Positions 1 to 41,182 of a stretch of DNA of 41,182 nt are shown here, piece by piece (the first letter of the stretch is position 1; each line of letters begins with the position of its first letter). The notes under the pieces are model-generated. The model saw only the letters and a list, made by a program, of their open reading frames with translations, was not told where the DNA came from and did no database searches. This stretch comes from Candidatus Aminicenantota bacterium (lineage in GTDB: Bacteria; Acidobacteriota; Aminicenantia; Aminicenantales; Saccharicenantaceae): the NCBI GenBank assembly GCA_016867635.1, contig VGJC01000005.1, positions 1 to 41,182 of the forward strand. Direction: 5' to 3'. Both the position numbers and the translations under genes were made by a program.

Positions 1-14
1 CCACAGAATGAGCT

Positions 15-185
15 TCATTCGTCTTCCTCCCGCCCCGGCCGGAGACGGCCCGTGCGCCGGACCGCCTCCTTGAGGACGAATTCCATCTGGGCGTTGACGC
101 TCCGCAGCTCCGCCGCCGCCCATTTCTCCAGGGCGTCGTAGAGCGCGGCGTCGAGCCGCAGCAGGAATTTTTTTTTCTCGCTCAC
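15..185 (-). CDS. Small Arc/ribbon-helix-helix-like protein (56 aa, GTG start)
   Basis: Read directly from the reverse complement: VSEKKKFLLRLDAALYDALEKWAAAELRSVNAQMEFVLKEAVRRTGRLRPGREEDE*. The 'FLLRLDAALYDALEKWAAAELRSVNAQMEFVLKEAV' segment is RHH-like. Absent from the ORF track because of the GTG start. Lies 10 bp downstream of the SPFH gene. Confidence 0.75.
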   Translation of the reverse strand: MSEKKKFLLRLDAALYDALEKWAAAELRSVNAQMEFVLKEAVRRTGRLRPGREEDE

Positions 186-195
186 CGGGCCTCTT

Positions 196-1077
196 TCATC
201 CGGAGTAAAGCGTCCCCGTATTGATGATCGGCTGGGCGTCGGACTCTGAGACCAGGGCGACGAGCAGGTTGTTGACCATGGCCGCCTTGCGCTCCTCGTC
301 GAGCTTGACGACGCCCTGGGCCTCCAGGCTCTTCAGGGCCATCTCGACCATGCCGACGGCGCCGTCGACGATCTGCCGGCGGGCGGCGATGATGGCCTCG
401 GCCTGCTGGCGCCGGAGCATGGCCTGGGCGATCTCGGGCGCGTAGGCCAGGTGCGACAGCCGGGCCTCGACGACGTGGACGCCGGCCACATCGAGCCTTT
501 CCTGGACCTGGTCCTTGAGCCGGGCCGCGATCTCCTCGAGGTTGCCGCGCAGGGACTCCTTTTCCGTGTCATGGGCGTCGTAGGGATAGTGGCTGGCCAG
601 CTGGCGGATGGCCGTTTCGCTCTGGATGGCCACGAAGTTCTGGTAGTTCTCGACGTTGAACAGGGCCTTGGCCGAATCGACGACGTGCCAGACGACGACG
701 GCGGCGATCTCGATGGGGTTGCCCAGCGCGTCGTTGACCTTGATCGTCTCGCTGTTGAGGTTGACGATCCTCAGGGTGACCTTCTTCTTGACGGCGAACG
801 GGTTGGTCCAGTGGAAACCGGCCGTCCGGGCGCTGCCGACGTACTTGCCGAGAAAAGTGAAGACCTTGGACTCGTTGGGGTGGATGAGGAAGAATCCGCC
901 GAAGGTCATGAAGGCCAGGATCATCCCGACGACCGAGGCGATCATGCCCGGGGTCGAGCCGGACCGCGCGGAGTGGGCGATGACGTACCGGCCGCAGAAG
1001 AACAGGACGGCGAGGTCGACGAAGACCATGGTCCAGCCGTTGACGCTGAAGACGTTTTTTTCCTTGATGTCTTTCAT
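196..1077 (-). CDS. SPFH/Band 7 (prohibitin-homology) membrane protein
   Basis: N-terminal TM segments followed by an SPFH-like domain ([73 protein letters not shown]). Start taken at MKDIKEKN because of an upstream GGAGGT. Confidence 0.9.
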
Positions 1078-1099
1078 GGGCACCTCCGATAATAGCAAT

Positions 1100-1127
1100 A
1101 TAATATTAATATGATATCATTTGTCAA
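1100..1127 (-). promoter_or_regulatory. Sigma70-like promoter for the SPFH/RHH operon
   Basis: On the minus strand: TTGACA (1127-1122), 16-bp spacer, TATTAT (1105-1100), upstream of the SPFH start. Confidence 0.7.
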
Positions 1128-1140
1128 GCGATTTCTATAT

Positions 1141-1177
1141 AAAAAAAAGGGGGCACGTACCGGAGGTACGTGTCCCC
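1141..1177 (-). terminator. Rho-independent terminator built from a GTACGTG palindrome
   Basis: Minus strand GGGGACACGTAC-CTCCG-GTACGTGCCCCC followed by T8. 12-bp stem, 5-nt loop, downstream of the aldo/keto reductase gene. Confidence 0.75.
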
Positions 1178-1249
1178 GTGTTCGCGCATTCCCGGGGCTG
1201 AGAGCGATGTCGCAGCCCGGCCGAAAAGGGGGCTTCCCCTAAGGGAAGG

Positions 1250-2497
1250 TCAGGCGAAGAAGTCGCCGGGGACGGCCTTGAGCCGGACGATGTCGCTGAC
1301 CCGCCCGCGGAGGTCGAAGCCCTTGGCGCAGGCGGCCGAGCACGACGCGCACGACCCGCAGGGGTTGCCGGCGACCTCCAGGGACCCGACGAGCTCGTGG
1401 GCCGCCTGCAGGTTCCGGTAGCCGTAGGCGTACATGTAGCCCCGCATGAGGGACGGGATGGGCAGGCCCCGCGCGCAGCCGCTCTCGCACTGCCCGCATT
1501 GCTGGCAGTAGAGGCCGGCCGCCTGTTCTCCGAACTTCAGGTCCCGGATCTCCTGCTCGGTCATCGTCAGGTCCGACCAGACCGAGAGGTCTTCCTTGAG
1601 CTGGTCGAAGGTCGTGAAGCCCGGGATGGCGGTCGTGACGTTCGTGTCGTTGAGGGCCCATTTCAGGGCCGCCCGCATGTTGATCGGCTGCTGCTTCTCC
1701 TTGTCCCAATAGACGCCGGCCTGGGTCTTCATGGCCACGACCCCTAACCCTGCCCCGGCCGCCTCGGCGATGGCTTTGCGGACCTCGTCCCTGTGGTCCT
1801 GGCGGAAGTTATAGGCCGTCAGGACGACGTCGTAGACCCCGGCTTTGACGGCCGCCCGGATGACATCCGGCTCGCTGCGGTGAGTCGAAAGCCCGACGTA
1901 TCTCGCCTTGCCCGACTTCTTGGCCCGCGTCAGGGCCTCGAGCATGGGCTCGGCGAGAGTGTCCTTGACCGTATCCGGGCTATGAAGGTAAAGGATCTCC
2001 ACTTGATCGAGTCCGAGCCGCTCGAGGCTCAGGTCGAACTTGTCCAGGAAGCTCTTGATCTGAAAGTCGGCAGGCTGCTCCGCCATGCCCTTCTCACGGT
2101 TCGAGCCGGGCACTTTCGTGGCCAGGATGTACGAATCTCGCGGCCTGCCTTTGATGACCTCGCCGATCATCTGTTCGTTGCGGCCTCTCTGGTAGACGTA
2201 AGCCGTGTCCAGCATGACGATGCCCGAGTCCAGGGCTTCGCGGACGAGGTTGGGGTTGTCGGCGTTCATGACGCCCATGCTGACGACCGGCATCTCGAGG
2301 CCCGTCCGGCCGAGAGTCCGGAGGATGGGCTTAGCGGCTTCCCGGCCGGCGAGCCGCCCCGGCCCGCCTTCCGTCGCTTTACCCAAGGCGGCGGCCCTGA
2401 CGGCGCCGGGAACGGCCCCGACCGCGGCCAGACCGGCCAAGCCTTTCTTGATGAAATCCCGCCTTTCGATGTGGGTCGCTTTTGTTGCCATGCTCAT
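1250..2497 (-). CDS. Tat-exported aldo/keto reductase with C-terminal 4Fe-4S-type Cys clusters
   Basis: Tat-like RRDFIKKG N-terminus; AKR motifs (LDTAYVYQRGRNEQMIGEVIKGRPRDSYILATKVPG, YLHSPD); CQQCGQCESGCARG and CGSCASCSAACAKG at the C-terminus. Confidence 0.9.
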   Translation of the reverse strand: MSMATKATHIERRDFIKKGLAGLAAVGAVPGAVRAAALGKATEGGPGRLAGREAAKPILRTLGRTGLEMPVVSMGVMNADNPNLVREALDSGIVMLDTAYVYQRGRNEQMIGEVIKGRPRDSYILATKVPGSNREKGMAEQPADFQIKSFLDKFDLSLERLGLDQVEILYLHSPDTVKDTLAEPMLEALTRAKKSGKARYVGLSTHRSEPDVIRAAVKAGVYDVVLTAYNFRQDHRDEVRKAIAEAAGAGLGVVAMKTQAGVYWDKEKQQPINMRAALKWALNDTNVTTAIPGFTTFDQLKEDLSVWSDLTMTEQEIRDLKFGEQAAGLYCQQCGQCESGCARGLPIPSLMRGYMYAYGYRNLQAAHELVGSLEVAGNPCGSCASCSAACAKGFDLRGRVSDIVRLKAVPGDFFA

Positions 2498-2563
2498 CTC
2501 CTCCCGTCCCTTTTCTTTATTTCCCTCCGGCCGGACCGGCCGCGGGCCATGATTAGAAAGCCT

Positions 2564-2585
2564 ATAGAATGGATATCCATTCTAT
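2564..2585. repeat. Perfect 22-bp palindrome in a divergent intergenic region
   Basis: ATAGAATGGATATCCATTCTAT equals its own reverse complement. Confidence 0.9.
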
Positions 2586-2607
2586 CGAACGGGCCGGGAT
2601 TGTCAAA

Positions 2608-2635
2608 TTGACTTTTCCGGACCGGACGATATACT
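2608..2635 (+). promoter_or_regulatory. Sigma70-like promoter
   Basis: TTGACT (2608-2613), 16 bp, TATACT (2630-2635), 8 bp before the ATG at 2644. Confidence 0.6.
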
Positions 2636-2643
2636 GGGTCCCG

Positions 2644-3210
2644 ATGTCCCGCGATACCGGGAGACTCATGGCCGCCCTCATGGGAGCGTGCCTCGTGTTC
2701 CATGCCGGGGCCGGCGCCCAAGAGCCCGCGCCCCCCCCCGGAGGATCTCTCCGTACTTTTTTCACGGCCCGCTCCGCCGTGATCGACGGATCTCTGCCCG
2801 CGGACCTGGCCAAGGAATTCGAGAAGGACGAAGGAGCGCCCTTGAAGTCGGTGTCTATCGACCTCGACGGCGACGGCCGGGCCGAGAAATTCGTCCTCGG
2901 CGGCTCCCCGTCCCTCTCAGGCGGCAGCCAATGGCTCATCTTCGACCCCGTCAGGAACGTCTCGCAGGGAGTCATCATCGGGGCCATCGTCTTCATCGAA
3001 CGGCAGGCCGAGAACGGATACCCGGCTCTCGAGACCTACTGGAAGCAGGGGGGGGACATGGCCGTGGTCTTCCGTTACGCCTACTCCCGGGGCCGGTACG
3101 CCCGCGTCGCCTCCCGGTCCCTGACGGTCCAGGAGATCAGCGGCTACTTCCGGTCCAAGCCCCCGCTCGACCAAGAGCTCGAGCTGGTCGAGATCAAGGA
3201 TCCCGAATAA
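2644..3210 (+). CDS. Secreted hypothetical protein with DxDGDG-like segment
   Basis: Signal-peptide-like N-terminus MSRDTGRLMAALMGACLVFHAGAGA; SIDLDGDGRAEKFVLGG; codon-like composition on the coding strand. Confidence 0.6.
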   Translation: MSRDTGRLMAALMGACLVFHAGAGAQEPAPPPGGSLRTFFTARSAVIDGSLPADLAKEFEKDEGAPLKSVSIDLDGDGRAEKFVLGGSPSLSGGSQWLIFDPVRNVSQGVIIGAIVFIERQAENGYPALETYWKQGGDMAVVFRYAYSRGRYARVASRSLTVQEISGYFRSKPPLDQELELVEIKDPE

Positions 3211-3233
3211 GAGGAGCAACGGGTCTGAGGTCC

Positions 3234-4574
3234 ATGGTCGGGCGAACGGCGGCGGACGGCGGCTCCCGCGGACGGCCGCGGCGATCCTCGTGGGGATGCC
3301 TGGCCCTGGCCTTCGGGTTCGTTCTCTCCTCCTGCGTCCGGCTGCACCCGCCGCCCTCCGCCCCGCCCTCTCCGGCGACGCCGGCGCTCGCCGACCTGAC
3401 CGACGCTCAATGGCTGCGGGACCTGGACCATCTGCGGCGCAACATCAACCGGGTCCACGAGAACCTCATGTATTCCCTCGCCGGCCATCGGGAGTTCGAG
3501 GACCGGGCCCGCCTCTTCCGGGAGGCCCTGCCGTCGCTCAACGTCGACGAGCGGACGGCGGGGCTCCTGCGCGTCGTCGCCGCCTTGAACGACCCTCACA
3601 CGCAGATCGCTTTCCGTCCGACCCGGCGGTTCCCCCTGGCCTTTTTTTGGTTCAAAGAAGGCCTCTTCGTCACGGCGGTCGAGCCCGGGCTGGAGCGCCT
3701 GCTCGGCGCCGAGCTCGCCGGCATCGACCGGGCTTCGCTCGCGTCGGTCATCTCGCTGCTCTCGGAGCTCGTCCCCCACGAGAACGAGTCGCGCCTCAAG
3801 GACCGACTCCCCGTTCTTCTCCCTCTCGGCGAGGTCCTGCGCGGGCTCGGGCTCATCCCGAGCGCGGACAAGGCCTCTTTCACGTTCCGGGATCTTGAAG
3901 GAAAGACCTTCGAGGCCGAGGTCGAGGCCCGCCCCTGGACGGCCGGCCGGCCCAAGTGGGCCCGGAGAGCCGCCGGGGAGACGCCGCTCTTTCTCTCGGA
4001 CATGGACACGTTCTACTGGTACGAGTACCTGGAGGGCTCCCGGACGCTCTTTTTCCAGTACAACTCGTGCCACGACATGCCCGGCCGCCCCTTCCATGAA
4101 TTCTCGGACGCGCTTCTCGCGTTCATCCGCGGCCACGAGGTCGACCGGGTCGTCATCGATCTCCGCCACAACCCCGGCGGCTACTCCCAGCTCCTGAGGC
4201 CCTTCATCCGAGGCCTTGCCCGCCTGAGGAAGATCGACCATCCGGACGGGCTCTATGTGATCGTCGGCCGCAGGACATTCTCCGCGGCCGTGCTCAACGC
4301 GCTCGAGCTGCGGCGCTCGACCCGGGCCGTCCTCGTCGGCGAGCCGACGGGCGGCAAGCCCAGCCACTACGGGGACATCCGTCTCTTCGCCCTGCCCGCC
4401 AGCCGGTTGACGGTTTCCTATCCGACCCAATATATCTGGCGGGAAGGCGTCCTCGAGACATCGATGGTCCCGGACCACGTCGTCGAGCCGTCCGTTCGGG
4501 ACTGGATCGCCGGCCGCGACCCGGTCCTCGAAGGGATCCTCCGAGGGGATTTTCGGCAAAACGAAGCCCCCTGA
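3234..4574 (+). CDS. S41-family peptidase-like lipoprotein
   Basis: Lipobox-like LALAFGFVLSSC; NDPHTQIAFRP; VVIDLRHNPGGYSQLLRPFIRGL; RRTFSAAVLNALELRRSTRAVLVGEPTGGKPSHYGD, typical of S41 C-terminal processing peptidases. Confidence 0.8.
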   Translation: MVGRTAADGGSRGRPRRSSWGCLALAFGFVLSSCVRLHPPPSAPPSPATPALADLTDAQWLRDLDHLRRNINRVHENLMYSLAGHREFEDRARLFREALPSLNVDERTAGLLRVVAALNDPHTQIAFRPTRRFPLAFFWFKEGLFVTAVEPGLERLLGAELAGIDRASLASVISLLSELVPHENESRLKDRLPVLLPLGEVLRGLGLIPSADKASFTFRDLEGKTFEAEVEARPWTAGRPKWARRAAGETPLFLSDMDTFYWYEYLEGSRTLFFQYNSCHDMPGRPFHEFSDALLAFIRGHEVDRVVIDLRHNPGGYSQLLRPFIRGLARLRKIDHPDGLYVIVGRRTFSAAVLNALELRRSTRAVLVGEPTGGKPSHYGDIRLFALPASRLTVSYPTQYIWREGVLETSMVPDHVVEPSVRDWIAGRDPVLEGILRGDFRQNEAP

Positions 4575-4632
4575 GAATTTCCGGCCCGGACCTCCGTCTT
4601 CTCTATTGAATCCATTCACGAAGGAGGTCCCG

Positions 4633-4941
4633 ATGAAAGGAAAACTGAGTCCCGAGGAGTTCGTGCGCCTGGCCGTCACCAGCCTGCGGCTCGACAACTA
4701 CAAGGGCATCCACTCCGTCTACAGCGGGTTCAACGACGCGTTCAAGGCCTACTACGACGGCGCAAACCCCATCGAAGCGACGGGAGAGATGGCCCGGACG
4801 GGCAAGATCAGCCTACGGCCGGTCAAGGGCGGGGTCATGCTCTACCTGCCCGGGGAGGGCCCGGAGCTCAGCCGAGGCGACATGGCCCTCAAGAAGATGG
4901 GCCTGCTCGAGAGGCCCCGGCCGGCCTCCCCGGGGAAGTGA
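4633..4941 (+). CDS. Small conserved-looking hypothetical protein (102 aa)
   Basis: AGGAGGT 8-9 nt before ATGAAAGG; MKGKLSPEEFVRLAVTSLRLDNYKGIHSVYSGFNDAF. Confidence 0.65.
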   Translation: MKGKLSPEEFVRLAVTSLRLDNYKGIHSVYSGFNDAFKAYYDGANPIEATGEMARTGKISLRPVKGGVMLYLPGEGPELSRGDMALKKMGLLERPRPASPGK

Positions 4942-4950
4942 CGGTCGGCG

Positions 4951-5673
4951 TCAGGCGACCGGCGGTTCCTCTTCCATGTACTGGATGTAGAGGTCGGTCA
5001 GGTCGGCGCCCTCGAGCTCCTTGGCCGTCTTCATCATCACCAGCCGGCCCTTGCGCATGAAGCCGACCCGGTCGGCGATGAGCTTGGCCCGGAAGATGTC
5101 GTGGGTCGACATGAACACGGACTTGCCCCGGTCGCGCATCTGGACGAGGGTCTCCAGGAACTCCCGGCCCGACTGGGGGTCGAGGCCCGAGGTCGGCTCG
5201 TCGAGCAGGATGTTGGCCGCGTCCTTGACCAGGGCGATGGCGATTCCCAGCTTCTGTCGCATGCCCTTGGAAAAGTTCTTGACCCGGCGGTCGAAGGCCT
5301 CCTTCTGGAGCCCGACGCGGGTCAGGACCTCGCCGTAGTCAGCCTTCGTCAGGCTGCGCTTTCCGGCCAGCCGGCTGAAGTAGTCGAGGTTCTGGACGGC
5401 CGTGAAATTGCCGTACAGCATGACGTTCTCGGAGACGAACGAGACGTGTCTCTTTGCCTTCAGGGGGTCCTTGTGGACGTCGATGCCCTCGATGAGGGCC
5501 GTCCCCGAGGTCGGGGGAATGAAGTCAAGGAACAGGTTGATGGTCGTCGTCTTGCCGGCCCCGTTGGCCCCGAACATGCAGAAGATCTCGCCCGGCTCGA
5601 CCTTCAGGGTCAGCGAGTCGAGACCGATCATCCCGTCTTCGTAGCGCTTGGTCAGGTCGATGGCTTCTAGCAT
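4951..5673 (-). CDS. ABC transporter ATP-binding protein
   Basis: Walker A GANGAGKTT, signature NFSKGMRQKLGIA, Walker B NILLDEPTSGLDP, H-loop STHDIFRA. Start taken at MLEAIDLTKRYEDG. Confidence 0.93.
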   Translation of the reverse strand: MLEAIDLTKRYEDGMIGLDSLTLKVEPGEIFCMFGANGAGKTTTINLFLDFIPPTSGTALIEGIDVHKDPLKAKRHVSFVSENVMLYGNFTAVQNLDYFSRLAGKRSLTKADYGEVLTRVGLQKEAFDRRVKNFSKGMRQKLGIAIALVKDAANILLDEPTSGLDPQSGREFLETLVQMRDRGKSVFMSTHDIFRAKLIADRVGFMRKGRLVMMKTAKELEGADLTDLYIQYMEEEPPVA

Positions 5674-5684
5674 GGCGGCACTCC

Positions 5685-7091
5685 TCAGCGGACGTCGTAG
5701 CGAAGGAACGAGGCGTAGGCCCCGACGAAAAAGACCAGGATCATGACGGCCATCAGGCCGAAGTCCGGAAGCGTCCGGAGAAGCGACCGGGACAGCCGCT
5801 CCGGCTCGAGCACGTGCTGGGGCATGTCGTCGATGGAGATCGTGGCCATCTCCCCCGTCTGGAAGTTGATGCTCTCCCCGAACTTGGAGTTGATCCATTT
5901 CGTATAGACGGGCTTATAGGATCGGACCGAGGCCAGGAACCTGTCGAACTCGTCGACCCCCGTCCGGGCCAGGGTCATGGAGCCGAAAGTCAGGGCCGAG
6001 GCCGGCGAGACGCGGGACAGGTTGACGGCCAGCGTCTGCTGGGCCCCCTTTTTCAATTGATAGTCCCTCTCGATGGCCGCGTTGTTGGCGTCGATCTGGC
6101 TGGTCAGGTCCTGTTGTAGATCTTCGATATACTTCCGGAGCCGGTCCTGGAAGCCCTTGGGATCCTTGGCCGCCTCGGTCTGCTGCTGCTGGATCCACTC
6201 CCGGGCTGTCTTCTGCCCCTCCTGCTGGATCTGCTGCAGGAAGGCGTCCTTCTTGGCCGTGACCTCATGGACCGAGGGAATGGGCCGGGCCTGACTGGCA
6301 ACGATGACCGCCAGCTTGGGGATGACCATGACGATGACGACCCAGGCGAAGAGCAGGACCAGGAAGCTCGTCGAGGACCGCGAGGTCCGGGCCGAGACGA
6401 ACAGGCCCAGGCTGAAGAAGACCGACAGGTAAAGGAAGAACATCAGGAAGATGAGCAGCAGTCGGAGCCAGTCCTGTCCCGCGAGGTGGATGTTGGGGGC
6501 GATGAGCAGGATGAGCAGGCTCAGGAGGAGAGGGATGAGGAGAGGGATGAGCAGGCTGATGTAGCCGCCGATGGCCTTGCCGAGGATGAGGCGGTCCCGC
6601 GGCACATCGTTCGACAGGGCCAGCTTCAGGGTCCCCCGCTCCTTCTCGCCGACGATGGCGTCGTAGGTGAAGAGGATGGCGAACAGGCTGAGGACGATCT
6701 TGACGATGAACATCAGGTCCAGCGGCCCGAAGACGGCGAAGACCGGGTTGCTGCTGTATTTGGAGTCGATGAGGTTGGGGTCGGCGGCGATGTTGACCGG
6801 GGCGACGCGCCCGACGGCCTCCTCGATGCCGTTGACGACCGTCCCCAGGACCTGGGGCGGCTTGTTGACCTTGACCCCGATGCCGGCCAGGGAATTGTAG
6901 TTCGGCTGGCTCTCCAGGTTCTTCTTGTTGAGGGCCAGCGCCGCCGTGTACTCCTTGCGCTCCGCCCCGTAGTTGGTCACCCCGGTGTAGACCGACACCA
7001 GGATGAGGATGGTGCAGAGCAGGAAGGTGAACACGAACTTCGGGCTGGTGATGTTGTCCAGGATCTCTTTGCGGATGATGTCTCGAAGCAT
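5685..7091 (-). CDS. ABC-2 type transporter permease
   Basis: MLRDIIRKEILDNITSPKFVFTFLLCTILILVS; multiple TM segments; FTYDAIVGEKERGTLKLALSNDVPRDRLILGKAIGG; adjacent to the ATPase. Confidence 0.88.
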   Translation of the reverse strand: MLRDIIRKEILDNITSPKFVFTFLLCTILILVSVYTGVTNYGAERKEYTAALALNKKNLESQPNYNSLAGIGVKVNKPPQVLGTVVNGIEEAVGRVAPVNIAADPNLIDSKYSSNPVFAVFGPLDLMFIVKIVLSLFAILFTYDAIVGEKERGTLKLALSNDVPRDRLILGKAIGGYISLLIPLLIPLLLSLLILLIAPNIHLAGQDWLRLLLIFLMFFLYLSVFFSLGLFVSARTSRSSTSFLVLLFAWVVIVMVIPKLAVIVASQARPIPSVHEVTAKKDAFLQQIQQEGQKTAREWIQQQQTEAAKDPKGFQDRLRKYIEDLQQDLTSQIDANNAAIERDYQLKKGAQQTLAVNLSRVSPASALTFGSMTLARTGVDEFDRFLASVRSYKPVYTKWINSKFGESINFQTGEMATISIDDMPQHVLEPERLSRSLLRTLPDFGLMAVMILVFFVGAYASFLRYDVR

Positions 7092-7172
7092 GGCCTCCCC
7101 CGTCGTCAGGTAATGGCTGCGGACATTGCTGTCCCCTTGATCATACGTGTTGACGGCCCATCGGTTCAGTGT

Positions 7173-8765
7173 TTATTCGGCCTGCGGCCGGGGCGGGCCG
7201 GAGTTCGCTCCCTCCGGGGCCGCCCGCCGCGGGTCGAGGTGCAGGCTGAGTCCGGCGAGGACCGGCTTGTCGCGGGCTTGCAAGACGCGGACGCGCACTT
7301 TCGAGGCCGCGACCGCCGGAAAGCGCAGGAGACGTTTCCAGCCCACGGTCGTCCCCCGGGCGATCTCCCTCCAGCCCTCCCCGTCCCAGGCGTCGAGGGC
7401 GAAAGACTCCACCCTCTGCCCCGCGGACAGGTTCTCCCGGAGCGCGGCGACGTTGAAGGTCGCGGCGGCTCCCAGCGTCCACTCGAACGCCTCCTGGGTG
7501 ACATCCTTATAGACCGTGGGCCGCCGACCGCTCTTCTTGGGGCCGCCGGCCTGCCGGCTCACGAGGTTGTACATCCTGGCCCCCGCGGCCAGATCGACGG
7601 CGAAGGCCGCCCTGATCCGGTCGCCGAGCTCTGCGAGCCGGCGGGCGTCGTTCTCATGGACAAGGCCCCGCTTGTCGGGCGGGACGTTGAGCAGGAGCTG
7701 GGCGTTGCCCCCGACCGACGTGTCGTAGATGTCCAGGAGGTGGTCGAGTGTTTTGACCTTGTCGTCTTCGGCCTCATGGTAGAACCAGCCCGGCCGGATG
7801 GACACGTCGACCTGGCCCGGATACCAGATCAGGCGGCCGCCTTTTCTGGCCACTTCGGCGATCCGCCGGCGCGATCCAAGATCGCCGGCCTGGGCGTCGA
7901 GCCCGGCGATCCCGCCCGGGCTTTTTTCGTCGGGCAGGTTGTCCATCCGCGGGACGGGGACGACGCTCCACTCGCTCTCGCGGGTGACGCCCGCTTCATT
8001 GCCGATCCAGCGGGCGTCCGGGCCGATGATGGAGATGACCGCGCCCGGCTGGAGCTTGCGGACGAGGGCGTAGTAGCCCTCCCAGTCGTAGACCTGCCGC
8101 TTGCCGTTGGGGCCCTCGGCGCAGGCCCCGTCGAACCAGACCTCGGAGATCTCGCCGTAACCCGTCAGGAGCTCGCGGAGCTGGTCGCGGAAATGCTCGT
8201 TGTAGCGCGGCGAGTCGCCGTAGCACGGCTCGTGGCGGTCCCAAGGAGACAGGTAAAAGCCGAACTTGAGGCCGGCCTCGCGGCAGGCCTCGGCGACCTC
8301 GCGGACGACGTCCCCCTTGCCGCCCCGCCAGGGCGAGCTCTTGACCGAATGCTCCGTGAACCGGCTCGGCCAGAGGCAGAAGCCGTCGTGGTGCTTGGCC
8401 GTCAGGACGAGCCCGCGCATGCCGGCAGCCTTGAAGGCCCGGGCCCATTGGCCGGCGTCGAAGGCGGTCGGGTCGAACAGCGCCGGGTCCTCTTCTCCTG
8501 TCCCCCACTCGCGATCGGTGAAAGTGTTGATGCCGAAATGGACGAAGGCCTGGAACTCGAGGGCCTGCCAGGCGAGCTGGCGCTCCGACGGCCGGACCCG
8601 GACGGCCTTGGCCATCAGCGAATCCGGCGTGTCCCGGGGCGAGAGGATCGCCTGGTCCGGCGCCCCGGCGCCCGAACCGAACAAGGATACGAAGCTCAGC
8701 ACAAGAGCCAAGCTCCCGAAGCGGGGGCGGAGCGGGCGGCAACGGGCCGCCGAAGGGGGGTTCAT
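7173..8765 (-). CDS. Alpha-L-fucosidase-like glycoside hydrolase (GH29)
   Basis: FVHFGINTFTDREWGTGEEDPALFDPTAFDAGQWARAFKAAGMRGLVLTAKHHDGFCLWPSRFTEHSVKSSPW; SEVWFDGA; signal peptide. Confidence 0.88.
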   Translation of the reverse strand: MNPPSAARCRPLRPRFGSLALVLSFVSLFGSGAGAPDQAILSPRDTPDSLMAKAVRVRPSERQLAWQALEFQAFVHFGINTFTDREWGTGEEDPALFDPTAFDAGQWARAFKAAGMRGLVLTAKHHDGFCLWPSRFTEHSVKSSPWRGGKGDVVREVAEACREAGLKFGFYLSPWDRHEPCYGDSPRYNEHFRDQLRELLTGYGEISEVWFDGACAEGPNGKRQVYDWEGYYALVRKLQPGAVISIIGPDARWIGNEAGVTRESEWSVVPVPRMDNLPDEKSPGGIAGLDAQAGDLGSRRRIAEVARKGGRLIWYPGQVDVSIRPGWFYHEAEDDKVKTLDHLLDIYDTSVGGNAQLLLNVPPDKRGLVHENDARRLAELGDRIRAAFAVDLAAGARMYNLVSRQAGGPKKSGRRPTVYKDVTQEAFEWTLGAAATFNVAALRENLSAGQRVESFALDAWDGEGWREIARGTTVGWKRLLRFPAVAASKVRVRVLQARDKPVLAGLSLHLDPRRAAPEGANSGPPRPQAE

Positions 8766-8861
8766 GGACACCGGGACCTCCTTCAGTCCGTAAGTATAGC
8801 ACATTAAGTTGACCGGCCGTTCGGATATGGGTTAAGCTCCATGTCGACAGAGGAGGTTTTC

Positions 8862-9776
8862 ATGAACATCCGCGTTTCCCGGACCGCCGCCGGCCCGGCC
8901 GCCCCGGTCTTCGTCGTCTTTCTGGCCGTCCTGCTGGCGGGGATCCCCGGCTGCCGGCAAAAAGCTCCGCGGGACAAGCCCGAAGCCGTTTCCCTGCTCG
9001 GCCGGCCGCTCCATCGAACCCCCGCCGCGGGCGAAGCCCTGGCCAAGCTCGAGGACGGGCTCCGAGAGGCCGCCGTCAAGCTCGAGGCCGATCCCGCGAA
9101 CCCCGAGACCGTCATCCTCTACGGCCGGGCCCTATCCGGCCTCTGGCGCTACCGGGACGCCATCGACGCCTACACGAAAGGGATCGCGGCCAATCCCGAC
9201 CAGGCCATGCTCTACCGCCACCGCGGGCACCGCCATATCTCGGTCCGGGAGTTCGACCGGGCCGCCGCCGACCTGGCCCGGGCCGCCGAGCTCAACGACC
9301 ACGAGTTCGACATCTGGTACCACCTTGGGCTGGCCCATTACCTGAAGGGCGAGTTCGACCGGGCCGAGGCCGCCTACCGCCGCTGCCGGGAAGCGTCCCA
9401 TGACGACGGTTCGATCATCGCCGTTTCCAACTGGCTCTACTTGGCCCTGACGCGCCAGGGAAAGAGCGCGGAGGCGGCCGAGGTCCTCGACGGGATCAAG
9501 GACGGCATGGACGCCGGCGAGAACATCTCCTACTACAACCTTCTGCTGTTCGATAAAGGGCTGAAACAGGAGGCCGAGCTCGAAGCCGCCGCCTCCTCTT
9601 CGGACCTCGAGATGGCCACGACCGGCTACGGCCTGGCCTGCCGGCTTCTCATTCGCGGCGAGCGGGACAAGGCCGCCGAGATGTTCCGCAAGATCGTCGC
9701 CCTGCCCTACTGGCCGGCCTTCGGCTACATCGCCGCCGAAGCGGAGCTCAACAGGTCGCCGGACCTGAGAAGCTAA
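8862..9776 (+). CDS. TPR-repeat lipoprotein
   Basis: Lipobox VLLAGIPGC; TPR units (ETVILYGRALSGLWRYRDAIDAYTKGIAANPDQAMLYRHRGHRHISVREFDRAAADLARAAEL); upstream GAGGAGG. Confidence 0.82.
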   Translation: MNIRVSRTAAGPAAPVFVVFLAVLLAGIPGCRQKAPRDKPEAVSLLGRPLHRTPAAGEALAKLEDGLREAAVKLEADPANPETVILYGRALSGLWRYRDAIDAYTKGIAANPDQAMLYRHRGHRHISVREFDRAAADLARAAELNDHEFDIWYHLGLAHYLKGEFDRAEAAYRRCREASHDDGSIIAVSNWLYLALTRQGKSAEAAEVLDGIKDGMDAGENISYYNLLLFDKGLKQEAELEAAASSSDLEMATTGYGLACRLLIRGERDKAAEMFRKIVALPYWPAFGYIAAEAELNRSPDLRS

Positions 9777-9823
9777 GAAAGATTGCTTTTAGATAATCAT
9801 TTCTCGGGGGAAGTCTGTCGTGA

Positions 9824-10011
9824 GGCAGCGAAGGATGTCGCCCTGACGACCCCCGTAGCGGAGGGGGACCGGTGGGGAGCGGACTCCCGGGAGCGACCAA
9901 CAGAATTGTGGCGGAGAGCCCGGAGCCACAATTCTGGGAAATATCTGAAAAGAGCAAGGGACTGGTTCCCGGGGGGGCCGGGGGGCTAGGGGTGATATCC
10001 TTCGCAAAGCC
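9824..10011 (+). repeat. 188-nt structured intergenic element closed by a long-range stem
   Basis: GCGAAGGATGTCGCCC (9828-9843) pairs over 16 positions with GGGTGATATCCTTCGC (9990-10005), with two G-U pairs. Flanking GGC/GCC. Internal hairpins include CAGAATTGTGGC(9901-9912)/GCCACAATTCTG(9925-9936). Confidence 0.7.
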
Positions 10012-10021
10012 GAGCAGAGGA

Positions 10022-10041
10022 CTTTCCCCGGACGGGGAAAG
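10022..10041. other. Perfect hairpin downstream of larE
   Basis: CTTTCCCC-GGAC-GGGGAAAG, 8-bp stem and 4-nt loop. No T-tract, so terminator status is uncertain. Confidence 0.6.
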
Positions 10042-10044
10042 GGA

Positions 10045-10860
10045 CTATTTCTCGGAGCGCTTTCCCAGGGCTTCGTTCATGGCGCCGGTGCGGTAGCCGT
10101 CGAGGTCCAGGGAGGCGAAGACGAACCCGGCCTCCTTGCAGAGGGCGCTCAGCTCGTCCCTCATGGCCCAAGCCCGGCCCATTTCGGCCCGGTCGAACTC
10201 CAGTCGCGCCGCGTCGCCGTGGATGCGGACCCGGAACATGCGGAAGCCCAGGGCCCGGAGCTTTTCCTCCGCGGCCCCCACGATCCTCAGTTTTTCGTCG
10301 GTGATCTTTTCGCCGTAGGGGAACCGGGAGGCCAGGCAGGCGTAGGCCGGCTTGGTCGCCGTGGGCAGACCCATGCGGGCCGAAAGCTCGCGGATCTCGG
10401 CCTTGGTCAGGCCCACCTCGCACAAGGGCGAACGGACACCCAGCTCCTTGAGCGCCCTCCGGCCGGGCCGGTAGTCGTCGAGGTCGTCCGCGTTGCTGCC
10501 GTCGCATACGACCCCGAACTTCTCTTTGCGGGCGATGGCCGCGATCTTGCCGAAGAGCTCCGACTTGCAGTGGTAGCACCGGTCGGGAGGATTGTCGGCG
10601 AAGCCCTCGATGGCCAGCTCCTCCGAGACGATGACCTCGTGGCGACAGCCCATCCGCCGGGCGAGCTCCCGGGCCTCCTCCAGCTCCGACGCCGGATAGG
10701 TCGACGACGTCGCCGTGACCAGGAGGACCCGGTCGCTGAGGGTGTCGCGGGCGACCCGGGCCAGAAAGGTGCTGTCCACTCCCCCGGAAAAAGCCACGAC
10801 GGCCGATCCGTAGGAGGTCAACAGGGTTTTGAGCTCTTCGAGCTTCTTGTCCATCGTCAC
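10045..10860 (-). CDS. larE: LarE-type ATP-dependent sulfur transferase (PP-loop)
   Basis: VVAFSGGVDSTFLARVA PP-loop; DRCYHCKSELFGKIAAIA; VCDGSNADDLDDYRPGRRALKELGVRSPLCEVGLTKAEIRELSARMGLPTATKPAYACLASRFPYGEKIT. Confidence 0.9.
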   Translation of the reverse strand: MTMDKKLEELKTLLTSYGSAVVAFSGGVDSTFLARVARDTLSDRVLLVTATSSTYPASELEEARELARRMGCRHEVIVSEELAIEGFADNPPDRCYHCKSELFGKIAAIARKEKFGVVCDGSNADDLDDYRPGRRALKELGVRSPLCEVGLTKAEIRELSARMGLPTATKPAYACLASRFPYGEKITDEKLRIVGAAEEKLRALGFRMFRVRIHGDAARLEFDRAEMGRAWAMRDELSALCKEAGFVFASLDLDGYRTGAMNEALGKRSEK

Positions 10861-10877
10861 CGCCCGCGGAGCCGGGC

Positions 10878-11687
10878 TCAGTCCCGGCTCTCGCGAAGGC
10901 GGATGTAGATCGCGGCGCCGCCCCCTTCCTCTCCCCGGGATTGGACCTCGAAGAGGGGCTGCTGGCTCTTGATGAGCTGAGAAAGCTGCTTGAAGCCGTA
11001 GGTGCGGGGGTCGAACCCCGGGTCGAGCTGGCGGAGGTAAAAGCCGATCTCCCCGAGGTTGGCCCAGCCGTCCTCGTGGACGGCCATGTCGAAAGCCCCC
11101 TTGAGCAGCGGCACGGGGTCGTACTTGCCGCCTCTCTCCCCGCGCTCTTCGGGCTCCTCCCGCACCTCCTTGCCGCCGCCCTTGCGCGACGCCCCGCCCC
11201 GGTCCCGCCGCCGCGGGTCCCTCTCCCGCCCCCGGGGCACGAGGTTCTCGGTGTAGATGAAGATGTTGCAGCCGTTGACGAAGGCCTTGGGCGTCGAGCG
11301 CTTGCCGATGCCCATGACGAAGAAGCCCATCTCCCGGACCCGGGTCGCCAGGCGCGTGTAGTCGCTGTCGCTCGAAACGATGCAGAAGCCGTCGACGAGA
11401 TGGCCGTGGAGGATGTCCATGGCGTCGATGATCATGGCGCTGTCGGTGGCGTTCTTGCCGATCGTGTAGCGGAACTGCTGGATGGGCTGGATGGCGCTGT
11501 CGTGGAGGGCGTGCTTCCAGCCGGACATGCTGACCGTCGTCCAGTCGCCGTAGATGCGGCGAATGGTCACCAAACCGTGCTTCCCCGCTTCGGTCAAGAT
11601 CTGACCGATGAGCGAGGGCTGGGCGTTGTCGCCGTCGATGAGCAGAGCGATCCTCTTTGTTTTCTGTTCGATGAATGACTCGGGCAT
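10878..11687 (-). CDS. NYN-domain (LabA/DUF88-like PIN-fold) protein with C-terminal OST-HTH/LOTUS-like domain
   Basis: RIALLIDGDNAQPSLIGQILTEA; DSAMIIDAMDILHGHLVDGFCIVSSDSDYTRLATRVREMGFFVMGIG; basic R/G/E linker; C-terminal winged-helix-like DGWANLGEIGFYLRQLDPGFDPRTYGFKQLSQLIKSQ. Confidence 0.85.
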   Translation of the reverse strand: MPESFIEQKTKRIALLIDGDNAQPSLIGQILTEAGKHGLVTIRRIYGDWTTVSMSGWKHALHDSAIQPIQQFRYTIGKNATDSAMIIDAMDILHGHLVDGFCIVSSDSDYTRLATRVREMGFFVMGIGKRSTPKAFVNGCNIFIYTENLVPRGRERDPRRRDRGGASRKGGGKEVREEPEERGERGGKYDPVPLLKGAFDMAVHEDGWANLGEIGFYLRQLDPGFDPRTYGFKQLSQLIKSQQPLFEVQSRGEEGGGAAIYIRLRESRD

Positions 11688-11765
11688 GGAGGGGTCCTTT
11701 CGTCGTCTCCTGATTCCCCCGGTATATTATCTCAATAGCGGGGTCCGTTCAATACGCGGAGGACC

Positions 11766-11785
11766 CCCGGGACGCGTGTCCCGGG
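11766..11785. other. Hairpin downstream of the fucose-isomerase-like gene (possible terminator)
   Basis: CCCGGGAC-GCGT-GTCCCGGG perfect 8-bp stem, 6 bp past the stop of the minus-strand gene. No T-run. Confidence 0.5.
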
Positions 11786-11790
11786 ACCTT

Positions 11791-13356
11791 TCAGGCCTCC
11801 TCGTGGACCTTCCAGCCCAGAGCGTCGGCCAAGGCGTAGGCCGGCCCCTTCAGATCGCCGTAGAACGTCACCCGGTGCCAGCCCCACTGGTCCCACTCGG
11901 CGAAGAGCTTTTCGATGTCCCCGGCGGGCTCGACGGCCAGCTTGGTCCGGCAGGCCCGGTCGTCGTCGACGTTCTCGACGGCAATGCCCTGATGGAAGAG
12001 GACGGTCTTGCGCTCGGGCGAGAATTCGAGGGTCGAGGTCATGACGCCGAGAGGCAGCAACGAACGGACCGAGGCCCCTTGGCGGTCCTCGGAGTGGGTC
12101 AGGATCTCGAAGGCGTTGGGCGACGTGTCGGGCCCGAAGGCCCGGTTCGAAGCCACGCAGTGGGCGTAGATGATCCGGCGCGAGGCGGTGTCGATGACCG
12201 GGTCGGAGATGAATCCCGGGCGGCCGCCGGTCAGGGCGGTCACGGCCACCATGGTCGCCGTGGACCGGACGTCGCACTCGCAGGCCCCGATGAGCCCCTC
12301 GTTGAGCAGCTCGTGGAACCCCAGGCAGGGATAGGCGTGGATGTGGCCGCCGTAGAACCCGCCGAGGCAGTTGATGGTGATGGCGTTGGCGCCGTATCTC
12401 TCGAGCACCGCTTTTTGTCCGAGGTACATGGCCGCCGAGGTCTCCAAGGTCGCCCGGTCGACGCCTTCGATCTTGGCGGCTGTCCGCTCCCACCGGTCGG
12501 CGACGGCCCGGGCCTGGTCCTTGTCGGCGGCGGCCCAGGCCTCGTTGACCTCGGCGAAGGGAACATTGAGGACCTCGATGCCCATCCCTTCCTGGACCGC
12601 CGGGGCCAGACCTGGCCAGTTGCCTCCGACGGCCAGGATCTTCGAGGCCTTCATCCGAACGAGGCACTCGGCCGGGGACAAGGCCGAAAGCTCGTCGGCC
12701 GCGCAGGACAGCCGGCCCGGCGCCGGCGTGCCCTCGAGCCGGGCGCGCCGGACGGCGGCCGCGAAATCGGCGGCGCTCCCGCCCCTTCCGACGACGTCGA
12801 AGCAGCGGACGGCGGCGACCAGGTCGTCCATGCTCGAAGAGGCCACGAAGCCGAAGTTCGGCGTGTTCCGGCGCAAGAGCCCGGCGGTGTAGACGAGGAA
12901 GCCCCCGCTGCCGCCGTACTGGAAATCGGCGTAGAGCGTCGGTTTCCCGGTTTCCACGACCCCCTGGACGACCCGGTTCCAGCAGTTCAGCTGGACGACG
13001 ACGTAGCCGTCGACCGGCGCGGCCTTGTCCTCGTCGAGGATCCTCTGGGTCGTCTCCGGTCCGTCGGACATGACCGGCAGGAACTCGAAGCGCGGGAGGC
13101 GCCGTCCGAGCTCCGCTGTCATCCGCTCCATGACCGGCCGGAAGTCGAACCCGACGTTGGGCCAGTCCGGTCCCGGCTGGACCGGGGCGTGAAGGGCATA
13201 GACGAGCCTGATCCGCGTCCTGGCGGACGGTTTGCAGGCCGTGAAGATCCCGGACGGCGCCAGGACCCCCGCGGCGCCCGCGCAGCCCGCGGCCAGGAAA
13301 CGCCTCCTTGTCCAGGCATGGTGCGGGCATCCTGTAGGTCGTTGCTGTGTTCTCAT
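11791..13356 (-). CDS. Exported L-fucose/L-arabinose isomerase-like protein
   Basis: Twin-arginine RRRFLAAGCAGAAG signal; sugar-isomerase-like core (ANAITINCLGGFYGGHIHAYPCLGFHELLNEGLIGACECDVRSTATMVAVTALTGGRPGFISDPVIDT) and WHRVTFYGDLKGPAYALADALG. Confidence 0.75.
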   Translation of the reverse strand: MRTQQRPTGCPHHAWTRRRFLAAGCAGAAGVLAPSGIFTACKPSARTRIRLVYALHAPVQPGPDWPNVGFDFRPVMERMTAELGRRLPRFEFLPVMSDGPETTQRILDEDKAAPVDGYVVVQLNCWNRVVQGVVETGKPTLYADFQYGGSGGFLVYTAGLLRRNTPNFGFVASSSMDDLVAAVRCFDVVGRGGSAADFAAAVRRARLEGTPAPGRLSCAADELSALSPAECLVRMKASKILAVGGNWPGLAPAVQEGMGIEVLNVPFAEVNEAWAAADKDQARAVADRWERTAAKIEGVDRATLETSAAMYLGQKAVLERYGANAITINCLGGFYGGHIHAYPCLGFHELLNEGLIGACECDVRSTATMVAVTALTGGRPGFISDPVIDTASRRIIYAHCVASNRAFGPDTSPNAFEILTHSEDRQGASVRSLLPLGVMTSTLEFSPERKTVLFHQGIAVENVDDDRACRTKLAVEPAGDIEKLFAEWDQWGWHRVTFYGDLKGPAYALADALGWKVHEEA

Positions 13357-13404
13357 GGGGCCCTTCTCCTTCCTCTCGGCTGGGATCGCGTTCCGTCACC
13401 GCCG

Positions 13405-13507
13405 ATGCTAATGCACGGGGAGAGCCGATGTCAAGGACGCCGCGCTCGTTGTAGCGACAGCGTGAAAGCTTCCGGTCCTTGACGCCCGGCCGGGATTCAG
13501 GTACATT
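13405..13507. promoter_or_regulatory. Divergent promoter pair with inverted-repeat -35 regions
   Basis: Plus: TTGACG (13479-13484), 17 bp, TACATT (13502-13507). Minus: TTGACA (13434-13429), 18 bp, TAGCAT (13410-13405). Arms GTCAAGGAC (13430-13438) and GTCCTTGAC (13475-13483). Confidence 0.5.
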
Positions 13508-13518
13508 TCCCGCCGAAA

Positions 13519-14037
13519 ATGCGACCCCGTCACCCTGTCACGATCCTCCTCGCCGCGGCCGGCCTGTTGTGCCTTTCGGTCATGAACCCCGCCGCCCAGG
13601 CGCCCGGCTCGAGCCGTGTCCTCGCCGCCCTGCCCGCCGACGGCCTGGACAAAGCGAGCGTCCTCGTCTTCCGCGAGCAGAAGGCCCTCGACGCCCACTA
13701 TTTCCTGGCCGACGAGACCGTCCTGGGGCTCCACGGGAAAGCCGAGGCCGTCTTCGCCAGATACCTGACGGGCGCGGGAGAGGCGCTGCTTCTCGTCGTC
13801 GCCTACCCCTCGGAAGAGGATTCCCGCCGCGTCTACGAAAGGTTCGGACGCCACTTCTTTTCCGGGAAGTTCGACCCGAAGGGCCTGCGGTTCCTTGAGC
13901 GGATCGAGACCGGGGATTACGCCGCCGCCGCCCGGACGAGCCGCGTCCTCATTGTCGTGATGCAATCGCCGGACCGCGCAAGCTGCGAAGACCTGCTCCG
14001 CCGGGCCGAAGCCGGAGCTTCCGGCCTTATCGACTAG
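13519..14037 (+). CDS. Secreted hypothetical protein
   Basis: Signal peptide HPVTILLAAAGLLCLSVMNPAAQA; alternating alpha/beta pattern; promoter immediately upstream. Confidence 0.65.
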   Translation: MRPRHPVTILLAAAGLLCLSVMNPAAQAPGSSRVLAALPADGLDKASVLVFREQKALDAHYFLADETVLGLHGKAEAVFARYLTGAGEALLLVVAYPSEEDSRRVYERFGRHFFSGKFDPKGLRFLERIETGDYAAAARTSRVLIVVMQSPDRASCEDLLRRAEAGASGLID

Positions 14038-14042
14038 ACGTC

Positions 14043-14237
14043 TTACTTCTTCTTGGCCAGCGTCCCGTCGTCGCAGGGCTCGTCGGCCTCGTAGTTGCGG
14101 GCCATCTCGGGATTCGGCGCCGTCGTGCAGAAGGGCAGCGGCTCCATCTCTTTGCGGCAGCAGAGCGGCACGGGCTTTCCCTTCCCGACCTTGATCTTCT
14201 TGGCGCAAACCGAGCAGATGTATGTCGCTTCACTCAC
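14043..14237 (-). CDS. Small Cys-rich zinc-ribbon-like protein (64 aa, GTG start)
   Basis: VSEATYICSVCAKKIKVGKGKPVPLCCRKEMEPLPFCTTAPNPEMARNYEADEPCDDGTLAKKK; paired CxxC/CC motifs; upstream GGAGATCCCCC. Confidence 0.7.
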   Translation of the reverse strand: MSEATYICSVCAKKIKVGKGKPVPLCCRKEMEPLPFCTTAPNPEMARNYEADEPCDDGTLAKKK

Positions 14238-14422
14238 GGGGGATCTCCTCTCCTCGTCGCGTTCTCTCCATATTTTACCACCGGGGGCAGGCGGCGGCAA
14301 GCCGCCGAAGATCGGGGCCGCGCGCGGGAGGCGCGTGTCCCTCAACGCCGCCCCGGCGCTGTTCCCGGCCATATTGACAGCCTTTCCTCGGATGCTGTAG
14401 TGTCTTGGGAGGAGAACGGACG

Positions 14423-16579
14423 ATGAATCCGGAGGCCGGCCTGGTCCTCGGCAACTACCTCCTCGTCGAGAAGCTCGGCGAAGGCGGCATGGGTGTCGTC
14501 TGGAAGGCCCGCGACCTCAAGCTCGACCGCGACGTGGCCATCAAGTTCCTGCGCGAGGGCTTCGCCCGGAGCCCCGAGCGGCGGACCTTCTTCGAACGCG
14601 AGGCCAAGGCCGTGGCCGCGCTCAGCCATCCTTCCATCGTGACCATCTACGCCGTGGCCGAGGCCGAGGGGACGTTTTTTTTCATCATGGAGCTGGTCAA
14701 GGGGAAACCCCTCTCGAAGCTGATCGCGCCGGGCGGCGTTCCGCTCGACCGCTTCCTCGAGGTCGCCGTGCCTCTGGCCGACGCCGTGGCCGCCGCCCAC
14801 GACCGGGGCATCATCCACCGCGACCTCAAGCCCGGCAACATCATCGTTGACGAGTCCGGGGCCCTCAAGGTCCTGGACTTCGGCCTGGCCAGGGCCCTGC
14901 CTTCCCCCGGCCTGTCCAAGCCCGTGGACGACGCGACGACGGCGACGCTCGATTCGGAATTCGCCGGGACGGTCGTCTACATGTCGCCCGAGCAGCTGAA
15001 AAGCGAGCCGCTCGACCACCGCTCGGACATCTTCTCGCTCGGGGTGCTGCTCTTCGAGTGGGCCACGGGACGGCTGCCGTTCCTGGGGCGGACCCGGGCC
15101 GGCATCGTCGCCGCCATCCTCAAGGACAAGCCCCGATCGGCAATCGAGCTCAACCCCCGCCTGCCCAAGCGCCTCGACCGCATCCTGCACCATTGCCTCG
15201 AGCGGGAGCCCCGCTACCGCATGGCCTCGGCCCGCGACCTGCGGGACGAGCTGGAGCTGCTGCACAAGGCGGGCGGAGAGGCCCTGGCCGCGGATGTGCC
15301 TTCCATCGCCGTTCTGCCGTTCGCCGACATGAGCCGCGAGAAGGACCAGGCCTACTTCTGCGAGGGGATCGCCGAGGAGATCATCAACGCCCTGTGCCGT
15401 GTCCGCGGGATCCAGGTCGCCTCCCGGACGAGCTCCTTCCAGTTCGGGAGCTCCGCCGTCGACCTCCGCGAGGTCGCCAACCTGCTCCGCGTCGAGGCCA
15501 TCCTCGAGGGCAGCGTCCGAAAGTCCGAGAACAGGCTGCGGATCACGGTCCAGCTCATCGACGCCGCCCGCGGCTTCCACCTCTGGTCGGAGTCGTACGA
15601 CCGCGAGCTCAGCGACGTCTTCGCCATCCAACAGGAGATCGCCCGCAACGTCGTCCGCGCCCTGCAGGTCACGCTCAGCCCCCAGGAGAAGGGCGCCCTG
15701 TCCGAGATCCCCACCCGCCACGTCCAGGCCTACGATTATTATCTGAGGGGGCGGAGCTTTTACTACCGCTACGGGCGCCACGACATCGAGTTCGCCCTGC
15801 AGCTGTTCACCCGGGCCACGGAGCTCGACCCCGAATATGCCCTGGCCTGCGCCGGCTTGGCCGACTGCTGGTCTTACATCTATTTATATTCGGAGCGCAG
15901 TGATTCCGTCCGCCTGCAGGCCGAGGCCGCCGGCCGCCGGGCCGTCGAGCTGGCCCCCGAGTCGGCCCAGGCCCAAGCCTCGCTGGCCGTGGCTCTTTCT
16001 CTCGGTGATCATAAGGACGAGGCCCAGGCCGCGTTCGAGAAGGCCGTCCGGCTCGACTCCCAGCTTTTCGAGGCCTGGTACTTCTACGCCCGGCACGTCT
16101 TCGCCAGGGGGGAGCTGGGCCGGGCCGTGGAGCTCTACAGAGAGGCCATGCGCGTCCGGCCCGAGGATTTCTACTCCCCTCTCCTCGTCGCCCCCGTCCT
16201 TGACGAGCTCGGGCGCCACGAGGAAGCCCGCGCCTCTCGGGAGAAAGGGGTCGCTCTCGTCGCCCGCCACGTCGACCTCCACCCCGACGACGCCCGGGCC
16301 CTGTACATGGGCGCCAACGGCCTGGTCGCCCTGGGCGAGAAGGACAAGGGCCTCGAGTGGGCCCGCAGGGCCCGCAAGATCGACCCCGACGACCCGATGC
16401 TGCTCTACAACCTGGGGTGCATCCACTCGCTGGCCGGGGACATCGAGGTGGCCATCGATTGTCTGGAGAGGGCCGCCGCCGGGGGGCTCCTCCAGAAGGG
16501 CTGGTACGAACACGACGGCGACCTCGACCCGCTGCGCGGCCATCCCCGTTTCAAGGCGCTGCTCGCCAAAATGAGCTGA
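14423..16579 (+). CDS. Ser/Thr protein kinase fused to TolB/FlgO-like domain and TPR array
   Basis: LGEGGMGVVWKARD, VAIKF, HRDLKPGNIIVDESGALKVLDFGLA; SIAVLPFADMSREKDQAYFCEGIAEEIINALCRVRGIQVASRTSSFQF; C-terminal TPRs. Confidence 0.9.
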   Translation: MNPEAGLVLGNYLLVEKLGEGGMGVVWKARDLKLDRDVAIKFLREGFARSPERRTFFEREAKAVAALSHPSIVTIYAVAEAEGTFFFIMELVKGKPLSKLIAPGGVPLDRFLEVAVPLADAVAAAHDRGIIHRDLKPGNIIVDESGALKVLDFGLARALPSPGLSKPVDDATTATLDSEFAGTVVYMSPEQLKSEPLDHRSDIFSLGVLLFEWATGRLPFLGRTRAGIVAAILKDKPRSAIELNPRLPKRLDRILHHCLEREPRYRMASARDLRDELELLHKAGGEALAADVPSIAVLPFADMSREKDQAYFCEGIAEEIINALCRVRGIQVASRTSSFQFGSSAVDLREVANLLRVEAILEGSVRKSENRLRITVQLIDAARGFHLWSESYDRELSDVFAIQQEIARNVVRALQVTLSPQEKGALSEIPTRHVQAYDYYLRGRSFYYRYGRHDIEFALQLFTRATELDPEYALACAGLADCWSYIYLYSERSDSVRLQAEAAGRRAVELAPESAQAQASLAVALSLGDHKDEAQAAFEKAVRLDSQLFEAWYFYARHVFARGELGRAVELYREAMRVRPEDFYSPLLVAPVLDELGRHEEARASREKGVALVARHVDLHPDDARALYMGANGLVALGEKDKGLEWARRARKIDPDDPMLLYNLGCIHSLAGDIEVAIDCLERAAAGGLLQKGWYEHDGDLDPLRGHPRFKALLAKMS

Positions 16580-16590
16580 AGGAGAAGACC

Positions 16591-18345
<1,755 letters not shown>

Positions 18346-18387
18346 GGAAGGGGCCGGTTGACCTCCGCGGCGAGCCGGCTTTCCAAG

Positions 18388-18416
18388 TTGACTGGCAACG
18401 AGCGGGTTGGTATAGT
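18388..18416 (+). promoter_or_regulatory. Sigma70-like promoter for the S9 peptidase operon
   Basis: TTGACT (18388-18393), 17 bp, TATAGT (18411-18416). Confidence 0.65.
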
Positions 18417-18508
18417 CCGGTCCCATGCTTTTCTCACCCCCGCCGCCGGACCGGGGACATGGACCGAAGGTGCGTGTCGCCGGACTTAGCGTTGACCGAG
18501 GAGGCCCC

Positions 18509-21361
18509 ATGATGAAAAGATCCGGTCTCTTGCTTCTGAAAGCCTTTTTGCTGGCCGCCGCAGCCATGCCGCTCGCGGCGGGCGCCGATGTCGCGGCCTC
18601 CAAGAAGCCTCTCTCCTACGACGCCTACGACAGCTGGATGTCCATCCGCGCGACCGAGCTTTCGCGCGACGGCCGTTGGCTCGTCTACGCTCTCGTCGCT
18701 CAGGAGGGCGACGGCCAGCTCGTCGCCCGCGACCTGCGGACGGACAAGGAGCTCCGGGCCGCGCGCGGCAACCAGCCGGTCATCACTGTCGACGGCAAGT
18801 ACGTCGTGTTCACCATCGCCCCGCCCAAGGCGGACGTGGACAAGGCCAAGAAGGACAAGAAAAAGCCCGAGGACCAGCCCAAGAACGCCCTGGGCATCAT
18901 GGACCTCCGGACCGGCGAGGTCGTGACCGTCGACCGGGTCAAGAGCTTCAAGCTCCCCGAGGAGTCCGGCGCGCGCGTCGCCTACCTTCTCGAGCCGCCG
19001 CTGAAGAAGCCCGAAGCCGAACAGGCCGCCAAACCCGAAGAGAAGAAGACGGAAGAGCCGAAAAAAGAGGAAAAGAAGAAGGAGCCCGGCGGCGAGCTCG
19101 TCGTCCGCGATCTGGCCTCCGGAAAAGAAACGAGGATCGCCGAGGTCGACGATTACCTCTGGAACAAGCCGGGCACGTGGCTGGCCTACGCCGTCTCCTC
19201 CAAGGCCCCGGAGAACGACGGCGCCTTCGCCCTCGAAGCGGCCTCGGGCCGAACCGTCGGTCTGCTCAAGGGCTTGGGCCATTACAAGAACCTGACCTTC
19301 GACGAGAAGGGCGCGCAGCTGGCCTTCACCAGCGACCGCGACGACTACGCCGCCGAAAGACCGGCCTCCAAGCTCTACCACTGGACAGCTTCGGCGGCGG
19401 CGGCGGCCGAATTGGCCCCGTCCGCGGCCAAGGGTTTCCCCGCCGGCATGGCCGTCAGCGAGAACGGCCGGCTCGTGTTCTCCAAGGACGGCGGACGTCT
19501 GTTCTTCGGCATCGCCGCGGCCCCCGAGCCGGAGCCCAAGGACGCCCCGGACCCGATCAAGGTCGACATCTGGAGCTGGAAAGACCCGCACCTTCAGCCC
19601 ATGCAGAAAGCCCAAGCCGACGAGGAGAAAAAACGCGCCTGGATGTGCGTCATGCACCTCGGCCCCAAGGACAAGAAATTCGTCCGGCTGGCCGCCGGGG
19701 ACGTTCCCGAGATCAGGCTTTCGGACGACGCCAAGCTGGCCCTGGGGATCTCGGACGTCCCGTATCGCCAGCTCATCTCCTGGGACCGGAGCTATTTCGA
19801 TGTCCATCTCGTCGGCCTCTCCGACGGGGCCAGGAAAAAGGTCCTCGAAAAAAGCCCCTTCGTGGCCACTTTTTCTCCCGGCGGCAACTACTTGCTCCGG
19901 TTCAACGACGAAGACAAGCACTGGTACACCTACCGGATCTCGGACGGAAAATGGACGAACGTCACGGCCAGGATCAACGTCCCGCTCGTCGACGAGACCC
20001 ACGACTCGCCGAGCGAACCCTATCCCTACGGGAACGCCGGATGGACGGAGGGCGACAAGTCCGTCCTCATCTACGACCGCTTCGATATCTGGGAGGTCAG
20101 CCCCGACGGCGCCAGAACCCGGATGATCACCCAGGGCCGCGGCCGGCGCGACAAGCTCGTTTTCCGCTACGCCCGGCTCGACCCGGACCAGAAGGCCGTG
20201 CCCGCGAAGGAGCCCCTGCTCCTCAACGTGACCGACGACCGGACCAAGGCCTCGGGCCTCTACCGGGTCGATCTGGCCGCGGACGCGGCGCCCGAGAAGC
20301 TCGTCATGGCCGACAAGCTCCTCGGCGGCCTGCAGAAGGCCAAGAACGCCGACATCTATGTGTTCACCCAGCAGCGGTTCGAAGAATTCCCGGACCTGTG
20401 GACGAGCGACGGGACCTTCGCCGCGCCGCGCAAGACGAGCGACGCCAACCCCCAGCAGGCCGCCTATGTCTGGGGCCGGTCCGAGCTCATCGACTACATC
20501 AACAGCGACGGCGTCGCTCTCCCGGCCATCCTCACCAAGCCCGAGGATTTCGATCCGTCCCGCAAGTACCCGCTGATGGTCTACATCTACGAGACCCTGG
20601 CCGGGGGCCTGCACCGCTACGCGACCCCCGGGCCGGGGACGAGCATCAACATGGCCCGCTACGTCAGCAACGGCTATGTCATCCTCCAGCCCGACATCAT
20701 CTACGACATCGGCTACCCGGGGCCGAGCGCCGTCAAGTGCGTCCTGCCGGCCGTCCAGAAGGTCCTCGACATGGGCTTCATCGACCCCCAGCGGGTCGGC
20801 ATCCAGGGCCACAGCTGGGGCGGTTATCAGATCTCCTACCTCATCACCCAGACCGACATCTTCGCCGCCGTCCAGGCCGGGGCCTCGGTCGTCAACATGA
20901 CCAGCGCCTACGGCGGCATCCGCTGGGGCTCCGGCATGTCCCGGGCCTTCCAGTACGAGAAAACCCAGAGCCGGATCGGCGCCCCCCTCTGGGACGGGTA
21001 TCTCCGGTTCATCGAGAACTCTCCGCTGTTCTGGGCCGACCGGATCAACACCCCCTACCTGACCATCCACAACGACGAGGACGACGCCGTGCCCTGGTAC
21101 CAGGGCATCGAGTTCATCAGCGCCCTGAGGCGGCTCGGCAAAGAGGCCTACATGTTCAATTATAACGGCGAGAAGCACGGCCTCCGGCAGCGGGAGAACC
21201 AGAAGCACTGGACCGTCCACCAGGACGAGTTCTTCGACCACTTCCTGCTGGGCAAGCCCCGGCCGGAGTGGATGGACAAGGGCGTGCCCTACCTCGAGCG
21301 CGGCACGCGCGACGTGACGCCCCTCTTCAAGAAGGCGGAGGAAAAGGAGGTGGAGAAATGA
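18509..21361 (+). CDS. S9-family (prolyl oligopeptidase-like) secreted peptidase
   Basis: Signal peptide; beta-propeller repeats; catalytic GHSWGGYQISYLITQTD, NDEDDAVPWYQG, NGEKHGLRQREN. RBS GAGGAGG before ATGATG. An alternative in-frame start at 18425 exists. Confidence 0.9.
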   Translation: MMKRSGLLLLKAFLLAAAAMPLAAGADVAASKKPLSYDAYDSWMSIRATELSRDGRWLVYALVAQEGDGQLVARDLRTDKELRAARGNQPVITVDGKYVVFTIAPPKADVDKAKKDKKKPEDQPKNALGIMDLRTGEVVTVDRVKSFKLPEESGARVAYLLEPPLKKPEAEQAAKPEEKKTEEPKKEEKKKEPGGELVVRDLASGKETRIAEVDDYLWNKPGTWLAYAVSSKAPENDGAFALEAASGRTVGLLKGLGHYKNLTFDEKGAQLAFTSDRDDYAAERPASKLYHWTASAAAAAELAPSAAKGFPAGMAVSENGRLVFSKDGGRLFFGIAAAPEPEPKDAPDPIKVDIWSWKDPHLQPMQKAQADEEKKRAWMCVMHLGPKDKKFVRLAAGDVPEIRLSDDAKLALGISDVPYRQLISWDRSYFDVHLVGLSDGARKKVLEKSPFVATFSPGGNYLLRFNDEDKHWYTYRISDGKWTNVTARINVPLVDETHDSPSEPYPYGNAGWTEGDKSVLIYDRFDIWEVSPDGARTRMITQGRGRRDKLVFRYARLDPDQKAVPAKEPLLLNVTDDRTKASGLYRVDLAADAAPEKLVMADKLLGGLQKAKNADIYVFTQQRFEEFPDLWTSDGTFAAPRKTSDANPQQAAYVWGRSELIDYINSDGVALPAILTKPEDFDPSRKYPLMVYIYETLAGGLHRYATPGPGTSINMARYVSNGYVILQPDIIYDIGYPGPSAVKCVLPAVQKVLDMGFIDPQRVGIQGHSWGGYQISYLITQTDIFAAVQAGASVVNMTSAYGGIRWGSGMSRAFQYEKTQSRIGAPLWDGYLRFIENSPLFWADRINTPYLTIHNDEDDAVPWYQGIEFISALRRLGKEAYMFNYNGEKHGLRQRENQKHWTVHQDEFFDHFLLGKPRPEWMDKGVPYLERGTRDVTPLFKKAEEKEVEK

Positions 21362-21771
21362 CGTTCCGGCAGATGGTCACGCTTTATCTCATCACCCTGG
21401 CGGTCTTCTTCCTGATCGACATGGTCTGGCTCGGCGTCGTGGCCAAAGGATTCTACCGCAAGCACCTCGGGGGATTGCTGAGCCCGAAGGTCAATTGGGC
21501 CGCGGCCATGCTCTTCTACCTGCTGTTCATCGTCGGGCTGCTCGTCTTCGCCGTCCGGCCCGCTCTGGTCCAAGGCGCCCCGTTGCAGGCCCTTCTGCTC
21601 GGCGCGCTCTTCGGGTTGATCTCCTACGCCACCTACGACCTGACCAACCTGGCCACCTTGAAGGATTGGCCCGTCCTGGTCACGGTCGTCGACCTCGCCT
21701 GGGGAGCGGCGCTCGGAGGGCTCGTCTCGTTCACGAGCGCGCTGCTGGGCCGTTGGCTACTCAAGCTTTAA
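21358..21771 (+). CDS. DUF2177-like membrane protein
   Basis: MTFRQMVTLYLITLAVFFLIDMVWLGVVAKGFYRKHLGGLLSPKVNWAAAMLFYLLFIVGLLVF; ATGA overlap with the upstream gene. Confidence 0.82.
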   Translation: MTFRQMVTLYLITLAVFFLIDMVWLGVVAKGFYRKHLGGLLSPKVNWAAAMLFYLLFIVGLLVFAVRPALVQGAPLQALLLGALFGLISYATYDLTNLATLKDWPVLVTVVDLAWGAALGGLVSFTSALLGRWLLKL

Positions 21772-21788
21772 GGGCCCGGGGCGTTCCA

Positions 21789-22586
21789 ATGAGCATCCCC
21801 ATTTTTCAGGTCGACGCGTTCGCCGAAGAGCCCTTCAAGGGCAACCCGGCCGGGGTTTGCCTGCTCCGGGGGCCGGCCGAAGCGGATTGGATGCAGAGCG
21901 TCGCCGCCGAGATGAACCTGGCCGAGACGGCCTTCCCGCTGACCGAGGGCGACGGGTTCCGCCTGCGCTGGTTCACGCCGAAAGTCGAGGTCAAGCTCTG
22001 CGGCCACGCAACCCTGGCCACGGCCCACATCCTTTGGGAGCAAGGCGTTCTCGCCCCCGGCCGGGAAGCCCGCTTCCAGACCCTGAGCGGGCTCCTGACG
22101 GCCCGCCGCGTCGGGGACCTGATCGAGCTCGACTTCCCGTCCCGGCCTCCCCTGCCGAGGCCGCCGGATTGGGCCGAGGCCGTCGTCGGGGCCCTGGGCC
22201 TCAAGCCCGTCTATATCGGGATGAGCGCCGAGGACGTCCTGTTCGAAGCGGCCGACGAGGAGGCCGTGCGCGCGGTCCTGCCGGACTTCGCGACCCTGCG
22301 CTCACTCCCGGCACGCGGGGTCATCGTCACCAGCCGGTCCTCGGACAGGCGCTTCGACTTCGTCTCCCGCTTTTTCGCCCCGGCCGTCGGCGTCGACGAG
22401 GACCCGGTCACCGGCTCGTCCCACACCGTTCTCGTCCCCTACTGGGCCGGACGGCTGGGACGAACGTCCTTCACCGCCTATCAGGCCTCGGCCCGCGGCG
22501 GGGTGCTCCACCTGCGCCTCGAGGGCGACCGGGTCCGGATCGCCGGCCGGGCCGTGACGGTCATCAAGGGCCAGCTCGTCGCCTGA
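21789..22586 (+). CDS. PhzF-family isomerase/epimerase
   Basis: MSIPIFQVDAFAEEPFKGNPAGVCLL; LRWFTPKVEVKLCGHATLATAHIL; GVDEDPVTGSSHTVLVPYWA. Confidence 0.93.
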   Translation: MSIPIFQVDAFAEEPFKGNPAGVCLLRGPAEADWMQSVAAEMNLAETAFPLTEGDGFRLRWFTPKVEVKLCGHATLATAHILWEQGVLAPGREARFQTLSGLLTARRVGDLIELDFPSRPPLPRPPDWAEAVVGALGLKPVYIGMSAEDVLFEAADEEAVRAVLPDFATLRSLPARGVIVTSRSSDRRFDFVSRFFAPAVGVDEDPVTGSSHTVLVPYWAGRLGRTSFTAYQASARGGVLHLRLEGDRVRIAGRAVTVIKGQLVA

Positions 22587-22601
22587 GTTCCGGCGCGCAG
22601 G

Positions 22602-22640
22602 TTGACAAACACATATTTATGTGATACACATATTTATGTC
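22602..22640 (+). promoter_or_regulatory. TA promoter with two tandem palindromic operators
   Basis: TTGACA (22602-22607), 17 bp, TACACA (22625-22630). CACATA-TT-TATGTG (22610-22623) repeated as CACATA-TT-TATGTC (22627-22640). Confidence 0.65.
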
Positions 22641-22653
22641 TATGGACAGACAA

Positions 22654-22899
22654 ATGAAGAAAAGGAATCTGACCGTGGCGTTGCCCTATCCCCTGGTCCG
22701 CAAAGCCAAGGAAATGGCCGTCCGTGAGGACCGCTCTCTCAACGATTATGTCCGGGCGGCCATCGAGGAAAAGATCGAAAACACTTCGGGGTACGCCAAA
22801 GCGAGAGAGCGACAACTCGCCCGCCTGGAGCAGGGTTTGGCTCTCGGCACGAAGGGCCGGAAGCCCGCCGGACGGGATGCCCTCCATGAACGTTCTTAA
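22654..22899 (+). CDS. RHH-like antitoxin of a VapBC-type TA module
   Basis: MKKRNLTVALPYPLVRKAKEMAVREDRSLNDYVRAAIEEKIENTSGYAKARERQLARLEQG; overlaps the PIN gene by 14 bp. Alternative in-frame ATGs at 22636 and 22642. Confidence 0.8.
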   Translation: MKKRNLTVALPYPLVRKAKEMAVREDRSLNDYVRAAIEEKIENTSGYAKARERQLARLEQGLALGTKGRKPAGRDALHERS

Positions 22900-23317
22900 G
22901 ACATTCGTCGACACCAACGTCATCGTCTATGCCTACGATACGACGGCGGGGGAAAAGCATATCAGGGCCCGAAAGATCATGATGGACCTGTGGCGGACCG
23001 GCGGAGGCATGATCAGCACCCAGGTCCTTCAAGAGCTCTACGTCACCCTGACCCGAAAGATCCCCCGGCGCCTGAAAGCCCCTCAGGCCGGGGAGATCGT
23101 CGAAGACCTGCTGACCTGGGACGTCGCCGTCAACGACGGCGAGGCGATCCTCCAAGCCATCGGCCTCGAGACCCGGGAGAAGCTGTCGTTCTGGGATGCC
23201 CTTGTGGTCGTCGCGGCGGCGCGCGGCGGGGCCGAGGTCCTTCTCTCCGAGGACTTTGCCGACGGCCGAACGCTCGCCGGCGTGCGTGTTCAGAATCCCT
23301 TTCCGCCTTCGCGTTGA
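22886..23317 (+). CDS. PIN-domain (VapC-type) toxin
   Basis: FVDTNVIVYAYD; QVLQELYVTLTRK; KLSFWDALVVVAAARGGAEVLLSEDFADGRTLAGVRVQNPF. Confidence 0.9.
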   Translation: MNVLKTFVDTNVIVYAYDTTAGEKHIRARKIMMDLWRTGGGMISTQVLQELYVTLTRKIPRRLKAPQAGEIVEDLLTWDVAVNDGEAILQAIGLETREKLSFWDALVVVAAARGGAEVLLSEDFADGRTLAGVRVQNPFPPSR

Positions 23318-23371
23318 GACCGGCCTCGGGACACTTCCGGCTCGGTGTGGACGAGGACCTGTTCGACAGGT

Positions 23372-23400
23372 TTGACTAATCGTGTGCCGTCCTCTATATT
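23372..23400 (+). promoter_or_regulatory. Sigma70-like promoter for the aldolase gene
   Basis: TTGACT (23372-23377), 17 bp, TATATT (23395-23400), 10 bp before the ATG at 23411. Confidence 0.65.
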
Positions 23401-23410
23401 GAACCCGAAA

Positions 23411-24175
23411 ATGGAAACGCCCAGGTTTCGGGACCGCCTTCTGAGGAGAGAGCCCCTCATCGGGACCCTCGTCAGCCTGCCCTCGCCGGAACTGGCCGAG
23501 ATCGCGTCGGACGCCGGCTTCGACTGGCTGTTCATCGACATGGAGCACGGCGCGATCGGGCCCGCTGAGGCTTTGCGCCTGGCCCAGGCGGTCCGCCCGC
23601 CGTGCGCCGCCATCATCAGGGTCCCGGAAAACTCGGAGACGGCGGTCAAGAAAGCCCTCGACACCGGGGCGGCCGGCCTCATCGTCCCGCACGTCGACAG
23701 CGCCGAGGACGCGGCCCGGGCCGTGCACTGGAGCAAGTACCCCCCCGAAGGGGGCCGCAGCGTCGGGTTCAGCCGCGCCAACCGCTACGGCCTGCGGTTC
23801 CAGGAGAACGTGGACAGCGCGAACTCGGAAACGGTCCTCATCGCCCAGGTCGAGCACATCGACGGCGTCCGGAGGATCGACGGGATCCTGGGCGTCAGCG
23901 GCGTCGACGCCGTCTTCGTCGGTCCCTACGACCTCTCGGCCAGCCTGGGCAAGCCGGGGCGGATCCAGGACGCCGACGTCCGGGAGGCCGTGCGGACCGC
24001 GCGTGAAGCCTGCGTTTCGCGCAAGATCCCGGCCGGGATCTTCGCCCAGGACGTCCAGGGCGCTCGACAAGCGCTCGAGGAGGGCTACACCCTGGTTTGC
24101 GCCGGCTTGGATATCGTCATTTACGCCCGGGCGTCCGCGGAGACCGTAAGGTCCTTGAAGCCAAGAACTTCTTGA
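23411..24175 (+). CDS. HpcH/HpaI-family aldolase (2-keto-3-deoxy acid aldolase-like)
   Basis: LIGTLVSLPSPELAEIASDAGFDWLFIDMEHGAIGPAEALRLAQAVR; LDTGAAGLIVPHVDSAEDAARAVHWSKYPPEGGRSVG; VDAVFVGPYDLSASLGKPG. Confidence 0.93.
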   Translation: METPRFRDRLLRREPLIGTLVSLPSPELAEIASDAGFDWLFIDMEHGAIGPAEALRLAQAVRPPCAAIIRVPENSETAVKKALDTGAAGLIVPHVDSAEDAARAVHWSKYPPEGGRSVGFSRANRYGLRFQENVDSANSETVLIAQVEHIDGVRRIDGILGVSGVDAVFVGPYDLSASLGKPGRIQDADVREAVRTAREACVSRKIPAGIFAQDVQGARQALEEGYTLVCAGLDIVIYARASAETVRSLKPRTS

Positions 24176-24200
24176 CAGTCCTAAAGTTATCCCCTATATT
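24172..24200 (+). promoter_or_regulatory. Near-consensus sigma70 promoter of the c-di-GMP operon
   Basis: TTGACA (24172-24177), 17 bp, TATATT (24195-24200). The -35 overlaps the TGA stop (24173-24175) of the aldolase gene. Confidence 0.75.
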
Positions 24201-24206
24201 TTGTGT

Positions 24207-24311
24207 GGCTCTCTATGGAGTCACGCAACTTATGGTGTAGGAGTCTGTATCGCGGGGGATGGTTCGCTCCCGGCGATAGACTCGTTCCCTCCACAGGCGG
24301 CCCGTAACTCA
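24207..24311 (+). other. Structured 5' leader of the c-di-GMP operon
   Basis: Hairpin GAGTCT(24241-24246)-gt-ATCGC(24249-24253)...GCGAT(24273-24277)-AGACTC(24278-24283), with inner GGGA/TCCC. A second upstream GGAGTC is an alternative partner for GACTC. Confidence 0.5.
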
Positions 24312-27300
24312 ATGCCAAGAGAAGAGACGGAAAAGCGCGGGGCGACGAACACGCCGGTCGTCCTGATCGTCGACGACGATCTCTCTTTTCTCGAGAAAGT
24401 CCAGCGGGCCTTGCGGGAAGCTTACACAGTCCGGACCTCGACGAGCGGCGTCGAGGCCATCCACCTGATCAAGACCCTGCCCGAGGTCCACGTCATCATC
24501 GTCAACGAGGACCTCCCGCGGATGAAAGGCACCGAGTTCCTCCGTTTCCTCCATGAGATGTTCAACAACTCGGGATCCATCATCAAGATCCTCCTGGCGG
24601 AAGGCGGCGGCAACGGCTCGGTCATCGATCTGGTGAGCAACGGCCGCATCGACTGCTGCCTGGCCAAGCCGTCGGACCCGGCCGTGCTTCTCCGTAAGGT
24701 CAATTTCCTCTTGGCTCAGAAATCCCGGGAGAAGCGGACCTCCATGCGCATCAGCGTCAACGGCTCCCAGGACGTGCGCATCGAGGCCGGCACCCTCGGC
24801 GAGGCCCAGGTCGTCAATCTCAGCGAGAACGGCATGTTCTTGAAGACCCTGTCGTTCTTCCCCGAAGGGGCCTCCCTGCCCTTGACGATCGCCCTGCCCG
24901 ACGGCCGTCAATACGGCGTGACCGGCCGCATCGTCCGCCATGATCTCGACCAGGGCGGGATCGGCGTGGAATTCCAGGCCCTCGACGACGCGAGCCGGCA
25001 TTCGCTCCTCCAATTCCTGTCGGACTACGTCTCGATAAGGGACCTTGCGGACCTCAAGCTCCGCTATCCGTTCCTCAAGACGGACGACATGGTCCTCTTT
25101 TCGGATTCGTTCAAGATCGAATCGCTGCTGCGCGGCGCCATGCAGAAAGGGGTCGAGGTCGCCGCCGTCCCGGCCGGCTCAGGACAGCCCGAGATCCTGT
25201 CCTTCGCCGAGATCGCCCCGCCCGCGGCGTGCCTCCTGTCCGGGGACAACCTGAACGTCAAGTTCAAGACCTCGGACCTCCTGTTCGTCTCCTTCCAGAT
25301 CGGCTACGCCACCTACAACTTCGAGACCATGATCTCCCGCATCACGCCGGACGGGGGGAAGCTGGTCTGCCTGTACCCGAAAGTCATGTTCTACTCGGAA
25401 AAGCGGGCCGAGAAGAGGATCAGCCCTGCGGCCGACCTCAAGATCGAGATCCCCCTGCCGGCCCCCTTCCGCCGCAAGGTCCGGGGGCAAGTCACCGATA
25501 TCAGCCCCGGCGGCGTGAGTTTCATCGCCGACCCGGACGCGCCGGCGCTCCTCAAGGGGACGCCGCTCGAATCCCTGTCCATCCTCGACGGCGACAAGCT
25601 CCTCTGGGAGGAGACCGGCGAGGTCCGTTACGTATCGCGGGACGGGCTGGAGGGCGGCGAGCGGATGAAATACGGCGTCCAATTCGGCATCGGCCGGATG
25701 AGCATCCAGTCGGTCCATGCTCCGGGGCTGGAGTTCGCCCGTCACGGAGAGGATATCCCCGGCCAGCTCGCGGCCTGGGGACCGGCGGGCCCGGCAAGGG
25801 ACCTGGCCCGGGCCTCCTATTTGAAGCCCCAGGTCATCCGCTTGGAGAATTCGCGGGGCGAGGAGATCGTCGGCCTCCTCAATTCATCCCTGCCGCTCGA
25901 CGACAATCCCGTACCCGTGGTCATCGTGCCGCCGGCCTTCGGCAAGACCAAGGAAACGCTCTTCGGCCTGGCCCTGACCCTCTGCGAGGACTTCCGTCTC
26001 CTGGGCCGGCCGCTGGCGGTCATCCGCTACGACGGCATCCACAAGAAGGGCGAGAGCCACCGGTCCCCCGAGGCCGCCGAGCCGCCCTACGAGATGCTGA
26101 ACACGAACTTCACCCAGGGCGCCGAGGACATCGTCACCGTCCTCGACTGGCTGCGGGTCAATCCCAAGGTCAAAGCCGGGAAGATCATCCTGTTGACCTT
26201 CTCTTTCTCGGCCCTCGAGGCCCGGATCGTCCTCCGCGACGAGGCCAACCGCCGGCGGATCGACTACTGGATCGCCTGCATGGGGACGCCCGAGTTCCGC
26301 GACCTGATGGTCCGGGTCAACTGCGGACTGGACTTCCTGGAACACTACCAGCTCGGCATCAAGCTCGGCGTCATGCCGGTCCTGGGCAATCTCGTCAACG
26401 TCGATCCCTACGTCGCCGACGGCGTCGCCAATTCCGTGGCGACCTTGGAGCAGGCCCGCGAGGACATGCGCCATCTGGACCTGCCCATTACCTGGATCTA
26501 CGGACAGCACGACAGCTGGGTCAAGGACGAGTTCATCCGCGACGTCATGAGCGTCAAGGCCGACGCCCTCCGCGAGGTCATTTCCGTCCCCATCGGCCAC
26601 AACGCCCGGACGTCGAAAGAGGGGCTCCGGCTGTTCGGGACGCTGACCTCTCTCATCCACCGGTTCCTCCATGGGGTCATGCTCCAGCCCGTTCTGCCGT
26701 CGAAAAAGGACATGGAGGTCATGCGGCGGGCCGAGAAGGACCGGCTCCCGCCCCGAAAGCTCATGAACCGGAAGAGTTACTGGAAGCACTATCTCGTCGG
26801 CGACGACAACGTCCTGGGCTACGACGTCATGGCCCTGTCCGACGACTACCAGCAGCTGATGCGGGACCAGCTCGAGGCCCTGGAGCTTCGACCCGGGGAC
26901 AGGCTCCTCGACCTGGGAGGAGGAACAGGGAATTTCGTCGAGCATCTCCTCCTGAGCGGAACCGGCCTGCCCGCCCATATCACGGTGGCCGACCTCATCC
27001 CCGAGGCCATGAGCCAGGCCGCCCGCAAGCTGAACTCGCGCTTCGACGTCCTCAAGGAGCCGGGGCGCTTTTCCCTTCTCGGGCTCGACCTCGAAATGAG
27101 CTCCTTCCTGGCCGTCCGCCGTTTCCTCGACGGGGAGATCGGCGCCTTCGAGGAGATGGCCGACAAGATCGAGAACCTGAGCCTCGAAAGCGCCCTCCGA
27201 ATCCAGGAAGACTACTCCCCCCGCCTCCACCGGATCCTCCGCGGCGAAGAGATCACGCCGGCCCTCGACGACTGGCTGAGGACCCGCTTCGAGCTTCACG

Positions 27301-27863
27301 AGTACCGGATCATCATCGATTTCAACCTGGCCGCGCGCTACGCCCGGGGCCTGGCCCCGGGACGGCCCGACTTCCGCCGCCTCATCCTGCCTGGCTCCCT
27401 GGAGGGGACCCTCCACCTCCCGGTCAAACCGGGATGGTATAATAAGATCCTGATGAGCCTGGTCCTCTCCTATATCTCCAACCCGGCCGAAACCCTGGCC
27501 GAGGTCCACCGGATCATCAGACCGGAAGGCCTTCTGGTCCTGTCGAGCATGCGTCCGGACACGGACGCCTCGGGCCCGTTCACCCGCCTGCTCGAGAAGA
27601 TCGAAGCCATGCCTTCGGAGGCCCTGCCGCATCAGTGGCCCAAACCTCTCCTCCTCGAGTCCTTGAGGGCGTTCCTCAACGACGCCCAGGAGCTCGTCGA
27701 CCTCGAAGAAGCCGGCACGTTCGATTTCTTCGACCCCGAAAAGCTCGAGGGGCTGCTCGAGGAGACGGGCTGGGAGATCCTGCGGGCCATCCCCACCTAC
27801 GGGGACCCGCCCCAGGGATACGTCTACGTCACCAGAGCGAGGAAGACCAATGTCAACTCGTGA
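24312..27863 (+). CDS. Receiver-like/PilZ/PilZ/alpha-beta hydrolase/SAM methyltransferase fusion protein (1183 aa)
   Basis: VVLIVDDDLSFLEKVQRAL receiver; PilZ-1 RTSMR + NLSENG; PilZ-2 RAEKR + DISPGG; hydrolase PVVIVPPAFGKTKETL, LTFSFSALEA, YGQHDSWV, GHN; MTase LLDLGGGTGNF. Confidence 0.85.
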   Translation: MPREETEKRGATNTPVVLIVDDDLSFLEKVQRALREAYTVRTSTSGVEAIHLIKTLPEVHVIIVNEDLPRMKGTEFLRFLHEMFNNSGSIIKILLAEGGGNGSVIDLVSNGRIDCCLAKPSDPAVLLRKVNFLLAQKSREKRTSMRISVNGSQDVRIEAGTLGEAQVVNLSENGMFLKTLSFFPEGASLPLTIALPDGRQYGVTGRIVRHDLDQGGIGVEFQALDDASRHSLLQFLSDYVSIRDLADLKLRYPFLKTDDMVLFSDSFKIESLLRGAMQKGVEVAAVPAGSGQPEILSFAEIAPPAACLLSGDNLNVKFKTSDLLFVSFQIGYATYNFETMISRITPDGGKLVCLYPKVMFYSEKRAEKRISPAADLKIEIPLPAPFRRKVRGQVTDISPGGVSFIADPDAPALLKGTPLESLSILDGDKLLWEETGEVRYVSRDGLEGGERMKYGVQFGIGRMSIQSVHAPGLEFARHGEDIPGQLAAWGPAGPARDLARASYLKPQVIRLENSRGEEIVGLLNSSLPLDDNPVPVVIVPPAFGKTKETLFGLALTLCEDFRLLGRPLAVIRYDGIHKKGESHRSPEAAEPPYEMLNTNFTQGAEDIVTVLDWLRVNPKVKAGKIILLTFSFSALEARIVLRDEANRRRIDYWIACMGTPEFRDLMVRVNCGLDFLEHYQLGIKLGVMPVLGNLVNVDPYVADGVANSVATLEQAREDMRHLDLPITWIYGQHDSWVKDEFIRDVMSVKADALREVISVPIGHNARTSKEGLRLFGTLTSLIHRFLHGVMLQPVLPSKKDMEVMRRAEKDRLPPRKLMNRKSYWKHYLVGDDNVLGYDVMALSDDYQQLMRDQLEALELRPGDRLLDLGGGTGNFVEHLLLSGTGLPAHITVADLIPEAMSQAARKLNSRFDVLKEPGRFSLLGLDLEMSSFLAVRRFLDGEIGAFEEMADKIENLSLESALRIQEDYSPRLHRILRGEEITPALDDWLRTRFELHEYRIIIDFNLAARYARGLAPGRPDFRRLILPGSLEGTLHLPVKPGWYNKILMSLVLSYISNPAETLAEVHRIIRPEGLLVLSSMRPDTDASGPFTRLLEKIEAMPSEALPHQWPKPLLLESLRAFLNDAQELVDLEEAGTFDFFDPEKLEGLLEETGWEILRAIPTYGDPPQGYVYVTRARKTNVNS

Positions 27864-30417
27864 CATGATTTTCGAAGACAAGCTGAACCAGGAGTACAAC
27901 CTGAGAGGCCGGACCCGCCTGGCCGCCGTCCTCAGCGTCTTTCTCTTTCTGGGCTTCCTGGGCCTCGACGCGATCTACACGCCCCAGTACCTGAAGACGT
28001 TCCTGATCATCCGGCTGGCCGTCGTCGCCCTCGTCGGCGTCCTCATCGTCCTCATCGACAAGGCCAAGACCATGAGGGGCGTCATGAACCTGGCCTTCGT
28101 GCTGGCCTTCGTGGACGCCGCCGGGATCGCCGTCATGGTCCACATCCTGGGCGGCTTCTTCACGAGCTATTACCAGGGAATGAACATCATCGTCATGGGC
28201 ATGATGGTCCTCATCCCGCTGGCCTTCCGGGAGACCGTCTTCCTCTATGCGAGCATCTGGCTGATGTACGTCGGCCCGAGCCTCGTCAAGTTCCTCGGCG
28301 GCCAGGATCCCATCGTCGTCGACGGCGTGGAAGTCCCGCTCTGGCGCCTGATGACCAACAACATCATCTTCCTGACCGCCATCCTCATCGTCGGCGCCTT
28401 CGGATCCTTTATCATGGACAGCATCCGGCGCCGCGAGCTCCGGACCCGCCTGCAACTGGAAGGCACGACCGCTCAGCTCCAGGAGTCCAACGAAAAGCTT
28501 AAAAGCCTGGACGAGCTCAAGACCCAGTTTTTCGCCAACGTCAATCACGAGCTGCGGACGCCGCTGACCCTGATGCTGGCCCCGCTCAAGGCCATCCTCG
28601 ACGGCAAGATGGGACGGCTGTCCCCGCTTCTGCGGGACGCCTTGGAGACCATGCAGCGCAACGGGTACAAGCTGCTCAAGCTGATCAACAACCTCCTCGA
28701 TCTGACCAAGCTCGAGGAGGGCCGGATGCGGCTCAAACCCCGAATGCTCAATTTCGTCGAGTTCGTGACACCGCTGCTGGCCTCCGTCAAGCCCCTGGCC
28801 GACCATAAGAGGATCCGCCTGTACTTCCAGCACCCTCCTCATCCCATCGAACTGTCCATCGACCCGGACCAGTTCGAGAAGGTCGTCTTCAACCTCCTCT
28901 CCAACGCCCTCAAGTTCACTCCGAACAACGGCAAGATCACCCTCTATGTCGAAGAGAGGGACGAGACCGCGGTGTTGACCGTCGAGGACACGGGCGTCGG
29001 CATCCCGCCCGACATGCTCGAGACGATCTTCAGCCGCTTCTCCCAGGTCGACGGCTCCAAGTCCCGGGCCCAGGAGGGGACGGGGATCGGGCTGGCCCTG
29101 GCCCGGGAGATCGTCACCCTGCACCGGGGCGAGATCCGGGCCGAAAGCCAGCTCGGGAAAGGATCGCGCTTCATCGTCGAGCTGAAAAGGGGCGAGGACC
29201 ACTTCCCGGCCGACATCCTCGACCGCCGGGTCGAGGACCAGCCGGTCGCCCCGAAGAGGCGGGAGACGGACTTCGAAGAGCCCCGGCCCGAAGACGTCGT
29301 CGCCGACTTCCGCCGCCTTCAGCTCATCGACCTGGAGAAGGTCGACCTCGAGGGCGGCCGGGTCAGCCAGACCAAAGTCCACGACGCTCTCATCCTCTGC
29401 ATCGACGACAATCCCGAGGTCCTCAAGCTGATGAAGATGCTCCTCAGCGACGAGTACGACCTCGAGCTCACGGACTCGGCCGAGAAAGGCCTGGCCCTTC
29501 TCCGGGAAAAGAACCCCGACATCGTCCTCTGCGACGTCATGATGCCGGGCATGGACGGGCACGCCTTTTCCAGGACGGTCAAATCGGACGAGGCCCTCAA
29601 GCACGTGCCCATCCTCCTGGTCACGGCCCGGAGCGGGGCCGAGATGCTGGCCGAAGGCATCCAGGCCGGGGCCGACGACTACATCTCCAAACCCTTCGAT
29701 TCAGTCGAGCTCAAGGCCCGCATCCGGGCCCTCCTGCGCATGCGCCAGGTCGAGTCGGAGCTGGCCCTGGTCAACCGCAACCTCAAGATGAGGACCTCCG
29801 ACCTCGTCGACCAGCAGCGGTCCCTCTTCCTGTCCACGGTCAAGTCCCTGGTCACGGCCATCGACGCCAAGGACGAGTACACCCGCCACCACTCGACCCG
29901 GGTCACGGAGTTCACCCTGAAGATCGCCAAGAAAATGGGGTTCAGCGACAAGGAGCTCGGCGACCTCGAATTGGCCGCCCTCCTCCACGACGTGGGCAAG
30001 ATCGGTGTGCCGGAACACATCCTCAACAAGCCCGGCAAGCTGACCGACGCCGAGTTCAAGCAGATCAAGGAACATCCCGCCCGAGGCGAGAGCATCCTCA
30101 CGCCCGTCATCGAGCTCAAGGACATCCGCAAGATCGTCCGCTCCCACCACGAGCAGTACAACGGGAGCGGCTACCCCGACGGCCTGAAGGGCCGGGAGAT
30201 CCCCCTGGGGGCCCGGATCATGGCCATCGCCGACACCTACGACTCGATCACCTCGGAGCGCCCCTACCGGAAAGCCGCGTCCCATCGGTTCGCGGTCAAG
30301 GAGATCATCCGCTGCTCCGGGACCCAATTCGACCCCGAGGTCGTCGAGAATTTCCTCGAGATCGCCCCGGCGTTCGCCGCCGAGCTGCCCCAGGAACCGC
30401 CAGCGGGGGAGGTTTGA
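27850..30417 (+). CDS. Membrane histidine kinase-REC-HD-GYP protein (c-di-GMP phosphodiesterase)
   Basis: N-terminal TM helices; FFANVNHELRTPLTLMLAPLK; HATPase VEDTGVGIPPDML; REC IVLCDVMMPGMDG; HD-GYP ALLHDVGKIGVPEHILNKPGKLTDAEFKQIKEHP and HHEQYNGSGYPDGLKG. Confidence 0.93.
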   Translation: MSTRDMIFEDKLNQEYNLRGRTRLAAVLSVFLFLGFLGLDAIYTPQYLKTFLIIRLAVVALVGVLIVLIDKAKTMRGVMNLAFVLAFVDAAGIAVMVHILGGFFTSYYQGMNIIVMGMMVLIPLAFRETVFLYASIWLMYVGPSLVKFLGGQDPIVVDGVEVPLWRLMTNNIIFLTAILIVGAFGSFIMDSIRRRELRTRLQLEGTTAQLQESNEKLKSLDELKTQFFANVNHELRTPLTLMLAPLKAILDGKMGRLSPLLRDALETMQRNGYKLLKLINNLLDLTKLEEGRMRLKPRMLNFVEFVTPLLASVKPLADHKRIRLYFQHPPHPIELSIDPDQFEKVVFNLLSNALKFTPNNGKITLYVEERDETAVLTVEDTGVGIPPDMLETIFSRFSQVDGSKSRAQEGTGIGLALAREIVTLHRGEIRAESQLGKGSRFIVELKRGEDHFPADILDRRVEDQPVAPKRRETDFEEPRPEDVVADFRRLQLIDLEKVDLEGGRVSQTKVHDALILCIDDNPEVLKLMKMLLSDEYDLELTDSAEKGLALLREKNPDIVLCDVMMPGMDGHAFSRTVKSDEALKHVPILLVTARSGAEMLAEGIQAGADDYISKPFDSVELKARIRALLRMRQVESELALVNRNLKMRTSDLVDQQRSLFLSTVKSLVTAIDAKDEYTRHHSTRVTEFTLKIAKKMGFSDKELGDLELAALLHDVGKIGVPEHILNKPGKLTDAEFKQIKEHPARGESILTPVIELKDIRKIVRSHHEQYNGSGYPDGLKGREIPLGARIMAIADTYDSITSERPYRKAASHRFAVKEIIRCSGTQFDPEVVENFLEIAPAFAAELPQEPPAGEV

Positions 30418-32477
30418 GCCTCTACGTCCTGATCCTTTTCGTCGGCGCCCTCGTCTCCGGCGCCGTGGCCCTGATCGCTTGGCAGCGGCCGGCGACGGCG
30501 ACCGGGCGCGCCCTGGCCTACCTCATGGCGGCCGTGTTCCTCTGGTCCGTGGCGGCGACCTTGCAGGCGGCGGCCTACAGCATGGAGGCCAAGATCCTGT
30601 TCTCCAAGCTCCAGTATCTCGGGATCGTCTCGAGCCCCGTGCTCTTGTTCCTCTTCGCCCTGGAGTTCTCCCGGAGCGGGCACCGGGTGGGGGTCGCCGT
30701 GCGGGTCGCCCTCTGGGTCATCCCCGCCACGACGCTCATCCTGGTCGCCACGAACGGGTCCCACCGCCTGATCTGGTCAAAGTTCTCCTTGGTGCCGGCG
30801 GCAGGAGGTCACGCGCTGACCTACGAGTTCGGCGGTTTTTTCTGGGTCCACGCCGGCTATTCTTATATCCTTTTCGTCGCGGCCGCGCTCCTTATCGTCC
30901 GGTCCTTTTTCCGCTTCAAGGATATCCACCGTCAGCAGGCCCTGACCCTCCTCCTGGCCCTTCCTTGGCCCTGGGTCGCCAATTTTCTCTTCATCTCGGG
31001 CCAAAACGGCGCTTTCGCCGGCCAGGATTACACGCCGTTCGGGTTCGTCATCGCCGGGCTCTTCCTCCTGTGGGGCATCCTCCGGCTCCAGCTCGTCGAC
31101 CTCCTCCCGGTGGCCCGGCGGAAGGTCATCGAGAGCATGGGAGAGTCTTTGATCGTCCTCGACGAGGCGGGGCGAGTCGCCGGCATGAACCCGGCCGCCC
31201 GCAAGCTTCTGGCCTCCGTCGGGGGCCGGGATGAGTCCGCCAATGACAAGGACATCGTCGGGCACACGGCGGACGAAGTCTTTTCGACCTGGCCCGAGAT
31301 GGCCGCGGCCCTCTCCGCCCCGGCCGCCGGACGGGCCGAGCTCGCTTGGAAGCGCGGCGGACAGCCGAACCGGACCTTCAACCTTCACCTCTCGCCCCTC
31401 GGCGGGCCGGCCTCCCGGGCCAAGGGCTGGGTGGCCGTCCTCTACGATTTCACGCCGGTCAAGGAAGCCGAGGCCCAAGCCGTGGAGGTCCGGCGTGTCG
31501 CCGAAGCCCTCCATCAGACGGGCGTGACGCTCAGTCAGACGCTCGATCCCAAGCAGATGTCGAACCTCATCCTGGAGCTCTTGGGCCGGATCATCCCGTT
31601 CGACATCGGCGTCTTCCTGACCGCCCAAGGAGCGGATCTCCGTTTGGACGGGCTGCGTGGGTTCCCGAACGGCCAACCGCTCCTCGGCCAGTCTTTCCCC
31701 ATGGCCGGGTGCCGCCTCTGCGACAGCGCCGCTCTCCGGAAGCGGCCGCTGATCAGCGCCATCACCAGCCCCGACGACATCCTTCTGCCCGTCCCGAAGG
31801 ACCTGCTCCTCCGTTCCTACTTGGGCATCCCCCTCGTCTTTCAGGATCACGTCAAGGGCCTCCTGGCCCTTTACGACTCCCGGCCCGACCGTTTCACGGA
31901 GCGGGACGTCCATATCGCCGAGCCCTTCGCCAACCAGGTGGCCATCTCCCTCGAGAATTCGCGCCTTTTCGAGGAGTTGAGCCGGCTGGCCGTCACCGAC
32001 AACCTGACCGGGCTTCTCAACCGCCGGGCCTTCTCGGAAGCCGCGGAGAGGGAATTCGAACGGGCCCGCCGTTACCGGAGGCCGCTGTCGCTCATTCTGT
32101 TCGACATCGACAAGTTCAAGAGCGTCAACGACGCCCACGGTCATCTCATCGGGGACCAGGTGCTCCGCGTCCTCTCCGAGACGGTCCGCAAAACGACCCG
32201 GGCCACGGACATCGTCTGCCGTTGGGGAGGGGAGGAATTCCTCATTTTGATGCCGGAGCAGGGGCACGACCAGGCCTTCTCGACCGCCGAGCGCCTGCGG
32301 CAGGACGCTTCGAACCTGGTCGTCGTCACGCCGTCGGGCCATCTGTCGCTGACCATCAGCCTGGGGGTCGCCAGCCTGAAGCGTCAGGAGGGCGAGTCGC
32401 TGGACGGCCTGATCGGCCGGGCCGACGCGGCCATGTACGAAGCCAAGGCGGCCGGCCGGAACGCGGTCCGCGGCTGA
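30414..32477 (+). CDS. 7TM-PAS-GAF-GGDEF diguanylate cyclase (TTG start)
   Basis: Seven-TM N-terminus; PAS-like VIESMGESLIVLDEAGRVAGMNPAARKLL; GAF; DNLTGLLNRRAFSEAAEREFERARRYRRPLSLILFDIDKFKSVNDAHGHLIGDQVL; RATDIVCRWGGEEF (I-site + GGEEF). TTGA overlap with the upstream stop. Confidence 0.92.
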   Translation: MSLYVLILFVGALVSGAVALIAWQRPATATGRALAYLMAAVFLWSVAATLQAAAYSMEAKILFSKLQYLGIVSSPVLLFLFALEFSRSGHRVGVAVRVALWVIPATTLILVATNGSHRLIWSKFSLVPAAGGHALTYEFGGFFWVHAGYSYILFVAAALLIVRSFFRFKDIHRQQALTLLLALPWPWVANFLFISGQNGAFAGQDYTPFGFVIAGLFLLWGILRLQLVDLLPVARRKVIESMGESLIVLDEAGRVAGMNPAARKLLASVGGRDESANDKDIVGHTADEVFSTWPEMAAALSAPAAGRAELAWKRGGQPNRTFNLHLSPLGGPASRAKGWVAVLYDFTPVKEAEAQAVEVRRVAEALHQTGVTLSQTLDPKQMSNLILELLGRIIPFDIGVFLTAQGADLRLDGLRGFPNGQPLLGQSFPMAGCRLCDSAALRKRPLISAITSPDDILLPVPKDLLLRSYLGIPLVFQDHVKGLLALYDSRPDRFTERDVHIAEPFANQVAISLENSRLFEELSRLAVTDNLTGLLNRRAFSEAAEREFERARRYRRPLSLILFDIDKFKSVNDAHGHLIGDQVLRVLSETVRKTTRATDIVCRWGGEEFLILMPEQGHDQAFSTAERLRQDASNLVVVTPSGHLSLTISLGVASLKRQEGESLDGLIGRADAAMYEAKAAGRNAVRG

Positions 32478-33794
32478 TCAGCCGACCTTGCGGGCTTCCT
32501 GCTTGAAGTCCTGCTGCCAGAGCGTCAATCCCGTCACGTCGCCCTTCTCGCCGGTGTGGAACTGGATGCGGATGTAGGGATCGACGGAGAAGAAGAAGGT
32601 CTGGCTTTCCACGTAGAACCTCGTCGGCGCCTGCCCGGTCGGGCGGATGACGAGATAGTAGTCCTCGTGGGTGACCTCCAGCGCGTATTCCGGCGTCACC
32701 TCGTAGCGCCCGACATATCCCGCGTAGATCGACGGATCGAGCCGGTAGAGCGTCTTTTCCACGGGCTTGAAGTCCGGCCATCCATAGACCTCGGCCAGCG
32801 CCCGGAGGACTTCGTCGGCCAGCAGGAGCCCGTTGGCGCTGTTGGTCATGATCACGGCCCCCTGTCCGCGGTAGGGGTAGATGTCGAGCGTGCAGGCGAA
32901 ACCGGCGGTCCGCCCCCTCAGATGGAAGCGCACGTCCTGCCCCGAGCCTTCGATGGCCAACCCGAAGCTCCTCGTCCCGGCCTGCGGAGTGAGCATGGCC
33001 CTGGCGGCGGGCGGAGGGAGAAGGCGCCCACCCTTGTCCATGGCCGAGGCCATGAGATCCGCGGCGAACGAGACGAGCTCGGCGGGCGACGTCCACAGAC
33101 CCGCCGCGGCCGGGGCCGGGTCAAGGAGGGGGCCTCCCTGGACAGGCCGGCCGTCCCGGTCATAGCCCGAGGCCGCCGAGGCCGGCGGGCCCTCCGACGG
33201 CGCGTCCTTGAAAGCGCTGCGGGTCATCCCCAGCGGCCCGAGGACGAGCTCCGAGAGGAGGGCCGGAAAGGGCTTTCCCGCCGAGTCCTCAAGGAGATGT
33301 TGGAGAACGGCGTCCCCGGCCTCAGGATCGTCCGTCAGAAGCTCGCGCAGCGTCACGCGGGCTTGACCGGCGGACTCGTCCGGCGGCCCTTCCCGCTTCT
33401 CGAGCCTCGCATGGGCGGGCCCGTCGAGATCCAGACGGCCTTGGGAGACGAGGATCAGCGCGGCCGCCGCGCTCAAGGGCCGCGCGAGGGCCCCGGCCTG
33501 GAAAAGGGTTTCGGTCGTCGCCGGCTCCTGGGTCCGCGCGTCGAGAACACCGTACGCTTTCGCCCATTCGAGCTCGTGGCGGTCCATAACCGCCAGCGAC
33601 AAGCCGGGGACCCGATAGAAAGGCATACGGGCCGACAGAGCCAGCTTCTCCGGCTTCTGGCCCTTGATGGTCACGGCCCGCAGCAGCCCCTTCTCGACCT
33701 GCTTGATCCTTTTCCCGGTCAGGGACTCCTGAGTTTCGCAGCCGGACAGGAAGATGACGGACATCGCCGCGGCCAAGATCGCTTTTCGGCCCAT
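32478..33794 (-). CDS. Beta-lactamase-fold (class C/serine hydrolase-like) lipoprotein, probably inactive
   Basis: Lipobox MSVIFLSGC; PGLSLAVMDRHELEWAKAYGVLDARTQEPATTETLFQAGALARPLSAAAALILVSQGRLDLDGP; ELVLGPLGMTRSAF. SxxK replaced by ALAR. Confidence 0.8.
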   Translation of the reverse strand: MGRKAILAAAMSVIFLSGCETQESLTGKRIKQVEKGLLRAVTIKGQKPEKLALSARMPFYRVPGLSLAVMDRHELEWAKAYGVLDARTQEPATTETLFQAGALARPLSAAAALILVSQGRLDLDGPAHARLEKREGPPDESAGQARVTLRELLTDDPEAGDAVLQHLLEDSAGKPFPALLSELVLGPLGMTRSAFKDAPSEGPPASAASGYDRDGRPVQGGPLLDPAPAAAGLWTSPAELVSFAADLMASAMDKGGRLLPPPAARAMLTPQAGTRSFGLAIEGSGQDVRFHLRGRTAGFACTLDIYPYRGQGAVIMTNSANGLLLADEVLRALAEVYGWPDFKPVEKTLYRLDPSIYAGYVGRYEVTPEYALEVTHEDYYLVIRPTGQAPTRFYVESQTFFFSVDPYIRIQFHTGEKGDVTGLTLWQQDFKQEARKVG

Positions 33795-33800
33795 ATAGAT

Positions 33801-33829
33801 ATTGTAGAGTGAATCATGCCTTATAACAA
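33801..33829 (-). promoter_or_regulatory. Promoter of the beta-lactamase-fold gene
   Basis: Minus strand TTGTTA (33829-33824), 17 bp, TACAAT (33806-33801), 6 bp before the ATG. Confidence 0.5.
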
Positions 33830-33843
33830 GCACGGCCGGATAC

Positions 33844-33872
33844 GGGGACACGTACTCCTTGTACGTGTCCCC
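33844..33872. repeat. GTACGTG palindromic repeat (REP-like hairpin)
   Basis: GGGGACACGTAC-TCCTT-GTACGTGTCCCC, perfect 12-bp stem; same family as 1149-1177. Confidence 0.85.
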
Positions 33873-33896
33873 AACTTCTTCCTCAGAGATTGGCGG

Positions 33897-34144
33897 AGGA
33901 TCACCGCGCGGACGGAGACGACCGCTGACAACAGGGCCGAGGGGTGTCGTCGAAGGGAGCATAAAGCGGTGATCCAGCCGGACAGGGGGACGGACGAGGG
34001 TATCCTCGCAGAGGACGGCTCACGATGTCTGAGCCTGCTATCGAGAGGACTAGTCTGGATCCCGCGAGTTTCGTGAGCCGCCGAGCCCGTCCCCCTGGGA
34101 GGCGAAGAGGATCACCGCGCGGACGGAGACGACACCCCGAGGCC
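33897..34144. repeat. Nested-stem intergenic element with two 26-bp direct repeats
   Basis: AGGATCACCGCGCGGACGGAGACGAC at 33897-33922 and 34108-34133; five stems in the enclosed region (coordinates in findings). Confidence 0.8.
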
Positions 34145-34148
34145 GGTC

Positions 34149-34176
34149 TTGACGGGGACGCGCCCTTTGCTATACA
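34149..34176 (+). promoter_or_regulatory. Promoter of the DUF1015 gene
   Basis: TTGACG (34149-34154), 16 bp, TATACA (34171-34176); RBS CGGAGG before the ATG at 34198. Confidence 0.65.
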
Positions 34177-34197
34177 ACCTGTGCTTCGGAGGTCCTC

Positions 34198-35439
34198 ATG
34201 GCACACATCGAACCCTTCCGGGGCGTCCGGCCCCGAAAAGACATCGCCCATCTCGTCGCCGCGCCGCCCTACGACGTCCTGAGCTCGGAGGAGGCCCGGG
34301 AGATGGCCGCGGGCAACCCGCATTCGTTCCTTCACGTCGGCAAGCCGGAGATCGACCTGCCGCCCGGGACCGACCTCTACTCGGGCGCGGTCTACGCCAA
34401 AGGCCGGGAGAATTTCCGCCGGCTCATCGAGGACGGAACGATCTTCCAAGACGCCGCCGCGAGCTTCTACATCTACAAGCAGGTTTGGGGCGACCACGTC
34501 CAAGTCGGCCTGGTCGCGGCCGCGTCCTGCCAGGACTACCTCGACGGCGTCATCAAGAAGCACGAGCTCACTCGGCCCGACAAGGAGAACGACCGGATGC
34601 GCCACATCGAGACGCTGGGCGCGCAGACCGGCCCCGTTTTCCTGACCTACAAGCGGAGCGACGCGGTCGACGCCCTCGTCGCCCGGGCCATGGAGAAGGG
34701 CCCGGAGTACGACTTCGCGACCGGCGACGGCGTCCGTCACATCTTTTTCGTGGTCGACGACCCCGCCCTTGTCCGGGACATCCGGGGCGCCTTCGCCGCT
34801 CTCCCCTGCCTCTACGTCGCCGACGGCCACCACCGCTCGGCGGCGGCGACCCGCATCAAACAGAAGCGGGACAAGGAGCGCCCGGGCCGCACCGGCCGCG
34901 AGGACGACAACTTCTTCCTGACCGTCATCTTCCCCCACAGCCAGATGAGGATCCTGGCCTACAACCGGGTCGTCAAGGACCTCCACGGCCTCGATCCGGA
35001 GGCCTTTCTGAAGAAGGTCGCCGAGAAATTCGACGTCCGCGACGAGGACCGCGCGGCGCCGCGCAAGAGCAAGGAGTTCTGCCTGTTCCTCGACGGCCGC
35101 TGGCGCGTCCTCGAGGCCAAGCCGGGAACCTACGGCCCCGCCGATCCCATCGGGTCCCTGGACGTCTCCATCCTCCAGACGAACCTCCTGGCCCCGGTCC
35201 TCGGCATCGCCGACCCGAGGACGGACAAGAGGATCGACTTCGTCGGCGGCATCCGGGGCACGGCCGAGCTCGAGAAGCGGGTCCGCGGCGGGGCGTTCCG
35301 GGTGGCCTTCTCGTTTTTCCCGACGACCATCGATCAGCTGTTCGCCGTGGCCGACGCCGGCAAGGTCATGCCGCCGAAGTCGACCTGGTTCGAGCCCAAG
35401 CTCAAGGACGGCCTGGCCGTCCACATGATCGGCGAATGA
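34198..35439 (+). CDS. DUF1015 family protein
   Basis: MAHIEPFRGVRPRKDIAHLVAAPPYDVLSSEEAREMAAGNPHSFLHVGKPEIDLPPG; LYVADGHHRSAAATRIKQ; NDNFFLTVIFPHSQMRILAYNRVVKDL-type segment. Confidence 0.92.
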   Translation: MAHIEPFRGVRPRKDIAHLVAAPPYDVLSSEEAREMAAGNPHSFLHVGKPEIDLPPGTDLYSGAVYAKGRENFRRLIEDGTIFQDAAASFYIYKQVWGDHVQVGLVAAASCQDYLDGVIKKHELTRPDKENDRMRHIETLGAQTGPVFLTYKRSDAVDALVARAMEKGPEYDFATGDGVRHIFFVVDDPALVRDIRGAFAALPCLYVADGHHRSAAATRIKQKRDKERPGRTGREDDNFFLTVIFPHSQMRILAYNRVVKDLHGLDPEAFLKKVAEKFDVRDEDRAAPRKSKEFCLFLDGRWRVLEAKPGTYGPADPIGSLDVSILQTNLLAPVLGIADPRTDKRIDFVGGIRGTAELEKRVRGGAFRVAFSFFPTTIDQLFAVADAGKVMPPKSTWFEPKLKDGLAVHMIGE

Positions 35440-36113
35440 CCAAGGCCCCGAAACCCGCGGCCCGGGCCCTGCGTGACGAGCTCGTCGAGGCCGTCCGCCG
35501 CGAGGCCCGCTCCTTTTTCCAGAGCGCCCGGGGCAGCCACGACTGGGACCACACCGAGCGGGTTCTCCAGCTCTGCCTGAGGATCGGCCGCAAGGAGAAG
35601 GCCGACCTCGACGTCCTCCGCCTGGCCGCGCTCCTCCACGACATCGGCCGCGAAGAGGAGGACCGCTCGAACGGCCGTATCTGCCACGGCCGGGCCGGGG
35701 CCGCCCTGGCCCGCCGCGTCCTCGAAAAGCACGGCTTCGACGCCGGAACCGTCCGCAGGGTCGTCCACTGCGTCCGGGCCCACCGGTTCCGAAAAAAAGC
35801 CGTCCCCCGGACCCTCGAGGCCCGCATCCTGTTCGACGCCGACAAGCTCGACTCGATCGGCGCCGTCGGCGTCGGCCGGGCCTTCCTCTTCGCCGGCGAG
35901 ATCGGGGCCCGCCTCCACGACAAGAGCGTCGATGTCCGCCGGACGAAGCCCTACACCCGGGACGACACGGCCTACCGCGAGTACCTCGTCAAGCTGTCGC
36001 GGGTCAGGGACCGGATGACGACCCGAGAGGGAAAGCGCATCGCCGCCGAACGGCACAAGTATATGGTCGCGTTCTTCGGCCGTCTGAGCAAGGAAACGGA
36101 CGGCATCCTCTAG
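35436..36113 (+). CDS. HD-domain phosphohydrolase-like protein
   Basis: [72 protein letters not shown] overlap with the DUF1015 gene. Confidence 0.88.
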
Positions 36114-36129
36114 AACAGAAGGTGAGGCC

Positions 36130-37788
36130 ATGGCTTGGCATCAGGTCTACGATCCCGTTCACACCGCCTGGATGTCCACGCTCCTGGCCGCGCTGCCGAT
36201 CATCGTCCTGCTCGGCGGGCTGGCCGTCTTCCGCCTGAGGGCCCATGTCGCGGCGCTTCTCGGGCTTGGCACGGCCCTCGCCGTCTCCGTCGCCGTCTTC
36301 ACCATGCCCGCCGGCCTGGCCATGCGGACGGCCGCGATGGGCGCCGCCTACGGCCTGTTCCCCATCGGCTGGATCATCCTCAACGTCATCTTCCTCTATC
36401 AGCTGACGGTCGAGACGGGCTCGTTCAAGGTCATGCAGGACAGCCTGACGGGCATCACCCGCGACCGCCGCCTCCAGCTCCTGCTCATCGCCTATTCGTT
36501 CGGCGCCTTTTTCGAGGGAGCGGCCGGCTTCGGCACCCCGGTGGCCGTCACGGCCGCCATCCTCATCGGCCTGGGCTTCCCGCCGCTCCAAGCCTCGGGG
36601 CTATCGCTCATCGCCAACACGGCGCCCGTCGCCTTCGGGGCCCTGGGCACGCCGATCATCGCCCTGGCCGGTGTTACCGGGCTCGATATCCGCGACCTCA
36701 GCGCCATGGTCGGGCGCCAGCTGCCGTTCTTCTCCATCCTCATCCCCTTCTGGCTCGTCTGGGCCTTCTGCGGCTTCCGCAAGACACGCGAAGTCTGGCC
36801 GGCCCTGCTTGTCGCGGGCTTATTCTTCGCCGTGCCCCAGTTCTTGGTCTCGAACTTCCACGGCCCCTGGCTCGTCGACATCCTCTCGTCCGTCCTGTCG
36901 ATCGCCGCCCTGATCGTCTTCCTGAGATTCTGGAAGCCGAAGGGGACGCATTGTCTGCCCGGCGACGAGGTGCCCGCAAACGACCCGGCTACGCCACCCG
37001 CATCCTCCGCGCCCGTCCGTTCACGTAAGGAGATCGCCCGGGCCTGGATGCCCTGGCTCGTGCTGAGCCTGGTCGTCTTCCTCTGGGGCATCCCCCAGGT
37101 CAAGACCCTCCTCGACGGCCTGTTCGCCCTCCGGTTCCCGGTCCCAGGCCTGGATCGGCTTATTCTCCGTGTTCCCCCCATCGTCGCCAAGGAGACGGCC
37201 GAAGCCGCCGTCTACACCTTCAACGCCCTTTCGTTCACCGGCACGGGCATCCTTGTCGCCGCCCTCATCTCGGCGGCCCTGATGAGGGTCTCGGTCCGCC
37301 GGGCGGTCGCGGTCTACGGCCGGACACTCAACCGGGTCCGCTTCTCGCTGTTGACCGTGGCCGCGATGCTGTCGCTCGGGTACGTGACGCGCTACTCGGG
37401 CCTCGACGCGACCCTCGGCCTGGCCTTCGCCCGGACCGGGTTCCTCTATCCGTTCTTCGGGACCCTGCTCGGCTGGCTAGGAGTGGCCTTGACCGGCTCG
37501 GACACCTCATCGAACGTCCTGTTCGGGAGCCTCCAGCGGATCACGGCCGAGCAGCTCGGATTGAGCCCGGTGCTGATGGCCGCGGCCAATAGCTCCGGCG
37601 GAGTCATGGGCAAGATGGTCGACGCCCAGAGCATCGTCGTCGCCAGCACGGCCACCCAGTGGTACGGCCACGAAGGCGAGATCCTGCGCTATGTCTTCTT
37701 CCACAGCCTGGCCCTGGCCGCCCTGATGGGCCTGCTCATCCTCCTCCAGGCCTACGTCTTCCCCTTCACCAAGCTCGTCGTCCGCTGA
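36130..37788 (+). CDS. L-lactate permease (LctP/LldP family)
   Basis: [118 protein letters not shown]. Confidence 0.94.
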
Positions 37789-37844
37789 AACCTCAGTCGG
37801 GCCCGAAGAATTCGGAACGAGTTCTCTTCCATTGGACATGATAT

Positions 37845-39473
37845 TCATCGGGTGTTTGGAGCTTCATGGCGCCGGCGGGCCCGCAGGGCGACGAAGAGCA
37901 GCGCGAACAGGGCGGCGACCAGGCCGATGTGGTACCAGAGCCAGCGGGGCATAGCCAGCCAGCCGAGCCGCGCGTCGCCCCAGTTCCAGAAGTCGCAGGC
38001 GAGCGCGAAGAGGGCGGCGAACCCGACGGCCCAGACCGGCCAGCGGCGCGGCGGATTCATCGCCGGCTTTGAGTCGCCGGGCCGGACGAGGCTGCCGGCG
38101 ACGAGGACCACGGCGGCGGCGGCCACCGCCGGGATCGCCGGAAGCAGCCCGAACGAGGGTAGGAGCTTGAAATGGTAGAGAACGACGAGCGTTTCGCCGG
38201 CGACGATCGAGGCCAAGCCGGCCCAGGCGTTCGTCCGCCGCCACCAGAGCGCGGCGACCGTGACCGGGAAAAGGACCGCCAGGCCGGAGAACGCCTCTGT
38301 GGCGATCTCCAGCAGCGGCGCCCACGGCCGGAGCGCCAGGAGGAAGCCGGCCAAGGCCAGGCCGACGATGGCCATCGAGCGGGGCAGGGGCCGCCTCGGC
38401 ACGGCCGCGCCGGCGATGGCCGCGCCGTCGCGGATGACCATCGAGCTGAGGGTCAGGAGCTGCGAGTCCATCGTCGACATCAGGGCCGCGAGGACCGCGA
38501 CGAGAGCGACCGCGCCGGCCCACGGCGGCAGCAGCCGCGCGATGAGGAGGGGCAGCACCGAGTCGGCCGCCTTCCCTTCCAGTCCGGGTACGGCGAGCCG
38601 GCCGAAGACCCCAAGCGCCACCGGAATGAAAAAGAGGACGCCGGTGATAAGCGGATAGAGGAGCGCGGTCGTCTTGATGACCCGGGAGCCCTTCGCGGCC
38701 AGGAACCTCTGGAAGAGCTGGGGGAACATCGGGTTACAGAGCGACCAGAGGAGCATGTAAGAAAACCAGATGCCGGGCGTGAAGAAGCCGCCCCCCCCGG
38801 GCCGCCCGAAGAGGGCGGGCGCGGTCGCGGCCGCGCTCGCCCCGGCGGCGGCGAAGCCGCCGAACGCGCGCGCCGCCGCGAAGAGCAGGACGGCGAGCGT
38901 CGCCAGCATCAGCAGGCCCTGGAACGCGTCGGTGAGGACATCGCCGCGCAGTCCGCCGAGCAGGACGTAAGCGACCCCGACCGCGACGACGATGCCGGCG
39001 CCCCACTCATAGGGGACGCCGGCCAGCTCCTTGAGCGCGTACCCGGCGCCCATCGGCTGGAGCGCGAGGTAGGGGAGAGTGAAAACGACCATGACAAGCG
39101 TATACGCGGCGTGGAGCGCGCGATTGGGCAGGCGCAGGCGGATCAGCTCCGGCGGCGTCACCGCGCCGAGCTCGCGGGCCGCGCGCATCGCCGGGATGCC
39201 GATGAACAGGAAGGTGAGGGCGATAAAACCGGTGCCGAAGGCCATCACCGGGTAGTAGGCCCAGCCGATGCGGTAGCCGGCCCCGGAGAAGCCGAGGACG
39301 GTGAACGCGGAGAAGTTCGTGGCGGACATCGTCAGCAGCAGCAGGACCGGGCCGAGGGCGCGGTTGGCGAGGAAAAACGCTTCGTGGGTCGCGCCCGAGC
39401 GGCGCCGGGCCAGCGCGCCGAGGCCGACGAGAATGACGAGGTAGGCGGCGATGATCGCGGCGGTCAGGCTCAT
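37845..39473 (-). CDS. Sodium:solute symporter (SSS family)
   Basis: MSLTAAIIAAYLVILVGLGALARRRSGATHEAFFLANRALGPVLLLLTMSATNFSAFTVLGFSGAGYRIGWAYYPVMAFGTGF; LAALMSTMDSQLLTLSSMVIRD. Confidence 0.9.
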   Translation of the reverse strand: MSLTAAIIAAYLVILVGLGALARRRSGATHEAFFLANRALGPVLLLLTMSATNFSAFTVLGFSGAGYRIGWAYYPVMAFGTGFIALTFLFIGIPAMRAARELGAVTPPELIRLRLPNRALHAAYTLVMVVFTLPYLALQPMGAGYALKELAGVPYEWGAGIVVAVGVAYVLLGGLRGDVLTDAFQGLLMLATLAVLLFAAARAFGGFAAAGASAAATAPALFGRPGGGGFFTPGIWFSYMLLWSLCNPMFPQLFQRFLAAKGSRVIKTTALLYPLITGVLFFIPVALGVFGRLAVPGLEGKAADSVLPLLIARLLPPWAGAVALVAVLAALMSTMDSQLLTLSSMVIRDGAAIAGAAVPRRPLPRSMAIVGLALAGFLLALRPWAPLLEIATEAFSGLAVLFPVTVAALWWRRTNAWAGLASIVAGETLVVLYHFKLLPSFGLLPAIPAVAAAAVVLVAGSLVRPGDSKPAMNPPRRWPVWAVGFAALFALACDFWNWGDARLGWLAMPRWLWYHIGLVAALFALLFVALRARRRHEAPNTR

Positions 39474-39563
39474 GGTCGCTCCGGAGCGCTATTTTCTCAC
39501 GGGAAAGCGAACGCCCTCCCGGACCGACCGGGATGGCGTGAGCCTGGCATAGTCGGCGCGTTG

Positions 39564-39593
39564 ATGATAGGCGAGGTCCAGGAACGTTGTCAA
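39564..39593 (-). promoter_or_regulatory. Candidate promoter for the SSS gene
   Basis: Minus strand TTGACA (39593-39588), 18 bp, TATCAT (39569-39564), about 90 bp upstream of the ATG. Confidence 0.45.
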
Positions 39594-39689
39594 CAGCCCA
39601 GCGGCCGGTCGATGTCAAAATCCTATTTCTTGGCCGAGGAACGTCAGGAAAGGAAGAGAACACCCGCGATCGCGGCCAGCCCTCGACGT

Positions 39690-41182
<1,493 letters not shown>

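Follow-up and report, generated by a model that had tools for sequence, protein, structure and literature searches.

A strand-specifically folding, non-coding palindromic repeat family in one genus of Candidatus Aminicenantes

The window, that is, the whole 41,182-nucleotide stretch of DNA that was analyzed, carries between two divergent genes a nested-hairpin element that is one copy of a non-coding interspersed repeat family. We hold with high confidence that this is a repeat family; it is apparently undescribed and occurs in one genus of Candidatus Aminicenantes, and the literature covered (sources other than subscription journals) contained no account of a repeat like it from Aminicenantes. 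The element is probably a non-autonomous, apparently mobile palindromic interspersed repeat that does not code for protein, is confined to this genus and is folded as a single strand. Our confidence in any particular manner of movement is low.

Distribution and architecture of the family

The draft genome containing the window (2.66 Mb, 298 contigs) holds at least 11 long copies at 80 to 90% identity, 7 short copies and many partial ones, and gives 18 matches to a covariance model built from 38 short copies. The shorter class has only its outer part in common with the window copy. Several copies lie at contig ends, and with many copies in such positions the family may help explain why Aminicenantes draft genomes are fragmented. 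The covariance model detected the family in every one of the 13 genomes of the genus (1 to at least 33 matches per genome) and gave no match in the 129 genomes that represent the rest of the class. Matches per near-complete genome are uneven, from a single one in G002 to 24 in G004, and at least 33 were counted in G011. The named relatives are metagenome-assembled genomes (MAGs) of Candidatus Aminicenantes. Among viral contigs, neither the exact core motif nor a related exact pattern was found. Altogether, 132 distinct copies were catalogued, few of which overlap a predicted open reading frame (ORF). The element is thus multi-copy, non-coding, shorter than about 300 bp and mostly intergenic, as short interspersed palindromic repeats of the MITE/ERIC/BOX/YPAL kind are, with near-terminal inverted repeats (the P1 arms and the stems nested within them) forming a long hairpin.

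All copies have an outer shell in common, in which P1 and P2 (GCGGTGATT/AATCACCGC) are the stems and an asymmetric internal loop separates them. P1 reads GGCC-GA-GGGG...CCCC-GA-GGCC, with a tandem GA/GA mismatch; one strand of the internal loop carries a near-invariant AGCMTAAA and the opposite strand GCGAACGGAG. About one third of the copies have an additional stem outside P1, called P0, which occurs in many compensated versions, including GGCCGCGGA/TCCGCGGCC, GGCCGCCGA/TCGGCGGCC, GGTCGCCCG/CGGGCGACC and GGCTGCGGA/TCCGCAGCC. What varies is the inner module, such that unit totals cluster around 109, 122, 137, 144, 158, 205 and 216 nt. The 216-nt class, to which the window copy belongs, is nearly restricted to the window's genome, and the 109-nt and 158-nt classes are found in one genome each. 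The window's genome contains the apical segment of the window copy's class 12 times, and a search of 296 other genomes of the phylum gave one unrelated match; TGTYTGAGC...GCGAGTTTCG was accordingly rejected as a widespread motif and is private to the window's genome. In a separate variant (L080, L085 and L255), an extra insert on the 3' side, AATAAACCCATTCGACTCCCCGG...GTTGGTGG/CGAACGTATCACCGC, appears to be another repeat nested within the element.

The ends of the element are GGCCGAGGGG/CCCCGAGGCC, and the features of the window copy are collected in Table 1. All of the stems named in the earlier note lie where it had placed them and are present in the minimum-energy RNA fold of the + strand. 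Its exact direct repeats are indeed exact, with a length of 27 bp (33896-33922 and 34107-34133) in place of 26. The proposed exact fit between the two flanking promoters is good on the right side, where TTGACG begins 4 nt beyond the element; on the left the fit is loose, as about 70 nt and an unrelated REP hairpin separate the promoter from the element.

Table 1. Features of the window copy and its surroundings (positions in the window)
Feature	Positions	Strand	Basis
Left gene, beta-lactamase-fold protein with DUF3471 (context)	32478-33794	-	PF00144, E 9e-33
Probable left-gene promoter, TTGTTA-17-TACAAT	33801-33829	-	TTGTTA and TACAAT boxes
REP-like hairpin GGGGACACGTAC-n5-GTACGTGTCCCC, separate from the element	33844-33872		Inverted repeat; copies flank Y1 (RAYT-type) genes in congeners
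Remnant of a 5'-truncated tandem unit upstream: 3' strands of P2 and P1 (27-bp repeat, copy 1) and linker CGCTGACAACAG	33896-33934	+	Exact repeat; leader GACGACCGCTGAnnCC-GGGGCC in other copies
Element unit, long class (about 216 nt), from GGCC-GA-GGGG to CCCC-GA-GGCC	33935-34144	+	Copies in own genome; covariance-model matches
P1, 5' strand, pairing with 34128-34144; tandem GA/GA mismatch inside	33935-33951	+	Inverted repeat; helix in family alignment
Asymmetric internal loop, 5' side, AGCMTAAA motif	33952-33965	+	Invariant AGCAT-AAGCGG columns
P2, 5' strand GCGGTGATCC, pairing with 34109-34118	33966-33975	+	Four pairs changed on both sides in family alignment; covarying helix also in long copies
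Exchangeable inner module, long type; stems 33984-33993/34087-34096, 33995-33999/34004-34008 and 34016-34025/34071-34080	33984-34096	+	Stems covary; module classes
Apical segment TGTCTGAGC...GCGAGTTTCG, private to the window's genome	34026-34073	+	12 places in the window's genome (G000)
3' strands of P2 and P1 (27-bp repeat, copy 2) and element end CCCCGAGGCC	34107-34144	+	Fold; repeats
Probable promoter of the DUF1015 gene, TTGACG (34149-34154)-16 nt-TATACA (34171-34176)	34149-34176	+	Read by eye
Right gene, DUF1015 protein (context)	34198-35439	+	PF06245, E 3e-106

The direct repeats had been taken as the basis of a switch in which the first repeat competes for the middle segments of the hairpin. 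This first repeat is the leftover 3' part of a truncated tandem unit upstream. In G011, three tandem units follow one another with a 104-nt period and are joined exactly by a GACGACCGCTGAnnCC-GGGGCC linker, and the same GACGACCGCTGAnnCC-GGGGCC leader precedes a subset of copies elsewhere. The preceding unit of the window copy, like those at C220 and C34, breaks off within its own hairpin; solo 3' halves are common in the family. The upstream P2 strand is present in only 11 of the 132 copies, so the upstream repeat is not a conserved feature, and the direct repeats were rejected as a conserved switch. The alternative pairing is therefore a by-product of tandem duplication and truncation, and the cuts in the preceding units may themselves reflect processing of hairpin tips.

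Conservation of the fold and of its strand

The + strand of the window copy folds at -145.4 kcal/mol, compared with -115.4 +/- 5.2 kcal/mol for dinucleotide shuffles, none of which was as stable in 200 attempts (z = -5.7). The - strand folds more weakly, at -131.3 kcal/mol. Among the 38 short copies, aligned with plain MAFFT and with the structure drawn from that same alignment, 97.3% of the pair cells hold standard pairs and 14 pairs are changed on both sides, against 6.0 in shuffles (0 of 500 shuffles reach 14). This covariation signal is abolished when the partners are slid by 1 to 3 columns. The 11 long copies of the window's own genome behave similarly, with 98.2% of cells paired and 8 pairs changed on both sides (4.3 in shuffles), and each of the four inner stems contributes to these double changes. 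On the + strand, 154 G.U pairs were counted against 27 A.C pairs, and of 126 copies 97.6% fold more stably as this strand, with a mean advantage of 12 kcal/mol; these counts ignore shared descent, as do the fold counts, and alignments A2 and A3 had been fitted to the model structure. Tandem GA mismatches contribute to the + strand advantage besides G.U. The fold is preserved by compensatory change, specifically on the + strand. The sequence is therefore not the single-copy, unconserved and non-covarying one that the earlier note had allowed for.

A strand-specific fold, strong covariation and a near-invariant internal loop, together with several sites common to different species, are also what a functional structured RNA would display, i.e., a small RNA or cis-regulatory leader duplicated within the genus, its mobility being incidental. 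Nevertheless, 60 of the 121 copies with two called neighbors (heuristic gene calls) lie between divergent genes and thus outside both expected transcripts. This position argues against a role in mRNA and gives mild support to folding of single-stranded DNA. In the window, the unit has no consistent promoter or terminator around it and no U-tract terminator was seen, and a search of the whole window against Rfam, which the earlier note had suggested, gave no match above the gathering score. The inner module is freely swapped, and the copy number differs widely between the near-complete genomes G002 and G004. A functional RNA is consequently an unlikely explanation. From the earlier suggestion of an unrecognized structured RNA, what survives is that one strand is kept foldable, and nothing beyond that.

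Turnover, genomic setting and candidate drivers

Genomes G004 and G005 are 96 to 97% identical in the regions compared. At three sites, the element is present in G004 and missing from G005, with diverged flanks, and these three pairs gave no clean case of a target-site duplication. At one further site, G004 carries an additional unit relative to G005, and the junction, GGGGCC/GGCCCC, is precise; this is the single GGCC junction case. Each of these polymorphic sites may reflect either gain or loss. The window's own locus provides another empty site: it was read in 11 congeners, none of which has the element ahead of DUF1015, and the gene preceding DUF1015 in them is a kinase or diguanylate cyclase (GGDEF) gene. 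In the congeners compared, the GGDEF gene and DUF1015 have between them no counterpart of positions 32478-34144, which comprise the beta-lactamase-fold gene and two repeats. Since another gene precedes DUF1015 in those congeners, the beta-lactamase gene and the repeats appear to form a block specific to the window's genome. With many copies in its own genome, a genus-wide distribution, and filled and empty sites in sister genomes, the earlier proposal of a non-autonomous mobile or repeat element is supported.

At about 10 orthologous sites, elements lie in the same register (within 7 nt) with different inner modules between species, one example being 136 nt in G004 against 205 nt in G010. Such differences would be explained by conversion from other copies as well as by repeated insertion at one site. 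Sites common to many species fit slow turnover better than active mobility. Two further observations concern these genomes. At L255, L252 and L253, the intergenic regions of G005 are occupied by other long palindromic repeats, such as AGATATTTACCAGAATTGTGGC...CAATTCTGGTAAATATCT and GAAGTGCRGCTCCGAG..., where the sister genome has the nested-hairpin element. At L138 and L163, an inverted short copy lies beside a long copy in G004 and G005, in two places with differing outer flanks, as if the pair had moved together.

The proximity of copies to promoters and stop codons raised a different explanation, namely a DNA-level insulator or bidirectional terminator maintained beside such signals. Of the 81 copies without P0, 31 have a TTG(A/C) box no more than 26 nt from their 3' end, compared with 4 of 51 with P0; mostly the box lies 5 to 8 nt into the scanned stretch. 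Copies also abut the stop codons of genes on the opposite strand. Against this, only 9 of the 121 copies are held by convergent gene pairs, and the window lacks the U-tract expected of a terminator. Moreover, several sites keep their -35 box in both G004 and G005, with intergenic DNA that is different throughout, right up to that box. The ends of copies a few bases short of TTGAC are explained in this way, and the position of the element can therefore reflect turnover up to functional limits. We regard an insulator or terminator as very unlikely. The element was also rejected as the source of the -35 box, given that TTGAC persists in the element-free sister genome.

Which enzyme might move a non-autonomous repeat of this kind was approached through the Y1 transposases and reverse transcriptases of the genus. 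Y1 transposases are present in 10 of the 13 congeners, the hairpin is strand-specific, and the REP hairpin GGGGACACGTAC/GTACRTGTCCCC adjoins several element copies, the window copy included, all of which would suit a REPIN-like element moved as a single-stranded DNA hairpin by Y1/RAYT transposases. However, the core motif of the element was found within about 1.5 kb of Y1 genes at 0 of 25 loci. Where a repeat flanks the Y1 genes, it is the GGGGACACGTAC hairpin, which lies on both sides of Y1_Tnp genes at L217, L223 and L224. In addition, G005 (96% complete) has 12 element matches and no Y1 match, making movement by these transposases improbable. A retroelement, such as a retron or a group II-type RNA, is suggested by a superficially similar layout (an AGC after the first stem and terminal inverted repeats) and by 5'-truncated copies; no reverse transcriptase domain (RVT_1) was found in 10 of the 13 congeners, including the window's genome, and with no Rfam match either, membership in this class is extremely improbable. 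Reverse transcriptases and Y1 transposases were both set aside as drivers, as neither is linked to the element copies. The genes between neighboring copies look ordinary and non-transposase by their translations, and no autonomous partner with shared ends was found among these genes or the Y1 loci.

We therefore return to the mobile palindromic repeat folded as a single strand as the preferred reading. The family would behave as a mobile palindromic repeat whose + strand would have to fold single-stranded for copies to spread. The folded molecule would most likely be single-stranded DNA, in replication or in transposition by a host-encoded enzyme, or possibly RNA. Older copies may be overwritten through recombination with other copies, and trimming of hairpin tips could leave 3' halves such as the 27-bp upstream repeat of the window. 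A bolder version, which we consider a minor possibility, is that a strand-specific folded single strand both spreads and overwrites resident copies, with the hairpin shell serving as a docking site for modules and a putative enzyme recognizing the AGCMTAAA/GCGAACGGAG loop.

Comparison with known bacterial repeats

REPs are 20 to 40 bp long and carry a GTAG or CGTC tag (PMC3116915, PMC3733652). REP/REPIN sequences associated with RAYTs are likewise palindromic extragenic repeats, some of them clustered (PMC3116915, PMC3733652); judged by length and location, the Aminicenantes unit, at 109 to 217 nt and not beside Y1 genes, does not belong with them. ERIC (or IRU) is a 127-bp intergenic stem-loop repeat with no known dedicated transposase that is co-transcribed and affects mRNA stability (PMC2229807). 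Both it and the Aminicenantes element are intergenic stem-loop repeats, differing in taxon and sequence.

By size, G+C content, palindromic form and empty or filled sites, the nearest system is YPAL (RU-2) of Yersinia (PMC2229807), a likeness that implies no homology. There, YPAL is given as about 168 bp, palindromic, not A+T-rich and intergenic, its mobility having been inferred from empty and filled sites, with insertion at or next to dyad symmetry and target duplications of 3 to 26 bp. In contrast to those duplications, the Aminicenantes element offers one GGCC junction only, and its exchangeable inner module is a feature not described for YPAL in the text consulted.

By modularity, the nearest is BOX of Streptococcus pneumoniae, a composite repeat with constant ends, a variable interior, an extensive predicted RNA fold and a moderate copy number (PMC3049150), the likeness being one of layout with no homology implied. 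The interior of BOX is a tandem array of one boxB module, and its mobilization by an insertion sequence (IS) with similar ends has been proposed (PMC3049150). In Aminicenantes, by comparison, entire modules of different types stand in for one another within nested stems, units also occur in tandem, and no IS with similar ends was found among the Y1 loci and the genes between copies. The family is thus of a known kind of bacterial repeat, with unusually clear strand-specific covariation and module exchange. With selection for the fold on one strand and exchange of modules at fixed sites in a dozen related species, it is a well-resolved case of a palindromic repeat. It offers a means of distinguishing spread through single-stranded DNA, through RNA and through gene conversion, which is equally at issue for ERIC-, BOX- and YPAL-type repeats.
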